Shown here in pieces: positions 1-64,000 of a stretch of 64,000 nucleotides of DNA; the stretch's first letter is position 1; every line of letters starts with the position of its first letter. The notes below the pieces were generated by a model. The model was not told where the DNA came from. It made no database searches and was given only the letters and a program-made list of their open reading frames with translations. The stretch is from Iningainema tapete BLCC-T55 (GTDB lineage Bacteria; Cyanobacteriota; Cyanobacteriia; Cyanobacteriales; Nostocaceae), in assembly GCF_014698965.1 (NCBI RefSeq), contig NZ_JACXAE010000084.1, positions 31,475 through 95,474 on the forward strand, in the 5' to 3' direction. Made by a program: the position numbers and the translations under genes.

Positions 1-1536
1 ATAAAGGGTAATGCTATCAGTTAACTGGTAGCCAGATAAAGAAGTAAAATTGCTTTGTTTCCACTCAAAATCGCGATCAAACCAAAAACGACAAACAGCA
101 AACGGATCGGCAATACTCAATTTTTCTACTTGCGATCGCACTACTTCCACATTACCACTCATGCGCTTAAATAGCTGCTGTACACCCGGTACGTCAGTAG
201 CAAAGACATAGTAATCTGCTGTGATTGTCTCTGGTGATGACGAAGTACCATTGACGGCTACCAGTTGTAAACTATCATCCTGACGCTGCACTACTTGATA
301 GCGGGGTAAATCCTGTTGTGCTGGTCCTGTTAAGACTTTACCATCAGATGCGAATACTGAACCATGACAAGGGCAATGAAACTTGCCATCTTCTGCCATT
401 TTTACAGTACAACCTTGGTGGGTGCAGCTTAAGGAAATTGCTTCTTCACCCTCATTAGGTACAGCAAACACTTCATCCGCAGCCCCAAAATATTGTAGAG
501 ACGCGCCATGTAGAGACGCGAAATTTCGCGTCCCTACATCAGGGTTACGTTTGACCCAAAATGGTATATTGTTAATATGACTACCAACTTGATAGCTGAT
601 TGAATCAATTTTACCTTGTTCTGCTATAATTTCACTTACATTTATTCCCGTAATAATTTTACCACCTTTATTAGTAATTTCCCTAGCTATCGGTTGCACT
701 AAACTTGTTCCCATATCATCTTTAGTGCCATTAAAAGCTAGTCCTTCTGGGTTGCCAAAGAAATAAAAGTGGAAAAACTGCATTAGTTCTGCCACACTCA
801 TCGTGTCTGGAGCATTCAAACTAGATTTGGCAAACGGCAAAAAATACAAGTCGTACAAACCTTGAGGAAAATCCTTTTTCACCCAATCTGCAACTGATAT
901 AGTATCAAAGCGCCGATAATTCTTTTCTCTCTCAAAGCCACCAATTGCTTGGAATACTTGTAGATGTTTTAATTTTGTGAGATTAATCCCCCATTGGAAG
1001 CGGTTGGGGGAGGCTATAGCTAAGTCAACAATATTCCAGGGAAAAGCAGAATGATTGGGACGAAATATTTCTGGTTTGTACTGAGAATTGCGGTAAACAA
1101 CAGAATAAAAATGTAGAGATTGAAAATTATCAGTTATGCCTAGTTCTGCAACCAAACTATTCAGATTATAGTACTGAGGGAAAAAGCCATGAAAGCCATG
1201 CTCCATTAAGAAGTTTTCACCGCCCACTTCTATTTGCCAACTAGCGATTTTACCGCCCAGTTGAGGAGACTTCTCCAATAATGTTACCGCAAACCCTCGC
1301 TGACTCAATTCATAAGCACAAGCTAAACCTGCTAAACCACCGCCAACCACTATAACGGTACGTTTGCCACTCAACAGGCGTGGTAAGTTGAGGGTATCTT
1401 GTTGAAAAACCGTGGGTTTTGGCTTGTGAAACCGAGAGAATCCCATTACTCCTGCAACCGCACCCACGCCAAACAACTTCAGCAACGTGCGCCGGGAGAG
1501 CAAAGAAAATTCTGGTGAATTGGATAATTGACTCAT
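1..1536 (-). CDS. Tat-type FAD oxidoreductase with embedded Rieske domain (C-terminus outside window)
   Basis: I translated this by hand; the frame is open for 512 codons and runs off the window start. Residues 14-20 read SRRTLLK followed by a hydrophobic stretch, a twin-arginine export signal. An FAD dinucleotide-binding motif (VVGGGLAGL) lies at about 63-71, typical of the amine oxidase/phytoene desaturase superfamily. A Rieske [2Fe-2S] motif is inserted further on: CTHQGC at 371-376 and CPCHG at 388-392. Predicted ligands are C371, H373, C388 and H391, with C376 and C390 as the disulfide pair known from bc1/b6f Rieske proteins. Cofactor-bearing proteins commonly use Tat, so a periplasmic or lumenal redox enzyme is inferred. 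The substrate is unknown. A palindromic repeat is read in frame at residues 333-348. It is divergent from a TetR gene that may control it. Confidence 0.85.
   Translation of the reverse strand, partial: MSQLSNSPEFSLLSRRTLLKLFGVGAVAGVMGFSRFHKPKPTVFQQDTLNLPRLLSGKRTVIVVGGGLAGLACAYELSQRGFAVTLLEKSPQLGGKIASWQIEVGGENFLMEHGFHGFFPQYYNLNSLVAELGITDNFQSLHFYSVVYRNSQYKPEIFRPNHSAFPWNIVDLAIASPNRFQWGINLTKLKHLQVFQAIGGFEREKNYRRFDTISVADWVKKDFPQGLYDLYFLPFAKSSLNAPDTMSVAELMQFFHFYFFGNPEGLAFNGTKDDMGTSLVQPIAREITNKGGKIITGINVSEIIAEQGKIDSISYQVGSHINNIPFWVKRNPDVGTRNFASLHGASLQYFGAADEVFAVPNEGEEAISLSCTHQGCTVKMAEDGKFHCPCHGSVFASDGKVLTGPAQQDLPRYQVVQRQDDSLQLVAVNGTSSSPETITADYYVFATDVPGVQQLFKRMSGNVEVVRSQVEKLSIADPFAVCRFWFDRDFEWKQSNFTSLSGYQLTDSITLY
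494..538. repeat. TGTAGAGACG-family palindrome inside a coding region
   Basis: The core at 509-538 is a near-perfect palindrome with TGTAG/CTACA ends and CGCGAAATTTCGCG in the middle. It is preceded at 494-508 by an extra partial copy of its left arm. The whole element is read in frame within the Rieske flavoprotein gene, just upstream of the Rieske motif. Confidence 0.85.
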
Positions 1537-1634
1537 TTGTTACTGAAATTAACTCGTCAAGCTGAATTTTTCCGGTAGCCTAAGTTTAATATAAGATTTG
1601 AAATTTGACTACTAAGCGTTAGGTAGGTTGAAAA

Positions 1635-2231
1635 TTGCCAGATAACTCCCCCTGTGCTAAAAAAGTTACGAAGAGTGGACGTGTACGCATTCTGGATGAG
1701 GCGGAACGGCTATTCCGTACACGCGGGTATCATTGTGTTACCATGCGGGATATTGCGTCAGAGGTGGGAATTCGGCAGGCATCGCTGTACTATCATTTTC
1801 CCAGTAAGGAGGAACTTTTTGTGGCTGTTACCGAACGGATGTTTGAGATTCATCGTACAGGTTTACAGCAGGTAATTCATAATGAGTCAGACTTGCGATC
1901 GCAACTTCATGCTGCGGCTTTTTGGTTTCTCTCTCAACCTCCTATTCATTTTTTGAGTATGGTACATACAGACATGCCTTTGTTGGGTGAGGAAAACATC
2001 AACAAGTTGTCTGCTGGTTTTCAACAATGTGTGTTTGAGCAAATTCGACAAGTTTTTGCCCAAGCGCAAGAGCGAGGGGAGATTCGCAATACTCGTCCCG
2101 AAATACTAGCCGGATTATTTTTGTCTTTCATTGAGAGCATTCCTTATGTTACTACTAGACCAGGTACTGCTAAGAGTGAAGTGATTGTGAATGAGGTGAT
2201 TTCGGTTTTGCTGGATGGGTTAAAACTATAG
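1635..2231 (+). CDS. TetR/AcrR family transcriptional regulator
   Basis: This is a one-component repressor-type protein of 198 residues, the usual TetR length. The N-terminal helix-turn-helix spans about residues 17-63 and shows the family signature: ILDEAERLF, then TMRDIASEVGIRQASLYYHF and SKEELF. The C-terminal half is the helical ligand-binding domain, and its ligand cannot be inferred. The start is TTG, supported by a TAGGTAGG ribosome-binding stretch about 7 nt upstream; no in-frame ATG lies before the helix-turn-helix. It diverges from the Rieske flavoprotein gene across about 98 bp, a typical layout for a regulator that controls itself and its neighbour. That regulatory link is inferred. 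Confidence 0.85.
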   Translation: MPDNSPCAKKVTKSGRVRILDEAERLFRTRGYHCVTMRDIASEVGIRQASLYYHFPSKEELFVAVTERMFEIHRTGLQQVIHNESDLRSQLHAAAFWFLSQPPIHFLSMVHTDMPLLGEENINKLSAGFQQCVFEQIRQVFAQAQERGEIRNTRPEILAGLFLSFIESIPYVTTRPGTAKSEVIVNEVISVLLDGLKL

Positions 2232-2251
2232 AAGTCACCGAGTCAGGATTC

Positions 2252-2280
2252 GTAGAGACGCGATTAATCGCGTCTGTACT
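2252..2280. repeat. TGTAGAGACG-family palindrome
   Basis: GTAGAGACGCGATTAATCGC continues into GCGTCTGTAC, forming a hairpin 20 bp after the TetR stop codon. It could act as a terminator, but there is no clear T-tract. Confidence 0.7.
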
Positions 2281-2409
2281 CAGGAGTCAGGAGATAAAGA
2301 TAAATTATTTACAAATTATTAGTAAAACGTTAACTTCAACATAAACTTAACCAGCTGACATCGGCTAGTGCGTTACTATCCTAGTAATGTCAACTGCATT
2401 ACAATACTT

Positions 2410-2766
2410 ATGGAACCAAATACTTTACCCACTGAAGTGATTCTGTCGCATCCGCGTCAGACTTTAGGTAGTGTACAACTTGATTGGGCACCACAACCGG
2501 GAAACTATCTCGATCTAGAAGGAAAAACTTATGCAGTCTTAGAGCGCCGCCACCGTTATCAGTTTAAGGCAGGGCGCTACCGTTTGCAGAACATAGCTTT
2601 GTATGTACAATCTGCTAAACGACCAAGTGAAAAAAGTCTTTTTCAAGGGCGTTGGGTGGTAGGAGATGCTAGCTGTCGCTACAATGCTCATTCAGAAATT
2701 ATTCGTTGTGCAGTTAATCCAGAAGGACCTTGTGAAACTTGTCGCTTTTATGAAAAATTATTGTAG
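2410..2766 (+). CDS. DUF6464-like cyanobacterial protein
   Basis: The protein has 118 residues from the internal ATG at 2410, or 132 from the ATG at 2368. I prefer the later start because the conserved-looking region begins with MEPNTLPTEV. It resembles a small family of unknown function found in cyanobacteria (DUF6464, from memory). The sequence is beta-rich and ends with a Cys pair (CETC) and another Cys upstream (SEIIRCAVN), suggestive of a metal or disulfide site. There are no membrane segments. The TAG stop codon lies inside the palindromic repeat at 2762-2792, so the terminal residues may have been set by repeat insertion. The gene converges on fmt. Confidence 0.65.
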   Translation: MEPNTLPTEVILSHPRQTLGSVQLDWAPQPGNYLDLEGKTYAVLERRHRYQFKAGRYRLQNIALYVQSAKRPSEKSLFQGRWVVGDASCRYNAHSEIIRCAVNPEGPCETCRFYEKLL

Positions 2767-2792
2767 AGACGTTCCGCCGGAACGTCTCTACA
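2762..2792. repeat. Perfect 31-bp palindrome shared by two convergent genes
   Basis: The arms are TGTAGAGACGTTCCG and its exact complement, with one central base. The left TAG (2764-2766) is the stop codon of the DUF6464 gene. The complementary TAG (2788-2790) is the stop codon of fmt on the other strand. As RNA it would form a strong hairpin on either strand, so it could be a bidirectional terminator. Confidence 0.95.
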
Positions 2793-3789
2793 TGCCGTTG
2801 GTGAAAATTTCTCCCACGGCTAAATGCATTCCATTAACAAAATCCCATCCTGACTGGGGACGTTTACCAGCTGGCTGAACTTCTCGCAATAGTAATAAAC
2901 CTTCTCCAGTTTGTGCGATCGCTCCCATTCCCTTGGCGATGCTTACTACTTCTCCAGGATTACCTGATTCCCTTAACACATCTGATAATTGATCAATTAA
3001 TTCTTTCAATTCCTGTGATAACTCATGAGCGTAAGCAGAGTCAAGGGGGGCAGTGGCAGTAATTTTGAGTGGTTGGTTGCGAAATGTAGCGTTACAGTTA
3101 GGGTAAAAACCTCTAATTTGATTATGTAGTTGAATAGCGCTCTTTGACCAATCCAAAAGGTAATCTTCCTTTTTAATTAAAGGCGCATAAGTAGCATCAT
3201 TATTGTTTTGCGCTCTTGGTTGGATAACACCGTCCAACTTTAATAAGGTTTCCACTAACAAATCAGCGCCCATAACCGCCAGTTTCTCTGCCAAATCTTG
3301 GGCATTATCCAGTAATCCTATTGGTGTAGTAGCCTCCAACAGCATAGCTCCCGTATCCATACCTGCATCCATTAACATTGTTGTAATGCCAGTTTGTTTT
3401 TCGCCGTTGTATATACACCATTGAATTGGTGCTGCTCCCCGATACTTTGGTAAAATGGAGCCGTGTACATTAACGCAGCCTAACTTGGGCATATCTAAAA
3501 TTTCTTGAGAGAGAATTTGCCCATAGGCAACAACAACGAATACATCTGCACTAGTCTGTTTTAGTTGAGATAAAGTTTCTGGATCTTTTTTCACCCGCTG
3601 GGGTTGCCATACGGGTAAATTAAAAGAGGTCGCAACAGTTTTAACAGGTGATGGCGTAAGTTGATTCCCTCGTCCCCGACGTTTATCTGGTTGAGTAACC
3701 ACCGCCATCACTTCAAATCTACTATCATTCAACAATTTTTCTAGAGTTGGCACAGCAAATTGAGGAGTGCCAAAGAATACGACTTTCAT
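2788..3789 (-). CDS. fmt: Methionyl-tRNA formyltransferase
   Basis: The enzyme transfers a formyl group from 10-formyl-tetrahydrofolate to initiator Met-tRNA in the cytosol. The protein is 333 residues from the ATG at 3789 ([12 protein letters not shown]), which matches the family N-terminus. The longer reading from 3804 adds only five unlikely residues. The catalytic segment [15 protein letters not shown] carries the conserved Asn and His, followed by the DAGMDTG motif with the catalytic Asp. The C-terminal domain that binds tRNA follows ([23 protein letters not shown]-like ends). Length is normal. The gene ends on a TAG contributed by a palindromic repeat and converges with the DUF6464 gene. 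Confidence 0.95.
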
Positions 3790-3852
3790 GTTTCTTTGAA
3801 CCATTAGTTATTGGTAAATAGTAATTCAATGCGACGCCGATGGTGGCAAAAA

Positions 3853-3885
3853 TGTAGAGACGCCCCGGTGGGGCGTCTGTCTACC
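3853..3885. repeat. TGTAGAGACG-family imperfect palindrome
   Basis: TGTAGAGACGCCCCGG is followed by TGGGGCGTCTGTCTACC. The core matches the repeat at 5766-5798. It sits upstream of fmt, beside a strong consensus promoter. Confidence 0.85.
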
Positions 3886-3909
3886 AACCGGAAAAAAAAG
3901 GTATTTTAG

Positions 3910-3938
3910 TTGACAAAACATTTATTCTCTAGTATAAT
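3910..3938 (+). promoter_or_regulatory. Perfect-consensus sigma-70 promoter
   Basis: TTGACA at 3910-3915 and TATAAT at 3933-3938 are separated by exactly 17 bp. The next annotated gene on this strand begins about 490 bp downstream, so the transcript is either a small RNA or an unusually long 5' leader. Confidence 0.7.
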
Positions 3939-3944
3939 AAGGTA

Positions 3945-4010
3945 ATCAAGTTATGGTTTTACTGAGTATCTTGGCAAGCCTTTGCGAAAAAGTGAGCTAA
4001 GAAGGCTTTT
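3945..4010 (+). ncRNA. Candidate small RNA behind a consensus promoter
   Basis: Starting about 7 nt after the -10 box, a transcript would run to a hairpin with stem AAGCCTT (3976-3982) and AAGGCTT (4002-4008) and a 19-nt loop, followed by a short T run. The stem is only 7 bp, so termination may be partial. There is no convincing open reading frame. The remaining leader to 4433 would then be the 5' UTR of the next gene. I recognise no known RNA family. Confidence 0.3.
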
Positions 4011-4433
4011 ATAGCAAAATTCCGAATACTTGATTTGTTTACTCCATATACATCTACCAAAACGCAGCATTTTCTGCTGGGTTTTATGTTCTCTAGTGTC
4101 TTTATTTTTGTATTTCAAACAACAGGCATTCCTTTTAACTAAGTATTTAAGTAATGATAGTTAAGTGGGCTTAGTTGGCAGTACAAATTAAGTATTATCA
4201 GCTATGTTTTTTTGACAGAGGTGCTTTTGTGCGCTATTATTCTGGCATCTTATGTAAAAAGGATATGCTTTGTAAAAAAAAATACCGTATTTCTCTAAAT
4301 CGTATGCTAAGAATAAATAATTTTTTCGGTTAACATTTTTGGTTCTCTGTTATACATATAATCATAGTCTGCCCGATTGTTGTATAGGCATTACTCCTCG
4401 CACAGCCACCTCCCCCCTTAGAGAGTAAATAGA
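4011..4433. other. Intergenic AT-rich region
   Basis: No gene is visible. The region is AT-rich with several A and T runs and may be leader or promoter DNA for the following secreted protein. Confidence 0.4.
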
Positions 4434-5744
4434 ATGCTTAAACACGCTTTGCTGTCAGGATTGTTTCGGATGCAACCATTCCTGAAATATGTTGTAGTTG
4501 GTATATTAATCGCACCCCTGGTAGCCTCTTCTGGTCGCTCTACAGAGGTGGGAAAATCACAAGCTAAAAACGCCGTGAACACAGAACATGACTCTGTGCC
4601 AACAGAGGCGACTGTGAGCGAAGCTGAATCAACGTCAGTCCCTTCATCAGTACAGACAGAGCAAAAAGATTTCTCTGTTTTGAAATCTCATGAGCCAATT
4701 TCTATTGCTGTTGTGACTGAACCGCAAATTAGAGAAGAAACGGAATTTACAGAAGATAATTCTTCACCTGTAACAATATCTGAACCGGAACAACTAGCGG
4801 CAGTTCAACTCGCTCCACAGTCAGAGCATAGCTTGGGATCTAAAACAACTCGTGCTAGTCAACTAAATTTAGTAGCACGCTTAAGAGCTGCTAAAATCCA
4901 GTCGGCGACACAACAAGATAGTTCTGAGACATCAGAGGTAATTTCAACTCAGTCATTGATTGTAGCTAAAGTGATCCCGCTCAAGGAATCTTCATCACTG
5001 GCAACAGCAGTACCAGTTGTTGAACAACCGATGTCGCCAGAAACTGAACAGAAAGATCCAATTAACAGCCCACATCCGATTCCTTGGCAATGGATACAGG
5101 CTACTCAGGAATCTATTAGTTCTAGGGGCGAAGCGGGAGTGCGTTACTACCGTAGTGTACCTGTGATTTCTCCAGATGGCAGGTATGCAATTTACAGCCG
5201 TGTACAACTAGAAGTAAATCCACAAACTTACAATAGCCGCGTTAGTAGTGTTCTGTTTGTTGAAGATCGACAAACCAAGAAGTTGCGCGTGATTGCCTCA
5301 ACTTCTCCAGTTAACGATCCCTTGTTAAAGGTGAAGGCATCGTTAAGCGATGAGCATAAGCAAGGAACTATTGCGGTGTTAGTTCCAGTAAGTTGGTCGG
5401 CAAATGGCGATCGCTTCTTGGCACGTAAGTTTGAAGCCATCATGAACACGAGCGATGCTACAGATCACGCTGTGATTTGGGATCGGCAAAAACATGAGTT
5501 TCTTTCTGTCACCCCTGCCCAACACAAACACGAGCATGAGAGAATTGCGATCTTGTTAGGTTGGAGTAAATTTCAACCCGATCAAGTACTGTTTCGGACT
5601 GGTGAACTGGGTGACGAAAATTGGCCTTTGATGACGGTTGCTCATGATGGCTCGACTGTAATGGCAACGGAGGCGGATCAACCTGTGACTTTTGGTCAAA
5701 AGATTACAGAAGTTTGGGCTGGGCCTCCCGTAGCATATAGATAA
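4434..5744 (+). CDS. Secreted or anchored unknown protein with C-terminal beta-propeller-like region
   Basis: The protein is 436 residues. A hydrophobic N-terminal segment (about residues 17-33) looks like a signal peptide or anchor. Residues 35-215 are Ser/Thr/Glu-rich and probably disordered. The C-terminal part from about 220 has short beta-strand motifs such as VISPDGRYAIYSRVQ, and PVSWSANGDRFLARKFE, which recall TolB/WD40-like blades, followed by VIWDRQKHEFLSV. ATG at 4434 or at 4470 could be the start. I do not recognise a named family; the function is unknown. It lies downstream of a long leader with a consensus promoter. Confidence 0.6.
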   Translation: MLKHALLSGLFRMQPFLKYVVVGILIAPLVASSGRSTEVGKSQAKNAVNTEHDSVPTEATVSEAESTSVPSSVQTEQKDFSVLKSHEPISIAVVTEPQIREETEFTEDNSSPVTISEPEQLAAVQLAPQSEHSLGSKTTRASQLNLVARLRAAKIQSATQQDSSETSEVISTQSLIVAKVIPLKESSSLATAVPVVEQPMSPETEQKDPINSPHPIPWQWIQATQESISSRGEAGVRYYRSVPVISPDGRYAIYSRVQLEVNPQTYNSRVSSVLFVEDRQTKKLRVIASTSPVNDPLLKVKASLSDEHKQGTIAVLVPVSWSANGDRFLARKFEAIMNTSDATDHAVIWDRQKHEFLSVTPAQHKHEHERIAILLGWSKFQPDQVLFRTGELGDENWPLMTVAHDGSTVMATEADQPVTFGQKITEVWAGPPVAYR

Positions 5745-5765
5745 ATCAGCTAATATTAAAAATTA

Positions 5766-5798
5766 TGTAGAGAGACGCCCCGGTGGGGCGTCTCTACG
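5766..5798. repeat. TGTAGAGACG-family palindrome overlapping the minE stop codon
   Basis: TGTAGAGAGACGCCCCGG is followed by TGGGGCGTCTCTACG. Its right-hand CTA (5794-5796) is the complement of the minE TAG stop. The hairpin is placed where a terminator for minCDE and for the convergent secreted-protein gene would be expected. Confidence 0.9.
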
Positions 5799-6087
5799 TT
5801 TCGCTGCTATTAACTTCAACGCTAGCTTCTTTCACTCGACGGATGGGTAAATTAGCAATCAAGGCTGTTGTACGTTGGTTGCTTTCTAAAGAAAATTCCA
5901 AACCATCCGTCTCTACTTCCACATAGCGGCAAACAACTTCTAGGATTTCTTGCCGCATCTTCTCTAAAGTTTGGGGGCTTAAGTCAGCGCGATCGTGAGC
6001 AATTACCAATTGCAGGCGACGCTTAACATGAGTGCGACTGGTGTCAACACTACGAGAAAAAAGTCTTTCTAAAAGTTCGAGAATCAT
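5794..6087 (-). CDS. minE: Cell division topological specificity factor MinE
   Basis: MinE stimulates the MinD ATPase and displaces MinC, giving the oscillation that restricts Z-ring formation to mid-cell. The protein is 97 residues, the usual size. The N-terminal anti-MinCD segment contains LLERLFSRS, followed by the [12 protein letters not shown] strand and the C-terminal dimerisation domain. It is third in a minC-minD-minE operon, 34 bp after minD. The last codons and the TAG stop overlap a palindromic repeat, so the VNSSET tail may be a recent change. Confidence 0.95.
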
Positions 6088-6121
6088 TGTGATTGGGTGT
6101 ACACATGCTGGAGATTAGGAG

Positions 6122-6928
6122 TTAAATAATCTTGGTCCACAACAGCCTGCGGAGGCGGGTAAATATGTTGTCGTTGGATGAGTCAAGGTTAAGAAATTCC
6201 ACCGATTCCCCTTCTAATCTACGCACAATGTTTTCAATGGCTGTAGCTGCTAAAGAAGGGTTCTCCGCCAGCACTAAAGGTTCTCCGCGATTGGTTGAGA
6301 CAATCACGCGCTCATCGTCAGGGATCACCCCAATCAGAGGAATTGCGAGTAGTTCCTGAACATCTTGTACAGACATCATATCATTTACTCGTACCATTGC
6401 GGGTCTAATTCTGTTAATAATGAGATGAATCCGCTTAATCCCTTGTGCTTCTAGTAACCCGACTACGCGATCAGCATCCCGAACTGAGGAAATTTCTGGT
6501 GTAGTCACAATTAAAGCTTCTTTGGCAGGGGCGATCGCATTCTTAAACCCCATTTCAATTCCTGCTGGGCTATCAATCAAAACGTATTGGTACTTTTGTG
6601 CTAGTGCATTCACCAGTAACTTCATCTGATCGGGAGTGACTGATTCTTTGGTGCGATTTTGTGCTGCTGGTAAAAGTACTAAATTGGGCTGACGCTTATC
6701 TTTAACTAAAGCTTGCTCCAACCGACACTCTCGAGCGAGTACCTCAATTGCTGTGTAAACGATGCGATTCTCTAATCCTAGCAGCAAATCCAAGTTTCTT
6801 AAACCAAAATCCGCATCAACCAAAGCAACTTGACGCCCCATTTTGGCTAAAGCCATGCCTAAATTTGCTGTAACTGTGGTTTTACCCACTCCTCCTTTAC
6901 CGGAGGTAATGACAATAATGCGAGTCAT
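6122..6928 (-). CDS. minD: Septum site-determining ATPase MinD
   Basis: MinD is a membrane-associated ATPase that recruits MinC to block FtsZ assembly. The protein is 268 residues, the normal length. It has the deviant Walker A GKGGVGKTT near residue 10, switch I DADFGLRNLD, and switch II VLIDSPAGIE. The C-terminus (FTRLRRLLWTKI) is an amphipathic membrane-targeting helix. It lies between minC (116 bp upstream, with repeats in the gap) and minE. It is very probably co-transcribed with both, although the repeat cluster in the minC-minD gap could partly terminate the transcript. Confidence 0.97.
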   Translation of the reverse strand: MTRIIVITSGKGGVGKTTVTANLGMALAKMGRQVALVDADFGLRNLDLLLGLENRIVYTAIEVLARECRLEQALVKDKRQPNLVLLPAAQNRTKESVTPDQMKLLVNALAQKYQYVLIDSPAGIEMGFKNAIAPAKEALIVTTPEISSVRDADRVVGLLEAQGIKRIHLIINRIRPAMVRVNDMMSVQDVQELLAIPLIGVIPDDERVIVSTNRGEPLVLAENPSLAATAIENIVRRLEGESVEFLNLDSSNDNIFTRLRRLLWTKII

Positions 6929-6978
6929 GATGGCAACGAGATCAATTAGGTATTAATTGAAATGTATAACAATATTGA

Positions 6979-7049
6979 TGTACAGACGTTCCGGCGGATG
7001 TACAGACGTTCCGGCGGATGTACAGACGTTCCGGCGGAACGTCTCTACT
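6979..7049. repeat. Palindromic repeat with triplicated left arm
   Basis: Three exact head-to-tail 20-bp units (TGTACAGACGTTCCGGCGGA) occupy 6979-6998, 6999-7018 and 7019-7038. The last is completed into a palindrome by ACGTCTCTAC. The complement of its CTA (7045-7047) is the minC stop codon. It lies between minC and minD. Confidence 0.95.
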
Positions 7050-8052
7050 GATTTATCCTACTCAATTGGATGCGAGAAAAATCAATAGCTTTGGTGATGC
7101 GGATTCCTTGTGGTGTAATGTAAGCCACTTCAGGAAAGAATTGTGTGGGGGATTTTTCTGGTCCCCTGGCGACAGCATCGGCAATGCGCAACTGGGTTGG
7201 TTCCATTTGCAAAGCCATAATCATACACTCCCCATTCCCATTAGCACCAGCATGAGCAATTCCACGTAGACGCCCCCAAACTAGAATATCTCCATCTGCG
7301 ACTACGATACCACCTGGATTAACATCTCCTAAAATAATTACACTACCAGGATGACGAATTTCTACTCCAGATCGCACCGTCATTTCTAGGTAAAGAGCTT
7401 CAAGTTGAGTTTGTTTAGTTGTTGACTTAGTACTTAGACTGGTTTGTGGCTTGATTTGTTCTACACAATAACCCGAACTAGCTGCGGCGATCGCTGTTTG
7501 ACGACGACTGGTAGAAACTGACTTGAGCTGAATTTGGTTTTCACTCAAAGTTTCAGCTAATTCTTGTAGTTGTCTGCTATCCAATAAGCGGTCTTGTGCG
7601 ACAAGATGTATAATTGAGTTAGGAATTTTGAAGCGATCGCCCCCCATAAGTCTCAGCTTAATTTGTTGGCTGATTTCCGACCAGCTACTTTCTGATGCTG
7701 GTAGTTGAGATTCTGATGGTAAAATTAATAACAGTCGTTCCTCCTCATGCTTAATCTGGACTTGAATATGATGATTTACCACTAACTCTGGTAGAGGTAA
7801 CTCAGATTCTAAATGCAATGTGTCAGAATTGTCGTTTACACCTTCTGGGGTAGAATTAGACTTCAAATAAAGAATGACAGATTCCACCTCTTGTTCAGGA
7901 AGGATAGAATGTTCTTCTCCCCCAGAAACAGTATTCGTCTCTACCTCAGAGATAGTCGAAAGTGACTCTACCTCTGAAAGCGTAGAGACTGACTCCACAT
8001 CAGAAAGTGCTTTATGAGACTTTAAATCAGGGATGGCAGAATCAAAAGTCAT
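7045..8052 (-). CDS. minC: Septum site-determining protein MinC
   Basis: MinC inhibits FtsZ polymerisation when recruited by MinD. The C-terminal beta-helix dimerisation domain is clear from about residue 225: VRSGVEIRHPGSVIILGDVNPGG, then GDILVWGRLRGIAHAGANG and IMALQMEPTQLRIA. The N-terminal FtsZ-binding region is recognisable only from about residue 90. Residues 17-43 are an acidic tract of three 9-residue repeats (S-D/E-V-E-S-x-S-T-x), a low-complexity extension not expected in MinC. At 335 residues it is longer than enterobacterial MinC (about 230). The stop lies in the following palindrome. It is the first gene of minCDE. Confidence 0.93.
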   Translation of the reverse strand: MTFDSAIPDLKSHKALSDVESVSTLSEVESLSTISEVETNTVSGGEEHSILPEQEVESVILYLKSNSTPEGVNDNSDTLHLESELPLPELVVNHHIQVQIKHEEERLLLILPSESQLPASESSWSEISQQIKLRLMGGDRFKIPNSIIHLVAQDRLLDSRQLQELAETLSENQIQLKSVSTSRRQTAIAAASSGYCVEQIKPQTSLSTKSTTKQTQLEALYLEMTVRSGVEIRHPGSVIILGDVNPGGIVVADGDILVWGRLRGIAHAGANGNGECMIMALQMEPTQLRIADAVARGPEKSPTQFFPEVAYITPQGIRITKAIDFSRIQLSRINQ

Positions 8053-8131
8053 GCAGTACTAGCCCAAATGATACAAACCGAGCAATTATCTATATTAAAT
8101 GAGTAAGTAAATTTTGAGCGCAAACACTCAC

Positions 8132-9523
8132 TTAACTCAACCTTTCATATATTGTTGCCAAGGCATCAGCATCGCCCACATTTCCGGGAAACAGTACCAC
8201 AGGTAAATTAGGAAACAGGGGATGGTCATTAGGAGTAATTACCATCGAACAACCAGCTAAAATTTGACCTAGTAACCGTGCTGAAGTTAATTCCAGACCA
8301 GTACTCAAAACATCGTTTGAGGTAATGCCGCCCTTACTAATTAAAAATCCTATGTCAGAAGGTAAACCTTTGACAATATCCATTAGTAAAGTTGAAACTT
8401 TTGTGCCAAATTGCAAACGTGTCGTTACATCAGCAAAAGAAAGTTCCTGCCGACTAGTATAAACTACAGGTGTTTTCCCAGCTTTATGTGCTGCATGGAC
8501 GCTGGTAAGTATCTCATTTAACAGTATCGCTGATTGGCTTGGTGCATCATCAAGTAACCTTGATACCTCAACTTCGATTCCTACCGTACCCTCAGCTTGC
8601 AACAGTACCTCTAATTGTTGAGTAGTCTTTTTGACATGAGAACCAACAATTACTGCACCGGGTTTACCTCCGCGCACATACTGTGCCATATTTTCTGCGG
8701 CAATGGGTTGGGGAGGTAATGCCGCTAAAGCAGTTAAGATCGAAGCAGCACTACGAAACAGAAAGCGTTTTCCGTGACTCGCTGCGGCAAGAACATCTTG
8801 TGCAAAACGATCTAAATCCGCTTGCGTTTCTCCATCCACAACAACGCACTGATTACCATTAAGTTTCATTAAGCGTTCTAGAGAACCAGCACGAATATCT
8901 GCTAGTAAAAATCGAGTTACAGATTGGGAAGAAATACGCCCTTGAGTTTTTTCTTCAACATAATCTGGTAAGTAGCTGTGATGGTAACCAAAAACTGAAT
9001 CACGAGCAAACTCAGTTTCATGCACTGGAGTTGGTACGCCGTTGATAATTAGGTAATGTACGCTATCGCGGGTAATGCGTCCACCTTCAAAAAATGCTGG
9101 GACGAGAAAATGAGCATCAAAAGGACCAAGTTCTTGAGCAATTACATCGGTTTCGATGGGGTAATGTCCCCGTAAAGTTGAATCGGAACGACTGACAATG
9201 AGAAACTTAACCCCCCCTGTATCCCCCCCTTGTGAAGGGGGGGAAAAAACCCCCCCTGTATCCCCCCCTTGTGAAGGGGGGGATACAGGGGGGGTTAATT
9301 CCAACGCTAGTTTCAAGTTATGGCAAACTTCTTTAGTTACAGATGCTGCTGCTTCTGGAGGCAGCGCTCTTGTATTCGTTAGTACAAAGAATATTGGTGA
9401 ATCATCCTGTAGTCCCAAGCGTAGGGTATCCACATCCCAACGCATTAGTAGCAAGCAGCTATGGACTGTTTGAGAACCTGTGGGATCATCATCTAGGACA
9501 ATAATTTTTGGTTTAGTGGTCAT
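8132..9523 (-). CDS. Four-carbon acid sugar kinase family protein (DUF1537), with internal repeat insertion
   Basis: The 463-residue protein starts MTTKPKIIVLDDDPTGSQTVHSC, the family N-terminal DDDPTG motif that binds substrate. The middle has SRSDSTLRGHYP, and the C-terminal nucleotide-binding half has GSHVKKTTQQLE, SKGGITSNDVL and VITPNDHPLFPNLPVVLFPGNVG. Related enzymes phosphorylate four-carbon acid sugars such as threonate or erythronate; the real substrate here is not known. Residues about 79-104 (TPPVSPPSQGGDTGG repeated) are encoded by a C-rich palindromic repeat read in frame and should be a loop. The gene follows the membrane-protein gene on the same strand by 7 bp, so they may be co-transcribed. 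Confidence 0.85.
   Translation of the reverse strand: MTTKPKIIVLDDDPTGSQTVHSCLLLMRWDVDTLRLGLQDDSPIFFVLTNTRALPPEAAASVTKEVCHNLKLALELTPPVSPPSQGGDTGGVFSPPSQGGDTGGVKFLIVSRSDSTLRGHYPIETDVIAQELGPFDAHFLVPAFFEGGRITRDSVHYLIINGVPTPVHETEFARDSVFGYHHSYLPDYVEEKTQGRISSQSVTRFLLADIRAGSLERLMKLNGNQCVVVDGETQADLDRFAQDVLAAASHGKRFLFRSAASILTALAALPPQPIAAENMAQYVRGGKPGAVIVGSHVKKTTQQLEVLLQAEGTVGIEVEVSRLLDDAPSQSAILLNEILTSVHAAHKAGKTPVVYTSRQELSFADVTTRLQFGTKVSTLLMDIVKGLPSDIGFLISKGGITSNDVLSTGLELTSARLLGQILAGCSMVITPNDHPLFPNLPVVLFPGNVGDADALATIYERLS
9211..9297. repeat. C/G-rich palindrome with duplicated left arm inside a gene
   Basis: The left arm (ACCCCCCCTGTATCCCCCCC form) appears twice before the complete palindrome closes with GATACAGGGGGGG. 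The total length is a multiple of three in effect, since the DUF1537 gene stays open across it. Confidence 0.9.
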
Positions 9524-9530
9524 TTTTATA

Positions 9531-10172
9531 TCAAGGGTGCGACTGTAATTTTTTTATCTGTGCTTGCACATCAAGGGCTATCTGCAATGATTGATTTAAA
9601 AGTTGAGCATATTCAGTTTGACTACTTACTTGTAAAGTTTGTAGATTTGTTAAATTATTGGCAAATAATTCTTGATTGTTACTAAGCAGTCTTTTATTAT
9701 CCCGCACAATGCGTTCTATTTTCAAAGCACGAACTAAATCTTCACGTACTAGCTGCAAAGCTGTAATAACTTTGTCGCGATCGCTCATACTCTGTTGATT
9801 CTCATCTATACTATTGAGCGACCACAAAATTGCGTGATATTTATCGACTTGTTCTAAAAGTGTGGTTAGTAGTCGAGAATAAGTCAAACGCCGCCTGAGC
9901 CAACGCACTGAGAGAACAGCGATCGCCACTACAATAAGTAGAATAATAAACAACTCAGTTGATTGACCAATTGTGGGACGAATGATCAATGCATAGATAA
10001 CACCCACAATGATTGCCGTTAGTACCAACGTTACCACTATTTCATTGCCGAGAAATTTTGAACGCTGGTGGCGATCGCTCATTAGAGAACGTCGCATGAT
10101 AGTATCTGGAGCAAAACCAGTCAAACGTCTCAGTTCTCCCTTAGAGATTTCTAATCCTAGCAATGGCTGCAC
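9531..10172 (-). CDS. Two-helix membrane protein with C-terminal coiled coil, function unknown
   Basis: The reading has 213 residues. Two adjacent membrane segments are visible at about residues 44-66 (VVTLVLTAIIVGVIYALII) and 72-90 (FIILLIVVAIAVLSV), followed by an Arg-rich cytosolic boundary (RWLRRRL). The C-terminal half is rich in Leu, Gln, Asn and charged residues and should form a helix or coiled coil. The start is GTG; ATGs at codons 26 and 31 are alternatives. I do not recognise the family. It precedes the DUF1537 kinase gene on the same strand by a few base pairs. Confidence 0.6.
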   Translation of the reverse strand: MQPLLGLEISKGELRRLTGFAPDTIMRRSLMSDRHQRSKFLGNEIVVTLVLTAIIVGVIYALIIRPTIGQSTELFIILLIVVAIAVLSVRWLRRRLTYSRLLTTLLEQVDKYHAILWSLNSIDENQQSMSDRDKVITALQLVREDLVRALKIERIVRDNKRLLSNNQELFANNLTNLQTLQVSSQTEYAQLLNQSLQIALDVQAQIKKLQSHP

Positions 10173-10426
10173 AACTGAATACTCCTGTGGAAGCGCAAGT
10201 AGCGTATTTATGATATTTTAATAGATTATGTGTAAAAGTAATGGTATGGAATTTTAGTGTATTTGCAAAAGCAAGCCTTGAAAAAAGTGACGAGTAAAGT
10301 CGGCATGAGGTTTCAACTATAAAACTTTTGCCGTGCCATGATAGGCATTAGCACCAAAACCTTAAAGTTCCAAGATAAACTTAATCTAATAGAACTGCAA
10401 AATATATTTTTGACGAAAAAAGCCAA

Positions 10427-10645
10427 ATGATATCACCAACTTTACTAGAAATTGACCAATCCATCCGTGCCTTGCCACTAGAAGAACAAATGTGGCTTTT
10501 AGAACGTCTTGTTCGACACTTGCGAGAAAAGACACATACACATAATTTTCCATTAAATTCTTATGACATGAAAAAAGATTTGGCTGCGATGGCAAGCGCT
10601 CCAGACATTCAAAATGAAATAGCCGCAATTAATAAAAAGATTTAA
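10427..10645 (+). CDS. Orphan antitoxin-like small protein
   Basis: This is a 72-residue acidic-basic helical protein with LEIDQSIRALPLEEQMWLLERLVRHLREK. The pattern resembles short cyanobacterial antitoxins that accompany RelE or PIN toxins: an initial segment for operator binding and a Pro-Leu-Glu-Glu-Gln helix. No toxin follows, because the next gene (DprA-like) is convergent 7 bp away. It may be an orphan or a solo remnant. The function is inferred from resemblance only. Confidence 0.55.
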   Translation: MISPTLLEIDQSIRALPLEEQMWLLERLVRHLREKTHTHNFPLNSYDMKKDLAAMASAPDIQNEIAAINKKI

Positions 10646-10652
10646 ATACCTC

Positions 10653-11957
10653 TCATTCTAATAAAGAAAGTTGAGTTGTTGGTTGATTAACTACATAAGC
10701 GACAGGCTTGCTAATTTTTATCACCTTATCTTCGCTTACTGCTCTATTTAACCAATCCTGCATTTGTGATAATCTTACATCCAAACATTCAGCAAGAGAT
10801 TTTGCATCCTTGGGTTGTTGTAAATGATTGAGAATAAAAGGTAAAACAGCTTCATAAATATCTTTTGGACTAAGTTGAACCTCTTGGGGACGATTATCTG
10901 AGGCAGCATTTGAAGTTATCGTAGTTACTTCAGTCTGTACTAATTCAACAGAGGAAACAGCCGTCGCCAAAAGTTCGCTTAATGAATTATCCCAAGGTTC
11001 AGCAGGAAAAGGTTTCGCTCCCATATTGTGTAGTTGCCGATTACCTTCTGAAACAGTAGGATGCATCCGCACAAAAATTGGAACATCTTGCCGTTGCAAA
11101 GTTTCAACTGCACCCGCCCAAGTACCACCCTTATTAACAGAGGAACTAACCACAAGAGCATAATCAGCTAATGTATAAATGTACTTGTTTCGCCCCATTG
11201 CATTACCAGTATTGAAACCAGCATCAGGATCGTAACTAGAAACCAACGTAAGTCTACCCTCTTTAATGCTATTACGGTAGTTACCGTTCACCCCTGCCTT
11301 TGTTAAACTATCAGCCAACACACCCACAGCAGTTCCTCCAGCATTCAACACGCCCAGCATAGCTGCAGTATCCACCCCACGCGCCCCACCAGAAATCACC
11401 TGCATTCGGAGTTCAGCCATCTTTTGTGCTACTCTTTGCGTGTAACCAAGTATCTCCTCATCGACATCGCGAGAACCAACAATTGCCAGTCCCCCCATAG
11501 ATAGTAGTTCGATGTTACCAACCCCATAGAGAATTGCTGGTGCTGAATGTCTTAATCTCTGCTTGAGACGCTTGGGATAGTTTGTGTCACTTCTTCCCAG
11601 CACCCACAATCCCTGATTCGTCCACTTCTCAACGGCAAAACTCAGCATTGCACCTCTTTCTAGTAAACTTAACAAGCGATCAGGGTTAAGTTTACTAACA
11701 GTAATTTTTTGTAACTGTTCTTTTGCTGTTGGTTGAAGTAAATCTGCTGGGCGCATGTGGTTTTCTAGCAACCACTCAGCCAAACAGTTATACTCACTCA
11801 AAGTCAGGGGTTGTGGTTCAATTTGGCGATTTTGTCCAAAGCTGGCACATAGCAGTAAAATTGCTTGAGTATCAGGAGCTAGCACGTGAGTTATGGCGGT
11901 TTTCATTCTGATATGATACACCTGCGATCGCGCTGATGTGGTATTAATCTCACTCAA
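10653..11957 (-). CDS. DprA-like Rossmann (SLOG) protein with C-terminal winged helix
   Basis: The protein is 434 residues. The Rossmann-type core shows GLAIVGSRDVDEE, then VISGGARGVDTAAM and GVLADSLT, followed by GRNKYIYTLADYALVVSS and GGTWAGA. This is the DprA/Smf pattern of the SLOG superfamily. The last 70 residues (SPKDIYEAVLPFILN to KISKPVAYVV) look like a winged helix, as in DprA. DprA loads RecA onto incoming single-stranded DNA during transformation. Here the gene overlaps the RecQ-fusion gene by 4 bp (ATGA), so translation is coupled. It may be a diverged DprA paralogue in a helicase-linked system rather than the housekeeping DprA. The N-terminal 110 residues are less conserved. Confidence 0.8.
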   Translation of the reverse strand: MSEINTTSARSQVYHIRMKTAITHVLAPDTQAILLLCASFGQNRQIEPQPLTLSEYNCLAEWLLENHMRPADLLQPTAKEQLQKITVSKLNPDRLLSLLERGAMLSFAVEKWTNQGLWVLGRSDTNYPKRLKQRLRHSAPAILYGVGNIELLSMGGLAIVGSRDVDEEILGYTQRVAQKMAELRMQVISGGARGVDTAAMLGVLNAGGTAVGVLADSLTKAGVNGNYRNSIKEGRLTLVSSYDPDAGFNTGNAMGRNKYIYTLADYALVVSSSVNKGGTWAGAVETLQRQDVPIFVRMHPTVSEGNRQLHNMGAKPFPAEPWDNSLSELLATAVSSVELVQTEVTTITSNAASDNRPQEVQLSPKDIYEAVLPFILNHLQQPKDAKSLAECLDVRLSQMQDWLNRAVSEDKVIKISKPVAYVVNQPTTQLSLLE

Positions 11958-14050
11958 GGATCGAAATTACCAAATGAGTTGAGTGCCAATGCCACAGGAA
12001 AAACCAAACCACTGCCAGCACGACGTAAAAGTGCTGCGATTACAGTAAAAGTCCAACGGGAATCGACAATATCATCAACTAAGAAAACAGAACCGCTCAT
12101 TCCCGCCCAAGTTTCAACCGCGAAAGCACCATCTAAATTATGAGCTTGTTGATAACTGTTGCTCATATCTTTTTGTAAATCATTTGGGCGAACTTTCCGC
12201 ACAATTGGCATAAAGGGTAAACCTAATTTTTCCGCTAGCCGTTGAGCAAAATTCGGCACAAGTTCTGGACGATTTAACGAAGGAACACAAGTTACCCAAG
12301 TAGGAGAAGGCTGCACTTGCCAACGTTGAATCATTTCAAAAGCACCCTGTACTAATACATCATCAAAATGATTATCTCGATATTTACCCTGCTTTACTAA
12401 TTCTCCCCAACCCGCATCACCCCACAGAGATAAAGCCCTGCCTTCCTCTGCTTTTAAATTGCTTTTAATGTTGCCAGAAAAGCCATAGATGGGAAAGGCT
12501 TGTGAAGCCCACTGTTTACGCGGTTCAATAATTTGGTCACTGCGACGTAGATACTGAATTGCCTGATTTACAAGCTCGATTGAATAAGTTTCTGGTAATA
12601 AAGTTTTACCTAAACACACAGCACATTTGCCGCAAGCAGTCGGATTTGGATCGTCTAACTCTGCCGCTAAAAAAGCCATTAAGCATTGTTGACTTTGCAT
12701 ATATTCTAACATCCGAGCTTGTTCTTGGCGACGGATTTGTGTAAGTTTTTCTATTTTTTCAGTATCGTGTTGATAAGTTACTGGAGTAGCATACCATTTT
12801 GAACCTTGCTTCACTACAGGTGCAGGAGATTCCAGCGACAGCAGTTTCAAAACTTTATCAATTTGTCCTCTGGAAAGATTTAGTTGCTGTTCCAACTGGG
12901 GAAGAGAAAATCCATCTGTTGCTTGGTTAAGAGTACTTAAAACTTGTTGTGTATGAATTTGTGGAGGAAAGGCTGTATTGATGAAGTAGTTGGTAATTTC
13001 CGAGTCTTCATCACCGCTTAAAAGAATTCCGTAAGCTGTTTCTACTGCTCTACCTGCTCTTCCTACTTGTTGATAATAGTGTACAACAGAACCAGGGCGT
13101 TGGTAATGAATGACAAATCCTAAATCTGGTTTATCAAATCCCATTCCTAAAGCTGTAGTTGCTACTAATGCTTTAATTTCATTTTTCAGAAGTTGCTCTT
13201 CTAATGCTTCACGAACATCACTTTCTAACTCGCTATGATATGCTTCAGCTTTTATACTCTGGGTTTTTAACCAATCGGCAACTCTTTCGGCATCTCTAAC
13301 AGTTAATGTGTAAATAATACCACTTCCAGGTAAGTTAGGAAGTTGTTCTGCTAACCATGCCATTCGGGAAGCTGGATTGGGGATAGAAATATTTTGTAGT
13401 TGTAAACTTTTTCTAGTTAAATTACCTCTGAATACGCGCAGGTTTGCACCCAGTTGAGCGATAATATCATTTACTACTCGATTGTTAGCTGTGGCAGTTG
13501 TCGCAAGTACTGGGATGTTTTGCGGCAGTGCTTGTAAAATTCTCACAATCCGTCGATAATCAGGGCGAAAATCATGTCCCCAGTCGGAGATACAATGAGC
13601 TTCATCAATGACAAATAAACCGATTTTTTGGGACACTGGCAGAAGAATCTTTTCTCTAAATTCTTCGTTAGCTAATCTTTCCGGGGAAATTAGCAGGATG
13701 TCTACTTCTCCTGCTAGCAACTTTGTTTTGACAAGTTCCCACTCGTCTGTATTGCTGGAGTTAATTGTAGCTGCTTTGACGCCAATGCGTTGCGCGGCGG
13801 CAATTTGGTTTCGCATCAAAGCCAGTAAGGGTGAAATTAAAAGAGTACAACCAGCACCTCGATCGCGTAGTAAGCGAGTTGCTAAAAAATATACTAAACT
13901 TTTGCCCCAACCAGTGCGTTGCACGACTAGTAAACGGGAACGCCTCTCCACTAACTCTTCAATCGCTTCCCATTGCCCGGTATGAAAGTCAGCAGTTGGA
14001 TTATCCAGTGACTGACGCAGAAGCGATCGCGCTTCTTCTTGTGTTGTCAT
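11954..14050 (-). CDS. RecQ-type helicase fused to a ComF-like phosphoribosyltransferase domain
   Basis: The protein is 698 residues. The RecQ core is clear: Walker A RTGWGKSLVYF near residue 45, DEAH in FVIDEAHCISDWGHDFRPDYR, ATTATANNRV, and the motif VI segment QQVGRAGRA. A zinc-binding module with four Cys (C-L-M, C-G-K-C-A-V-C) follows at about 450-475. The last 180 residues have no HRDC domain. Instead they resemble a type I phosphoribosyltransferase: VPSLNRPELV, FAQRLAEKLGLPF, KVRPN..Q, and the PRPP-loop segment VFLVDDIVDSRWTFT. This is the ComF/ComFC layout. The N-terminus, length and gene overlap with the DprA-like gene all support one functional unit that acts on DNA. Confidence 0.85.
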   Translation of the reverse strand: MTTQEEARSLLRQSLDNPTADFHTGQWEAIEELVERRSRLLVVQRTGWGKSLVYFLATRLLRDRGAGCTLLISPLLALMRNQIAAAQRIGVKAATINSSNTDEWELVKTKLLAGEVDILLISPERLANEEFREKILLPVSQKIGLFVIDEAHCISDWGHDFRPDYRRIVRILQALPQNIPVLATTATANNRVVNDIIAQLGANLRVFRGNLTRKSLQLQNISIPNPASRMAWLAEQLPNLPGSGIIYTLTVRDAERVADWLKTQSIKAEAYHSELESDVREALEEQLLKNEIKALVATTALGMGFDKPDLGFVIHYQRPGSVVHYYQQVGRAGRAVETAYGILLSGDEDSEITNYFINTAFPPQIHTQQVLSTLNQATDGFSLPQLEQQLNLSRGQIDKVLKLLSLESPAPVVKQGSKWYATPVTYQHDTEKIEKLTQIRRQEQARMLEYMQSQQCLMAFLAAELDDPNPTACGKCAVCLGKTLLPETYSIELVNQAIQYLRRSDQIIEPRKQWASQAFPIYGFSGNIKSNLKAEEGRALSLWGDAGWGELVKQGKYRDNHFDDVLVQGAFEMIQRWQVQPSPTWVTCVPSLNRPELVPNFAQRLAEKLGLPFMPIVRKVRPNDLQKDMSNSYQQAHNLDGAFAVETWAGMSGSVFLVDDIVDSRWTFTVIAALLRRAGSGLVFPVALALNSFGNFDP

Positions 14051-14117
14051 ATATACTTAATAAGTCAGTGTTATTTCTGTTTTAACACTGAGAAATCTTA
14101 TCTGCCAAACTATAAAG

Positions 14118-16496
14118 TTAGTTTTGGAGTGTATGGCACTTAACACCAGTAGATCCCAAACTATAGGGAGTGGTATTAGGTGCATGGGCGATCAACGTCA
14201 CTTCACCCTTTCCATTAAATACCCAACCAATGGCAGGATTAATCTCCACAGGAGCAGAGGCGGAAGGTGGTTTAATTGTAGTAGTTTTTGAACTACGCTG
14301 CTGATTTGTAGCAACGCTCAGGCGAGTATCTGACCACAAAACATCACTACTGAGTGGTTCGTAAGGATTGGGGGACAAGCCGCCGCGTCCGGTGACAACG
14401 AAGGTACTGCCTGTTTCGCCATTAAAAGCGGCACAGCCAGAGGCAATTTGCCCAGAGACATCGACAACCTGTGCTGGTAAGGCAACTGTCCCGCGATCTG
14501 GGTCAACATCCGGCGTGTTAATTTGTATCCTACCATTTATTCCCAGTTGAGAACTGGCAGTAATGTCATTCGTCTGTGAAGTTTCTTGAACGCGGCGATC
14601 AACGCCAAAGATACCTTGCGTTGTGATATTAATATTACCTCCGCGACCCCTAAAAGCATTGGCAGTAATGTCGCTATTTTCTCCTGGAACAGCGACGATT
14701 AATTTGGAGTTGATATCGATATTGCCACCAGCAACATCCGCACCAACCTGTGAGGTGTCGGCAGAGGTGGTGATCTGACTGTTGTTGCGTAATAGCAATA
14801 AGTCTAAGCCCTGTAGTGTAATATTGCCGCCTTGACCCGATTTGGTTTCAGCGATAAGTTTTCCTCCATCTAGACTTAGATCGCGAGCTTGTATCTGAAG
14901 GTTGCCTGCATTTCCTGACTCTACACCAGCCACAGTTACTCTAGCCCCATCCCGAACAATCAACTGCCCTGTGGTAATTGTTAAGGAACCCGCATCTCCC
15001 GTACCCCGAGTTGAAGCAAACAAACCACTGTTCGGCGAACCATTTAGTCCTGTTCCGCTTAGTTCCACCAAATCCGAGGCAAATACTGTAAGATTTCCTC
15101 CCTTACCCTGACTATTTATATTAGTACCAGCTGTTACCTGTGCTCCATCCCGGACAATCAACTGTCGAGTATCAATCGTCAAAGAACCCGCATCTCCAGA
15201 ACCTAGAGTCTGAGTAAATAAGCCGCTAGGAAAATTCCCAATAGCCGAATTTCCGCTCAGTTTTACCATTGCGGCGGTCACTTGCAACGTTCCTCCACGA
15301 CCTTGGTTTCCGCGAGTACTAGCTGATACATTTGCCCCATTCTCAATCATTAATTGTCCCGTGTCAATAGTCAGATTACCCGCCGCCCCTGTACCAAAAG
15401 TATCTGCAAACAAAGCGCTCGGATTACCATCCGCATCAGTGCCGATCGCTTGCACAAAGTCAGAGGCTTTCACCGTTAAACTTCCCCCAGTCCCCGAACC
15501 CGAAGTAGAAGCTGATATTTGCGATCCATCTTGAATAGTTAACTGCTCTGCACCGATAGAGATTCCTCTACCGTTTTGACTCCCCTGAGTGTCTGCGAAA
15601 AGTAGTGATCCATTGCTGAGCGTGACACGCCTGCCCTGCACTTGAATATTACCGCCGCCCTCGCCACTGACATCGACAATAGCTCGATTGCTAAGTGATA
15701 CATCTGCTGTCGGTACGTTATTCGGAAAACTTAAGGGCTGGTTGTTGCTATCAAGGTTCAATCTGATCGTTCCTTCTCCAAGTATACCTCCCAAAGCGAT
15801 CTGACCACCTTGAGCTTGTAGAAATCCGTTATCCAGGTTCACATTGCCACCCACCAACGCCAAGGTTTTACCTGGTTGTACCGATACTGCCCCTTGCACT
15901 CTTATGTCTGTTGCAGTTCCCCCAAATTGCAGACCTAGTGGTACACTCACTGTCAGTAAGGGTGTTGTTTGAGGAGAAGTTGCACTGAACTCAGTGCCAT
16001 CAGCAAATTTGATTGCGCTAGCTGTACTACCCACAAACGAACCACCCACACTTAGTACGGCATTTGGTCCAAAAATGATTCCATTGGGATTAATCAAAAA
16101 TAAATTGGCATTGGAAGGAAGTATATTGCCGTCGATCGTCTGGAAAGTCCCAAGGATGCCCATAATTTTAGAACTGTTACTACCAGTTACCCTTGCCACA
16201 ATATTCTGAATATTACCGGGACTTAAGAAGAAAGCTGCCCGTCCTTCACTAACGTTAAATTCCTGAAAACTGTGGAACAGATTATTACCTTGAGATACCC
16301 CACCCCTCAGTACTTCTGTAGAACCATCAAATTGGTTCGTGTCAACACGAGAACTTTGAGATCCTAGTGTGTTATCAGGAGTAATAGCGCTTTGGGCAAA
16401 GACACAATCTACAGCACAATAGGCGATCGCCACACCAATTGCCATTGAACTTGCTAGCCTTATTTGCCCAGAATAAAATTTCCAGCTTTGAGACAT
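14118..16496 (-). CDS. Haemagglutination-activity (TPS) domain exoprotein
   Basis: The 792-residue protein has a signal peptide ending near residue 35 (VFAQSAITPD). The TPS secretion domain follows, with N-terminal ITPDNTLG, NLFHSFQEFNV, IVARVTG, NLFLINPNGIIFGPNA and the strand SVGGSFVGSTA. The rest is a long series of short beta-strand repeats rich in Gly, Asn, Ser and Thr (GDAGSLTIDT, GRGGNINITTQG), typical of right-handed beta-helix filamentous exoproteins. TPS proteins are exported across the outer membrane by a TpsB partner. I see no TpsB gene in this window. It is the third gene in a row with two small secreted proteins, 12 bp after the second. A role in adhesion is inferred. Confidence 0.88.
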   Translation of the reverse strand: MSQSWKFYSGQIRLASSMAIGVAIAYCAVDCVFAQSAITPDNTLGSQSSRVDTNQFDGSTEVLRGGVSQGNNLFHSFQEFNVSEGRAAFFLSPGNIQNIVARVTGSNSSKIMGILGTFQTIDGNILPSNANLFLINPNGIIFGPNAVLSVGGSFVGSTASAIKFADGTEFSATSPQTTPLLTVSVPLGLQFGGTATDIRVQGAVSVQPGKTLALVGGNVNLDNGFLQAQGGQIALGGILGEGTIRLNLDSNNQPLSFPNNVPTADVSLSNRAIVDVSGEGGGNIQVQGRRVTLSNGSLLFADTQGSQNGRGISIGAEQLTIQDGSQISASTSGSGTGGSLTVKASDFVQAIGTDADGNPSALFADTFGTGAAGNLTIDTGQLMIENGANVSASTRGNQGRGGTLQVTAAMVKLSGNSAIGNFPSGLFTQTLGSGDAGSLTIDTRQLIVRDGAQVTAGTNINSQGKGGNLTVFASDLVELSGTGLNGSPNSGLFASTRGTGDAGSLTITTGQLIVRDGARVTVAGVESGNAGNLQIQARDLSLDGGKLIAETKSGQGGNITLQGLDLLLLRNNSQITTSADTSQVGADVAGGNIDINSKLIVAVPGENSDITANAFRGRGGNINITTQGIFGVDRRVQETSQTNDITASSQLGINGRIQINTPDVDPDRGTVALPAQVVDVSGQIASGCAAFNGETGSTFVVTGRGGLSPNPYEPLSSDVLWSDTRLSVATNQQRSSKTTTIKPPSASAPVEINPAIGWVFNGKGEVTLIAHAPNTTPYSLGSTGVKCHTLQN

Positions 16497-16508
16497 ATCA
16501 ATATTTTC

Positions 16509-16886
16509 CTATGGTGAAAAAAGCTGCTGCTGTATTACATTTGCAGTATCCAACTCCTGTAATTGCTGACTTAAGTTTGGAACCAGTATTTGCAGTTTCT
16601 GTACTGTTTCTAGATCGTCGTCTATCAGCTTCTGTATTGCTTGTGGATCTTCCTGCTGTAGCTGCTGTATAGCTTCTGGATAAAGCTCTAGCAGTATCCA
16701 TATTGGTCGTTTAGTCCATAGATTAGGTGGATGAGACGGGGGTATAAGTAGCGGGCGTCTACATTCTTGTCCCGGCAGACAAACGGTTTGTGCAATGGCG
16801 TACCCCTCACTAAAGGCGATCGCATAACCTATCACCACTCCCACTAAACTATACGAACAGCATTTATGTATACGAGCTAGGGTCAT
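16509..16886 (-). CDS. Small secreted protein with 11-residue repeats (copy 1)
   Basis: The 125-residue protein starts MTLARIHKCCSYSLVGVVIGYAIA, a signal-peptide-like N-terminus. A Cys pair (CLPGQEC) follows. From about residue 65 four 11-residue units follow the pattern L-x-P-E/Q-A-I-Q-Q/K-L-Q, for example YPEAIQQLQ, DPQAIQKLI. These should form an amphipathic or coiled helix. It is a paralogue of the next gene upstream, and lies 12 bp upstream of the haemagglutinin-domain exoprotein, so one operon is likely. The function is unknown; no family name is recognised. Confidence 0.6.
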   Translation of the reverse strand: MTLARIHKCCSYSLVGVVIGYAIAFSEGYAIAQTVCLPGQECRRPLLIPPSHPPNLWTKRPIWILLELYPEAIQQLQQEDPQAIQKLIDDDLETVQKLQILVPNLSQQLQELDTANVIQQQLFSP

Positions 16887-16949
16887 ATTATCTGGTATCC
16901 TTTAATACTTTCGTAGTTTTTACAGCTAATTAAGCTACCTCTGTATTAA

Positions 16950-17303
16950 TTATCTTGCATACTGCTGTAGTTGCTGTCTTGAATTTGGAGCCAGTTGTTG
17001 CAGCCTCTGTAATGTATGTGGATCAAGCTGCCTCAGTTTCTCTATTGCCTGTGGATCTTCTCGCTGTAGCTGCTGTATTGCTTGTGGATTGAGCTTTTGT
17101 AGTTGCTCTAATAGCCGAGATGGTAACCTAGCTGGTGGATTAGGTTTGATCGGCTTGTAAGATGCTGGCGGGATGACACACGGCTGTCCTGGCAAACAGG
17201 GATTTTGGGCAAAGGCGTACTCTCCCCAAGAAGCGATCGCGTAACCTATCACCACTCCCACTAAAGTATACGAAAAGCATCTATATGTACGAGCTAAAGT
17301 CAT
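16950..17303 (-). CDS. Small secreted protein with 11-residue repeats (copy 2)
   Basis: The 117-residue paralogue of the preceding entry starts MTLARTYRCFSYTLVGVVIGYAIAS. The conserved CLPGQPC motif and four hendecads (NPQAIQQLQ, DPQAIEKLR, DPHTLQRLQ, APNSRQQLQ) align well with the neighbour. The 63-bp gap and matching first residues show tandem duplication. It is the promoter-proximal gene of the putative three-gene secreted-protein operon. The function is unknown. Confidence 0.6.
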   Translation of the reverse strand: MTLARTYRCFSYTLVGVVIGYAIASWGEYAFAQNPCLPGQPCVIPPASYKPIKPNPPARLPSRLLEQLQKLNPQAIQQLQREDPQAIEKLRQLDPHTLQRLQQLAPNSRQQLQQYAR

Positions 17304-17569
17304 ATTAATCTGGTTTCCTTTAATACTTCTGTAGTTATACTGGTGTTGCAGAATTTAGGTAGACTAGGATTTAAAACTCTATATAATTATTCAGAAGTTA
17401 ATTAAGGATTTACGCAGCCAGTGATAAATATTTACGTTTCTTTACACCGTCACCGATGGAAACATTGCTCTACTTTTCAACACAGATGATTGGCAAGAAC
17501 ACCATAACTCCAAAATCCCAAGATAAACTTAATTTAATTGCACTGTTACTAAGAAGGACAAGTATTAAA

Positions 17570-18061
17570 ATGACCGAGAAAAAATCTTTTCTTTTAAAAG
17601 CTTCTGAAATAGCCGAGAAAAAAACTACTTTCTCTCATCCTTGGAACCGTAACTCGCTAATTATAGGAACTCAGATTAGTCGTTTAGTGGGACTGGAAAG
17701 GGTGGGCGTAAGCTTTGCCAAAATACCACCAGGTAAAGAATCATTTATATATCATGCTCATCATCGCGAAGAAGAATGGATTTATATTATTTCTGGTAGT
17801 GGGGTGGCGGAAATTGATGGTGAGGAATTTGAAGTTAGCGTAGGAGATTTCATGGGTTTTCCCACACCTTCAGTTGCCCATCATTTACGTAATCCCTATG
17901 ACGAGGATTTGGTTTATCTCATGGGCGGAGAGTCCCTTGATGTTGAGATTGCGGACTTTCCTCGGCATGGTAAGCGAATGCTTCGACGTGGAACAAACGT
18001 GGAAATTTACGATATTTCCAACGCTAAAAGTATGGAGGAAGCTTTTCAGGATGGCGAATAA
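17570..18061 (+). CDS. Cupin-domain protein
   Basis: The protein is 163 residues from the ATG at 17570, which has an AAGGA element about 11 nt upstream. The longer reading from 17456 adds 38 residues of non-conserved sequence and is less likely. The cupin_2 core has the metal-binding motif region: IPPGKESFIYHAHHREEEWIYIISGSGVAEIDGEEF, then GDFMGFPTPSVAHHLRNP. These supply the usual His, His, Glu and His ligands. The chemical role is not specified by sequence; relatives bind small molecules or oxidise them. It is convergent with the truncated acetolactate decarboxylase gene. Confidence 0.75.
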   Translation: MTEKKSFLLKASEIAEKKTTFSHPWNRNSLIIGTQISRLVGLERVGVSFAKIPPGKESFIYHAHHREEEWIYIISGSGVAEIDGEEFEVSVGDFMGFPTPSVAHHLRNPYDEDLVYLMGGESLDVEIADFPRHGKRMLRRGTNVEIYDISNAKSMEEAFQDGE

Positions 18062-18132
18062 TTTACATCTTTTATGGCTTTTGTTGCTTCTAGAACTTGG
18101 AGAAGAAATCATTATTTCCAACCTCAAAGCAA

Positions 18133-18627
18133 TCATTCCAGAGATGCTTGCTCAAAAGCAGTATTATTAGGCAACGTTATCTGCCAATCTCGCAAGGTTT
18201 TCACATCAACTACAGGGTTAAGAAATACTCCATCCATCAGATGCCCTCCTGCTTTGTTATCACTTGTAATCAAATGAAAGTGATAGCCGGCTTGGTTCAC
18301 ACCCTTGAGGTACTGCGGCAGTCGAAATCCCACTAATGTACCTCGCACCTCACGCAATTCAAAAACAACCTGCTGCTGACTAAGCACTTCATTTAACGGG
18401 CTATAAGGTGGTGTTTGTTTGGGAACACTCCTCACTTTCAAAGAGGGAAAGGTTCCTTGCAAGCGAATCGCATAGGGCAAGTTCTTACTTGGTAACTTTT
18501 CGTCGAGAAGCTGCTGCAATTCCTGATAATTCATTTGTCCAGTCAAACGAAGCGATCGCTCTCTACGAAAAAATGTCACAGCAGAAAATGGTGTTTTAGC
18601 TTCATTTTCTACTGGTAAAAATAAAAC
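18133..18627 (-). pseudogene. 5'-truncated alpha-acetolactate decarboxylase
   Basis: The longest ORF is 148 codons from a GTG at 18579, but homology continues 16 codons further upstream (NEAKTPFSAVTFFRR) to an in-frame TAG just beyond 18627. The homology ends about 90 residues short of the full family length of roughly 240. The visible C-terminal half is convincing: LPYAIRLQGTF, LKVRSVPKQ, VSGTLVGFR-type VRGTLVGFRLPQYLKG and GYHFHLITSDNKAGGHLMD, including metal-binding His residues. A complete enzyme makes acetoin from acetolactate. Here the N-terminal part is missing, so the copy is probably inactive. Confidence 0.65.
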
Positions 18628-18673
18628 CTAGAACTCCAGTATCTCATATCTTGCGGCGTGGTTGATGCTGCTA

Positions 18674-19558
18674 TTAATACAGGATAGATGGTAGAAACAC
18701 TCCTGCTGGTTCGTTATACAGACCGAAACTCATTAACGTTGCAGTCTGAGTGACACGCAGTCCTTGCTTCAAACACCAGCGGAACAAGCCAGCATTACGC
18801 ATTGGAACATAAAAGCCAGTCTCGGTGAACGCGGACGCTGCACCAATCAACGCCTTTAAATCTTCATTATTCTCGCCAATGGCGTGACCTAAGCCACCGA
18901 TTTCAGTAGCGTAGCCTGATATGCGCCCATCACATTCGACCAACGTTGCCGTACCATGCTCGACAGCTTCCCTGAGTTCACCTGCGCGGTTATGACCATG
19001 AATAATATAGCAGAGTTGATTACACGCCGCAAGGTCAGCAGCAGTTGCCGGACGAACGGTACGCCCAGGTATTGTTAAGCCGAGATGTTTTCCTTCAAGT
19101 TGCGCCAGTGGTTCGCGCACATCGAAGCCGAGTTTGGTATACAAGGCAAGGGAGTGGGTGTTATGCGCGGCTTGAACGAGTCGCACACCAGCGAACCGTT
19201 TTTCCTGTGCCCGCTGTAAAACATGTTCCATCAGGCGACGACCTACCGACTTGTTTTGCGCGGCGGGATCTACCATTGTAGGACCGATTCCAGCGATAGT
19301 TTCGCCTTCCCACAAAAAGTTAAGACCGATGACGCGCCCATCAAGTGCCTCAGCCACGACCGAATAAACCGTTGGGTGCACCAATAGTTCGGACACAATG
19401 CTAACCCCAAACTCCGCAGAAGGAATGTCTGGTGTCAAGCCGTGTTTTTCCGCAACAACACGGAGCGCCTGATACAAAATTGTACCACAAGAAACTGCAT
19501 CTTCGGCAAGTCCCTCACGTAGGATCACCGAAGATGTTGGTTCTAATATTTTGTCCAT
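18674..19558 (-). CDS. Tandem GNAT acetyltransferase
   Basis: The 294-residue protein contains two GNAT folds. The first spans about residues 12-150 and shows the acetyl-CoA loop QNKSVGRRLMEHVLQRAQEKRF followed by HNTHSLALYTKLGFDV. The second from 165 has TAADLAACNQLCYIIHGHNR and ends CLKQGLRVTQTATLMS. The duplication is typical of a two-domain acyltransferase family. Substrate is unknown. The gene is on the minus strand between gdhA and the ALDC remnant. An 18-bp palindrome lies in its upstream region. Confidence 0.8.
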   Translation of the reverse strand: MDKILEPTSSVILREGLAEDAVSCGTILYQALRVVAEKHGLTPDIPSAEFGVSIVSELLVHPTVYSVVAEALDGRVIGLNFLWEGETIAGIGPTMVDPAAQNKSVGRRLMEHVLQRAQEKRFAGVRLVQAAHNTHSLALYTKLGFDVREPLAQLEGKHLGLTIPGRTVRPATAADLAACNQLCYIIHGHNRAGELREAVEHGTATLVECDGRISGYATEIGGLGHAIGENNEDLKALIGAASAFTETGFYVPMRNAGLFRWCLKQGLRVTQTATLMSFGLYNEPAGVFLPSILY

Positions 19559-19654
19559 GATGAAAAATTTTACAAGATAAGTAGGTAGGTAAAATTAAAC
19601 ATAACATACATGCTTATGTTAGTAGTACCGTGAGAGCGCTCAAGACAAGGGTTT

Positions 19655-19672
19655 TAAGCGCTTAAGCGCTTA
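19655..19672. promoter_or_regulatory. 18-bp perfect palindrome upstream of the GNAT gene
   Basis: TAAGCGCTTAAGCGCTTA is a perfect palindrome built of two AAGCGCTT units. It is in the 171-bp gap between gdhA (3' end) and the GNAT start. It could be an operator or a weak terminator hairpin. Confidence 0.5.
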
Positions 19673-19729
19673 CTACAAACTTCTATTTATTTACGCTTTG
19701 TTACTTACATTAGAGTATAACAAAGATCA

Positions 19730-21019
19730 TCAAGGGTAGAGTCCGCGATCGCTCAGAGCTTGAGCCACACGACCTACACCTAGAGTGTATGCTGCTAACC
19801 GTAGGGGAATTTGTCGCAGTTGCGATTGCTCAATCACCTGATGGTATGCCCGCACCATCAACTGTTCCATTTCCCGATTAACACGTTCTTCATCCCAAAA
19901 TACATAGGAAAGTCCTTGCACCCACTCCAAATAACTCACCACCACACCACCAGCATTAGTCAAAATATCTGGTAACACTGTCACACCCCGCGCCGCCAAC
20001 GCCTGGTTTGCTTGGAGAGTCACAGGACCATTAGCTGCTTCTGCTACAATAGTGGCTTGGACTTGATGAACATTTTCCTCTGTAATTTGGTTCTCCAGAG
20101 CCGCAGGAATCAGCACATCGCAGGGCAAAGTCAGTAACTCTGAATTGGTGATTGATTCTGCTTGTGGGAAACCGACAATACTCCTTCGGTTGTGTGCAGC
20201 ATAGGCTTGCAAAGCTGGAATATCTAAACCATCTTGTGCAAAAACTCCCCCAGTTCCGGTAGAAACAGCTATCACCTTGGCTCCCGCTTGATGTAGTAGT
20301 AAAGCTGCCGCACCGCCAACATTCCCAAAACCTTGGATTGCTACCCGCACCCCTGCTAGTGACTTACCTAAATCTGCCAGTGCCTCCCGTACAGTAATCA
20401 TCACACCACGCCCGGTTGCCATTTCCCGTCCCCGCGAACCACCAATGGAAAGGGGCTTACCAGTCACAACCCCAGGCACAGCATGACCTACATTTACAGA
20501 GTAAGTGTCCATAATCCAAGCCATCTCACGGGCAGAAGTACCCATATCTGGAGCGGGAATATCTACAGCAGGACCAATATCCTTAATCAATTCACTAGTA
20601 TAGCGACGAGTGATGCGCTCGAGTTCGCCAACACTGTAGCTTTTTGGATTGATAGCAATACCTCCCTTCGCACCACCGTAGGGAATGCCAAGTAAAGCAC
20701 ATTTCCAGGTCATGAGCATTGCCAGCGCTGACACTTCCCGTAGTGTCACAGCTTGATGGTAACGAATACCACCTTTATAGGGACCCAAGATATCACAGTG
20801 CTGCACCCGATGTCCAGCCAGAACCTGCACTTCACCATCATCTCGTTTCACAGGAATAGAAACCGTAACTACCTTGCGTGGATTGCTGAGGGTTGCCAAA
20901 ATACCTTGGTCAAGCTTCAATTCTCGCGCCGCCTGCTCTAGGTAGCTACAAGCTTGGTCAAATGGACAGATGTGCGCTGGAGTTGGAGTTTCCAGCGGCA
21001 GCAGGGAAGTTGAAATCAT
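19730..21019 (-). CDS. Glu/Leu/Phe/Val family amino acid dehydrogenase
   Basis: The 429-residue enzyme belongs to the oxidative-deamination family that interconverts an amino acid and its 2-oxo acid with NAD(P). The catalytic region has GPYKGGIRYHQAVT and the conserved Lys in GGAKGGI; DMGTSAREMAW follows. The C-terminal Rossmann region has VAIQGFGNVGGAAA. Length and order match glutamate dehydrogenase or leucine dehydrogenase. I favour glutamate dehydrogenase by length, but cofactor and substrate are not proven. It is divergent from the P450 gene. Confidence 0.85.
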   Translation of the reverse strand: MISTSLLPLETPTPAHICPFDQACSYLEQAARELKLDQGILATLSNPRKVVTVSIPVKRDDGEVQVLAGHRVQHCDILGPYKGGIRYHQAVTLREVSALAMLMTWKCALLGIPYGGAKGGIAINPKSYSVGELERITRRYTSELIKDIGPAVDIPAPDMGTSAREMAWIMDTYSVNVGHAVPGVVTGKPLSIGGSRGREMATGRGVMITVREALADLGKSLAGVRVAIQGFGNVGGAAALLLHQAGAKVIAVSTGTGGVFAQDGLDIPALQAYAAHNRRSIVGFPQAESITNSELLTLPCDVLIPAALENQITEENVHQVQATIVAEAANGPVTLQANQALAARGVTVLPDILTNAGGVVVSYLEWVQGLSYVFWDEERVNREMEQLMVRAYHQVIEQSQLRQIPLRLAAYTLGVGRVAQALSDRGLYP

Positions 21020-21231
21020 ATAATTTTCTTCTGCGGTATCCGACCTGATGTATATACTTAGCTTAGCTTTTTTTTAAGGAAAAACTAGAAGTTTTGTAAA
21101 CTTCGTTACAGTTATTTGTTTTATTCTATTGTATATATGTTCAAGAAAAAATTTGCGTGAAGTTTGCTGAAGCAGGAAAATAGTGGGAAGCTAAAAATAG
21201 CCAGTTTTGTGTTAAGTGAGGCACAGTTGCC

Positions 21232-22578
21232 ATGACCAGTACCCAAAGCGAAAGCAAATTACCTTTACCTCCAGGCAACTTAGGTCTGCCTTTTGTAGGA
21301 GAGACAATAAGTTTTTTGCGCGACCCAGATTTTGCTAATAAGCGGCACAAGCAATATGGCGCGATTTTCAAAACTCAACTTTTTGGGCGTCCCACGATAT
21401 ATATGAGCGGAGCAGAGGCAAACCGCTTTTTGTTCACCAACGAGAACCAATATTTTTCTATTAGCTGGCCCTATAGCACTAAAGTTTTACTGGGACCTGC
21501 ATCTCTATCAGTGCAAACAGGAGGCTTACACCAGAAACGACGCAAGCTGCTATCACAAGCCTTTCAACCCAGGGCGTTGGCAGGGTATGTCTCCACAATG
21601 ACAGACATTACCCGCAGCTATACCCAGAAATGGGAGCAGATTGGTACATTAAAATGGTATCCTGAACTAAGAAAATACACCTTTGATGTTGCCTGCAAGT
21701 TGCTTATAGGAACAGATGCAGCCGCTGATAGTCATTTTGGAGAGTTATTTGAACACTGGTGTGAAGGTTTATTCACCATTCCTGTGCCTTTACCTTGGAC
21801 TAAATTTGGTCGAGCGCTGCGTTGCCGTCAACAACTACTAAAGCGTATTGAGGAGATAGTGCTGAAGCGTCAACAGCAGCCTTCTTCCAGTCAGGATGCT
21901 TTGGGATTACTGTTGCAAGCGCGTGACGACGATGGAAATAGCTTGAGTTTGCAGGAACTAAAAGACCAAGTGCTACTGTTGCTATTTGCAGGTCATGAAA
22001 CGTTAACATCAGCGCTTGCTGCTTTGTGTATGCTGTTAGCGCAGCATCCGCAAGTTCTGGAAACTGCCCGCAAAGAACAACAGCAACTGGGATTTACCCA
22101 ACCACTGACTTTTGAAAATTTGAAGCAAATGAACTATCTTGAGCAAGTTCTCAAAGAAGTCCTACGAGTCATTCCCCCAGTAGGTGGTGGCTTTCGGGAA
22201 ATCCTCAAGCCGTTTGAGTTCAATGGCTACTTAATTCCCCAAGGCTGGAATGCTCTTTACCAGGTAGGCAAAACACATCAAGACAACAGTGTATATACTG
22301 AACCAAAAATTTTTGATCCCCAGCGCTTTTCCCCTGAAAGGGCTGAGGATAAATCAAAATCGTTTGGCTATGTGCCATTTGGAGGTGGATTACGAGAATG
22401 TCTGGGCAAGGAATTTGCCAAATTGGAGATGAAGTTGTTCGCAGCATTGTTGATTCGCGAGTATGACTGGGAATTAGTACTAGGACAAAACCTGGAGCTA
22501 ATTATGGTTCCCACACCTCATCCTCGCGATGGTTTGCAGGTGAAGTTTCGCCGTGCTGTAAGTTCTCAAGTAGGTTGA
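21232..22578 (+). CDS. Cytochrome P450, CYP120-like
   Basis: The 448-residue haem mono-oxygenase has the proline-rich start (LPLPPGNLGLPFVGE). The I-helix oxygen motif reads FAGHETLTSA, the K-helix ExxR is in EVLRVIPP, and the haem-binding loop is FGGGLRECLG with the axial Cys near residue 390. The form resembles cyanobacterial CYP120, whose known member acts on retinoids; that substrate is only a family clue. An AraC-family regulator follows on the same strand after 67 bp and may sense the product. Confidence 0.9.
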   Translation: MTSTQSESKLPLPPGNLGLPFVGETISFLRDPDFANKRHKQYGAIFKTQLFGRPTIYMSGAEANRFLFTNENQYFSISWPYSTKVLLGPASLSVQTGGLHQKRRKLLSQAFQPRALAGYVSTMTDITRSYTQKWEQIGTLKWYPELRKYTFDVACKLLIGTDAAADSHFGELFEHWCEGLFTIPVPLPWTKFGRALRCRQQLLKRIEEIVLKRQQQPSSSQDALGLLLQARDDDGNSLSLQELKDQVLLLLFAGHETLTSALAALCMLLAQHPQVLETARKEQQQLGFTQPLTFENLKQMNYLEQVLKEVLRVIPPVGGGFREILKPFEFNGYLIPQGWNALYQVGKTHQDNSVYTEPKIFDPQRFSPERAEDKSKSFGYVPFGGGLRECLGKEFAKLEMKLFAALLIREYDWELVLGQNLELIMVPTPHPRDGLQVKFRRAVSSQVG

Positions 22579-22645
22579 GTTGAGGAACAAAACCCAAATT
22601 AGATGTTTTTATGATATATTAGGCACATAAGGATGTATCCGTACC

Positions 22646-23542
22646 ATGCCAGCAGACAAACCTATAGTCATCACCAACGAACAAGCGGTTTTGCAGCTTT
22701 ATCCGCGATCACCAATCCTCACAAGTCTGCAAGCTAATTGGCATGGCTTTTCATTTGGATATATGTGTCAACCTGCTTACCAACTACCAGAGGTTTACAC
22801 ACCCCGGTGGCACTCTATTGCTATTTTCACACATGGAGCGCGTGTAATTCATGCCGACCGGAAAATGGATGGACGTAAGCAGCGTGATGCTGTCGTCGGA
22901 GGTGACATAGTTATTACACCAGTTAACATTGGGCATCAGGCAGCTTGGGAAGCGGAAGGAGACTTTATCATGCTGGGTATTGAACCACAAGTGTTTGCCC
23001 GTGCAGTAGAAGAAGACGCAGAAACCGAACAGATAGAGCTTAAGCCTCTATTTGCCACACCCGACCCGCTAGTATACCAAATTGGGCTAGCACTTAAAAG
23101 TGTTCTAGAAAACAATCCCTTACAGAGCCGCCTCTATGCCGAGACAATGGTAAATGCCTTATCCGTGCATTTAATGCAACACTACTCTACGCGAAAACCA
23201 CAACTGAGAGAATATGCAGATGGTTTACCACAGTTGAAGTTGCGGCAAGTAATTGATTATATCAAAGAGCATCTTGACCAAGACTTAGGTTTAGCAGAAC
23301 TAGCAGCACTGGTACAGATGAGTCCCCATTATTTTCTCACTCTATTCAAAAAAGCTACAGGCATGACTCCCCATCAGTACGTAATTCGCTGTCGGGTTCA
23401 ACGTGCCCAGGAATTACTTTTGCAAGGGGAATTAAGTATTGCACAGGTAGCATATCAAGTTGGTTTTGCCAACCAAAGTCATTTAAATTTGCACTTCAAG
23501 CGTTTAGTCGGTGTAACTCCGAAAAAAATCTTGCACACATAG
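22646..23542 (+). CDS. AraC family transcriptional regulator
   Basis: The 298-residue protein has an N-terminal cupin-like sensor region (residues about 30-140, with VGGDIVITPVNIGHQAAWEA) and two C-terminal helix-turn-helix motifs from about 198: DLGLAELAALVQMSPHYFLTLFKK and SIAQVAYQVGFANQSHLNLHFKRLVGVTP. These match the AraC/XylS signature. The effector is unknown. It lies 67 bp downstream of the P450 gene and may regulate it or be co-transcribed with it. Confidence 0.9.
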   Translation: MPADKPIVITNEQAVLQLYPRSPILTSLQANWHGFSFGYMCQPAYQLPEVYTPRWHSIAIFTHGARVIHADRKMDGRKQRDAVVGGDIVITPVNIGHQAAWEAEGDFIMLGIEPQVFARAVEEDAETEQIELKPLFATPDPLVYQIGLALKSVLENNPLQSRLYAETMVNALSVHLMQHYSTRKPQLREYADGLPQLKLRQVIDYIKEHLDQDLGLAELAALVQMSPHYFLTLFKKATGMTPHQYVIRCRVQRAQELLLQGELSIAQVAYQVGFANQSHLNLHFKRLVGVTPKKILHT

Positions 23543-23630
23543 CAAGAACTTACAAAAAATCGGAAGAATCTGTCAGACAGCAGGTTGTTAATTTCCCATA
23601 GTTGAATAAAAGGTGTTGCTAAATAAAAAT

Positions 23631-23688
23631 CTCACGCAAAGGCGCTAAGAAGCCAAGGTTTTCTTTGCGCCTGGGCGTAGAGCGTGAG
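23631..23688. repeat. Dispersed repeat with inverted ends
   Basis: CTCACGCAAAGGCGC at the left pairs with GCGCC and GCGTGAG at the right around an internal spacer. It lies in the 180-bp gap between the AraC gene and ndhH. It resembles a short dispersed cyanobacterial repeat. Confidence 0.55.
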
Positions 23689-23722
23689 GCTAAAAAATAA
23701 TTCATAGGGAGATTCTGCGTGT

Positions 23723-24907
23723 ATGGTAAGAATAGAAACCAAAACTGAACCAATGGTGATTAACTTTGGTCCCCATCATCCCTCCATGCATGGGTGTTTC
23801 CGGTTAATAGTCACCTTGGATGGAGAAGACATAATGGACTGCGAACCAGTCTTGGGCTATCTGCACAGAGGAATGGAAAAGATAGCCGAAAACCGCACCA
23901 ATACAATGTACATCCCTTATGTCAGTCGCTGGGATTACTATGGCGGCATGTTTAACGAAGCAGTCACAGTCAATGCTGTGGAGAAACTGGCTAATATTCA
24001 AGTTCCCAAACGTGCCAGTTACATTAGGGTGATTATGCTCGAACTCAGTCGAATTGTCAACCATCTTTTGTGGTTAGGACCATTTATTGGTGATATCGGC
24101 GCACAATCTCCGATCTTTTATACGTTGCGCGATCGCGAGTTGATTCTTGATTTATTTGAAGCTGTTTCTGGCTACCGCATGGTCAACCACAATTATTTTC
24201 GCGTAGGTGGGCTTGCTGCCGATCTACCCTATGGCTGGGTAGATAAATGTCTAGATTTTTGCAAATATTTCCCCCCTAAGATAGATGAATACGAAAGGTT
24301 AATTACTAATAATCCCATCTTTCGCCGTCGAGTTGAAGGAGTGGGAGTCCTTAGTCGGGAAGAAGCTATCAACTGGGGCGTTTCTGGTCCAATGTTGCGG
24401 GCTAGTGGAGTAAAGTGGGATTTACGCAAAGTAGATCATTACGAATGCTACGACGATTTTGACTGGGAAGTGCAGTGGGATACAGGCGGAGATTGTCTTG
24501 CTCGTTATCTAGTTAGACTGGGAGAGATGCGCGAGTCAGTCAAAATTATTGAGCAAGCACTTCAAGGACTACCTGGTGGTGCTTATGAAAACTTAGAAGC
24601 TCAACGCATGAAAGCAGGTGCTAAGTCAGAGTGGAATGGGTTTGATTACCAGTTTATTGCTAAGAAGATTGCACCTACCTTCAAAATTCCCAAAAGTGAA
24701 CACTATGTTCGAGTAGAGGCGGGAAGAGGCGAAATGGGGATTTATATCATAGGAGATGATAACGTTTTCCCCTGGCGGTGGAAAATTCGCCCAGCAGATT
24801 TCAATAACTTGCAAGTTCTACCGCAATTAATTCGCGGTCAAAAAGTGGCGGATGTTTTCGTGATCTTGGGTAGTATAGATGTTGTCATGGGATCGGTAGA
24901 TCGTTAG
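23723..24907 (+). CDS. ndhH: NAD(P)H-quinone oxidoreductase subunit H
   Basis: NdhH is the 49-kDa-like core subunit of the NDH-1 complex, on the thylakoid membrane, used for respiration and cyclic electron flow around photosystem I. The length of 394 residues is typical. The sequence begins [28 protein letters not shown] and contains [21 protein letters not shown] and [11 protein letters not shown], which are highly conserved in this family. It ends [23 protein letters not shown]. The gene stands apart from other ndh genes in this window. The short 14-bp spacing to the AhpD-like gene suggests co-transcription. Confidence 0.97.
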
Positions 24908-24921
24908 GGAAATTTTTAAAT

Positions 24922-25314
24922 ATGGGTAAGCTGATCGAATATGAAGATGCTAGCGATGAAGTGCGTGCAGTTTATGATGACATCCGAGCCACGCGCCAAA
25001 ATGATTATATCAACAACTTTTGGAAAGCTTTAGCCAATCATCCCCCCACTTTAGTGCGAACATGGCAAACTGTGAAGGAAGTGATGACTAGCCCTGGGGA
25101 ACTCGATCCACTAATGCGGGAGTTGATTTATATTGCCGTCAGCGTGACTAATGGTTGCGAGTACTGCATCGCCTCACATACGGCAGCAGCATATACTAAG
25201 GGAATGAGCGATGCTATGTTTGGTGAACTGATGGCGATCGCCGCCACTGCAAACATGACCAATCGTCTCGCTAACGGCTATCAGATTCCAGTAGATGAGC
25301 GATTTAAAACTTAA
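24922..25314 (+). CDS. AhpD-like / carboxymuconolactone decarboxylase family protein
   Basis: The 130-residue protein has the thiol motif CEYCIASHTAAA near residue 77, the CxxC-x3-H pattern of alkylhydroperoxidase AhpD-type proteins. AhpD relatives use the pair for peroxide reduction. Length and all-helical prediction fit. Substrate and electron donor are not clear. It lies 14 bp after ndhH and may be part of that transcript. Its stop is 7 bp from the convergent peptidoglycan-binding gene. Confidence 0.8.
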   Translation: MGKLIEYEDASDEVRAVYDDIRATRQNDYINNFWKALANHPPTLVRTWQTVKEVMTSPGELDPLMRELIYIAVSVTNGCEYCIASHTAAAYTKGMSDAMFGELMAIAATANMTNRLANGYQIPVDERFKT

Positions 25315-25321
25315 AATCCCA

Positions 25322-26125
25322 TTAGGAATAGTATACTCCCAGAGCTAGTGCGGTTTGCGGTCCCACTACTCCGTCAGCACGTATGCCATTTCTGGCTTGG
25401 AAACTTCTGACTGCATAGTAAGTTGTATTATCGTAGTATCCAGTGGTGCGAAGACCCAAAGCTGCTTGAACTTGTCTAACGGCTTGACCACGGGAGCCTA
25501 CTGCCAAACGACGGGATCTAACGCTAGAATAATTGCCATCGGCTCCGCCGATACTTATACCAGAATTACTATCCGATCTATAGGAGTATCTGTCGTAATA
25601 ATCAGGATTGTAGTTACGGGAACTGGAAAAAGACCGATTGCTGTTATAAATGTAAGATCCCGGATCTGTGTTGTAAGGATAGTCGTTACGGTAACTAGAG
25701 GTGTTACGATTGCGAGAGGTGTAGTAATCCCCATCGTTGTAGTTACGAGAACTCAACGCCATCCAATTAGTAGAAGCGTAATAACTGTTATCTGTATAAG
25801 CGAAACCGTTTCTGTATCCGATGACTCGTGGAAGTCTTGAACCATTACGGTAACATGCAACAGATGGATAACTAGTGCTAGGACCAGTACGGATGTTAAG
25901 ACAACTACCGTTAGTGTTTACATAATACCTACCAGGACCTCGATAGGTAGCTGTTGCTTGATTAGGGAAGAAAATCGCTAACAATACTCCGAGAAGAGCA
26001 AAAGTTAGCCAAGCTGACTTTAATTGTTTTTTCCCAGCAGATTGCATTTCAGAGAGACTGTATTCGATATCTATGTTCTCTCCTTCATTGGCAATCACCA
26101 TGTTAGAGTAAGCAAGATATTCCAC
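25322..26125 (-). CDS. Peptidoglycan-binding protein with SH3-like region
   Basis: The 267-residue protein has an N-terminal cytosolic tail of about 35 residues, a membrane segment (SAWLTFALLGVLLAIFF) and then an extracytoplasmic part. An SH3-like region has NTNGSCLNIRTGPSTSYPSVACY. A long Tyr/Asn/Ser-rich linker (residues 125-205) follows. The C-terminal PG_binding_1 domain is clear: LAVGSRGQAVRQVQAALGL, YDNTTYYAVRSFQARNGI and GVVGPQTALALG. A role at the cell wall is inferred. There is no catalytic domain. Confidence 0.85.
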   Translation of the reverse strand: MEYLAYSNMVIANEGENIDIEYSLSEMQSAGKKQLKSAWLTFALLGVLLAIFFPNQATATYRGPGRYYVNTNGSCLNIRTGPSTSYPSVACYRNGSRLPRVIGYRNGFAYTDNSYYASTNWMALSSRNYNDGDYYTSRNRNTSSYRNDYPYNTDPGSYIYNSNRSFSSSRNYNPDYYDRYSYRSDSNSGISIGGADGNYSSVRSRRLAVGSRGQAVRQVQAALGLRTTGYYDNTTYYAVRSFQARNGIRADGVVGPQTALALGVYYS

Positions 26126-26247
26126 TTCAAAGCTCCTTACGATTAAAGGTTGGTATGATTACAAAAAGCTTCTTTGTCTAACGTTTTAATTTTATCTCAG
26201 TATAATTTATACTACGTTAATCGTAAAGGATTTTGACCAAATCAAGA

Positions 26248-26703
26248 CTACAGAAAATATTTCAACTCCACCTGAATGATACTTTGACCTGCGACAAAAA
26301 TTGCTGCGTCTTTGAACTTGGGTGGTCCCATGCGAACATTGGGATTGCGCGAAAACCCAAATCCCTCTTCTGGAATGCCAAATAAACCTCTATTTAGAGT
26401 GCCATCTTCGTTAGCGTCGTGAATGACTGCAACAGCATAGCTTCCTCTAAGTAAGTTATTAAACTTTACGGCTATAGAACCTTCTCCAGCTTTGAAACAC
26501 TGGGCTTCTGTAGCACGCTCTTTTTTATTGGGAAATCCCTGCTCTGCCGAAAAAAGACTAAGGCAAATTCTTCCTTTCTGGTTTCTCAGTCCACTAACGG
26601 TGACAGTTAGGCTGTTGCTTGAAGCTACGTTAGCGTTGGCGTGTGATGCAATTGTCGTTCCAATTATAGATAGCAGTAAAACTTGGGCTAAGAATCGTTG
26701 CAT
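26248..26703 (-). CDS. DUF2141 secreted protein (copy A)
   Basis: The 151-residue protein starts at the ATG at 26703 with a Shine-Dalgarno AAAGGA about 6 nt before; the longer reading from 26772 is not preferred. A signal peptide (to about residue 25, SHANA) precedes a beta-sandwich region with LTVTVSGLRNQKGRICLSLFS, GSYAVAVIHDANEDGTLNRG and GIPEEGFGFSRNP. This matches DUF2141 (recalled by name), function unknown. It is a tandem paralogue of the gene at 26995-27450. The gap between them holds a remnant of a duplicated MarR locus. Confidence 0.8.
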   Translation of the reverse strand: MQRFLAQVLLLSIIGTTIASHANANVASSNSLTVTVSGLRNQKGRICLSLFSAEQGFPNKKERATEAQCFKAGEGSIAVKFNNLLRGSYAVAVIHDANEDGTLNRGLFGIPEEGFGFSRNPNVRMGPPKFKDAAIFVAGQSIIQVELKYFL

Positions 26704-26799
26704 GATTATTTCCTTTAATATATTTTCACATTTGAAATAACGCAGCAGAATATAGGCGAATAGCGCTTGCAAGTCGCCGCCAACCTGAGTATCGATTTA

Positions 26800-26965
26800 T
26801 GTCAATTTAACGACCAATAGATAAATTAATTAGTCAATACTACTGACCACAATAGCAAGAGTTACACTGTTTTGAATAGGCGATCGCGAAGTAACTCGAA
26901 AAACTTTGTGATTATTGACTGGAGTCAAGCTCCTCTGGATCGTTGCCATCAATAAAATAAAGGAG
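26800..26965 (-). pseudogene. Duplicated remnant of the MarR gene 3' end and flank
   Basis: This stretch aligns with 27781-27940 over about 150 bp by eye. The last part, about 26925-26965, corresponds to the MarR C-terminus: read on the minus strand it gives IDGNDPEEL against the MarR ending DDDNDPQELG. The remainder matches the downstream flank. The rest of the copied MarR gene is missing, so this is a relic of a segmental duplication. Confidence 0.75.
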
Positions 26966-26994
26966 GTCGCTTCTCCCAAATCCTCTTGAGTAAA

Positions 26995-27450
26995 TTACAG
27001 AAAGTATTTCAACTGAATCTGAATGTTGGTACTTTGACCTGCGACAAAAATTGCTGCGTCTTTAAACTTAGGTGGTCCCGTGCGAATCTTTGGATTGCGA
27101 GAGAACCCAAATCCCTCTTTTGGGATGCCAAAGAAACCGCTATTTAGAGTGCCATCCTCGTTGACATCATGAATGACTGCAACAGCATAACTTCCCAACT
27201 GTAAATTACTAAATGTTACGGCTACAGGAGCTTCTCCAGCTTTGAGACACCGGGCTTCTATAGCGCGACCGCTTTGATTTGGAAATCCCTGCCCTTCTGA
27301 AAAAAGACTAAGGCAAATTTGTCCTTTCTGATTTCTCAGTCCGCTGACTGTGACGGTTAAGCTATTGCTTGAAACTGCGTTAGTGTGTGATGCAATCATC
27401 AAATTTGCGATTATAGACAACAGTAAAACGTGGACTGAGAATCGTTGCAT
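26995..27450 (-). CDS. DUF2141 secreted protein (copy B)
   Basis: The 151-residue protein resembles copy A closely throughout: N-terminal MQRF and signal peptide, LTVTVSGLRNQKGQICLSLFS, SYAVAVIHDVNEDGTLNSG and GFGFSRNPK, and the end QLKYFL. Both copies have conserved Cys residues. Function is unknown. The genes were probably copied together with flanking DNA. Confidence 0.8.
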   Translation of the reverse strand: MQRFSVHVLLLSIIANLMIASHTNAVSSNSLTVTVSGLRNQKGQICLSLFSEGQGFPNQSGRAIEARCLKAGEAPVAVTFSNLQLGSYAVAVIHDVNEDGTLNSGFFGIPKEGFGFSRNPKIRTGPPKFKDAAIFVAGQSTNIQIQLKYFL

Positions 27451-27497
27451 TATTATTTCCTCTAATACGTTTCAACAAACTTTTGTGCAGTTCCAAA

Positions 27498-27720
27498 TTA
27501 TCTGAATAAACTATAGCCGACTCCCAACAGCAGCCCAACATCTGTGTCTTCTTCGCCAAAGCTCACATTCACCCGACTTGTAAGCGTGACACGCTTGGAG
27601 AGCGGAACATCAATGCCACTAACGAACAATGGATCAACTTCCCAGCCATCAGAGATGTTAATATTCACACCCGCACCGACAAAGGGATAAGCAACTACTT
27701 CATTCGTTGCATGAGGACTC
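27498..27720 (-). pseudogene. C-terminal fragment of an outer-membrane beta-barrel protein
   Basis: Read on the minus strand, about 70 codons are open to a TAA at 27498-27500. They encode alternating strands such as AYPFVGAGVNINISDGWEVD and TLTSRVNVSFGEED, ending GVGYSLFR, with the aromatic or charged end typical of outer-membrane barrels. An in-frame TAG lies upstream and no start codon fits, so it is a remnant. It lies between DUF2141 copy B and the MarR gene. Confidence 0.6.
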
Positions 27721-27895
27721 TAATCTTTGATGGACAGGCAGCGCACGTTGCGAGTCGCAGCAAAACTGAGCAACTGTTTAAGTCAACTCAACAACCAATA
27801 GATAAATCAATTGGTCAATGCTACTGACAATAGCAACAGTTACATTGCAGTTAATGGGCTATCGGGAAATAACTAGAAAAACTTTGCGATTGACT

Positions 27896-28393
27896 TCAGC
27901 CAAGCTCCTGTGGATCGTTGTCGTCATCAATAAAATGAGACGCTAACAATCGATTCATTAAATGATTCAATTGTGTTTGCTCTCCTTCAGATAGAGGAGC
28001 CAGAATTTCTACTTGCACTCGATGAGCCAATTCAAGTGCTTGTGCAAGAACCTCTCGTCCCTTGTCCGTCAACACAATCTCGTGGGCACGGCGATCGCGT
28101 GGACTAGGGGTGCGCTTCACCAGCCCATGCTGCTCCAAATGATCGATATGTTGCACCATTGGCGCTCTGTCAATTCCCATGTGTTGCCCTAGTTCCACTT
28201 GTGAAAGCGATCCAAGTCTGGAGAGCGCGAATAGCATACCGAACTGCTTGGTTTCGATGTCCAGCGCCGCGAGATAATGACTAAACAAGCTGCGAGCTTT
28301 GTCACCCGCTTGGACTAAAAGAAAACTCGTCCAGCTTGCCAATTCCGGATGCAACGGCAAAAACTTAGGTCGTTTGGGAGAACGCTTCTTCAA
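27896..28393 (-). CDS. MarR family transcriptional regulator
   Basis: The 165-residue protein is a typical MarR dimer subunit. The winged helix is at about residues 55-125: LGSLSQVELGQHMGIDRAPMVQHIDHLEQHGLVKRTPSPRDRRAHEIVLTDKG, the family signature with the DRRAHE wing. The ligand is unknown. It is divergent from a small-gene operon (28524-29213). The intergenic region holds two strong inverted repeats, probably its own operators. Confidence 0.92.
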   Translation of the reverse strand: MKKRSPKRPKFLPLHPELASWTSFLLVQAGDKARSLFSHYLAALDIETKQFGMLFALSRLGSLSQVELGQHMGIDRAPMVQHIDHLEQHGLVKRTPSPRDRRAHEIVLTDKGREVLAQALELAHRVQVEILAPLSEGEQTQLNHLMNRLLASHFIDDDNDPQELG

Positions 28394-28440
28394 ACCATCG
28401 AATACTTAACCTCACTTCTAGATTATCACTTTGCTTTTCT

Positions 28441-28459
28441 GGTATATTGTTAATATACC
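28441..28459. promoter_or_regulatory. Perfect inverted repeat, candidate MarR operator 1
   Basis: GGTATATT, a 3-bp centre GTT, and AATATACC make a perfect 19-bp inverted repeat. It lies 48 bp upstream of the MarR start, in the divergent promoter region. Confidence 0.65.
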
Positions 28460-28489
28460 ATATTGTTTATATTTTAAACAATATGGTAT
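28455..28489. promoter_or_regulatory. Perfect inverted repeat with 14-bp arms, candidate MarR operator 2
   Basis: ATACCATATTGTTT (28455-28468) and AAACAATATGGTAT (28476-28489) are exact complements separated by 7 bp. The site overlaps the end of operator 1 by 5 bp, suggesting cooperative or alternative binding. Confidence 0.65.
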
Positions 28490-28523
28490 TTAAACTAATT
28501 AGCTCCTACATAGATAAAACTCT

Positions 28524-28913
28524 ATGAGAGATGTGGTTCCTGCTATCTATCAGCATCTTCAAGCTGAAGATTATCCAGAAGCTTTAGAAATTCTCAACAA
28601 TTTCTACAAAATAAAGGCTGATCGAGATGAGAATAATTGGCTGAAGCATAAATGTGATGCGTGGAAAGCTTTGATATTAGAAAAACAAGAAAGAGATCAA
28701 GAAGCGCTGTCGCTGTATAAATACTTAGCTCAGGTCATGGGAGCAAAGCATACTCTATTTACCTATCTTCAAGTAGATGTGGCTTGTATTTTGCACAAAC
28801 TAGGTAATAATAAAGAAGCTAGGATTGAAATTGAAAAAGCTCTTGAAGAGTCAACCAATAGTTCAATAAGTGACAAGTTAACTGCCCTAAATTTATACGT
28901 ATCTATTTTATAA
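28524..28913 (+). CDS. TPR-like helical protein, function unknown
   Basis: This 129-residue acidic, all-helical protein has TPR-like residues such as EDYPEALEILNNFYKI, ERDQEALSLYKYLAQV and LGNNKEARIEIEKALEES, giving about three helix-turn-helix units. It has no membrane segment. It is followed after 36 bp by an 87-residue gene on the same strand, so they may be an operon. The pair lies opposite the MarR gene and may be under its control. A role in protein-protein interaction is inferred. Confidence 0.65.
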   Translation: MRDVVPAIYQHLQAEDYPEALEILNNFYKIKADRDENNWLKHKCDAWKALILEKQERDQEALSLYKYLAQVMGAKHTLFTYLQVDVACILHKLGNNKEARIEIEKALEESTNSSISDKLTALNLYVSIL

Positions 28914-28949
28914 AACTGTCCCGAACCCCTTGCTACACAGTATCAATTT

Positions 28950-29213
28950 ATGGTAAATAATGTAGCAAATGAACTGGGGATTGAGTTGCAGGATAATGAC
29001 TTGTTAGACTCTATTAATTTTAGTCAGTCAGTCAAAGAATTGTCGCAAAAAAATCGAGAGGCTAACAGAAGATATAGCCAGATGCTGATTGAGCTTGATG
29101 AAATTGAAGATGATAGCCAAGCTGAGTGTTTACTAAGAAATTATATTGCTGAAGAGAATGTTGCTTACTATCGCAGTTTAGCAATGAAAGAATTAGATCA
29201 ATTAGTAGATTAG
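28950..29213 (+). CDS. Small acidic helical protein, function unknown
   Basis: The 87-residue protein is rich in Glu, Asn and Leu, with QSVKELSQKNREANRRYSQMLIELDEIED. It should be a helical bundle or coiled coil. I do not recognise the family. It is 36 bp downstream of the TPR-like gene and probably in the same transcript. Confidence 0.5.
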   Translation: MVNNVANELGIELQDNDLLDSINFSQSVKELSQKNREANRRYSQMLIELDEIEDDSQAECLLRNYIAEENVAYYRSLAMKELDQLVD

Positions 29214-29240
29214 TTAAAATCCTCATAGGAAACTAGTGCT

Positions 29241-29765
29241 TCAGATATGTGACTCTATCCACTCGTAAACTTTCATTCGCGCTGCTGCTCTGTTAAATAG
29301 CTGAATATCCAGTCTTCCTATTCGATTAGCTATAATATCTGCATGTAGCAGTTCATTAACATGCTGATTGACTACACTAGACTCTTTAAGTTGATGCAAA
29401 AGCTTAATTAATTCAGCAAGTTGTTCCTCATTTGGTTCTTGAACATCAAACTCAATTGATGCTCTAAATATCTGTGAACCAAACGTTTGCTTAAACCAGC
29501 GGCCTGCTTCCTGCCCAAGTTGATCTAATAATGCAGAGCGGCGGGTAATTTTACGTTCTGCGATTAAGCGCATCACCTCCTCGTATGTTGCTTGTGTCAT
29601 CAGATTTGACGAACGGAGGGTGCGTGCAACATCTATAAGAAACACGACGTTTTTTAAATTAGACTTGTTGGGTTGAGCAATGAGCATGGCTGAAGGAAAT
29701 ACACTGACAATAAGCATCAGCACTACACTCACTAATAGCTTGGCAAATAAAGATATTAAAGTCAA
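29241..29765 (-). CDS. Secreted or anchored protein of unknown function
   Basis: The 174-residue protein has a long hydrophobic N-terminus (LLVSVVLMLIVSVFPSAMLIAQ), a signal peptide or anchor. The mature part is alpha-helical with ERKITRRSALLDQLGQEAGRWFKQTFG and a C-terminal WIESHI. No family is recognised. It is convergent with the small-gene operon by 28 bp. Confidence 0.55.
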   Translation of the reverse strand: MTLISLFAKLLVSVVLMLIVSVFPSAMLIAQPNKSNLKNVVFLIDVARTLRSSNLMTQATYEEVMRLIAERKITRRSALLDQLGQEAGRWFKQTFGSQIFRASIEFDVQEPNEEQLAELIKLLHQLKESSVVNQHVNELLHADIIANRIGRLDIQLFNRAAARMKVYEWIESHI

Positions 29766-30025
29766 TTTTTTTGAGGATAAACAGTTAGTTATTTAATATA
29801 GCGCTTCTTGTTCGGATGCCATATAGGTAGGGGTACAATAATATGATGCCCTTACAGTATACTAAGTAGTATAGATATTGTCACTTTGATTTCACGCTTA
29901 AGTGGTAGAGGCATCGGCAATTACCCAATCGCCATTTTAGATGGACTTGCTTGGCTGGACAAACTGTGGCAGATGCAGGTTAATTTAGATGAGACACTAG
30001 CTTGTAGCTCCAACTTCTTAAAATT

Positions 30026-30379
30026 ATGTCAAATTTCTTAATGGCAATTTTTCCCTATCGATATGAAGATACATGGGTGTTTGACGATCAAGCTGTGGGA
30101 TTGGAGAGGGAGCCATTTGTGTGTGGAGTACCTGAGATGATTGACAATCTTGTGGAAAATAATCCCAATGCTGATACAGGGTTCAAACTTATATTCTCAC
30201 AGAATCCCTTCCCAGGATATCAAGCAGAGCTGATTCACTCACGGGAGGAGTATGGCGGACACTGGTATTGCTGGCAAGAGAAAGAAAAAGAAGGATGGCT
30301 GTGTCCAGCTTTATTTAAATACTTCGATTTAGTACCAAATAAAATCTATTGCAAAGCTGAAAAACTTAGCAGGAAATAA
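30026..30379 (+). CDS. DUF6717-like small protein
   Basis: The 117-residue protein begins with IFPYRYEDTWVFDDQAVGLEREPFVCGVPEMIDNLVE and has FSQNPFPGYQAELIHSREEYGGHWYCWQ. This conserved pattern is that of DUF6717 (recalled, unknown function), with invariant Cys, Trp and acidic residues. It is cytosolic by sequence. No operon partner is visible. The MITE-like element begins 14 bp after the stop. Confidence 0.7.
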   Translation: MSNFLMAIFPYRYEDTWVFDDQAVGLEREPFVCGVPEMIDNLVENNPNADTGFKLIFSQNPFPGYQAELIHSREEYGGHWYCWQEKEKEGWLCPALFKYFDLVPNKIYCKAEKLSRK

Positions 30380-30825
30380 CATTATAGCGTTTCCTATAGC
30401 AATCCTAAATCATTCGTAAACAACAAGATCCCCGACAACTTTTACGAAGTCGGGGATCTGAGCCTAAGAGCGTGTTTGTAAATCAAATAGGATTGCTATA
30501 GTATGCTCAGGTACAAATTTATCTGTGTTTATCTGTGTTCATCTGTGGTTAATTACTTTTTCGGTGTACCTCACGTCCGTAAGAACCGCTATAATAATGA
30601 CAATATAATATGTAATTTTGCTCAGAGCTACTCCACGGCTATTTCATTTTATTCCTGATCGTCATGTACTCAAGTACATGGCGCGAGTAGCCAAAGTCAG
30701 TTAAAACGGACTGCAACTGAAAATTTTAGTCAGTTTTAACCGCAGCACTAAAAGACTGGAACTTGAGTTATAGGCGAATTGCGATCATAATGAAATAGCC
30801 CTACCTGCGCGAAAAGTTTTGTCAG
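30380..30825. other. Intergenic region with dispersed repeats
   Basis: It holds the MITE-like element at 30394-30501 and a common dispersed repeat just after it (ATCTGTGTTCATCTGTGG form, about 30519-30550). No gene is visible in the rest. Confidence 0.6.
30394..30501. mobile_element. MITE-like element with terminal inverted repeats
   Basis: The 108-bp element has ends CTATAGCAATCCT (30394-30406) and AGGATTGCTATAG (30489-30501), perfect inverted repeats. An internal hairpin has AGATCCCCGAC (30426-30436) and GTCGGGGATCT (30449-30459). It has no coding capacity. The same internal hairpin sequence occurs at 57770-57798. Confidence 0.75.
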
Positions 30826-31095
30826 TCAATCAACTTTGACATTATCATTTATCAAAACATTGTAAAAGCGATCGCTAAGTTCTGCATCAACTTGACTAAC
30901 ATCTTGCCATTCTTGACTGAAGTGAACCAATTTTTTCGCTTCATCTAAAGATATTTTTTTAATTTCTTTTAGTATTACAATTGACTGAGTTTTTGAACAT
31001 CCATGTTTTCTTAAAAAGCTAAGGATCAACTCTAAATCTTTACCTTCTGCCAGCATATGCTGAGAAGATTCAACCAATAATTCTGTACTTTCCAT
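30826..31095 (-). CDS. Small protein with L7/L12-like helical C-terminus
   Basis: The 89-residue protein starts at the ATG at 31095, which has AGGAG 7 nt upstream. The residues ILKEIKKISLDEAKKLVHFSQEW resemble the ribosomal L7/L12 C-terminal-like fold seen in small bacterial proteins. Its role is unknown; an immunity or regulatory role is possible because it sits in an accessory region. It lies 22 bp from the next gene on the same strand (31118-31441) and may share its transcript. Confidence 0.5.
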   Translation of the reverse strand: MESTELLVESSQHMLAEGKDLELILSFLRKHGCSKTQSIVILKEIKKISLDEAKKLVHFSQEWQDVSQVDAELSDRFYNVLINDNVKVD

Positions 31096-31117
31096 CAAAT
31101 TTCTCCTAATTGTATTT

Positions 31118-31441
31118 TTAGATTTTTGTTAGCTCAATATCTATGTTCACATTTTTTCCCACATTAGCCCCACTGACTCGTTTCCCAGTAATTTGTAATC
31201 TTTCAAACCCAGCAGCTTTTGCCTCTTGTACCAATTGATTTTTCAACTCTAGTACTTCTCTAGTTGATAATTCAAATTTCCGAACATCTTTTGGAAAGAT
31301 AGATATATTCTTCAGCTTAAGTGTTTTTCCTTCAATACTTACCTCTGCCGCTACTTCCAGAGAACCTTGAGAAGTTGAAAATTCCTTTAAAAGAACTTCT
31401 TCATCCCCAAAACCACTAAAACTACTAGGATTGTTCAGCAT
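31118..31441 (-). CDS. Unknown protein, possible toxin-domain fragment
   Basis: The 107-residue reading starts at the ATG at 31441. It has a beta-rich N-terminus and a C-terminal stretch LKNQLVQEAKAAGFERLQITGKRVSGANVGKNVNIDIELTKI. This sort of ending resembles C-terminal toxin domains of polymorphic toxins, but I cannot assign a family. The neighbour at 30826-31095 could be its immunity partner. That reading is speculative. Confidence 0.45.
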   Translation of the reverse strand: MLNNPSSFSGFGDEEVLLKEFSTSQGSLEVAAEVSIEGKTLKLKNISIFPKDVRKFELSTREVLELKNQLVQEAKAAGFERLQITGKRVSGANVGKNVNIDIELTKI

Positions 31442-31707
31442 TATGTACCAGAATACCTGCAATAAAATTTATAACAGGAAGTGAGAACTGATGACGCTTT
31501 TCTCCTCTTTTTCGTCAGGACATCTGTATTAACAACAGATAACCTTCCATTCTTTTATACCTGTACATTTGCTTTTTCCTTTCGCGTCTGGTTAGAGATA
31601 TTTCCCCATCTTTAATTATGGCTTGTTAGACGATTTCGTGAATAGTATCTGTAGAAGGCGTTTTGTAAATTATATTAAGTAAATATCCTCACCAAACCGC
31701 CCATCTA

Positions 31708-32019
31708 TCATATTTTTCCGCAACAACCTGTATCATTGAGCCGGAACATAGTAAGCTTTGGCTCATGACTGTAACCATATGCCTCTAAAACTTTTTTTGT
31801 CACTCCATCAAAAGTTGGGTCAATAATATACTCTTGGGTATCCGGGTCTATGGCAATATACCAGTTATGGTGAGCCTCAATCAAACTAGGACGCAGGCGA
31901 TCAAAAATAACGCGACATCGCGCCGCTAGCTCTAAGCGCTGTTGCTGACGACTAGCTAATTCTTCCGATGAAATTGGCTTGCGGGGCAAGGTACTGCGTC
32001 GCGGTAGTTGTTGTGTCAT
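31708..32019 (-). CDS. Conserved small cyanobacterial protein near a VapBC locus
   Basis: The protein is 103 residues from the ATG at 32019 (MTQQLPRRSTLP), preferred over the longer reading from 32145. The core NWYIAIDPDTQEYIIDPTFDGVTKKV is followed by RLNDTGCCGKI. A similar small family is common in cyanobacteria near toxin genes; the role is unknown. It is divergent from the VapBC-like genes by about 130 bp. Confidence 0.55.
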   Translation of the reverse strand: MTQQLPRRSTLPRKPISSEELASRQQQRLELAARCRVIFDRLRPSLIEAHHNWYIAIDPDTQEYIIDPTFDGVTKKVLEAYGYSHEPKLTMFRLNDTGCCGKI

Positions 32020-32152
32020 GGTAATTTGCCAAAAGTGATTTTTCCTTGGTATTAACCTACAGTTAGCGTTGAAGACTAAGTGCTGAATTTCCCTTTTAAG
32101 ATTGTAAAATAAAGAAGTCGAGAAGATAGGTAATACAAACAGCAAGGTACTG

Positions 32153-32443
32153 ATGACTTACCCGGAACTGCGTCAAAAAATCGAACAGCAACTAGCCCAA
32201 CTTCCACCCGATCAACTTTTTCTAGTCAGTGACTTCCTTGATTCCCTCCAAGGCAAAAGTACTACTAGTGAACACTCACTCCATCGGGTTGAACAGTCCG
32301 ATCCGTGGGTTGAATTTGCTGGTATGTTCAAAGACGACCCGCTCTTTGATGAATTTGTAGAGGATATGGCTGCTTATCGACGTGAACTGGATGCTGAAGT
32401 TGCTGCTAATGAGATCATTTCAGAGGAGCGCCAATCAGTGTGA
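32153..32443 (+). CDS. Antitoxin-like protein, partner of a PIN toxin
   Basis: The 96-residue acidic protein starts MTYPELRQKIEQQLAQLPPDQLFLVSDFLDSLQG and ends with an acidic tail. It overlaps the next gene by 4 bp (GTGA), which is typical of antitoxin-toxin operons. The N-terminal helical pattern is common in cyanobacterial antitoxins. It should bind and block the PIN protein and repress its own promoter. Confidence 0.7.
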   Translation: MTYPELRQKIEQQLAQLPPDQLFLVSDFLDSLQGKSTTSEHSLHRVEQSDPWVEFAGMFKDDPLFDEFVEDMAAYRRELDAEVAANEIISEERQSV

Positions 32444-32862
32444 GTCGATATATCCTAGATACTGATCATGTTACTCTGTTCCAACATAATAACTCCAAAA
32501 TTATACAACGTGCCAGAACTGTTGGTAGTTCAAACATATTTGTTACAATTATCACGCTTGAAGAGCAATTGAGAGGAAGACTAGCAGGCATTAGTAGAGC
32601 GGCTACAAAACCGGAGCAGTTCCCAGTTGCTTATCACAACCTCCGAAGAACTTTGGTTTATTTTTGTAGTGTGAATTTGCTGGATTTTGATGATGAAGCA
32701 TATAACTGCTACCAGAATCTGCGGCAGCAAAAAATTCGCATAGGTACACAAGACCTGAAAATCGCTGCCATTGCTATAGCTAATCGGACAATCCTTGTTA
32801 CACGCAATCAGCAGGACTTTAGCAAAGTTCCTGATTTAGCACTATTAGATTGGACGGAGTAA
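32440..32862 (+). CDS. VapC-type PIN-domain ribonuclease toxin
   Basis: The 140-residue PIN domain starts with GTG and has acidic residues in YILDTDHVTLF (Asp6 and Asp8), then ITLEEQLRG (Glu44) and RIGTQDLKIAAIAI (Asp). These correspond to the metal-binding quartet of PIN endonucleases. It overlaps the antitoxin gene by 4 bp. VapC toxins cleave RNA; the target here is not known. Confidence 0.85.
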   Translation: MSRYILDTDHVTLFQHNNSKIIQRARTVGSSNIFVTIITLEEQLRGRLAGISRAATKPEQFPVAYHNLRRTLVYFCSVNLLDFDDEAYNCYQNLRQQKIRIGTQDLKIAAIAIANRTILVTRNQQDFSKVPDLALLDWTE

Positions 32863-33028
32863 TCATATTCCAGTATAAGTACGTAATTATAAATCGATTA
32901 TCAGCAAAATTGCGTATATTTATCGTTATCAAATCACAACTAGCCAGCCATGCTTGAGTAGAAGTGAGGAAGTATACACGCGCCTTCTTTGGCTATTCCC
33001 ATTCCGCTACGCCTGTACTAGTAACACA

Positions 33029-35989
33029 ATGACTACAAACAACAATGTATATCAGCAGTTTTTAGCCAGTATCCATCCCTTCAACCTGTTGGAGAGTAGC
33101 AAAATTGAACGTATCGCCAACAAACTTGAACCGTTGCGCTATCGGATGGGGCAAGCCATTTTGGTTAAAGAATCTCTTCCTGCTAAAATTTATATTCTCT
33201 ACCAGGGACAAGCACGCAATTTAGCATACCCTCAAAGTACGATCGCACCCGTTACATTAGAACGACTAGAACCAGGCGCGATTATCGGTGCAGTGGGAAC
33301 AATCCGAAATACCGCATGTGAAACAGCGATCGCATCTACTGATTCTATTTGTCTTACCCTAAAAGTATCCGACTTCCAACAATTATTAGCCACAGAAGCC
33401 GAATTTAGCAATTACTTTTACAACCAATGCAGTACAATTGAAATATACGATTTGTTAGCAGCAGAGTTAGAACGTCGGGGACTAAGTTGCGATCGCTTAA
33501 AAGATATTGCCACAATTGCTGCCCAAAAGGCAAAAATTCTCAACCTACCATCAGGAAAAACCTCACTTCAACAGTTAGAACCTAACTTTTTGTGGCTTGT
33601 CAGTAGCACTGGTAGTAGCCATCCCGTTAATTCTCGACTTGAACTTACAGATAACCAACAATCCTTACTCAGTTCTGGTAAATCAGGAATTCGCCTCATA
33701 GGGTTTGCCGATCCTTCCTTATCATTCTCCCATTCAGATCCCCTACTCCCTCCCTCCACAGAGAACACCAATTGGGATCATATCCCTCTCGCCCCAGAAA
33801 AACCCGAAGCACCACAACAAACTCATCAATCACACAAATATCCTTATATTCATGGTAGAGGACCAGTTGACGCCACTCTCGCTTGTTTCCAAATGTTATC
33901 TCAACACTGGGATATGCCGTGGAGACGAGATGTCATCAAACGCGCACTCGTCAACAACTATCAACGTACTGGTACAGTCTCCATTGAACTATGTGGTGCT
34001 GTCGCTGAACTAATGGGACTAAAATCCCAACTCGTGCAAATACCCGCCATCGCCATATCCCAACTGCCTACACCCGCACTACTTCCTTGGCAAGATAGTT
34101 TTGCAATTCTTTATAAAGCTACAGAAAAAGAACTAATCTTCGCCATTCCCGAACAGGGAATAACCCGTAAAAAACCAGCAGACTTTATCACTACTTGGGG
34201 TGAAGAAGGGCAAGTTTTATTATTACAATCAACGCCCGAAACTGCAAAAAAACGGTTTGGGTTAAGTTGGTTTGCTCCTGCTATTAAAAAACATAAAACT
34301 GCTTTAACTGAAGTATTCATAGCTTCCTTATTCGTTCAATTATTAGGTCTAGCTAACCCTTTAATTACCCAAGTAATTATTGATAAAGTTATTATCCAAA
34401 ATGGTATAAATACTCTCAACGTTTTGGGTAGTTTATTAATAGTAATGGCAATCATTGAGGGGATTGTTACTTGGCTAAGAACCAACTTATTTGCCGATAC
34501 AACCAACCGCATCGATTTATCTTTAGGTGCAGAAGTAATTGACCATTTATTAAGATTACCATTACGCTACTTTGAGCGGCGTCCTGTAGGGGAAATATCT
34601 TCCAGAATTAATGAACTCGAAAATATTCGCTCATTTCTCACAGGCACAGCTCTTACTGTAGTTTTAGATGCGATCTTTTCAGTTATTTACATTGCAGTGA
34701 TGGTATTTTACAGTTGGCTGCTAACAATTGTCGCACTAGCAACTGTACCATTATTTGCACTGCTAACATTTATCTTTGCTCCCATCATTCGTAGTCAAAC
34801 TCGTGGTAAAGCCGAACGCAATGCGGAAACCCAATCATATTTAGTAGAAGTTGTTTCCGGAATTCAAACTGTCAAAGCTCAAAATATTGAACTTAATTCT
34901 CGGTGGCAATGGCAAACACGCTACGCTAAATATATTAGCTCTAGCTTTCAAAATGTCCTTACCTCCAATACTGCTGCTGCGTTAAGCAACTTCCTCAACA
35001 AACTTTCTGGTTTACTACTGCTATGGGTGGGTGCATATCTGGTATTGCAAGGAGAAATCACTCTTGGACAACTGATTGCCTTTAGAATTATTGCTGGATA
35101 TACGACAAGTCCATTACTAAGATTAATTCAACTTTGGCAGAACTTCCAAGAAACAGCACTATCACTAGAAAGACTTGCAGATATCCTCGATAATCCTCAA
35201 GAAAGTGAGATTGCTGGACGTAATAATATCCCCATGCCAGCAATTAGGGGAAGTATAAATTACGATCATGTCACGTTTAGTTTCGCTAAATCTCCCAATC
35301 CTCAACTTAATGGCATTACTTTGGATATTCCTGCTGGTACGTTTGTCGGAATAGTTGGACAAAGTGGTGCGGGTAAGAGTACTCTAACTAAACTTATCCC
35401 CCGATTGTATGAACTTGATGCAGGGCGAATCTTGATTGATGGGTACGACATTAGTAAAGTTGAACTTTACTCTCTACGCTGTCAAATCGGTATGGTGTTG
35501 CAAGATACCTTGTTGTTTGACACCACTGTACAGGAAAACATTGCTTTAACAGTACCCGATGCGACACCAGAAGAGATTATCGAAGCGGCAAAGATTGCTT
35601 GCGCTCACGACTTTATTATGAAACTGCCTCTTGGTTATAACACCCGTGTGGGAGAAAGAGGTTCTGCATTATCAGGGGGACAAAGACAAAGACTAGCGAT
35701 CGCACGTACTGTACTACAAAATCCCCCCCTCCTCATCATGGATGAAGCAACCAGTGCATTAGATTACGTTACCGAACGGCAGATGTGTATAAATTTAGCT
35801 GCCGCATTTAAGGGTAGAACAGTACTGTTTATCACTCACAGGTTAGCAACCATTCGCAACGCCGATATTATCTTGATGATGAATCAAGGAAAAATTGCCG
35901 AAAGAGGAACACACGATGAACTCATGAAAATGAATGGACTCTATTATTGCCTCTATCAACAACAAGAAGCAGCCGGAGTATTAGCTTAA
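33029..35989 (+). CDS. HlyB-like ABC exporter with cNMP-binding-like and degenerate C39 domains
   Basis: The protein is 986 residues from the ATG at 33029; the TTG at 32954 is less likely. An N-terminal cyclic-nucleotide-binding-like domain (KLEPLRYRMGQAILVKE, LEPGAIIGAVG) is followed by a C39-like region. At the Cys catalytic position of C39 this reads GPVDATLAC, with Ala instead of Cys; the His and Asp positions also differ (DSFAILYK, AIPEQG), so the peptidase is degenerate. ABC membrane and ATPase domains follow: Walker A GQSGAGKST, LSGGQRQR, and PLLIMDEATSALD. This matches type I secretion exporters whose inactive C39-like domain only binds substrate. HlyD follows directly. The substrate is unknown. 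Confidence 0.9.
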   Translation: MTTNNNVYQQFLASIHPFNLLESSKIERIANKLEPLRYRMGQAILVKESLPAKIYILYQGQARNLAYPQSTIAPVTLERLEPGAIIGAVGTIRNTACETAIASTDSICLTLKVSDFQQLLATEAEFSNYFYNQCSTIEIYDLLAAELERRGLSCDRLKDIATIAAQKAKILNLPSGKTSLQQLEPNFLWLVSSTGSSHPVNSRLELTDNQQSLLSSGKSGIRLIGFADPSLSFSHSDPLLPPSTENTNWDHIPLAPEKPEAPQQTHQSHKYPYIHGRGPVDATLACFQMLSQHWDMPWRRDVIKRALVNNYQRTGTVSIELCGAVAELMGLKSQLVQIPAIAISQLPTPALLPWQDSFAILYKATEKELIFAIPEQGITRKKPADFITTWGEEGQVLLLQSTPETAKKRFGLSWFAPAIKKHKTALTEVFIASLFVQLLGLANPLITQVIIDKVIIQNGINTLNVLGSLLIVMAIIEGIVTWLRTNLFADTTNRIDLSLGAEVIDHLLRLPLRYFERRPVGEISSRINELENIRSFLTGTALTVVLDAIFSVIYIAVMVFYSWLLTIVALATVPLFALLTFIFAPIIRSQTRGKAERNAETQSYLVEVVSGIQTVKAQNIELNSRWQWQTRYAKYISSSFQNVLTSNTAAALSNFLNKLSGLLLLWVGAYLVLQGEITLGQLIAFRIIAGYTTSPLLRLIQLWQNFQETALSLERLADILDNPQESEIAGRNNIPMPAIRGSINYDHVTFSFAKSPNPQLNGITLDIPAGTFVGIVGQSGAGKSTLTKLIPRLYELDAGRILIDGYDISKVELYSLRCQIGMVLQDTLLFDTTVQENIALTVPDATPEEIIEAAKIACAHDFIMKLPLGYNTRVGERGSALSGGQRQRLAIARTVLQNPPLLIMDEATSALDYVTERQMCINLAAAFKGRTVLFITHRLATIRNADIILMMNQGKIAERGTHDELMKMNGLYYCLYQQQEAAGVLA

Positions 35990-36012
35990 AGTACAACAAC
36001 CACTATTTAATT

Positions 36013-37572
36013 ATGAATACTAATAACGGTAACGGCACAAATGGAAATGGCAATGGTTCTATCCCAAAATTAGCACAATCGACCAATGCCACACTTGAGA
36101 CAATTTTACCAAAACCACCTTCTACTAAACCACGCTACGTTGCTAAATTTGATCAACCAGTCATCTTACAACAACCTAGAAAATGGTCACGCGCAATTTT
36201 ATGGAGTTTACTACTCGTAACTAGTGGTACAGTAGTATGGGCGTCAATTGCTAAAATTGAAGAAGCTGTTTCTGCTACAGGCAAACTCGAAGCTTCTGGT
36301 GCAACAAAAGATGTTCAAGCACCTGTAGGAGGGGTAGTCAAAGAAATCTTCGTTAAGGATGGACAAGCAGTTAAGGAAGGACAAACCCTCATCTTGCTTG
36401 ATAATACTACTGCCAAAGCCCAACTTGATTCATTAACGAAAATTCGTGATTCTCTTGTCCGAGAAAATCAATTTTATCAATCTCAATTGCGTGGTACTAC
36501 TGTTAATATAGCTCCACTTCCGATTAAAAGTGAGATGGTTGATTTAACCAAAAGCCGCGCTGCACTAATAGCAGAAAATCAAATGTACCGCGCTCAGTTA
36601 AATGGTGCTATCTCTGTAAATAATCTCACACTTGAACAAAAAGAAAGATTACGTTCCAATCAAGTTGAACTAGACGCAAGAGTTACAGCCGCGTCTTCGC
36701 AAATCGATCAATCTAAACGTCAACTCCAGCAAACTAACATCCGCCTTGCTTCCACAAAAGACACTCTGAAAATGAACCAGCGGATCTTGGCGGATCTTAC
36801 TCCATTAATGAAAGATGGAGGTATTTCCAGAATACAATATATTAAACAACAAGAAGAAGTCAGAAATAGCCGCAGTGAAATCGATCAACTTACGCAAGAA
36901 AAAGCACGTCTAGTGGCTACAATTACGGAAGGACAAGCGAAACTACAAAATACTGTCGCAGTATCCCGTAAAGATTGGCTGACTCAAATAGCTGAAAATA
37001 ATAAAAGAATTGCGGAAATTGACTCTCAATTAACTAAAGCAATTGTTGATAATAATAAAACAATAGCTGAAACTGACTCGCAAATGAGTCAGGCAAAGAT
37101 GAATTTAAAGTATCAGGAGATTAAAGCTCCGGCGAATGGAACTATATTTGAATTAAAAGCACATACGCCTGGATTTGTGGCAACTGTTCGGGAACCTATT
37201 TTGAAGGTTGTTCCTAATGATAAACTGATCGCTAAGGTATACATAACCAACAAGGATATCGGGTTTGTTAAAGAAGGAATGACTGTAGATGTGCGGATTG
37301 ATTCATTCCCATTTAGCGAATTTGGTGATATTAAGGGTAAATTGGTATCGCTCGGCTCAGATGCACTACCACCAGATCAAATTTATCCCTTCTATCGGTT
37401 TCCCGCGAAAGTACAACTAGACGCTCAGCAGCTAAAGGTTAATGGCAGAAATATCCCTCTACAGTCAGGGATGGGGGTAAGCACGAATGTCAAAATTCGA
37501 GAACGTACAGTCTTGAGTATCTTTACAGATATGTTTAGCTCTAGTATTGAAAGCTTGAAAAATGTCAGGTAA
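36013..37572 (+). CDS. HlyD-like periplasmic adaptor (membrane fusion protein)
   Basis: The protein is 519 residues from the ATG at 36013, just after the exporter stop. A longer reading from 35947 overlaps the exporter and is rejected. An Asn/Gly-rich tail and a membrane segment (ILWSLLLVTSGTVVWASI) are followed by the lipoyl-like pair (VQAPVGGVVKEIFVKDGQAVKEGQTLILLD) and a long coiled-coil hairpin, then EIKAPANGTIFEL and a beta-barrel C-terminus. It forms the bridge between the ABC exporter and an outer-membrane channel. No TolC-like gene is seen here. Confidence 0.92.
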   Translation: MNTNNGNGTNGNGNGSIPKLAQSTNATLETILPKPPSTKPRYVAKFDQPVILQQPRKWSRAILWSLLLVTSGTVVWASIAKIEEAVSATGKLEASGATKDVQAPVGGVVKEIFVKDGQAVKEGQTLILLDNTTAKAQLDSLTKIRDSLVRENQFYQSQLRGTTVNIAPLPIKSEMVDLTKSRAALIAENQMYRAQLNGAISVNNLTLEQKERLRSNQVELDARVTAASSQIDQSKRQLQQTNIRLASTKDTLKMNQRILADLTPLMKDGGISRIQYIKQQEEVRNSRSEIDQLTQEKARLVATITEGQAKLQNTVAVSRKDWLTQIAENNKRIAEIDSQLTKAIVDNNKTIAETDSQMSQAKMNLKYQEIKAPANGTIFELKAHTPGFVATVREPILKVVPNDKLIAKVYITNKDIGFVKEGMTVDVRIDSFPFSEFGDIKGKLVSLGSDALPPDQIYPFYRFPAKVQLDAQQLKVNGRNIPLQSGMGVSTNVKIRERTVLSIFTDMFSSSIESLKNVR

Positions 37573-37785
37573 ATACTGTAGAGATACATTTTGTGGAGGC
37601 AGGCAACATGAGCTGCTCTTATCTGTGGGCACAGCAGGGATGCCCAGCCCACAAGAATTGGCATAGATAGTAGCGATAATATCAAATTTAAACTTGTAAA
37701 AGTAGTAGTCAACTTTACCGGCAATTTTAAAGTGGCTATGATTCAATAGTGCCAAATAGAAATAAATCTAAACAGAGATTTAACA

Positions 37786-38712
37786 ATGGAACATCGCGAA
37801 GGAAGCCTCAAAGGAGTCAGAGGAGTAAATCTCTATTACCAAAGCTGGCATCCACTAGGTAATCCATGTGCGATCGCATTGATCGTACATGGTTTAGGAA
37901 GTCATAGTGGTTTATTTAGCAACGTAGTTGAGCATCTGATCAAATGTGGATATGCTGTTTATGGTTTAGACTTGCGGGGACATGGACGCTCACAAGGTCA
38001 GCGAGGACATATCAATAGTTGGTCTGAGTTTCGAGAAGATCTCAAAGCTTTTTTGCAATTGATTGAGACTCAACAACCGGGATGTCCACGCTTTCTTTTA
38101 GGACATAGTTTGGGAGGGGTGATTGCTTTAGACTATGTACTACGCTTTCCTAAGTCTGTACAAGGTTTAATTACGATGGCTCCTCCTTTGGGACGGGTTG
38201 GCGTTTCACCGCTCAAGTTAACTTTGGGGCGTACACTTTCACAGGTGATGCCACGTTTCGCACTTAATACTGGTTTTGCTAGCGCTACAGCTTCAAGCGA
38301 TCGCAACGTGCTGGCAATCTCGACCGATCGATTCATGCATTCTCGTGGCAGCGCACGTCTAGCAACAGAGTTTTTAGCGGCGATCGCTTGGATTCAATTC
38401 CATGCAGATGATTTACAAGTGCCAATTTTAATTCTTCATGGTGGAGCAGATCAAGTAGCTTTGCCTGAAGGTAGCCGTATCTTCTTTGAGAAGATTAGCT
38501 TTCCAGACAAAGAGCGTTACGAATATCCCCAAAGCCGTCACGCCCTTCATCGAGATCTTGATTATCCAGAGATACTAACGAACTTAGAAGATTGGTTGCG
38601 CAGACACCTCAGCCCCTTTGGGGAAGTCAAAAGTCAAAGAGATTGGGGATTGGGGATTGCGGATTGGGGTAGGGTGCTTTGTAGTACACAGTCCCCAGTC
38701 CCTAGTACCTAG
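37786..38712 (+). CDS. Alpha/beta hydrolase, monoacylglycerol lipase-like
   Basis: The 308-residue protein has the oxyanion region VHGLGSHSGLF, then the nucleophile motif GHSLGG near residue 108. The acid and base of the triad are likely in LHGGADQVALP and SRHALHRD. The sequence order fits monoacylglycerol lipase or lysophospholipase relatives. The last ~30 residues (after EDWLRRHLSPFGE) are encoded by a dispersed repeat and differ in composition, so this tail is probably a recent extension. It is not clearly co-transcribed with the exporter. Confidence 0.85.
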   Translation: MEHREGSLKGVRGVNLYYQSWHPLGNPCAIALIVHGLGSHSGLFSNVVEHLIKCGYAVYGLDLRGHGRSQGQRGHINSWSEFREDLKAFLQLIETQQPGCPRFLLGHSLGGVIALDYVLRFPKSVQGLITMAPPLGRVGVSPLKLTLGRTLSQVMPRFALNTGFASATASSDRNVLAISTDRFMHSRGSARLATEFLAAIAWIQFHADDLQVPILILHGGADQVALPEGSRIFFEKISFPDKERYEYPQSRHALHRDLDYPEILTNLEDWLRRHLSPFGEVKSQRDWGLGIADWGRVLCSTQSPVPST

Positions 38713-38919
38713 TCTCGGAGCGCCCATTCATCCCATACCAACGTAGATGTATGGTGTGGAATGGGCGCGACCTGGTAAAATTTTCCTAATTTTTACAACT
38801 TACTCCTGATCCCGTCTTATTACGTTGTTTAAAGTTCTATAGCCTTTTAATTACGAACACCCAGCTACTGCGGTAAACTATGCCTTGATTATGATTCTTT
38901 TCCACTAAAAGAATTCTAG

Positions 38920-39180
<261 letters not shown>

Positions 39181-39189
39181 AAATTTATT

Positions 39190-39218
39190 TGGAGACGTTC
39201 CATCGGAACGTCTCTACT
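39190..39218. repeat. TGTAGAGACG-family palindrome after psaC
   Basis: GGAGACGTTCCATCGGAACG continues into TCTCTACT, forming a hairpin 9 bp after the psaC stop. The left end is degenerate (TTGG instead of TGTA). Confidence 0.85.
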
Positions 39219-39290
39219 TTGCCAAAACACCACTTTTGTGTTAGCAACTATACTGGGGTTAATAATCCTAGTATTGGAGTGGTGTGAGCA

Positions 39291-41183
39291 ATGTGCGGCA
39301 TCGTCGGCTATATTGGCACTCAAACGGCAACAGAAATTTTGCTCTCTGGGCTAGAAAAGCTAGAGTATCGAGGCTACGACTCGGCGGGAATAGCCACGGT
39401 ATGGGAAGGAGAAGTTAATTGTGTCCGGGCAAAAGGTAAGTTGTACAACTTACGTTCTAAACTGGAACAAGTAGAAACTCCTGCCCCAATTGGCATCGGT
39501 CATACTCGCTGGGCAACTCATGGTAAACCAGAAGAGTACAATGCCCATCCTCATATGGATATGGCAAAGCGCGTGGCAGTGGTGCAAAATGGTATTGTCG
39601 AAAACTACCGTGAGTTGCGCGAACAACTCAAAGCTAAAGGGTATGAGTTTCGCTCAGATACAGACACTGAAGTTATACCCCACCTCATTGCTGATTTTTT
39701 AAAAAACTCCCCCCCTGTCCCCTACTCCCCCTCGCCCTTCTTCGATGCAGTTCGTCAAGTTGTTAACAAACTCGAAGGGGCGTTTGCGATCGCTATCATA
39801 TCTGCTGACTACCCAGATGAACTAATTGTCGTTCGCCAACAAGCTCCTTTAGTAGTGGGTTTTGGACAAGGTGAATTTTTCTGTGCTTCAGATACACCAG
39901 CGATTCTTCCTTACACTAAGGCAGTGCTACCGTTAGAAAACGGCGAAATGGCACGCCTCACACCCTTGGGCGTCGAAGTTTACAACTTTGCTGGAGAGAG
40001 GTTGAAAAAATACCCCCGCCTCCTCAACTTGAATCCCATTATGGTAGAAAAGCAAGGATTCAAGCACTTCATGCTCAAGGAAATTTACGAGCAACCGGGA
40101 GTAGTGCGGGCTTGTTTGGATGCTTACTTCAACAATGATTGGAATGTAGATAGTTCTACAACCCCAATTAATCTCGGTTTACCACCAGAGTTTTACGGTG
40201 ACTTAGAACAAATTCAAATTCTTGCCTGTGGTACTAGTTGGCACGCAGCTTTAGTGGGTAAATACTTACTCGAACAAATAGCGGGGATTCCTACTCAGGT
40301 GCATTACGCTTCTGAATATCGCTATGCTCCGCCACCTCTGACACCTAATACACTGACAATTGGCGTTACCCAATCCGGTGAAACTGCTGATACCTTAGCA
40401 GCTTTGGCGATGGAAAAAGAACGTCGCAGTGGTAAGGAACCTAAGTATGAAGCGCGACTTTTGGGTATTACTAATCGCCCAGAAAGTACTTTAGGTCAAA
40501 TGATATTTCATATTATTAATACTTTGGCGGGAATTGAAATTGGGGTGGCAGCGACGAAAACTTTTGTCGCCCAATTGATGGCGTTTTATGCTTTGGCGTT
40601 GGATTTAGCGTATCTTCGTAAAAATATTTCCCCAACTGAACTACTAGAGATTATTGGCGGGTTACGGCAGATACCCAGAGAAATGGAAATTCATCTGGAA
40701 ATTCAAGAGCGTTATATTGAGCAACTGGCTCATGAGTTTACAGATACTAAAGATTTCATCTTTTTGGGAAGGGGGATTAACTTCCCCATTGCATTAGAAG
40801 GTGCACTGAAATTAAAAGAAATCAGCTACATTCACGCAGAAGGTTATCCAGCCGGGGAAATGAAGCACGGACCAATTGCTTTGTTGGATGTTAAAGTGCC
40901 AGTAGTGGCGATCGCTATGCCTGGTAATGTCTACGAAAAAGTCATTTCCAACGCCCAGGAAGCAAAAGCCAGAGATTCTCGTTTAATTGGCGTCACTGCA
41001 ATTAAAGATGGAGAAGCTGCAGAAATTTTCAACGACTTGATTCCTGTTTCTAATGTAGAAGAATTGCTTTCTCCCATCCTCACGGTGATTCCTCTGCAGT
41101 TATTAGCTTATCATATCGCCGCCCGTCGCGGTTTAGACGTGGATCAACCCAGGAATTTGGCGAAGTCTGTGACGGTGGAATAG
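39291..41183 (+). CDS. glmS: Glucosamine-6-phosphate synthase (glutamine-dependent)
   Basis: GlmS makes glucosamine-6-phosphate from fructose-6-phosphate and glutamine, the first step of amino-sugar and peptidoglycan synthesis. The protein is 630 residues. The glutaminase domain starts MCGIVGYIG, with Cys2 as nucleophile after Met removal. Two SIS sugar-isomerase domains follow: ACGTSWHAALVGKYLLE, TQSGETADTLAAL, then FLGRGINFPIALEGALKLKE. The C-terminal AKSVTVE is typical. Residues at about 139-153 (NSPPVPYSPSPFF) are a Pro-rich loop encoded by a C-rich sequence that looks like repeat-derived DNA in frame. Confidence 0.97.
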   Translation: MCGIVGYIGTQTATEILLSGLEKLEYRGYDSAGIATVWEGEVNCVRAKGKLYNLRSKLEQVETPAPIGIGHTRWATHGKPEEYNAHPHMDMAKRVAVVQNGIVENYRELREQLKAKGYEFRSDTDTEVIPHLIADFLKNSPPVPYSPSPFFDAVRQVVNKLEGAFAIAIISADYPDELIVVRQQAPLVVGFGQGEFFCASDTPAILPYTKAVLPLENGEMARLTPLGVEVYNFAGERLKKYPRLLNLNPIMVEKQGFKHFMLKEIYEQPGVVRACLDAYFNNDWNVDSSTTPINLGLPPEFYGDLEQIQILACGTSWHAALVGKYLLEQIAGIPTQVHYASEYRYAPPPLTPNTLTIGVTQSGETADTLAALAMEKERRSGKEPKYEARLLGITNRPESTLGQMIFHIINTLAGIEIGVAATKTFVAQLMAFYALALDLAYLRKNISPTELLEIIGGLRQIPREMEIHLEIQERYIEQLAHEFTDTKDFIFLGRGINFPIALEGALKLKEISYIHAEGYPAGEMKHGPIALLDVKVPVVAIAMPGNVYEKVISNAQEAKARDSRLIGVTAIKDGEAAEIFNDLIPVSNVEELLSPILTVIPLQLLAYHIAARRGLDVDQPRNLAKSVTVE

Positions 41184-41307
41184 TTTAAAGATCGGGGTGA
41201 ACGTGTTTTCGCGATACCCTAGAAGGGTATCGCTAGACATACCAAGCCTGCCTACGCAAGCTATTAGTTACCGACAAACATAAGTAGTAATTAAACGAGG
41301 TGTAAAA

Positions 41308-41535
41308 ATGAAAACGGAACGCGAGAGAGAAGAGATAATCAAGAATATCAACGTACTGTTACACAGCGCTTACGACAGCACTTTAGATGAAATTCTCGCA
41401 TTATTAAAGAAAATTGATGATGAAGAGGATGAAGAAGACATTAGAGATGCTCGTGCTGAATTAGAAGATATCAAAATAAATGGTGGTATACCGTGGTCGG
41501 AAATTAAAAGAGATATGAAAAAGGACGTGGCGTGA
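41308..41535 (+). CDS. RelB-like antitoxin
   Basis: The 75-residue acidic protein has a helical N-terminus (REEIIKNINVLLHSAYDSTLDEILALLKKI), a Glu/Asp-rich middle and the tail GGIPWSEIKRDMKKDVA. The tail pattern (P-W-x-E-I-K) is common in cyanobacterial RelB-type antitoxins. It overlaps the frameshifted RelE-like toxin by 4 bp (GTGA). It may be translated even if the toxin is not. Confidence 0.7.
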   Translation: MKTEREREEIIKNINVLLHSAYDSTLDEILALLKKIDDEEDEEDIRDARAELEDIKINGGIPWSEIKRDMKKDVA

Positions 41536-41793
41536 ATTATCAAGTTATATTCTCATGCATGGGCATTAAAACAGTTCAACAAACTATCATCAGACCTTCA
41601 AGAACGCATACAAACCCGTATTAATGAATTAGCAACAGAACCTCGCCCGAACGGGGTAAAAAAGTTAGAGGATGATTTGTATCGTATTCGAGTAGGAGAT
41701 TATCGAGTTATTTATCAGATACAAGACGATATTTTATTAGTAAATGTTGTCAAAGTTAGCCATCGTAGTAAAGCGTATCGTGATGAAAGTTGA
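41532..41793 (+). pseudogene. RelE/ParE-like toxin with a frameshift near the start
   Basis: From the GTG at 41532 the first codons read MNYQVIFS, the expected start. The rest of the toxin is in the next frame: SHAWALKQFNKLSSDLQERIQ, then KKLEDDLYRIRVGDYRVIYQI and VVKVSHRSKAYRD to a TGA at 41791. These are the signature residues of RelE-type mRNA interferases. The shift lies near 41553-41556 and equals one extra base (or two lost). A programmed shift or an assembly error is possible. Confidence 0.75.
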
Positions 41794-41850
41794 TTATGCT
41801 GTATTAGGAGATAGGGAGATCATTTTCAACGCTGACAAATTATCATCATA

Positions 41851-43308
41851 ATGAAAAGGTTCTACTTGATTTTATTTCTTGGCTTTATCTTGGTGGCTAC
41901 ATTTTCTTCTTTATTATTATCGAATATTTCCTCTGCCCAGATAACAAAGTTAATTCCCCAAAAAATTGAAAAATCAAATCTATCTATTGGATTGTCAGAA
42001 GTTGTGCAGATTCCCGTTAGTGGAACTGCGGAGAATAGAGTCGCACGATTAAATTTTTTAACTCACGCAGGTGATGGTAGCGGAAGGTTATTTGTTAACG
42101 ATATGCGTGGCAAGCTCTATGTCATAAATAATCATAAAGCTTATGTGTATATGGATTTAAAAAAATTAGTTTGTTCCGGTTTTAGCTATGACACAGGTCA
42201 ACAAGGTTTTGCCTATTTTACTTTTCACCCCGAATTCGCAAAGAATGGAATTTTTTATACTGTGCATAGCGAAGAAAAAAATAATCAAGTTCCTGATTTC
42301 CCTGTCACCAAGACAATTTTCGATAACAAAGGCAAGGTTAAAGAAAGTTCCCACCATGATGTGATTCGCGAGTGGAAAGCTGACAATCCTGCAGCTAATA
42401 TTTTTTCGGGAACATTCCGGGAAATTCTTCGTATTGAACAACCTTACCCAGATCATAATGTCGGGCAATTGGGCTTTAATCCCAATGCTAAACCATCAGA
42501 TGCTGATTATGGGATGCTGTATATTGCGCTTGCAGATGGTGGTAGCGACGGGTTTCCTGTGAGCAAAACAGATCCCCTAAATGTTGGACAAGACCTCAGT
42601 ACACCCCTTGGTAAAATTCTTCGTATAAACCCTTTTGGTCAAAATAGCGCCAATAGTAAGTATGGTATTCCGCAAAATAATCCTTTTGTTCAGGATGGTA
42701 ATCCGAAGACACTAGGAGAAATATGGGCTTATGGATTGCGTAATCCTCATCGTTTTAGCTGGGATACTGGTGGTACAGGCAAAATGTTAATTGTTGATGT
42801 TGGTCAGGTTTTGAGCGAAGAAATTAATCTGGGCATTAAAGGCGCAAATTACGGATGGGGAAACCGCGAAGGAACCTGGGTTGTGGATGAAAAAAATGAG
42901 AATGCCGCGTATCCATTACCTAAAAATGATGCCCAGTATGGTTATACGTACCCTGTTGCACAGTATGAGCATGATAGACCAAAAGATTGGTCTGGTTTTT
43001 ATGCGATCGCCATTGCAGGTGGTTATGTTTACAGGGGTAAAGCAATTCCAGAATTGGTAGGTCAGTATATTTTTGCTGATTTTGGACATGATGGACGTTT
43101 TTTTCATGTACCTGTAGATGAACTTGTCAACGGTAAGCAAGCTCGGATCAAAGAACTCAAAATTTTTGACGGTACACGAGAAACTTCTTTGCTCAAAATT
43201 ATTGGGAGTGATCGCTCTGATGTCCGCTTTGGAATAGACGAAGCAGGAGAAATTTATGTTACATCTAAAAGTGATGGTAAAGTGAGAAAAATAGTTCAAA
43301 GAAAATGA
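41851..43308 (+). CDS. PQQ-dependent sugar dehydrogenase-like protein
   Basis: The 485-residue protein has a signal peptide (to about residue 30). A six-bladed beta-propeller of the soluble glucose/sorbosone dehydrogenase type follows, with QGFAYFTFHPEFAKNG, GQLGFNP, LYIALADGG, GKILRINPFG, EIWAYGLRNPHRFSWD, ANYGWGNREG and GGYVYRGKAIPELVGQYIFADFG. Known members oxidise aldoses with PQQ in the periplasm. Next to a gluconolactonase gene, this suggests periplasmic sugar oxidation to the lactone and then the acid. Confidence 0.85.
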   Translation: MKRFYLILFLGFILVATFSSLLLSNISSAQITKLIPQKIEKSNLSIGLSEVVQIPVSGTAENRVARLNFLTHAGDGSGRLFVNDMRGKLYVINNHKAYVYMDLKKLVCSGFSYDTGQQGFAYFTFHPEFAKNGIFYTVHSEEKNNQVPDFPVTKTIFDNKGKVKESSHHDVIREWKADNPAANIFSGTFREILRIEQPYPDHNVGQLGFNPNAKPSDADYGMLYIALADGGSDGFPVSKTDPLNVGQDLSTPLGKILRINPFGQNSANSKYGIPQNNPFVQDGNPKTLGEIWAYGLRNPHRFSWDTGGTGKMLIVDVGQVLSEEINLGIKGANYGWGNREGTWVVDEKNENAAYPLPKNDAQYGYTYPVAQYEHDRPKDWSGFYAIAIAGGYVYRGKAIPELVGQYIFADFGHDGRFFHVPVDELVNGKQARIKELKIFDGTRETSLLKIIGSDRSDVRFGIDEAGEIYVTSKSDGKVRKIVQRK

Positions 43309-43367
43309 GTTTATGCTTGACTTCACAAGATATTCTCGGCTTCTGATCGCATCTAAGTAATTCACTG

Positions 43368-44309
43368 GTGATGATAAAAAAAATTACTTTACAAATAGCT
43401 ACGTGTACTTTATTACTTACCTTGTTGGTGGTGCAGCAAAGCAACGGAAATACAAGAGCCAACATACAAGGCATTATGGACAGTAATGCTAAGGTAGAAA
43501 AGTTGTCAGATGGTTTAAAGTTTACAGAAGGACCAGTTTGGGACAAGAGTGGCTTTTTACTCTTTAGCGATATCCCAGCCGATACAATTTACAAGTTAGA
43601 TAACGGTAAACTTTCTGTATTTCGTCGTCCTGCGGGCAATCCTAACGGTAATACCTTCGATGAACTTGGCAGGCTAATTACTGCTCAGCATAATCGCCAA
43701 CTTGTACGCACAGAAAAAGACGGTAAAACCACAATTTTAGCTCAAAACTTTCAAGGAAAGCGTCTCAATAGTCCAAATGATGTTGTGGTTAAGTCTGATG
43801 GTAGCATTTACTTTACTGACCCACCCTATGGTATTGATAAGGGAAAAGAAGAACTTGGTTTTTATGGCATCTACCGTTTGACACCTAATAAAAACTTGGT
43901 TTTACTTAGCAAAGAAATGGTGCGTCCTAATGGGTTAGCTTTCTCTCCAGATGAAAAAACACTGTATGTTACTGATTCGGAACAAATGCATATCCGTGCG
44001 TTTGATGTCAAGTCAGATGGTACCTTGACTAACAGCAGGATTTTTGCAGAGTTAAAAGAACCCAAAGATAAAGGAGTACCCGATGGCATGAAGGTAGATG
44101 TTAAAGGTAATATCTACTGTAGCGGTCCAGAAGGAGTGTGGGTTTTTTCGCCAAAAGGTCAACTTTTGGGCAAGATTTTTGTGCCAGAAGTGGTAACTAA
44201 TTTGGCTTGGGGCGATAAGGACTACAAAACGCTTTACATCACAGCAGGTAAAGGTGTTTACCGCATCCGCCTCAAGATCGCCGGGATACAACCAGGAAAG
44301 AGAAATTAA
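43368..44309 (+). CDS. SMP-30/gluconolactonase-like periplasmic lactonase
   Basis: The 313-residue protein starts with a signal peptide and has the six-bladed SMP-30 propeller: LSDGLKFTEGPVWDKSGFLLFSDI, RPAGNPNGNTFDELGRLI, LNSPNDVVVKSDGSIYFTDPPYG and PDGMKVDVKGNIYCSGPEGV. The metal-binding Glu of TEGPVW, the Asn of NSPNDVV and the Asp of PDGMKVD are present. It would open sugar lactones to acids. It is 59 bp downstream of the dehydrogenase. Confidence 0.88.
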   Translation: MMIKKITLQIATCTLLLTLLVVQQSNGNTRANIQGIMDSNAKVEKLSDGLKFTEGPVWDKSGFLLFSDIPADTIYKLDNGKLSVFRRPAGNPNGNTFDELGRLITAQHNRQLVRTEKDGKTTILAQNFQGKRLNSPNDVVVKSDGSIYFTDPPYGIDKGKEELGFYGIYRLTPNKNLVLLSKEMVRPNGLAFSPDEKTLYVTDSEQMHIRAFDVKSDGTLTNSRIFAELKEPKDKGVPDGMKVDVKGNIYCSGPEGVWVFSPKGQLLGKIFVPEVVTNLAWGDKDYKTLYITAGKGVYRIRLKIAGIQPGKRN

Positions 44310-44311
44310 CT

Positions 44312-44887
44312 ATGAGTGTAACTTTACAATTCCCTCCAGCGCTGAAATTTACGGATGAAGAATTTGAGGAACTTGTAAATTTTAATAAAGAGTTACGACT
44401 AGAATTAACAGAGCAAGGGGAACTTGTAATCATGTCACCCACTGGGGGAGAAACGGGAAATTATAACTTTGAACTATACATTGATTTAGGTATTTGGAAC
44501 CGTCAAAATCGCCTTGGCAAAGCATTTGATTCTTCTTGTGGTTTTAAATTGCCAAATGGTGCAACTCGTTCCCCAGATGCTGCTTGGATCAAGATGGAAA
44601 GATGGGAAGCACTTACACCAGAGCAAAGAAAGAAATTTCTGCCTTTATGTCCTGAGTTTGCTGTAGAAATAGTGTCAGAAACAGATGATGTAGAGGATAC
44701 ACGAGCAAAAATGCGGGAATATTTAGCTAATGGTTTACAGCTTGGTTGGTTAATTAATCCAAAAGAAAAGCAGGTTGAAATTTATCGTCCTAATCAAGAG
44801 GTAGAAATTTTACAGTCACCTAAAACTTTATCAGGCGAGAATGTTCTACCAGGTTTTGTTTTAGATTTGCAGTCAATTTTTAGTTAA
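44312..44887 (+). CDS. Uma2/DUF820-family restriction-endonuclease-like protein
   Basis: The 191-residue protein has the Uma2 pattern: LTEQGELVIMSPTGGETGNYNFELYIDLG, SPDAAWIKMERWEALT, PEFAVEIVSETDD and ANGLQLGWLINPKEKQVEIYRP. The Asp...Glu-x-Val core matches the PD-(D/E)xK nuclease fold. The family is highly expanded in cyanobacteria and its role is unclear. The start is 2 bp after the lactonase stop. Confidence 0.85.
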   Translation: MSVTLQFPPALKFTDEEFEELVNFNKELRLELTEQGELVIMSPTGGETGNYNFELYIDLGIWNRQNRLGKAFDSSCGFKLPNGATRSPDAAWIKMERWEALTPEQRKKFLPLCPEFAVEIVSETDDVEDTRAKMREYLANGLQLGWLINPKEKQVEIYRPNQEVEILQSPKTLSGENVLPGFVLDLQSIFS

Positions 44888-45028
44888 ATAGCAAAATTCG
44901 AGTGAAACAAGCCCAAGAGTTTGTAAAGGTAGTGTAAGCTGTATTGCCCTTATAGGCGAATGGCAGTTTACGATGTAGAAATGAGTGCTAGTAAAAGAAG
45001 CCGTTTTTAAACAACACGAGGAAGTTGC

Positions 45029-45313
45029 ATGAGAACCATTGAAACAACCGTAACAGTAACAGATGACCAACAAATTATCATTACATTGCCATCGGATATA
45101 ATCCCTGGTAAACACCGAGTTGTGCTGGTGATTGATGAAACGCCACTACCACTTGATATCGCTCCTGCCAAACCACCAATCAAATTGAATGTAGGTGAGT
45201 GGAAAAATTGGTCGCCTGAGTGTAATTTCCACAGAGAAGATATTTATGATGTAGCTGATTTTAGTCGTTTTTCTACATTAATTCAGATTTTCCCCTTGGA
45301 GGTGAATTCATGA
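45029..45313 (+). CDS. AbrB-like antitoxin protein
   Basis: The 94-residue protein starts MRTIETTVTVTDDQQIIITLPSDIIPGKHRVVLVIDE. The N-terminal strand pattern with LPSDI.PG recalls an AbrB/SpoVT-like swapped hairpin in cyanobacterial antitoxins. A Trp-rich C-terminus may bind a toxin. The next reading frame (45310) is only a short fragment, so the toxin partner appears to be lost. Confidence 0.55.
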   Translation: MRTIETTVTVTDDQQIIITLPSDIIPGKHRVVLVIDETPLPLDIAPAKPPIKLNVGEWKNWSPECNFHREDIYDVADFSRFSTLIQIFPLEVNS

Positions 45314-45399
45314 ATCAACCTAACTTTGCTATAATGCCTAACTGGAGTTCAATAGAAGCAGGATTTTTGAGACTAACCCGCCAAATGCAGTTGGGGTAA
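45310..45399 (+). pseudogene. Short fragment after the AbrB-like gene
   Basis: A 29-codon reading frame overlaps the AbrB-like stop by 4 bp (ATGA), as toxin genes do. It encodes MNQPNFAIMPNWSSIEAGFL and stops at a TAA. It is too short to be a toxin and is probably the start of a lost partner gene. Confidence 0.35.
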
Positions 45400-45473
45400 G
45401 TGTCAGGATTGCTGGTTTCTGAATCAAAAAGCGCGTTGGGTGTTGGAGAAATGTTGTGTAAGGAGAAGTAACA

Positions 45474-45719
45474 ATGACGCAACTAGTAATAGAAAATATC
45501 GATTCAATTATTATCGAAAAGCTAAAAATTCGTGCTCAACAACAAGGTAGAACTTTGTCAGCCGAATTAAAAGCAATTTTGGAGGAGGCGGCTCAAGGAA
45601 TTGATCAAGCGGCGGTAAAAACGGCAGCATGGGAAAGAATTGATCGAGAGCGGGCTAAGTATGCTGGTAAAATCTTCAGCGATAGTGTGGAACTTTTGCG
45701 AGAGGACAGACAGCGTTGA
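45474..45719 (+). CDS. VapB-type (FitA-like) ribbon-helix-helix antitoxin
   Basis: The 81-residue protein starts MTQLVIENIDSIIIEKLKIRAQQQGRTLSAELKAILEEA, the ribbon-helix-helix pattern of FitA-like antitoxins. It binds its own operator and, via the C-terminus, the PIN toxin. It overlaps the toxin gene start by 4 bp (TTGA). Confidence 0.8.
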   Translation: MTQLVIENIDSIIIEKLKIRAQQQGRTLSAELKAILEEAAQGIDQAAVKTAAWERIDRERAKYAGKIFSDSVELLREDRQR

Positions 45720-46138
45720 GTCAATTTGTCGTAGATGCCAATGTTGCAATTAAATGGGTAGTGCCGGAAATTTATTCTGATGGTGCACTTCGGTTGCGAA
45801 ATGTTAACTATACTCTCTTAGTGCCAGATTTCTTTTTTCCAGAAATTGGAAATATTCTGTGGAAGCGGGTTCGTCGTGGTGAAACAACCCTAGAAAATGC
45901 TCAGAAGGATTTAACTGCATTGATGGGGCTTAGCTTAGAGTTACATCCCTCTTTGCTACTTATGCCACAGGCGCTTGAGATTGGGGTAAGAATACAGCAA
46001 GCTGTTTATGACTGTGTTTACTTGGCGCTTGCTGTTACTCACGGATGTCAAATGGTTACAGCCGATGAAAGGTTTTTTAATGCCCTTCAACGTGATTCAT
46101 TGGCAACTCATTTGTGCTGGGTGGAGGATTTGCCATGA
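45716..46138 (+). CDS. VapC-type PIN-domain toxin
   Basis: The 140-residue PIN protein starts with TTG: MSQFVVDANVAIKWVVPE has the first Asp, LVPDFFFPEIGNILWKRV has the Glu, and AVYDCVYLALAVTHGCQMVTADERFF has the acidic C-terminal motif. All four metal-site positions are kept. It probably cleaves RNA. Its last 31 bp overlap the convergent isomerase gene's end. Confidence 0.9.
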   Translation: MSQFVVDANVAIKWVVPEIYSDGALRLRNVNYTLLVPDFFFPEIGNILWKRVRRGETTLENAQKDLTALMGLSLELHPSLLLMPQALEIGVRIQQAVYDCVYLALAVTHGCQMVTADERFFNALQRDSLATHLCWVEDLP

Positions 46139-46977
46139 AGTATAGTGCCAATTGATTTCCCATGACTCATTATGGCAACATCCTGGGTAGAAATTAGGGC
46201 AGCTATGTGCTTGTACTCTTGCTGCACAACTGAGACAGGCAAGCGATTCAATCGACTCTCTAGCACAATGGGAACCCCAGTTGGAAATTTAGCAATCTGC
46301 GACACCCACCAGGTTTGCGGTGTAATGCGGGAGTGGATGTCCCGCCGTCCATCATTGTCGGAGATGTGAATCTCTAACAGACGCTCGGATGGGAGTTCCA
46401 ACAATTGCTCAAGACTTTGCAAGCTGCGGTGATGCCAGATGTTAAGGTGTGCTAAGTCAACAACCAGCTTAATCTCAGGAGCATCCTGGCAAAACTGAGC
46501 AACTTCCTCTGCATTGTCTAAAAGATACTTTTTAGAACTGGTGGGAAGTGTTGGATACATTGTTTCGACACCAAGAACAATGCCTCGCTCTTGGCAAAGT
46601 TGGTGGAGACAATGGACGTTTTCCAGAAATTTTGCATACGCAGATGAGCGATCGCTTGTAGTAAGAAAATCCCCACCATGCACAGAGTAGGCTGTGATTC
46701 CATGACTTGCCAACCAGTCTGTGAGTCGCTGGAAATATTTCCAATCTTGGGGTTCGGCTAGATTGAAGGGATGATGGCGAGCGCTCCACACAAAGGCGTG
46801 ATGCGCTCGATATACCATCCCTTGTTGCCTAAAATCCTCGATTGCCTGCACTGCGTCGGTATCGGGTATTGAACCGATCGCTAGTTCAACATACCGAATT
46901 CCAGCTTCCCAAAACACCGTCAATGCTTCACGGGTTGTCACTCCACCGTAAGCAGACAAACTGAGATACAACTCCAT
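46108..46977 (-). CDS. Sugar phosphate isomerase/epimerase-like TIM barrel protein
   Basis: The 289-residue protein belongs to the xylose-isomerase-like TIM-barrel (AP endonuclease family 2) superfamily. Motifs include IRYVELAIGS, TAYSVHGGDFL, GIVLGVETMYPT, LVVDLAHLNIWHH, LLEIHISDNDGRRDIHSRI and VPIVLESRLN. Acidic and His residues for a metal site are in VETM, VDLAH, HISDND and LESR. Substrate is unknown. Its start codon overlaps the stop of the gene at 46977-47669 (TAATG), so the two form an operon. A partial diverged copy is at 51441-51547. Confidence 0.8.
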   Translation of the reverse strand: MELYLSLSAYGGVTTREALTVFWEAGIRYVELAIGSIPDTDAVQAIEDFRQQGMVYRAHHAFVWSARHHPFNLAEPQDWKYFQRLTDWLASHGITAYSVHGGDFLTTSDRSSAYAKFLENVHCLHQLCQERGIVLGVETMYPTLPTSSKKYLLDNAEEVAQFCQDAPEIKLVVDLAHLNIWHHRSLQSLEQLLELPSERLLEIHISDNDGRRDIHSRITPQTWWVSQIAKFPTGVPIVLESRLNRLPVSVVQQEYKHIAALISTQDVAIMSHGKSIGTILHGKSSTQHK

Positions 46978-47669
46978 TAGTCTTCCTGTAGTGATGTAAA
47001 TTCAAAGCTTGCAGTTCTGGGTGTGAGGGCAAACAGAGTACTAGCATACCCCACCAACACGCTCAATTCCTGAGACAACTGATTTCTTTGCGCTTCTGGA
47101 TACTCTATCTCTGTGAGCAAGTCATCTACATCGTCTGATATGTAGTAGTCAATCTGCTCTTTAAGAGAAGATTCTCTGTGTTCATTCAAGTTGTATGTAC
47201 GTTTGTAAGGCACTTCAATCTGACGCTCAGCATCACCTATCCGCAAAGACAGGGAATAGCTGTACAGAATATGAGTGCGCTCATCATCATAGGCGTAAGG
47301 ATCTTCCTGCGTCTGGTAGTTGCTTAAACCTATCGGTACGAGCGTTGCCAATAACCAGGTAGTTGGATCGTCTGCGATGGTAGACTCAGATTGCCGATAC
47401 CAGCGATCGCTCTTAATCTGTTTCAACTCCTGTACAAACGCTCTCAATTCCGATGTCGGCAACAAACATCTCGCATCGGTAGCGAGGGCATCAGTAATGC
47501 GTTTGAGTTCTATCGCCTGTGCTTCCACCAGTGCCTGTTCTCTTGAGCGAAGTTCTTGCATTCGTGCCTGTACTTGTTGTTGCAAGGCTGCGATCTCTGG
47601 ATCGAATCGGCTGGCATGATTTTGCACCAATGCTTGATAACTCGAAAGCAGCGAATCAGAATTTGTCAT
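46977..47669 (-). CDS. Coiled-coil protein of unknown function
   Basis: The protein is 230 residues from the ATG at 47669, with GAGG about 5 nt upstream. Residues about 25-75 are a coiled coil (EIAALQQQVQARMQELRSREQALVEAQ). The C-terminal part (ILYSYSLSLRIGDAERQIEVPYKRTYNL, EQIDYYISDDVDDLLTEIEYP) is a mixed alpha/beta domain. No family is recognised. It is translationally coupled to the isomerase-like gene, so a shared function is likely. Confidence 0.55.
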   Translation of the reverse strand: MTNSDSLLSSYQALVQNHASRFDPEIAALQQQVQARMQELRSREQALVEAQAIELKRITDALATDARCLLPTSELRAFVQELKQIKSDRWYRQSESTIADDPTTWLLATLVPIGLSNYQTQEDPYAYDDERTHILYSYSLSLRIGDAERQIEVPYKRTYNLNEHRESSLKEQIDYYISDDVDDLLTEIEYPEAQRNQLSQELSVLVGYASTLFALTPRTASFEFTSLQED

Positions 47670-47890
47670 GGCATTCCTCACTTCAACAGTGCGAATTGTT
47701 AATGACTATTGCAGTTAGCAATTTCTGCCAACCATCTTAATAGTTCCTTTGTACTATACCACGGTTCAATTCATTGGACAATCACTACCCTAACAGGCTC
47801 AGAAGAATGGAATCAGGATATTAAACTATTTGAATTAGCGAGAATAGACTTTTAATTAGGCGCATCGCAAAAGTGTAAAAAGCTTGATTA

Positions 47891-47946
47891 CCCTCATCCC
47901 CTAACCCCTTCTCCCAAACCTGGGAGAAGGGGTTAGGGGATGAGGG
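47891..47946. terminator. Perfect 26-bp-arm hairpin (dispersed repeat) after the next gene
   Basis: The arms run 47891-47916 (CCCTCATCCCCTAACCCCTT then CTCCCA) and 47921-47946 and are exact complements around the 4-nt loop AACC. It is 14 bp downstream of the stop of the minus-strand gene at 47961. It has no T-tract, but as RNA would be very stable. It is a known type of dispersed cyanobacterial repeat. Confidence 0.7.
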
Positions 47947-47960
47947 CAAACCGCCCAGAG

Positions 47961-48353
47961 TTATCGAATTACCTGCATCCTTGTAATTAAAGTGACTTGC
48001 TTGCTTTTGCCACAGGGTTCAGCACTTTGGCAATCGTTGATTCGCCCTTGTTCATAGGATAAGCGCACTCTATTGTTTAAGAAAGTTTTTTCTTTAGCAC
48101 AAATTTCAAAATTTGCATAAACACTTTGATACACTTTTCCTTTTTGATCTACTAACGTGACGTAACATGCGTTGTCGCCATTGTCCATGCTTTTGACTGT
48201 GGCGATTTGTAATCCTTTGACTGATTTCTGTGCTACTACAGCAGTAGGGGTTAGAAAAAAGTGTAAGGCAAAGACAGATACAGATAAACCCAAGACTGAC
48301 AAGCAGAAGGGGATTTTTTGCTCTTTGATTACTTTCTGACTTTGATCTGACAT
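47961..48353 (-). CDS. Membrane-anchored or secreted unknown protein
   Basis: The protein is 130 residues from the ATG at 48353 (MSDQSQKVIKEQ), preferred over 48386. A hydrophobic segment (CLSVLGLSVSVFALHFFLTPTAVVAQ) is a signal peptide or anchor. The exported part has four Cys (DNACYV, FEICAK, NDCQSAEPCGK), likely disulfides, and short beta-strands. No family is recognised. It lies 444 bp from the phosphatase gene on the opposite strand. Confidence 0.55.
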   Translation of the reverse strand: MSDQSQKVIKEQKIPFCLSVLGLSVSVFALHFFLTPTAVVAQKSVKGLQIATVKSMDNGDNACYVTLVDQKGKVYQSVYANFEICAKEKTFLNNRVRLSYEQGRINDCQSAEPCGKSKQVTLITRMQVIR

Positions 48354-48386
48354 GGTTAAGTACTCCACCGCTACGAAATAGTACAA

Positions 48387-48830
48387 TTCTATACTGAAAA
48401 AAATATAAATTAACTCAGTAGTATATCTGATGTATGGAGTAGTAAATATTCAATTAAGAATGGTTTTCCTTCTTGTGAATTTTCTTCAATTTTTAACTAC
48501 TGCTTAATATTTCATTATTTAACTACACAAAAGATAATTAAATGCTTTAAATTTGTTTTTAATACATCTTTGCACAGATGTATAAATAATCTGTTTCTTT
48601 TGATGGTTGTACCTTACTCCTTTTTTTAAGGATAATTTCCCATCTTTTTAACTAAGCAAATAATTATCTTGATTATGAGATTATGAGAATCATTTTCATG
48701 TGCTTCTTAACTTAAATATGATAACTATTTAACTTAATGTTATTCTTGCCAAGAAGTTAAAAACATACAATGAACGAAGGCATTTTTCCGAACTTTTGAA
48801 CGGAAAAAATTAAGTTAGATAAGGATAAAG
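48387..48830. other. AT-rich intergenic region with a PHO-box-like site
   Basis: Most of the region is AT-rich without a gene. A PHO-box-like pattern is at 48706-48735, about 95 bp before the phosphatase start. Confidence 0.5.
48706..48735 (+). promoter_or_regulatory. PHO-box-like direct repeat
   Basis: CTTAACTT (48706-48713), then 3 nt, a degenerate 8-mer TATGATAA (48717-48724), 3 nt, and TTTAACTT (48728-48735). This matches the cyanobacterial PHO-box spacing (8-mers at 11-bp intervals, YTTAAYYW type) in the first and third units. It is 95 bp upstream of an alkaline-phosphatase-like gene, as expected for PhoB/SphR control. Confidence 0.5.
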
Positions 48831-51415
48831 ATGGCTCCAAAAAATATTGTTATCTCCTTGGATGGTGCAACGTTTTCCATTCTCAAAAACTATCTAGAAA
48901 CGAATCAGCTTGAGTCAAATACAGGACTTGGTTTTCTAGCAAACACAGGAGTTTTTGTTCCCAGTACAGTCATCACTCCTTCCCTAACGGCACCTAGCCA
49001 TATTGCGATCGCCACAGGCTCAACCGCAGCTAAAAACGACATCAACGCCAACTCATTCCACCTCATCAAAAGTCCCTTCAACGAAAATATCAGCGGCTTC
49101 GGGGCACCGATTGGCGGATACGATGCTTTGCATGGCGACGCTCATGAAAGTGAAGATCCCACTGCCGAACCCTTGTGGGTGCGTTTGCGAGAAGCAGGTA
49201 AGACAGTCGTTGCTGCCACTTTTCCTGGTGCTGATGGTGTTGATGTCAGACTACCCGGTGTTGAAGGGACACCAATCATACAATCCAAGGACATCCGAAC
49301 CGTTGATTACACGATTCCCTTTGGTGTATTTGGCGGCATAGGAGCGAGAGGATTTAGCCTCAATGCCGGTCAATTCACAATTGATCCAACCCTAGCAACG
49401 AATGGACTTGCTACTCTGGGAATTACATCATTTAGTGACGTGAAGGTTGCCCAGTTAGAAACAATTCCTGCACAAGGAACTGGCAGTCTTGTGGGGGGCA
49501 GTAGCAATCCTTACAGTCTACAGATTGCCGCTATTGATACAACCAACGACGATATTATCAATTATAACGAGTTAGTTGTTTTCGATGCAAATCGTGGTAT
49601 TGAAAGACCTTTCCAACCGCCTTCAACTGGATCGGCATTTTTAAACACTGATAACCAAACAATCAGCCCATTCTTCTTTGAAAGTAGTAACAACAAAGTA
49701 GGAGCATCCTTTCTCCTCACCAATCTAGCTCCAGATCTTTCCACAGTTCGAATACTGCGGACTTCAGCAAATTACATCCCCCGTCCGGTAGAGAGTCCAG
49801 GAGTAATTGCCAATGTTGACGATATAAACAACAACGTTGGCTTTTGGCAACCGCAACCCGACTTCCGCATTGCCCAACGTGTTGCACCTGGACTCAATGA
49901 CTTTCCCGATATAGAATTGGAAGCAGCTTATGAGGACTTGGTAGAAACCTTTGTGCCATACCAAACCGATGTCCTCTTGAGAGCGATCGCGCAAAATCCT
50001 GATGCCGATCTAGTTCTGGGCTACGTTGAGCAACCAGATGGTTCCGGGCATCAGTTCTTGTTGACCGATCCACGTCAGCCAACCGATCCCAGTAATCCCA
50101 ACTCCATTGGTACAGGTCAAGACCAGGCTAAGATCGAGCGTTACGCTAATTATGTCCTAAATGCTTACAAGACGGTTAGTGATGCAGTGCAACGTGTGAT
50201 TGATACCGTAGGCACAGACAGTAATGGGCTTCCCAACAGCAACATTATTATCACATCCGATCACGGTTTTGCACCGTTCCATACTGCAGTCAACATGAAT
50301 ATATCCTGGCTAACGCTGGGTTTGATCCAAATCAAGTACGAGCTGTGACTAGTGGTCCTGCGGTAAACATTTATATCAACGTTAAGGGACGAGAGCCAAA
50401 TGGGGTCGTTGAGCCTAGCGAGTATAAGGAATTGCAACAACGGATTTTGCAAACCCTGAACAGCTTGCAAGACACTAATCCCAATTATGCTTTGCAAGGA
50501 GCAGTTCCCCTTTTTAATAATGTCTACGAGCGATCTGTTTCTGATAACCCCTCTGTAGAAGAGATTATCACCGCTTCCAGTGATTTCATCGGTCAAGACA
50601 CTGGTGACGTTTTTGCTCTCTTGAGTGTAGGCTATAACTTCGATGGGTTCCAACCATCTGTGCTGCGTAAAGATGACGCTGTACCGACACAAGGTCAACC
50701 CATCCTCTCTGTACCAACCTTTTACGGAGCGCATGGCTACGATCCCACTCTACCAGAGATGCAAGCAATCTTCCTTGCTGCTGGACCTGATTTTAATTCC
50801 AACGTTCTTCCCGGACTCAATGAAGTTCGCAGTATTGATATCGCCCCAACAATTCTAGACTTACTAGATGTTGAACCCGCTCCAACCATTCAAGGTCAGT
50901 CGATTTTCGCACAGAATACAGCCGTAGGTACACTCGCACCGGTATTTGGCACTGCCCAGAAGGACACCTTAGAAGTCAGTGGTAACAACGCATTAGTATT
51001 TGCAGGTGCTGGGGACGATCTGATTGATGCTCTTAATAGTCGTGGTGGTAATCGGGTCTACACTGGTAGCGGAAACGACACCTTGATATTGGGGAGTGGC
51101 GATCGCCTCTTTGGTGACGACGGTAATGACCGCTTCTTCGTCCAAACTGGTGGTAATAACGTCATAACTGGTGGTGTAGGCACTGATCAGTTCTGGATTG
51201 CGGTGGCAGAAATTCCAAAAGCAGTAAATACCATCACCGACTTTGTCAGTGGTGAGGATGTGATCGGAATTGCAGGTTTAGGAATTAACTTTGGGCAACT
51301 GAGTATTAGCCAAGAAGGAGAGAACACTCGGATTGCCGCTAATGGTAAAGACTTAGCTGTTTTAAGTGGCATTCAAGCCAGCAGCCTTAGTGCTCCGAAC
51401 TTCGTTTTTGTCTAA
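48831..51415 (+). pseudogene. Frameshifted phosphodiesterase/alkaline phosphatase-like protein with RTX-like tail
   Basis: Two adjacent frames (48831-50348 and 50345-51415) form one gene split by a 1-bp loss near 50299. The first frame has the type I phosphodiesterase/nucleotide pyrophosphatase core: NIVISLDGATFSIL, STVITPSLTAPSHIAIATGS, and IIITSDHGFAPFH with the metal-site Asp-His. The corrected join reads NMN to ILANAGFDPNQVRAVTSGPA. The end has VPTFYGAHGYDPTLPEMQAIFLAAGPDF (second metal-site His) and a C-terminal region of RTX-like Gly/Asp repeats (AGDDLIDAL, GSGNDTLILG, DDGNDRFF). RTX tails bind calcium and mark type I secretion. A PHO-box-like site is upstream. Confidence 0.85.
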
Positions 51416-51440
51416 TTTAAAGTTCTTCCCCCCAAGCCGT

Positions 51441-51547
51441 AATTCCATGACTTGCCAACGAATCTGTGAGTTGCTGGAAATAATTCCAGTATTGTGGTTC
51501 AGCTAGATTAAAAGGATAGTGGCGAGCGCTCCACACAAAGGCGTGAT
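51441..51547 (-). pseudogene. Fragment of a copy of the sugar isomerase-like gene
   Basis: These 107 bp align ungapped with about 46696-46802 (inside the isomerase-like gene) with 12 mismatches by eye (about 89% identical). It ends at a sharp edge on the right, 8 bp before the SpoIIM stop. No start or reading frame of gene length exists. Confidence 0.85.
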
Positions 51548-51554
51548 TGTTTCC

Positions 51555-52511
51555 TTACTTCTCACGCCTTCGACCACAATACAACACCAACAGCACAAAC
51601 AATCCCAACCCAACAACATACTTCAAACCATCTGGCACACTAGGATGAGGAGAAAAAAACCCTTCAATCACACCAGCAACAACCAACATTGGCACAATAC
51701 CAAATACCAACTGCACTGCCAAAGAACCATAAAACTTTAACGCATCTCGACGACGCAACCTACCTGGAAACAAAATTGCCCTTGCCAATAAAAACCCTGC
51801 ACCACCAGCAAAAAAAATCGCAGGTAATTCCAAAGAACCGTGAGGTAAAACAAACGCCCAAAACGGATAAGCAAGATTATTTTGACTCACCAAAGTAGCA
51901 ACAGCACCAATTAACAAACCATTAAACAGCATTAGATAAGTTGTGTACGCCCCAACAGTAATACCACCAGCAACAGCCCCAAAAGACACAGACAAATTAT
52001 TAATCATAATACTGCTAGAAGCCAAAGGTTCAGTGCCAACAATTGACCCCATCCACAATTTACGCTCATCTCGTACCGTTCTAATTAAATGATCTGGTAC
52101 AATGAGTGACATAAAAGTTGGATCTTGCCACGCATACCACCAAGCAACTAAAACCCCTACCAAAAATATGGTAGTGGCAGCAGCGATATAAAGAAATGTC
52201 TGCTGCACCACCGATGGTAATCCCCAAGAATAAAACTCCACCACAGCTTGCCATTCCTGTCGTCGCGAACCTTGATAAATCTGCGTATAGCCTCTAGTTG
52301 TTAATAATTGTAAATTTTGTATTAAAGTGTTGCCAACTTGTTGGGTACGGGCGCGTGCCAAATCAGCCGCCACTGAACGGTACAAACTTGCTAATTCCCT
52401 AATTTCTGTTGCCGACAGCGTTTTTAGTCCTTTTTTCTCTACTTTAGTTAATAAAGCGTCCAAACGCTGCCAATCAGGTTCTCGTCGCGCAATCCAACGT
52501 TGAATATTCAT
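51555..52511 (-). CDS. SpoIIM family membrane protein
   Basis: The 318-residue protein has an N-terminal cytosolic helical part (LSATEIRELASLYRSVAADLARART) and several membrane segments (LYIAAATTIFLVGVLVAWWYA, FNGLLIGAVATLVSQ, FLLARAILF, LVFGIVPMLVVAGVIEGF). The FGAVAGGITVGAYTTYLMLFNGLLIG and LPHGSLELPAIFFAGGAGFLL motifs are those of the stage II sporulation M family, also found in non-sporulating bacteria. It is divergent from the next operon, with which it is commonly clustered. Confidence 0.88.
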   Translation of the reverse strand: MNIQRWIARREPDWQRLDALLTKVEKKGLKTLSATEIRELASLYRSVAADLARARTQQVGNTLIQNLQLLTTRGYTQIYQGSRRQEWQAVVEFYSWGLPSVVQQTFLYIAAATTIFLVGVLVAWWYAWQDPTFMSLIVPDHLIRTVRDERKLWMGSIVGTEPLASSSIMINNLSVSFGAVAGGITVGAYTTYLMLFNGLLIGAVATLVSQNNLAYPFWAFVLPHGSLELPAIFFAGGAGFLLARAILFPGRLRRRDALKFYGSLAVQLVFGIVPMLVVAGVIEGFFSPHPSVPDGLKYVVGLGLFVLLVLYCGRRREK

Positions 52512-52589
52512 ATATTATGGCAACACTGGGTTTAATTTACCATAATATAGCCTCTTCTCTAGCCTTAACTTACAGGAGCGTCTCAAACT

Positions 52590-53498
52590 ATGTCTGAAAA
52601 TTTTAGATCTCCAAATTTAGTGGAACTCCTCAGTTTAGGTAATGTAGTCACTGCCGGATTTAGGTTGTATAGCTCTCATCGTAAATCCTACTTTTTACTA
52701 GCTTTAACTGCATCCTTTTGGTCATTTCTACCGTTTTTATTTATTATTCCTGTAGGAATATTAATTTTTATTAATTCTCGTGTGGGTAATGATTCTCTTT
52801 GGGCTTGGTTAATTGCAATGTTAGTAGGAATTATTTTATATTTTTATGCTTTAGGTAAATCTTTAATTAATGCCAGCATTATTTCCAGATTGGCTTTTGC
52901 TGAATTGTTAAATCAACCAGAAACTGTAGCCGCTGCTCGTCGTCAAGTTAAACCTAAATTGTGGCGTTTTGTCATTACCTCACTTTTAATATTTTTGATT
53001 TTATTTGTGAGCTTTATTGTCTTTATGATTCTGATGATTATTCCACTATTAAATCTACTTTTATTTATTCCTGCACTGGCTACTTTTCTTTGGGTTGTAG
53101 CTCGATTCTTACTTCCTGATGTAATTTTAGCAGTGGAAGAAAATAGTAGTGCAATCGATGCAGTTAGCCGTAGTTGGGATTTAACTTCAAGAAATGCATG
53201 GCGGATTGTTTTAATATTGGTTGTGGCATTTTTAGTCACAATACCTCTACAATTACTTGTACAAATAATTAATAGAGTTGCTGTCTATGCATTTATAACA
53301 CCAGTAATACGGGATGCTGTCAATGGCTCCACAAGTGCAACATTGTTAATTAGTATAGTTTATTTATTTATATTGGTATTAATATTTTTAGTCAATGCAA
53401 TCATTTTACCGTTCTGGCAGGCAATCAAAGGTGTAATTTACTATGACCTAAGAGCGCGTCAAGAAGGGTTAGACTTAAAGTTACGTGGCGAGGTTTAA
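52590..53498 (+). CDS. GPDPase-membrane-like integral membrane protein
   Basis: The 302-residue protein has about six hydrophobic segments and the conserved SWDLTSRNAWRIVLIL motif and LPDVILAVEENSSAIDAVSRSWDL that mark the glycerophosphodiester phosphodiesterase membrane domain-like family. No enzyme domain is attached. It is the first gene of a likely operon with the RDD gene, 22 bp upstream of the RDD start. Confidence 0.75.
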   Translation: MSENFRSPNLVELLSLGNVVTAGFRLYSSHRKSYFLLALTASFWSFLPFLFIIPVGILIFINSRVGNDSLWAWLIAMLVGIILYFYALGKSLINASIISRLAFAELLNQPETVAAARRQVKPKLWRFVITSLLIFLILFVSFIVFMILMIIPLLNLLLFIPALATFLWVVARFLLPDVILAVEENSSAIDAVSRSWDLTSRNAWRIVLILVVAFLVTIPLQLLVQIINRVAVYAFITPVIRDAVNGSTSATLLISIVYLFILVLIFLVNAIILPFWQAIKGVIYYDLRARQEGLDLKLRGEV

Positions 53499-53520
53499 AC
53501 GCCAGTTGGGATTAATCATT

Positions 53521-54303
53521 ATGCATCTTTTTAAACGTGTAAAATACCGTACACCAGAAAGTGTAGAACTAGAATTTACTCTCGCTGGAATTGGTAATCG
53601 TGCTTTAGCATTGCTAATTGACGATTTGCTTTTGGTTGTGGGTTTGATACTGTTCTTAATTATTTGGATTATAGTTTCAATTCAACTAGCTGATTTTTGG
53701 AGAGCAATATTAGGTGATAGAGTAGGTTTGTGGTGGTTGGCGATCGCCTCGATTATTTCTTTCTCAATTTACTCTGGTTATTTTGTTTTTTTTGAAACTT
53801 TATGGCAAGGGCAAACTCCTGGTAAACGGATTGCTAAAATTCGCGTTGTTAGAGACAATGGTAGACCGATAGGGCTACAACAAGCAACACTGCGTGCCTT
53901 ACTAAGACCTTTTGATGAAATTTTATTTATCGGAGCTTTTTTAATTATATTTAATCGTCAGGAAAAACGCTTAGGCGATTTAGCTGCAGGTACAATTGTG
54001 ATTCAAATGCAAACAACTTATGCGACGACTATTACCACTTCAGAACAAGCAAATTCGGTAGGCGAACAATTGCTACAAACAGCGAATTTATCAGCGATGT
54101 TACCTGACGATTTTGCTGTAATTCGTCTCTATCTACTTAGACGTAACACCATGAAATCAAAAGCAAGAGACTCTGTATCTTTAAGACTAGCTCATCAGCT
54201 TTTACCTATTCTTAATCTAGAGCAGATTCCCGAATCAATCACTCCAGATATGTTTTTAGAAGCTGTTTACTTAGCATATCAAGAATCATCAAATTCTCGT
54301 TAA
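53521..54303 (+). CDS. RDD family membrane protein
   Basis: The protein is 260 residues from the ATG at 53521 (MHLFKRVKYRTPESVELEFTLAG); a longer reading from 53485 overlaps the previous gene and is less likely. The RDD signature is clear: GNRALALLIDDLLLVV, ETLWQGQTPGKRIAKIRVVRDNG and GDLAAGTIV. RDD proteins commonly occur with SpoIIM and GPDPase-membrane genes, as here. Function is unknown. Confidence 0.9.
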   Translation: MHLFKRVKYRTPESVELEFTLAGIGNRALALLIDDLLLVVGLILFLIIWIIVSIQLADFWRAILGDRVGLWWLAIASIISFSIYSGYFVFFETLWQGQTPGKRIAKIRVVRDNGRPIGLQQATLRALLRPFDEILFIGAFLIIFNRQEKRLGDLAAGTIVIQMQTTYATTITTSEQANSVGEQLLQTANLSAMLPDDFAVIRLYLLRRNTMKSKARDSVSLRLAHQLLPILNLEQIPESITPDMFLEAVYLAYQESSNSR

Positions 54304-54407
54304 CAAAGTTTAATGTACTAAATTGTTGACGGTGCGTAACGCTAACAATTAGTGTATACATCTATTGAACAGCGTCACGCACTCTACTTAATATTAATTT
54401 ACTCAAT

Positions 54408-55247
54408 CTAAAATCTAAAATCCAATCTGGGCCAATCTGGTTCCCGATAATAGCGCGTCATGTCGTCAAACTTCCGCAATTCGGCGCTATTGATCGCAAA
54501 TGGGAGTGGATTCAACAACCATTGTTGATTCAAATCAGAGAGTATACCACAAAGGCGATCGCGATCTAAACTGGAGGCAATTTTGCCAAAATACCCTAAA
54601 GTAACGTGCGCTGTAAAGTGGTAGTGTTGTTCAATCCCCAATGCGATTAACTGAGGATTTTGATATATGGTACGGCGGAGGTTAACTATTTGCTCATAGC
54701 TGCTTTCATCTTGAGGTACTAAACAAACACCTATAGCTCTGGGCATCACAATCAACCCTAACATCTGCCAGCGAATGGGACTGGCTTGTGTCATCGATTG
54801 TTGACACTCTTGAAAGATTTGTGTAAAACAAGAACGTAACTGCACCTCAAATTGTGGATTTTGTGCGCAAGCGTCACGGTAAGCATTATCCCAGATTAAA
54901 TCTGCTAAAGTTACATGAAAGCTAGCCGGAGGTACAGGTACAATAAAATCAAGTAAAGGGTGTGACAGCAATTGCTGTTGGTAACTCTGCAACTGGGCAT
55001 AGAAAGCTGATTGAGATTCCTCATAAGGCGGTGTGATTACCGTATACCCAGGAAAGATGACAGCTTGTCTTCCAGACTCTGATGTAGAGTGAAACTTAGA
55101 AGATTCCTGGATATGCTGGAGTTGGGATCTATAAGCTTCTGGCAGAGTCATTCGTGCCACCCGATTGAGATAAGTTTGATAGTTGTCGTCCAAACTTGTT
55201 ATCCTCGCGTCCCTTGATAGATTGTAAGCAAAATCACTGTTAATCAT
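54408..55247 (-). CDS. DUF1868 / 2H phosphoesterase-like protein
   Basis: The 279-residue protein has two H-x-T/S-like motifs: SFHVTLADL and FTAHVTLGYF, the 2'-5' RNA ligase (2H phosphoesterase) pattern. DUF1868 is the likely family (from memory). Members may hydrolyse cyclic phosphates of RNA or nucleotides; the substrate is unknown. It is divergent from holA by about 40 bp. Confidence 0.75.
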   Translation of the reverse strand: MINSDFAYNLSRDARITSLDDNYQTYLNRVARMTLPEAYRSQLQHIQESSKFHSTSESGRQAVIFPGYTVITPPYEESQSAFYAQLQSYQQQLLSHPLLDFIVPVPPASFHVTLADLIWDNAYRDACAQNPQFEVQLRSCFTQIFQECQQSMTQASPIRWQMLGLIVMPRAIGVCLVPQDESSYEQIVNLRRTIYQNPQLIALGIEQHYHFTAHVTLGYFGKIASSLDRDRLCGILSDLNQQWLLNPLPFAINSAELRKFDDMTRYYREPDWPRLDFRF

Positions 55248-55287
55248 AAAGTAAAGAAGCTTTTTTTCGACAAGGTGGAGGCTCGCT

Positions 55288-56289
55288 ATGCCAATTTACT
55301 TTTACTGGGGTGAAGATGATTTCGCGATGGAAAAAGCGATCGCTCACCTTAAAGAGCGCATCCTTGATCCACAATGGACTAGTTTTAACTATACTTCCCT
55401 GACTGGCGATCAAAGCGATGCTGCCATTCAAGGCTTAAATCAAGTGATGACTCCACCCTTTGGCGCTGGTGGGCGCTTAGTATCGCTTGTCAATACTAAC
55501 ATTTGCCAGCAATGCCCAGACAACGTACTAGGAGAGTTACAAAGAACTCTGCCCGTCATTCCCCAAGACTCATTTTTGTTGTTCACTAGTAGTAATAAAC
55601 CAGATGAGCGACTCAAATCTACTAAACTTTTGCGCAAACAAGCTGAATTTCGCGAATTTGCCTTGATACCTCCTTGGAAAACAGAATTGCTGGTGCAATC
55701 TGTTCAACAAGCGGCTCAAGCTGTAGGTATAAAATTAACGCCTAAAAGTGTAGATCTGTTGGCGGAAAATGTAGGAAATAATACAAGACTATTGTATAAT
55801 GAGTTGGAAAAACTACGTCTATATGCAGAAGGAAGCCCCCAAGCTGTAGATGTAGATACTGTGGCTCTGTTAGTTAGAAATACAACCCAAAATAGTTTAC
55901 AACTAGCAGCAGCTATTAGAACCGGGGATACAGCAAAAGCATTAGCCACGGTAGCGGAACTCCATGCTGCTTGTGAGCCTTCTTTGCGCATAGTCGCTAC
56001 ACTAATTGGTCAATTTCGTACTTGGTTATGGATAAAGATTATGCTCGAAAGTGGTGAACGGAATCAACAAGCCATCGCCCAAGCAGCAGAGGTAGGTAAC
56101 CCCAATCGTATTTACTTTATACAAAAAGAAGTCCAATCTCTTTCTTTACAGCAACTAATTGCTTGTTTGCCTATTCTACTAGAGTTAGAAGTTAGTCTCA
56201 AGCAAGGTGCATCAGAAATATCAGCTCTTCAGACTAAAGTGATCGAACTTTGTCAGGTATGCGCTCACTCACTAGTAAGAAAAACGTAG
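55288..56289 (+). CDS. holA: DNA polymerase III delta subunit
   Basis: HolA opens the sliding clamp within the clamp loader. The 333-residue length is typical. It starts MPIYFYWGEDDFAMEKAIAHLKERIL, followed by TPPFGAGGRLVSLVN, LFTSSNKPDERLKSTKLL and NVGNNTRLLYNELEKLRLYAEG. The C-terminal collar region follows with ALATVAELHAACEPSLRIVATLIGQFRTWLWIK. No catalytic Walker A is expected. Order and motifs fit holA well. Confidence 0.92.
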   Translation: MPIYFYWGEDDFAMEKAIAHLKERILDPQWTSFNYTSLTGDQSDAAIQGLNQVMTPPFGAGGRLVSLVNTNICQQCPDNVLGELQRTLPVIPQDSFLLFTSSNKPDERLKSTKLLRKQAEFREFALIPPWKTELLVQSVQQAAQAVGIKLTPKSVDLLAENVGNNTRLLYNELEKLRLYAEGSPQAVDVDTVALLVRNTTQNSLQLAAAIRTGDTAKALATVAELHAACEPSLRIVATLIGQFRTWLWIKIMLESGERNQQAIAQAAEVGNPNRIYFIQKEVQSLSLQQLIACLPILLELEVSLKQGASEISALQTKVIELCQVCAHSLVRKT

Positions 56290-56380
56290 GTTTAACTCTA
56301 CCTTGTATTGGAACTTATTCCTGCTTAAGTAATTCAAAGTAATCAAGATATTCCCACTGTAGTTGTTCCTGATAGGGAAA

Positions 56381-56854
56381 ATGATTAAATTTTACCATCG
56401 ATTTTTCCGATTTACAATGACGCGGATGCTTCTCCAATCTATGTTTTTTGTTACTCTCACCGCTGTCGGTTTGGTTTACAGCAGTTTGACTTTAAGTGCA
56501 AAAATTGAAGCTCAAACTCCATCACCAGCAGTTAATACTGGTGAAGTTTTAAACTATGCTAAAGCTGTTTTATCAATGGAGTCAGGGCGTCAACAAGCTT
56601 TTGACGAAATAAAAAAAATTGTTGGTAGTGGGGATGTGCCAAAAATTGTTTGTAACGAACCCAACAGCTTTAATAGTCTTCCTAGTAAAGCGAAAGACAT
56701 TGCTGTTAATTACTGCAACCGTTCTCAAAGAATAGTTGAAGATAATGGTCTAAGCATTCAAAGATTCAATAAAATTACTCAAGAAATACAAACTAATGAA
56801 GCTTTAAAACAGCAAGTCTACAATGAATTAATCCGCTTACAGAAAAAACCTTAA
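56381..56854 (+). CDS. DUF4168-like secreted protein
   Basis: The protein is 157 residues from the ATG at 56381, which has AGGGA just before it; the TTG at 56363 and the ATG at 56417 are alternatives. A signal segment (LLQSMFFVTLTAVGLVYSSLTL) precedes a helical domain with NYAKAVLSMESGRQQAFDEIKKIVG, YCNRSQRIVEDNGLSIQRFNKITQEIQ, the DUF4168 form (recalled). Two Cys could make a disulfide. Function is unknown. Confidence 0.7.
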   Translation: MIKFYHRFFRFTMTRMLLQSMFFVTLTAVGLVYSSLTLSAKIEAQTPSPAVNTGEVLNYAKAVLSMESGRQQAFDEIKKIVGSGDVPKIVCNEPNSFNSLPSKAKDIAVNYCNRSQRIVEDNGLSIQRFNKITQEIQTNEALKQQVYNELIRLQKKP

Positions 56855-56998
56855 CACATATTAACTAGTCTATTTGAAACAAGAGAATATTTATGGATGA
56901 TTAGTTATTAGTTATTGATAACTAATAACTAATGAACATTAGTGATTTATTATATCATAAAATAGTGCGTAAATCTTATTTACACAATTTAAAGTTAT

Positions 56999-57592
56999 TT
57001 AAAGATGAAGAAATGCTTGTCGCTTAGCATGAATATTTTTCATATGCTTTTTCACAGTGTTTAAAGAAATATGAAGATTATCGGCAATTTCTTTATAACT
57101 GTAGTTAACTCGGTAAAGACACCATATTTCCGCCTCTCGATGTGTCAGTTCATATTTTTGTACTTCCGTAAATGCAGTTTGTTGGAGAGATTCATACAAA
57201 TTCTCTATCGTTACTAAAAAGCAAGGACTACGAAATCTCTCTAAATTCAGACAACGGACACGAATGCGAAAAATATGTGATTGATCAACCACAATTTCAT
57301 CTGATATAATCATAGACTCTTCGGGAGTCAAATTTTGCTCAAGTAATGATTCACATAAATGCCAAATAGCACATGGAATGGAATTTTCCAGGGAGCAGCC
57401 ACCCCTAAGTTGACGACAAATACGCACCGCTGATATGTTCTGCAGAATCAGTTCTCCCGTCTGTGTCAAAATTAAGATTGCATCCTGTAAGCCTTCAACA
57501 ATTTCTTGTAAAAAATTAGCACAACAAGAACTATTAAAATCAAGACTTAATTTCTGTTGTGATTTAATTGGTGATGTATGTGTTAAAATCAT
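56999..57592 (-). CDS. LuxR-type response regulator with PAS-like sensor
   Basis: The protein is 197 residues from the ATG at 57592, preferred over 57661 since the extension is not conserved. The N-terminal region (EIVEGLQDAILILTQTGELILQNISAVRI) looks like a PAS sensor. The C-terminal HTH_LuxR is clear: YELTHREAEIWCLYRVNYSYKEIADNLHISLNTVKKHMKNIHAK. The signal is unknown. It ends just before the DUF4168 gene's 3' side, in convergent orientation. Confidence 0.85.
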   Translation of the reverse strand: MILTHTSPIKSQQKLSLDFNSSCCANFLQEIVEGLQDAILILTQTGELILQNISAVRICRQLRGGCSLENSIPCAIWHLCESLLEQNLTPEESMIISDEIVVDQSHIFRIRVRCLNLERFRSPCFLVTIENLYESLQQTAFTEVQKYELTHREAEIWCLYRVNYSYKEIADNLHISLNTVKKHMKNIHAKRQAFLHL

Positions 57593-57769
57593 AACGATAT
57601 GACTGCATCGTAAAAATGCAGCTAGTGCTTTGCTCGTGCGATCGCTTACCCGCTCATCCACACAGAAATAGTTATGTGCTCAAGAGCAGTAAGATCTGCG
57701 GTTAAGCTATTTGAGTGTTGATATAGATACAATCATCTTCTTACTTCTATTTTCCGGATTTCAAACCAG

Positions 57770-57798
57770 ATCCCCGACTTCTTAAAAAAGTCGGGGAT
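57770..57798. terminator. ATCCCCGACTT hairpin, shared with the MITE-like element
   Basis: ATCCCCGACTT (57770-57780) and AAGTCGGGGAT (57788-57798) are exact complements with a 7-nt loop and a T-run just after. It lies 31 bp past the ParE stop on the minus strand, fitting a terminator for the toxin operon. Confidence 0.6.
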
Positions 57799-57829
57799 TT
57801 TGGAATAAGCGATATTTTCAAAAAGTCCG

Positions 57830-58174
57830 CTAATCGTCCAATGCATCGGAGGCATCATCGGACACTTGTTCCTTCAGAGCTTGCTTATGCATGAGTGTGT
57901 TGATATCACGGGAATGATGCAATACCCTCAAAACATCAATCCCCTCGGCTGACTGTTTATAAAAAATAATGTGCTTATTTTTGACGAAACTCCGCAAAGA
58001 GGGGAAAAATTCTTCCCGCAAGCGCCCCAAACCGGGGTTCTCTGCCAAAAGCTGAAGGGTGTCGTACAGACGTTCTAGAAACTGTGCAGCAGCAGCAGGG
58101 TTATCTTTGGCTATGAATTCAAAAGTCTCCTCAATATCCTGTGTTGCATCAGGCGAAAGTATAAAATCTGTCAT
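57830..58174 (-). CDS. ParE/RelE family toxin
   Basis: The 114-residue protein matches the ParE fold: MTDFILSPDATQDIEETFEFIAKDNPAAAAQFLERLYDTLQLLAENPGLGR, SLRSFVKNKHIIFYKQ and GIDVLRVLHHSRDINTL. It overlaps the antitoxin gene end by 4 bp. ParE toxins poison DNA gyrase; RelE relatives cleave mRNA. The Gly-Arg and His-Ser-Arg motifs favour ParE. Confidence 0.88.
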   Translation of the reverse strand: MTDFILSPDATQDIEETFEFIAKDNPAAAAQFLERLYDTLQLLAENPGLGRLREEFFPSLRSFVKNKHIIFYKQSAEGIDVLRVLHHSRDINTLMHKQALKEQVSDDASDALDD

Positions 58175-58500
58175 GATTCTGGATTTTGCAAAGCTTGACT
58201 TCTCTGCCGCATTTTTTCAAAAAACTCCTTACCAGAAATACCTTGACCCTGCTCAATTTGGCGCAAACCAGACTCAATATCCTGACGCAGAGTGTCAAAT
58301 TTGATACGTTGCAATTCTTCTTCGGCTTTTTGCAACCGTTCAAGGATTTCCTGAAAGGTATGAGCTTCATGCACCACTAAAGCAGCTTCTCCATTGATAG
58401 TTAGCACAACGGGCTGTTTTGTTTCCCGAATATTTTCCGCATATTTTCTAGCATTACGCTGAAAATCTGTGAACGAGTGAATATTGTCCAGGCTAATCAT
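58171..58500 (-). CDS. Phd/YefM family antitoxin
   Basis: The 109-residue protein starts MISLDNIHSFTDFQRNARKYAENIRETKQPVVLTINGEAALVVHEAHTFQEI, the Phd/YefM DNA-binding N-terminus. A long charged C-terminal helix binds the toxin. The perfect 19-bp-arm palindrome immediately upstream (58511-58551) is its likely autoregulatory operator. Confidence 0.9.
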   Translation of the reverse strand: MISLDNIHSFTDFQRNARKYAENIRETKQPVVLTINGEAALVVHEAHTFQEILERLQKAEEELQRIKFDTLRQDIESGLRQIEQGQGISGKEFFEKMRQRSQALQNPES

Positions 58501-58510
58501 AAATTCATAC

Positions 58511-58551
58511 CTGCTAATCAGATAATTATATGATAATTATCTGATTAGCAG
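58511..58551. promoter_or_regulatory. Operator with perfect 19-bp arms upstream of phd-parE
   Basis: CTGCTAATCAGATAATTAT (58511-58529) and its exact complement (58533-58551) are separated by 3 bp. The site starts 10 bp upstream of the antitoxin start codon, as for Phd/ParD-type autorepression. Confidence 0.75.
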
Positions 58552-58584
58552 TCGTCAAGTAATGACGTGAAATTACCCGTATAA

Positions 58585-59586
58585 CTAACGCCAGTCGTAT
58601 TCCTTGCTGGGCGCAAGTGCGATTAACTCTTCAACATTTTGTTGGATCTTATTGCAAATCATATTTAAAGGTAGATCATTAGGATCGCAACCGAAAGGCT
58701 CTTCGATTTCCGAGCCAATTTCTTCAATACTTAATAAGGTAAAACTTACGCAAGCCATTACCAAACCAGTCCACCAATTTAAAGTACTAACTATTTCCAG
58801 AGGTAATAGCAGGCAAAAAATTAATAACAGTTGTCTAAGCTTAATGGTGTATATCAGAGGTAGTGGTGTTCTCAAAATACGTTCACAACCACCTAATATA
58901 TCGATCAAATCATCCACTAATTTATGTAAATCACTCAACTGGAAGACATTGAGACAATTACATTCATATTGTTCTTGCAAATATTCCCTAATCCAATAGG
59001 CAATTTGTAGTGGAGGGTGTTGAGTGTCTTTAAGCTTAAAATACTGAATATCAGACATCAATGTTGCTAACTGGTTATCCAAAGGCTTTGCCCTTAAATG
59101 TAACTTCATTGCTACAGCAAAAGCAACTACAAGTCGAGCCATTGCTTCTTTTTTTATTCGAGCCTGTGGGGAGTTTTCTTTAACTGTGATATAAATACCC
59201 TGAGCTAAGTTACGAACCGTATTGACTAAAGCTCCCCATCGTTCACGTCCTTCCCAAAAGCGTTGATGTGCCGTATTTGTCCGAAAAACCAGCAACAAAG
59301 TAAAGCCAATGTTGAAACTTAAGACAGCGTTGGTAAGAACAGCCGTTTGATCAGAGAATGCTACGGGATAACCGGAATTGTAAAGTAATGAAATGAAAAC
59401 ACCATACATACCACAAGCAATTACCCAAGGAATAATGACTGGAAATACAACCATTTCCACTCGGAAAGTTACTTGCAGCCAATTCAGTTTTTCGCCTGTG
59501 TAAAGTTCATACTTTGCCGTTAAAGAATTTTTTGACCTCTTATGATGGTGGTAATCCACTGTAGTGGTAGGATTTGAACGCCTCAT
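58585..59586 (-). CDS. Bestrophin family membrane protein
   Basis: The 333-residue protein has the bestrophin (YneE/UPF0187) pattern: GYPVAFSDQTAVLTNAVLSFNIGFTLLLVFRTNTAHQRFWEGRERWGALVNTVRNLAQG, and IEEIGSEIEEPFGCDPNDLPLNMICNKIQQNV. Several membrane helices are visible. Bestrophins are anion channels; in cyanobacteria some are linked to bicarbonate or chloride handling near thylakoids. That link is only a family inference. Confidence 0.9.
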   Translation of the reverse strand: MRRSNPTTTVDYHHHKRSKNSLTAKYELYTGEKLNWLQVTFRVEMVVFPVIIPWVIACGMYGVFISLLYNSGYPVAFSDQTAVLTNAVLSFNIGFTLLLVFRTNTAHQRFWEGRERWGALVNTVRNLAQGIYITVKENSPQARIKKEAMARLVVAFAVAMKLHLRAKPLDNQLATLMSDIQYFKLKDTQHPPLQIAYWIREYLQEQYECNCLNVFQLSDLHKLVDDLIDILGGCERILRTPLPLIYTIKLRQLLLIFCLLLPLEIVSTLNWWTGLVMACVSFTLLSIEEIGSEIEEPFGCDPNDLPLNMICNKIQQNVEELIALAPSKEYDWR

Positions 59587-59733
59587 TGGTTATAACTCCT
59601 AGTTACTTTACAGGGAATATCAAATCATTATTATAAATATTTATAAATGAATCTTAAATATTATTACCGAAAATTCTGCCTATAGGTATACGACGTTACA
59701 TCACTTCCCTTGAAACGCGAAACATACCTTAAT

Positions 59734-59763
59734 TGTAGAGACGTTCGATGGAACGTCTCTACA
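59734..59763. repeat. TGTAGAGACG-family palindrome
   Basis: TGTAGAGACGTTCGATG is followed by GAACGTCTCTACA. It lies 64 bp downstream of the purB stop, on the same strand as purB, so it might be its terminator. Confidence 0.9.
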
Positions 59764-59827
59764 GGATGCACGTACAGCGCGATTAACGTAATATAATAGG
59801 GTTATGGGTAATTAATGGTGGTATAAT

Positions 59828-61123
59828 CTAAATCCCCAGCCGTTGGTAAACCTGCTCTAAATTGTTGAGATGATGCTGTGGATCAAAACAAGCCTCAATT
59901 TCTGTAGGCGACAACTTTTGGGTAACACGAGGATCTTTGCTAATCAAATTGTGAAAATTACCTTCTGGTTTGTTCCAAGCAGAGTGAGCGCTTTGTTGGA
60001 CGATCGCATAAGCTTCCTCGCGGCTCAATCCCTTATCTATCAATGCCAGTAGCACTCTCTGGCTGAACACAACACCGCCGTAGCAATTCATATTGCGTTC
60101 CATGTTCTCAGGATAAACCAACAGGTTTTTCACCAAGTCGGTCATCTCCACCAGCATAAAGTGTGTCAAAATGCAAGCATCGGGAAAAATTACCCTTTCT
60201 ACCGAACTGTGAGAAATGTCTCTCTCGTGCCACAGAGCAACATTTTCCACAGCGGCAACGGCATGAGCGCGGATAATTCTTGCCATGCCCGTGAGTCGTT
60301 CGGAACGAATGGGGTTACGCTTGTGGGGCATGGCTGAGGAACCTTTTTGCCCTTTGGAAAAGAATTCTTCCACTTCCAAAACGTCTGTTCGTTGCAGATT
60401 GCGAATTTCTACAGCAAAACGTTCAATTGATGCGGCAACTAAAGCTAATTGTTGCACATAATCTGCGTGGCGATCGCGCGAAATCACTTGTGTTGATGCT
60501 GTATCAGGTTGGAGTCCGAGTTTATGGCAAGCGCGAGCTTCTACACGTGGTTCCACATTAGCATAAGTTCCCACTGCACCAGAAATCTTACCTACTGCGA
60601 TGGTTTCGCGCAGACTTATTAAACGTTGTTGATGTCGCAACACTTCTGCCAACCACCCAGCCAACTTAAAACCAAAGGTAATCGGTTCGGCGTGTATTCC
60701 GTGAGAACGCCCAGTCATCACTGTATGACGATGTTCCGTTGCCTTTTGGCGAATTGCTTGAATTAAATCGGATAGACGTTGCAACAATAAATCCAGACTA
60801 GCCACTAGTTGCAGTGCTAAAGCCGTATCCAAAACATCTGAACTAGTTAACCCTAAGTGAATATAACGCCCTGCTTCCCCCACATATTCATTGACATTTG
60901 TCAAGAACGCAATTACATCGTGACGAACCTCAGCTTCAATTTCCAACACCCGCTGCGGATCAAAATTTGCCTTTGCCTTAATTTCTGCAACCGCTGCCGA
61001 AGGAATGTAACCCAACTCAGCTTGAGCCTCACAAACAGCGATTTCCACTTGCAACCAGGTTTTTAGCTTATAGGCTTCTGTCCAAAGATTGCCCATTTCG
61101 GGCAAAGTATAACGTTCAATCAC
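59828..61123 (-). CDS. purB: Adenylosuccinate lyase
   Basis: PurB catalyses two purine pathway steps: formation of AICAR and release of fumarate from adenylosuccinate. The 431-residue length is typical of the bacterial form. The signature SSAMPHKRNPIRSERLTG of the fumarase/lyase superfamily is present, along with HLGLTSSDVLDTA and TGRSHGIHAEPITFG, carrying the catalytic His and Ser. It starts MIERYTLPEMGNLWTE. The copy is intact. Confidence 0.97.
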   Translation of the reverse strand: MIERYTLPEMGNLWTEAYKLKTWLQVEIAVCEAQAELGYIPSAAVAEIKAKANFDPQRVLEIEAEVRHDVIAFLTNVNEYVGEAGRYIHLGLTSSDVLDTALALQLVASLDLLLQRLSDLIQAIRQKATEHRHTVMTGRSHGIHAEPITFGFKLAGWLAEVLRHQQRLISLRETIAVGKISGAVGTYANVEPRVEARACHKLGLQPDTASTQVISRDRHADYVQQLALVAASIERFAVEIRNLQRTDVLEVEEFFSKGQKGSSAMPHKRNPIRSERLTGMARIIRAHAVAAVENVALWHERDISHSSVERVIFPDACILTHFMLVEMTDLVKNLLVYPENMERNMNCYGGVVFSQRVLLALIDKGLSREEAYAIVQQSAHSAWNKPEGNFHNLISKDPRVTQKLSPTEIEACFDPQHHLNNLEQVYQRLGI

Positions 61124-61264
61124 GGTGACGCAACAGATGACAACTGTCTTATTTTACAAGCAAAAATTAGGCTTTTTGGGCAAACAAGAGTGTTGTAACA
61201 TAGGGTTTGATGATAAATCCGCCATGAGCATTCAGTATTTGTGCGACACCATACTACTATGACT

Positions 61265-61822
61265 CTAAGGAAGAAACAGCTCCAACAAGGGTATTTCAAT
61301 TTCAGGAAATGCCAATGGTGCTAACGCTGCATCCTGATCCAGGATAGTTTCAGATTGATAACCTGATATGGTGGGATTACGGTAAATGTATGCTTCTTTA
61401 TCACTAACATCTAAAACCCAGTAATCAGCAATATTTGCCTTAGCATAAATAGGGGCTTTTTCTTTACAATCTGTATCTAAAGAAGAGTAGGCAACTTCAA
61501 TTAATAGTAATATCTCTGTTGGATTGGGGTGATGGTCTGCGTAGCTACCTGGATCGATGCCGACTACGGCGATATCAGGCTCTGGTTCTGAGGTAGATAA
61601 AGTAATCGGTAATTGCATCCGCACATGAGCTTTACCTGTAAGTAGTGCTTTGAGGTAATCACATGTTCGTTGAGTTGTCGCTGCATGGGGTGGTTTTTGT
61701 GGACTCATTTGGACTATTCTACCGTCAAGAAGTTCTACTTTATCATCAGTTGTGAGAATACCTGCATCAATCATGCGGTGATATTCGTCCACCGTCCACA
61801 GGCGTTGTTGGATTGCCGTCAT
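61265..61822 (-). CDS. Uma2/DUF820-family protein
   Basis: The 185-residue protein has WTVDEYHRMIDAGILTTDDKVELLDGRIVQMSP, PDIAVVG, ILLLIEVAYSSLDTD and KANIADYWVLDVSDKEAYIYR. The acidic and Lys core fits a PD-(D/E)xK-like nuclease fold. A second Uma2 gene is at 44312-44887. Function is unclear. It may be part of the mobile fraction of the genome. Confidence 0.85.
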   Translation of the reverse strand: MTAIQQRLWTVDEYHRMIDAGILTTDDKVELLDGRIVQMSPQKPPHAATTQRTCDYLKALLTGKAHVRMQLPITLSTSEPEPDIAVVGIDPGSYADHHPNPTEILLLIEVAYSSLDTDCKEKAPIYAKANIADYWVLDVSDKEAYIYRNPTISGYQSETILDQDAALAPLAFPEIEIPLLELFLP

Positions 61823-61927
61823 TTTTAGTATCCTCCTACTGGTACAGTTGAAACTTGGTTTATTCTATTTTGCCTTACAGTAGTTTCTTCTCGTTCCAAC
61901 TCAGAGACTTGGAGCCAGACGACGAAC

Positions 61928-62161
61928 TTGAACACACTACAAAGGTACTTCACGAATTCAGCCAGAGCGGCTCCGCGTCTACGCATTTGCAAAGAGCTGG
62001 AGTGGTTTGGTTTGGTTTTGCATCCAGAGCGTAATCAAGAAATTACTGATTGTGAGGGGCGTGTTAGTACTGATGAGTCTCGTTTACATGCATACGTTAT
62101 TCCTGTTGAAGAAGGTTTGTTGATTGCACAGGAGGCAATTCGTACAGTTAGTAATAAATAA
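61928..62161 (+). CDS. Possible small gene, partly repeat-derived
   Basis: The 77-codon frame has a first third (NSARAAPRLRICKELEW) that looks like dispersed-repeat DNA (GCCAGAGCGGCTCCGCG form). The C-terminal part (CEGRVSTDESRLHAYVIPVEEGLLIAQEAIRTVS) could be real protein. No family is recognised; I rate it uncertain. Confidence 0.3.
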   Translation: MNTLQRYFTNSARAAPRLRICKELEWFGLVLHPERNQEITDCEGRVSTDESRLHAYVIPVEEGLLIAQEAIRTVSNK

Positions 62162-62162
62162 A

Positions 62163-62206
62163 ATGAACCGCTGAGGCGCAGAGGACACAGAGGAAGAGAA
62201 GGCGGA
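62163..62206. repeat. Dispersed repeat (CGCAGAGGACACAGAGG type)
   Basis: ATGAACCGCTGAGGCGCAGAG followed by GACACAGAGGAAGAG resembles a dispersed cyanobacterial repeat near genes. It lies between the small gene and BrkB. Confidence 0.4.
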
Positions 62207-62239
62207 GAATTTTATAATATTGTATGGATGTTGATGTTT

Positions 62240-63259
62240 TTAGGGGTTATTTCTATTTTTCCTTTTTAACCGTTTGGGTTTTGTAATGCTTCGCAAGAGG
62301 CGACTAATCCAGTTTGAAGAGGATTGTTTTTTACCAGTTTGTGCAGGTTGATTTGGTTTCATGCCTTGTTGAAGGCGAGCATTTTCAGTTAAAGGTATAG
62401 CATTTTTAGTTGGGACAATTTGTGAACCATATTTTCTTGCATAAACCTGTGTGAATTCAGCCCCAAAAAACAGAATTTGGGCAGCGTAGTTAACCCAAGC
62501 TAGAAAAGCCACTAGCGAACCAGCCGCGCCATAAACAGAGCCAAAACTGCTGCGACTTAGATAAAGAGCTAGTAAATACCTACCAATAGAAAACAAAAAT
62601 GAAGTAAGGGCGGCGCCAATTAATACATCACTCCAAGTTATTTTAACATCTGGCAGAACTTTGAATATTAGTCCAAACAATACTGTAGTGATGGCGAAAC
62701 TAAGTATAACGTTGGCTATCTGCAACAAATCGCCCACACCTGGTATTAGACTGCTAAAGTATGTAACTACTGTTTGCAAAATCGTAGTTATTATCAGTGA
62801 CACAAGTAGTAAAAAGCCAATAGCTAGCACCATCGCAAAGGACAAAATGCGTTGGCGAACCATGTTTTTCATCGCACGCCCTGGTTTTGGCTGTACTTCC
62901 CAGATGGTGTTGAGGGAATCTTGCAATTCACTAAACAACCCAGTAGCACCAAATAGTAGAACAATAACACTGATAATTGAGGCGATCGTTCCTACTTGTG
63001 GCTGGCTAGCATTGTCGATGGCTGTGTTGATAACTTGTGCCCCAGCAGAACCTACTAAACCTGTAAGTTTTTCTTTTGCCTGACCTTCTCCTTCTTTTCC
63101 TAGTACCGCTCCCACTACTGCAATTACAATAATCAACAGTGGTGTTATGGAAAAAATCGTGTAATAAGATAAAGCAGCCGCTAGCCGTGATGCCTTGTCT
63201 TTACTCCATTCTTGGAATGTCTCTTGAAACAACCCCCAAACCGCCCGTAAATTCATCAA
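62240..63259 (-). CDS. YihY/BrkB family inner-membrane protein
   Basis: The 339-residue protein has the family signature: KDKASRLAAALSYYTIFSITPLLIIVIAVVGAVLG, VLLFGATGLFSELQDSLNTIWEVQPKPGR, YGAAGSLVAFLAWVNYAAQILFFGAEFTQVYARKYG. Six membrane segments are visible. The C-terminus is Lys/Arg-rich. The family (formerly called ribonuclease BN, a misnomer) has no proven transport role. The gene is intact. Confidence 0.92.
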   Translation of the reverse strand: MMNLRAVWGLFQETFQEWSKDKASRLAAALSYYTIFSITPLLIIVIAVVGAVLGKEGEGQAKEKLTGLVGSAGAQVINTAIDNASQPQVGTIASIISVIVLLFGATGLFSELQDSLNTIWEVQPKPGRAMKNMVRQRILSFAMVLAIGFLLLVSLIITTILQTVVTYFSSLIPGVGDLLQIANVILSFAITTVLFGLIFKVLPDVKITWSDVLIGAALTSFLFSIGRYLLALYLSRSSFGSVYGAAGSLVAFLAWVNYAAQILFFGAEFTQVYARKYGSQIVPTKNAIPLTENARLQQGMKPNQPAQTGKKQSSSNWISRLLRSITKPKRLKRKNRNNP

Positions 63260-63496
63260 CTACTCCTTTTAGTAGGATGCAAATGCCACTATATATCTTT
63301 GATACCAAATAAACTGCCTATGCCGCATCCTTCCCAAGGCATTTGTATGGCGTCTTGGAGGTAGAATTTACTTTGGGTAAGCAGAAGTACTGTGGTAATT
63401 GTGCGATTCATAGCAGATTCTTTACTCGCTTTCGCCTACTTTATATGTCAGAATATTGGTATCGTCATTCGTCGCCATCGCTTTTAGTGACTGCCA

Positions 63497-63745
63497 ATGT
63501 ATAATGTAGAGCTTCCCGAATTACCGACTGACTTCGCTGAATTGATGCGTCGAGTATTATTAGGAGAAGAAGTGATCATTTCGCAAGCTGGTACTCCCAT
63601 TGCTCGTATAATACCTATTGAAGGACAAACATTACCTCGAATTCCAGGTTTGGATAAAGGTAAGGTGATCGTTGCCCCTGACTTTGATGCGCCCCTACCT
63701 GAAGATATTCTCAACGGTTTTCTTAATCCAGCAGATGAAAGATAA
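63497..63745 (+). CDS. Phd-type antitoxin
   Basis: The 82-residue protein has LPELPTDFAELMRRVLLGEEVIISQAGTPIARIIPIE, the Phd-like core (EVIISQAGTPIARI). The tail (PDFDAPLPEDILNGFL) is the toxin-binding part. Its stop overlaps the PIN gene start (ATAATG). The toxin appears truncated. Confidence 0.85.
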   Translation: MYNVELPELPTDFAELMRRVLLGEEVIISQAGTPIARIIPIEGQTLPRIPGLDKGKVIVAPDFDAPLPEDILNGFLNPADER

Positions 63746-63927
63746 TGAGAGCATTACTTGATACCCATGCTTTCCTTTGGTGGGTTACGGATGATTCACG
63801 ACTTTCACCTACTGCAAAAAGTATAATTACTGACTCTAGTAATCTTCTATTTTTGAGTGCGGCTAGTGTTTGGGAAATCGTTATCAAAGTGCGCTTAGGA
63901 AAATTAACTTTACCTGAACCACTGTAA
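63745..63927 (+). pseudogene. Truncated VapC-type PIN-domain toxin
   Basis: The 60-codon frame starts MRALLDTHAFLWWVTDDSRL and has ASVWEIVIKVRLGKLTL, the first two motifs of a PIN toxin. It stops at TAA (63925-63927) where the family normally continues for about 65 residues. A run of C follows at 63938-63946, and no toxin C-terminus is seen in the remaining 70 bp. The toxin may be truncated or disrupted. Confidence 0.7.
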
Positions 63928-64000
63928 CCATTCACTCCCCCCCCCATGCGCGTGGCATGAAAATTAGCAAGTTTGCACGCAGGTAAAGAATATTGGCTCA

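Follow-up and report, generated by a model that had tools for sequence, protein, structure and literature searches.

A predicted PsyrTA (RqlHI) gene pair of Iningainema tapete and its chromosomal turnover spot in Nostocaceae

PsyrTA was reportedly described as a toxin-antitoxin or defence system by Sberro in 2013. Published genetics concern the rqlHI pair of extraintestinal E. coli, for which the report (PMC4670107) describes SOS induction, filamentation and loss of growth when RqlH is present without RqlI. RqlI neutralises these effects and co-precipitates with RqlH in a manner that requires the phosphoribosyltransferase (PRTase) domain. Deletion of this domain, or the substitution D663A, ends growth inhibition and SOS induction, with viable counts still modestly affected, and the PRTase by itself is not toxic; the residues mutated were picked by alignment with PurF and Hpt. 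Helicase-dead RqlH (K49A, D148A) allows normal density, but SOS is raised and viable counts are lowered; in the authors' view, the PRTase may be restrained by RqlI and by the helicase domain alike. The same report names a pair from Trichodesmium, so cyanobacterial members were known earlier, and it gives K-12 strain MG1655 as one without the pair.

Several related systems have been described. The shosTA, psyrTA (printed syrTA) and rqlHI systems have been linked through their DprA-like antitoxins, and in P2-like phages a DprA-PRTase pair confers protection from T7 and lambda (PMC9122126). PsyrTA is listed as a validated toxin-antitoxin family with an unknown target (PMC8790059) and among the defence systems of bloom cyanobacteria (PMC11265339). 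One paper, citing others, states that PsyrTA protects by abortive infection, and reports phage resistance for 81.8% of its 11 PsyrTA strains (PMC10855318); in another, expression in K-12 gave a growth defect and no detectable phage protection (PMC12409345). According to a review, purine metabolism is disturbed by ShosT, a PRTase and pyrophosphatase (PMC12593503), and ShosTA may sense replication or recombination intermediates (PMC10732053).

The gene pair and its closest relatives

The window considered here is the whole stretch of 64,000 nucleotides analysed from the cyanobacterium Iningainema tapete BLCC-T55. Its minus strand carries psyrT (11954..14050), an rqlH-type open reading frame of 698 amino acids that joins a RecQ-like helicase to a ComF-type PRTase, and psyrA (10653..11906), an rqlI-type gene identified by homology as encoding a DprA-like partner. 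In profile searches, PsyrT matches the PADLOC PsyrT model PDLC03928 at 1021.7 bits (residues 2-692 on profile positions 2-685 of 689), and PsyrA matches the PADLOC PsyrA model PDLC03927 at 473.9 bits (profile positions 3-396 of 398). On the basis of both matches and the published genetics (PMC4670107), we assign the pair to a known family: judged from its sequence, it is a cyanobacterial copy of PsyrTA (RqlHI) and not a new system. An earlier note on this DNA correctly recognised the RecQ-PRTase fusion and the DprA-like partner; its proposal that the two form an undescribed system gives way to this identification. What we add is a PRPP-loop signature, a set of natural variants, and a turnover spot.

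All features of the two proteins given here lie on the minus strand. The RecQ helicase core of PsyrT covers residues from about 20 to 374 (12929..13993; TIGR01389 20-374, TIGR00614 21-357), with the Walker A lysine at K50 and a DEAH box beginning at D149. Downstream of it are a RecQ zinc-binding-like segment (residues 433-480, 12611..12754), with cysteines at 456, 473, 476 and 479 and a PF16124 score of 22.7 bits that falls just below the cut-off of 25, and the ComF-type PRTase domain (residues 486-698, 11957..12595). A structure model finds the PRTase fold in this C-terminal domain, with low confidence for the first 60 or so modelled residues; the fold alignments comprised 47 of 240 listed homologues (A1) and 37 of 120 listed (A2), and the domain alignment (A3) comprised 20 of 24 pieces from 26 loci, L059 and L061 having been dropped after their cysteine pattern failed. 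The PRPP-binding-type loop, DDIVDSRWT, occupies residues 659-667 (12050..12076). In PsyrA, the DprA/SLOG Rossmann domain spans residues 113-316 in the numbering of a 434-residue form (11010..11621; PF02481, 123.7 bits), and the GSR, SGGARGVD and GRNK segments align to solved DprA structures; the structure model of PsyrA (pLDDT 56.7) was too poor for use.

The start of psyrA bears on how closely the genes are joined. A TTG at 11957 would give a protein of 434 amino acids and the 4-bp overlap with psyrT that had been read as a sign of coupling. Among 73 PsyrA partners from GTDB loci, 72 align to this longer form from residue 17 or later and one from residue 8, the psyrT/psyrA junctions inspected agree with the later start, and an independent protein model (P0241) has 417 amino acids. 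Thus the likely start is the ATG at 11906, 47 bp after psyrT, giving a predicted protein of 417 amino acids; the overlap exists solely with the TTG start, and its value as evidence of coupling is reduced.

The window pair shares with RqlH/RqlI the order in which a RecQ-like helicase with a C-terminal PRTase comes first and a DprA-like partner lies downstream, and K50, D149 and D663 of PsyrT are the counterparts of K49, D148 and D663 of E. coli RqlH (PMC4670107). It differs in being cyanobacterial, in its chromosomal setting, and in being known here from its sequence alone. To PsyrTA as profiled, both components match strongly with the same architecture, the difference being one of sequence divergence. 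ShosTA (8zvc, 9vzo) likewise combines a DprA-like antitoxin with a PRTase toxin, but the ShosT examined is annotated as a HAD hydrolase-PRTase with the loop DDVMTTGST and no annotated RecQ helicase, whereas the Pfam matches of the window PsyrT include no HAD family and its helicase is of RecQ type. DpdF of the Dpd system shares the helicase core, with PADLOC DpdF matches of up to 329.8 bits; against the NCBIfam DpdF model NF041063, PsyrT scores 171.2 bits and does not reach the cut-off of 550. Nor does it reach that of the RecQ equivalog TIGR01389 (310.9 bits, cut-off 640.2).

With ComFA, ComFC and DprA, the pair shares the ComF-type PRTase fold and the DprA core, and these parallels, together with the presence of a helicase, raise the idea of a rebuilt competence set in which PsyrT would stand for ComFA and ComFC and PsyrA for DprA. 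The likeness pointed out in the earlier note is real, and had already been drawn (PMC4670107, PMC5512222). The helicase of PsyrT is of RecQ type, unlike that of the transformation set. We consider a competence role extremely improbable. PsyrA scores far below the cut-off of the DprA equivalog TIGR00732 (86.5 against 191.15 bits), the pair occurs in few cyanobacteria (see below), and Russell and Mulvey saw no transformation events with the isolates that they used (PMC4670107). Comparison with the housekeeping genes also tells against it: elsewhere in the same genome are a dprA (G000:C61, 265.6 bits), a ComF-like gene (C28, 94.5 bits, below the family cut-off) and a recQ-family gene (G000:C21, 546.2 bits in TIGR00614), and psyrTA is therefore additional to this set.

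Pairing and conserved residues

Full-length PsyrT was found by profile search in 16 of 388 cyanobacterial genomes, including that of the window, where full length means at least 967.7 bits and a match reaching profile position 684-687; the next score was 422, from a match ending at position 479. In all 16, psyrA lies directly downstream. We also examined 80 GTDB loci, the best 80 of 588 matches to the PRTase alignment, which overlap with the 16-genome sample. A psyrA match above 30 bits follows at 73 of them, five stop at a contig edge, and psyrA is absent despite room at two (L099, L128). The two genes are thus conserved as a pair at 73 of 75 GTDB loci with room; with the PRTase fold described above, both features that the earlier note required of its reading are present. 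The weakest of the 73 partners is partial (L125, 63.7 bits), three are in two segments (L089, L117, L145), and some of the toxins are partial. On plasmids, at least 80% of PsyrT was covered in 11 of 205 matching records, and we examined ten of these (H22, much like H21, was omitted) along with one partial match. The Nostoc, E. coli and Acinetobacter plasmid copies have a psyrA partner, and in that of Sinorhizobium the psyrA matches are spread over two reading frames. At the Halanaeroarchaeum locus and at all five actinobacterial plasmid loci, no psyrA was detected within the 4-kb flank examined.

The PRPP loop of PsyrT differs from those of the genome's own ComF-like protein (DDIYTTGAT) and of ShosT. 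Its tryptophan is present in all 240 listed homologues (238 by pattern, two by eye), which were drawn from two partly redundant searches; the 80 GTDB loci were fetched with the PRPP-loop pattern and hence provide no evidence for loop conservation. The fifth loop position, D663 in PsyrT, we take to be that of the catalytic aspartate of HPRT-type purine PRTases. It is D in 231 of the listed homologues, N in eight and G in one, and is N in two of 76 paired loci; an aspartate at this position is thus not obligatory in the family. Among distant orphans the loop itself varies: Tsukamurella (L067) lacks the first pair of aspartates, and the Nonomuraea and Streptomyces loops are variable.

A second motif, QK...N, precedes the PRPP loop of paired PsyrT and resembles the Q...N segment of ComF. 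Its pattern was found in 75 of the 76 paired loci; the pattern is loose and also caught one chance match. Read by eye, the motif is missing from all five actinobacterial loci at which no psyrA was detected in the fetched flank. It is kept in L099 and L128, which also have no detected psyrA, and reads QH in the archaeal locus. We regard the motif as a lead on where the antitoxin might make contact, one confounded by ancestry in that all five loci without it are actinobacterial.

A turnover spot in Nostocaceae

Some plasmid copies lie in mobile or defence contexts: psyrTA sits between restriction subunits S and R in E. coli, within BREX in Acinetobacter, and next to parA/parB in Nostoc. The window pair is surrounded by ordinary genes. 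Among 57 of the 66 listed window genes (the nine omitted include psyrTA and minCDE), defence models were hit at E <= 1e-10 in three cases only, namely two candidate models of PDC-S03 (each with two members and a best value of 1.8e-15) and mad3 (one member, 1.2e-30), and we see no clear defence island around the pair, a setting raised in the earlier note. Around 15 other cyanobacterial loci, a scan of 106 of 165 listed neighbouring genes matched 163 families, with matches beyond the first not assigned per gene; type II methyltransferases, with three members, lead the 25 families listed.

Among 60 sampled Nostocaceae genomes, 13 carry psyrA, and in ten of these the pair lies near the same marker genes. 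In nine, psyrA is within about 15 kb of a Glu/Leu-dehydrogenase gene on the same contig; this marker is found at 19730-21019 of the window (Pfam ELFV_dehydrog). The tenth genome (G334) has no such dehydrogenase match, and its psyrA is beside the other marker, a DUF1537-type gene (SBD_N/NBD_C) that precedes minC, minD and minE. In five of the 13 (G000, G191, G410, G423, G403), psyrA has the dehydrogenase gene on one side and, on the other, either the DUF1537-type gene or a gene of the type found at 9531-10172 of the window; G391, G402 and G432 carry the DUF1537-type gene at another location. Of the 47 genomes without psyrA, five (L158-L162) have the markers side by side or separated by the 9531-type gene alone, six (L151-L156) have other genes between the markers at a distance of about 3-9 kb, and in the remaining 36 either the markers lie apart or no dehydrogenase was detected. 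The spot is thus seen empty, filled with psyrTA or filled with other genes, which marks it as a place of gene turnover in part of the Nostocaceae. The gene at 9531-10172 was considered as a third component and ruled out, as the same gene occurs at the psyrTA-free empty sites L158, L159, L160 and L162; it belongs to the spot and not to psyrTA. The cargo of psyrTA-free spots, scanned as ten proteins from seven loci, is mixed: three kinase-FGE proteins match PADLOC PD-T4-6 models over their kinase part (311.0-321.5 bits), one methyltransferase matches mad2 weakly, and the rest comprise NiFe hydrogenase genes, an NB-ARC protein and further proteins that match no PADLOC model.

Across eight genomes (28 non-independent pairs), divergence correlates loosely with that of the neighbouring dehydrogenase (Spearman 0.44 for PsyrT, 0.60 for PsyrA), which is suggestive of old residence, with low support in some parts of the trees. 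This tracking and the shared markers would also suit a host repair or recombination module in which PsyrT would unwind damaged DNA and PsyrA would load a recombinase, toxicity in E. coli being a side effect of imbalance. RqlH does exist without an antitoxin: none of the five actinobacterial plasmid loci shows psyrA in its 4-kb flank, and Gram-positives with RqlH nearly all have it alone (PMC4670107). Such a module is distinctly unlikely given the patchy presence of the pair in cyanobacteria and in Nostocaceae, the empty sites in relatives, the plasmid copies, and the need for the PRTase aspartate in E. coli growth inhibition and SOS induction (PMC4670107).

The Nostoc plasmid copy, the one adjoining parA/parB, is sister to the chromosomal copy of G191 in both the PsyrT and the PsyrA tree. 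Both features are in line with a selfish addiction module, one that would do no more than maintain itself on plasmids and in chromosomal spots, with no defence benefit, as is the K-12 test without protection (PMC12409345). We think this unlikely; copies inside restriction-modification and BREX operons speak against it, as does the abortive-infection protection stated in PMC10855318.

Proposed mechanism and meaning for the family

The reading we prefer, and consider likely, is that PsyrT is a genotoxin restrained by PsyrA, acting on the PRTase domain, until phage infection or other DNA stress occurs; a role in conflict, as the earlier note suggested, is plausible. The PRTase would be the poison and PsyrA the restraint, binding the PRTase domain, with phage infection or DNA stress as the predicted trigger for release of PsyrT. 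The PRTase may use PRPP on a purine-type substrate and so upset purine nucleotides at or near DNA; the suggestion of a purine-type substrate comes only from the residue position and from ShosT. The helicase part may position the PRTase as well as restrain it: in E. coli, it seems to hold the PRTase in check, because helicase-dead RqlH stays genotoxic, and delivery of the poison by the helicase is disfavoured, because this form raised SOS and lowered viable counts (PMC4670107). PsyrA, which keeps the DprA core, could be drawn off by single-stranded DNA or by phage replication complexes.

In favour of the genotoxin-antitoxin reading we count the profiles, the pairing, the fold, the conserved residues, the patchy presence and the mobile or defence contexts elsewhere, together with the DprA-PRTase pair of P2-like phages (PMC9122126) and the purine disturbance by ShosT (PMC12593503). 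Against it we count the K-12 result (PMC12409345), the residual effects of helicase-dead and D663A RqlH and the lack of toxicity of the PRTase alone (PMC4670107), the D663 variants, and the ordinary neighbours in the window.

A more specific chemistry can be imagined, in which the RecQ part would ride along DNA and present bases of the opened strand to the ComF-type site. D663 and the tryptophan loop DDxVDS[RG]WT would let this site exchange or add phosphoribosyl groups; PsyrA, as a DprA-derived single-strand sensor, would dock on the face bearing the QK motif and be pulled off by phage single-stranded DNA; and the actinobacterial orphans without the motif would need PsyrA no longer. Taken jointly, these parts make a very unlikely whole, and the helicase-dead RqlH result weakens it (PMC4670107). 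If true, PsyrTA would be a PRTase toxin coupled to a helicase and directed at DNA, and its chemistry would be new among genotoxins.

Under the preferred genotoxin-antitoxin reading, the purine-pool idea, if true, would bring PsyrT and ShosT together. For questions about the substrate and trigger of PsyrTA, natural material is at hand in the cyanobacterial set: PsyrT with N or G in place of D663, antitoxins that lack the C-terminal HTH part, and PsyrT proteins with neither a partner nor the QK motif, and the chromosomal spot provides empty, psyrTA-filled and otherwise-filled states for comparison.

Partial matches to PsyrT and a phage-borne pair

Many cyanobacteria carry another RecQ-like family (loci L020-L033), mostly of about 545-660 aa, for which the match to the PsyrT profile (PADLOC PDLC03928, 689 positions) reaches up to 422 bits and stops at position ~480. 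The helicase encoded on a Rhodococcus plasmid (L068:4001-5443) shows 48.9% identity to PsyrT, over residues 6-479 only.

Gordonia phage Vasanti has a DprA-like gene followed by an adjoining stand-alone PRTase gene (L070:2770-4457). With the DprA-like gene in first place, this pair is a helicase-less two-gene relative. A helix-turn-helix gene adjoins the phage pair.

Variants of the PsyrA antitoxin

On Sinorhizobium meliloti pSymB (L059:3986-7492), psyrA matches in two reading frames downstream of psyrT, and is absent from the annotation after that gene. Either the antitoxin is disrupted here, or the split frame stems from an error in the sequence. PsyrA proteins of ~335 aa that end ahead of the C-terminal HTH part were found at L050:11395-12402, L051:2448-3455 and L079, the last two being one contig. 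These HTH-less proteins are a counterpart in nature of the finding that the E. coli antitoxin (RqlI) can do without its HTH (PMC4670107).

Neighboring genes and a chromosomal turnover spot

A TPS-secretion (filamentous haemagglutinin-type) gene (14118-17303), on the same strand as psyrT and preceded by two short, similar proteins, ends 67 bp ahead of the psyrT start. Further away (32954-37569), an HlyD-type protein comes after a Peptidase-C39 ABC exporter that carries a cyclic-nucleotide-binding domain; the two likely form a peptide export pair.

The region from the Glu/Leu-dehydrogenase gene (19730-21019), a marker on one side, to the 9531-type gene (9531-10172), the DUF1537-type marker gene (8132-9523) and minCDE is a gene-turnover spot. 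Within the DUF1537-type gene, a PPSQGGDTGGV-like stretch occurs twice in frame (9209-9292), and looks like a short repeat within coding sequence. Among the 47 psyrA-free family genomes, the spot is empty in five and holds other genes in six, while the markers are not close in 36. psyrTA lies close to the spot in 10 of the 13 psyrA-bearing family genomes.
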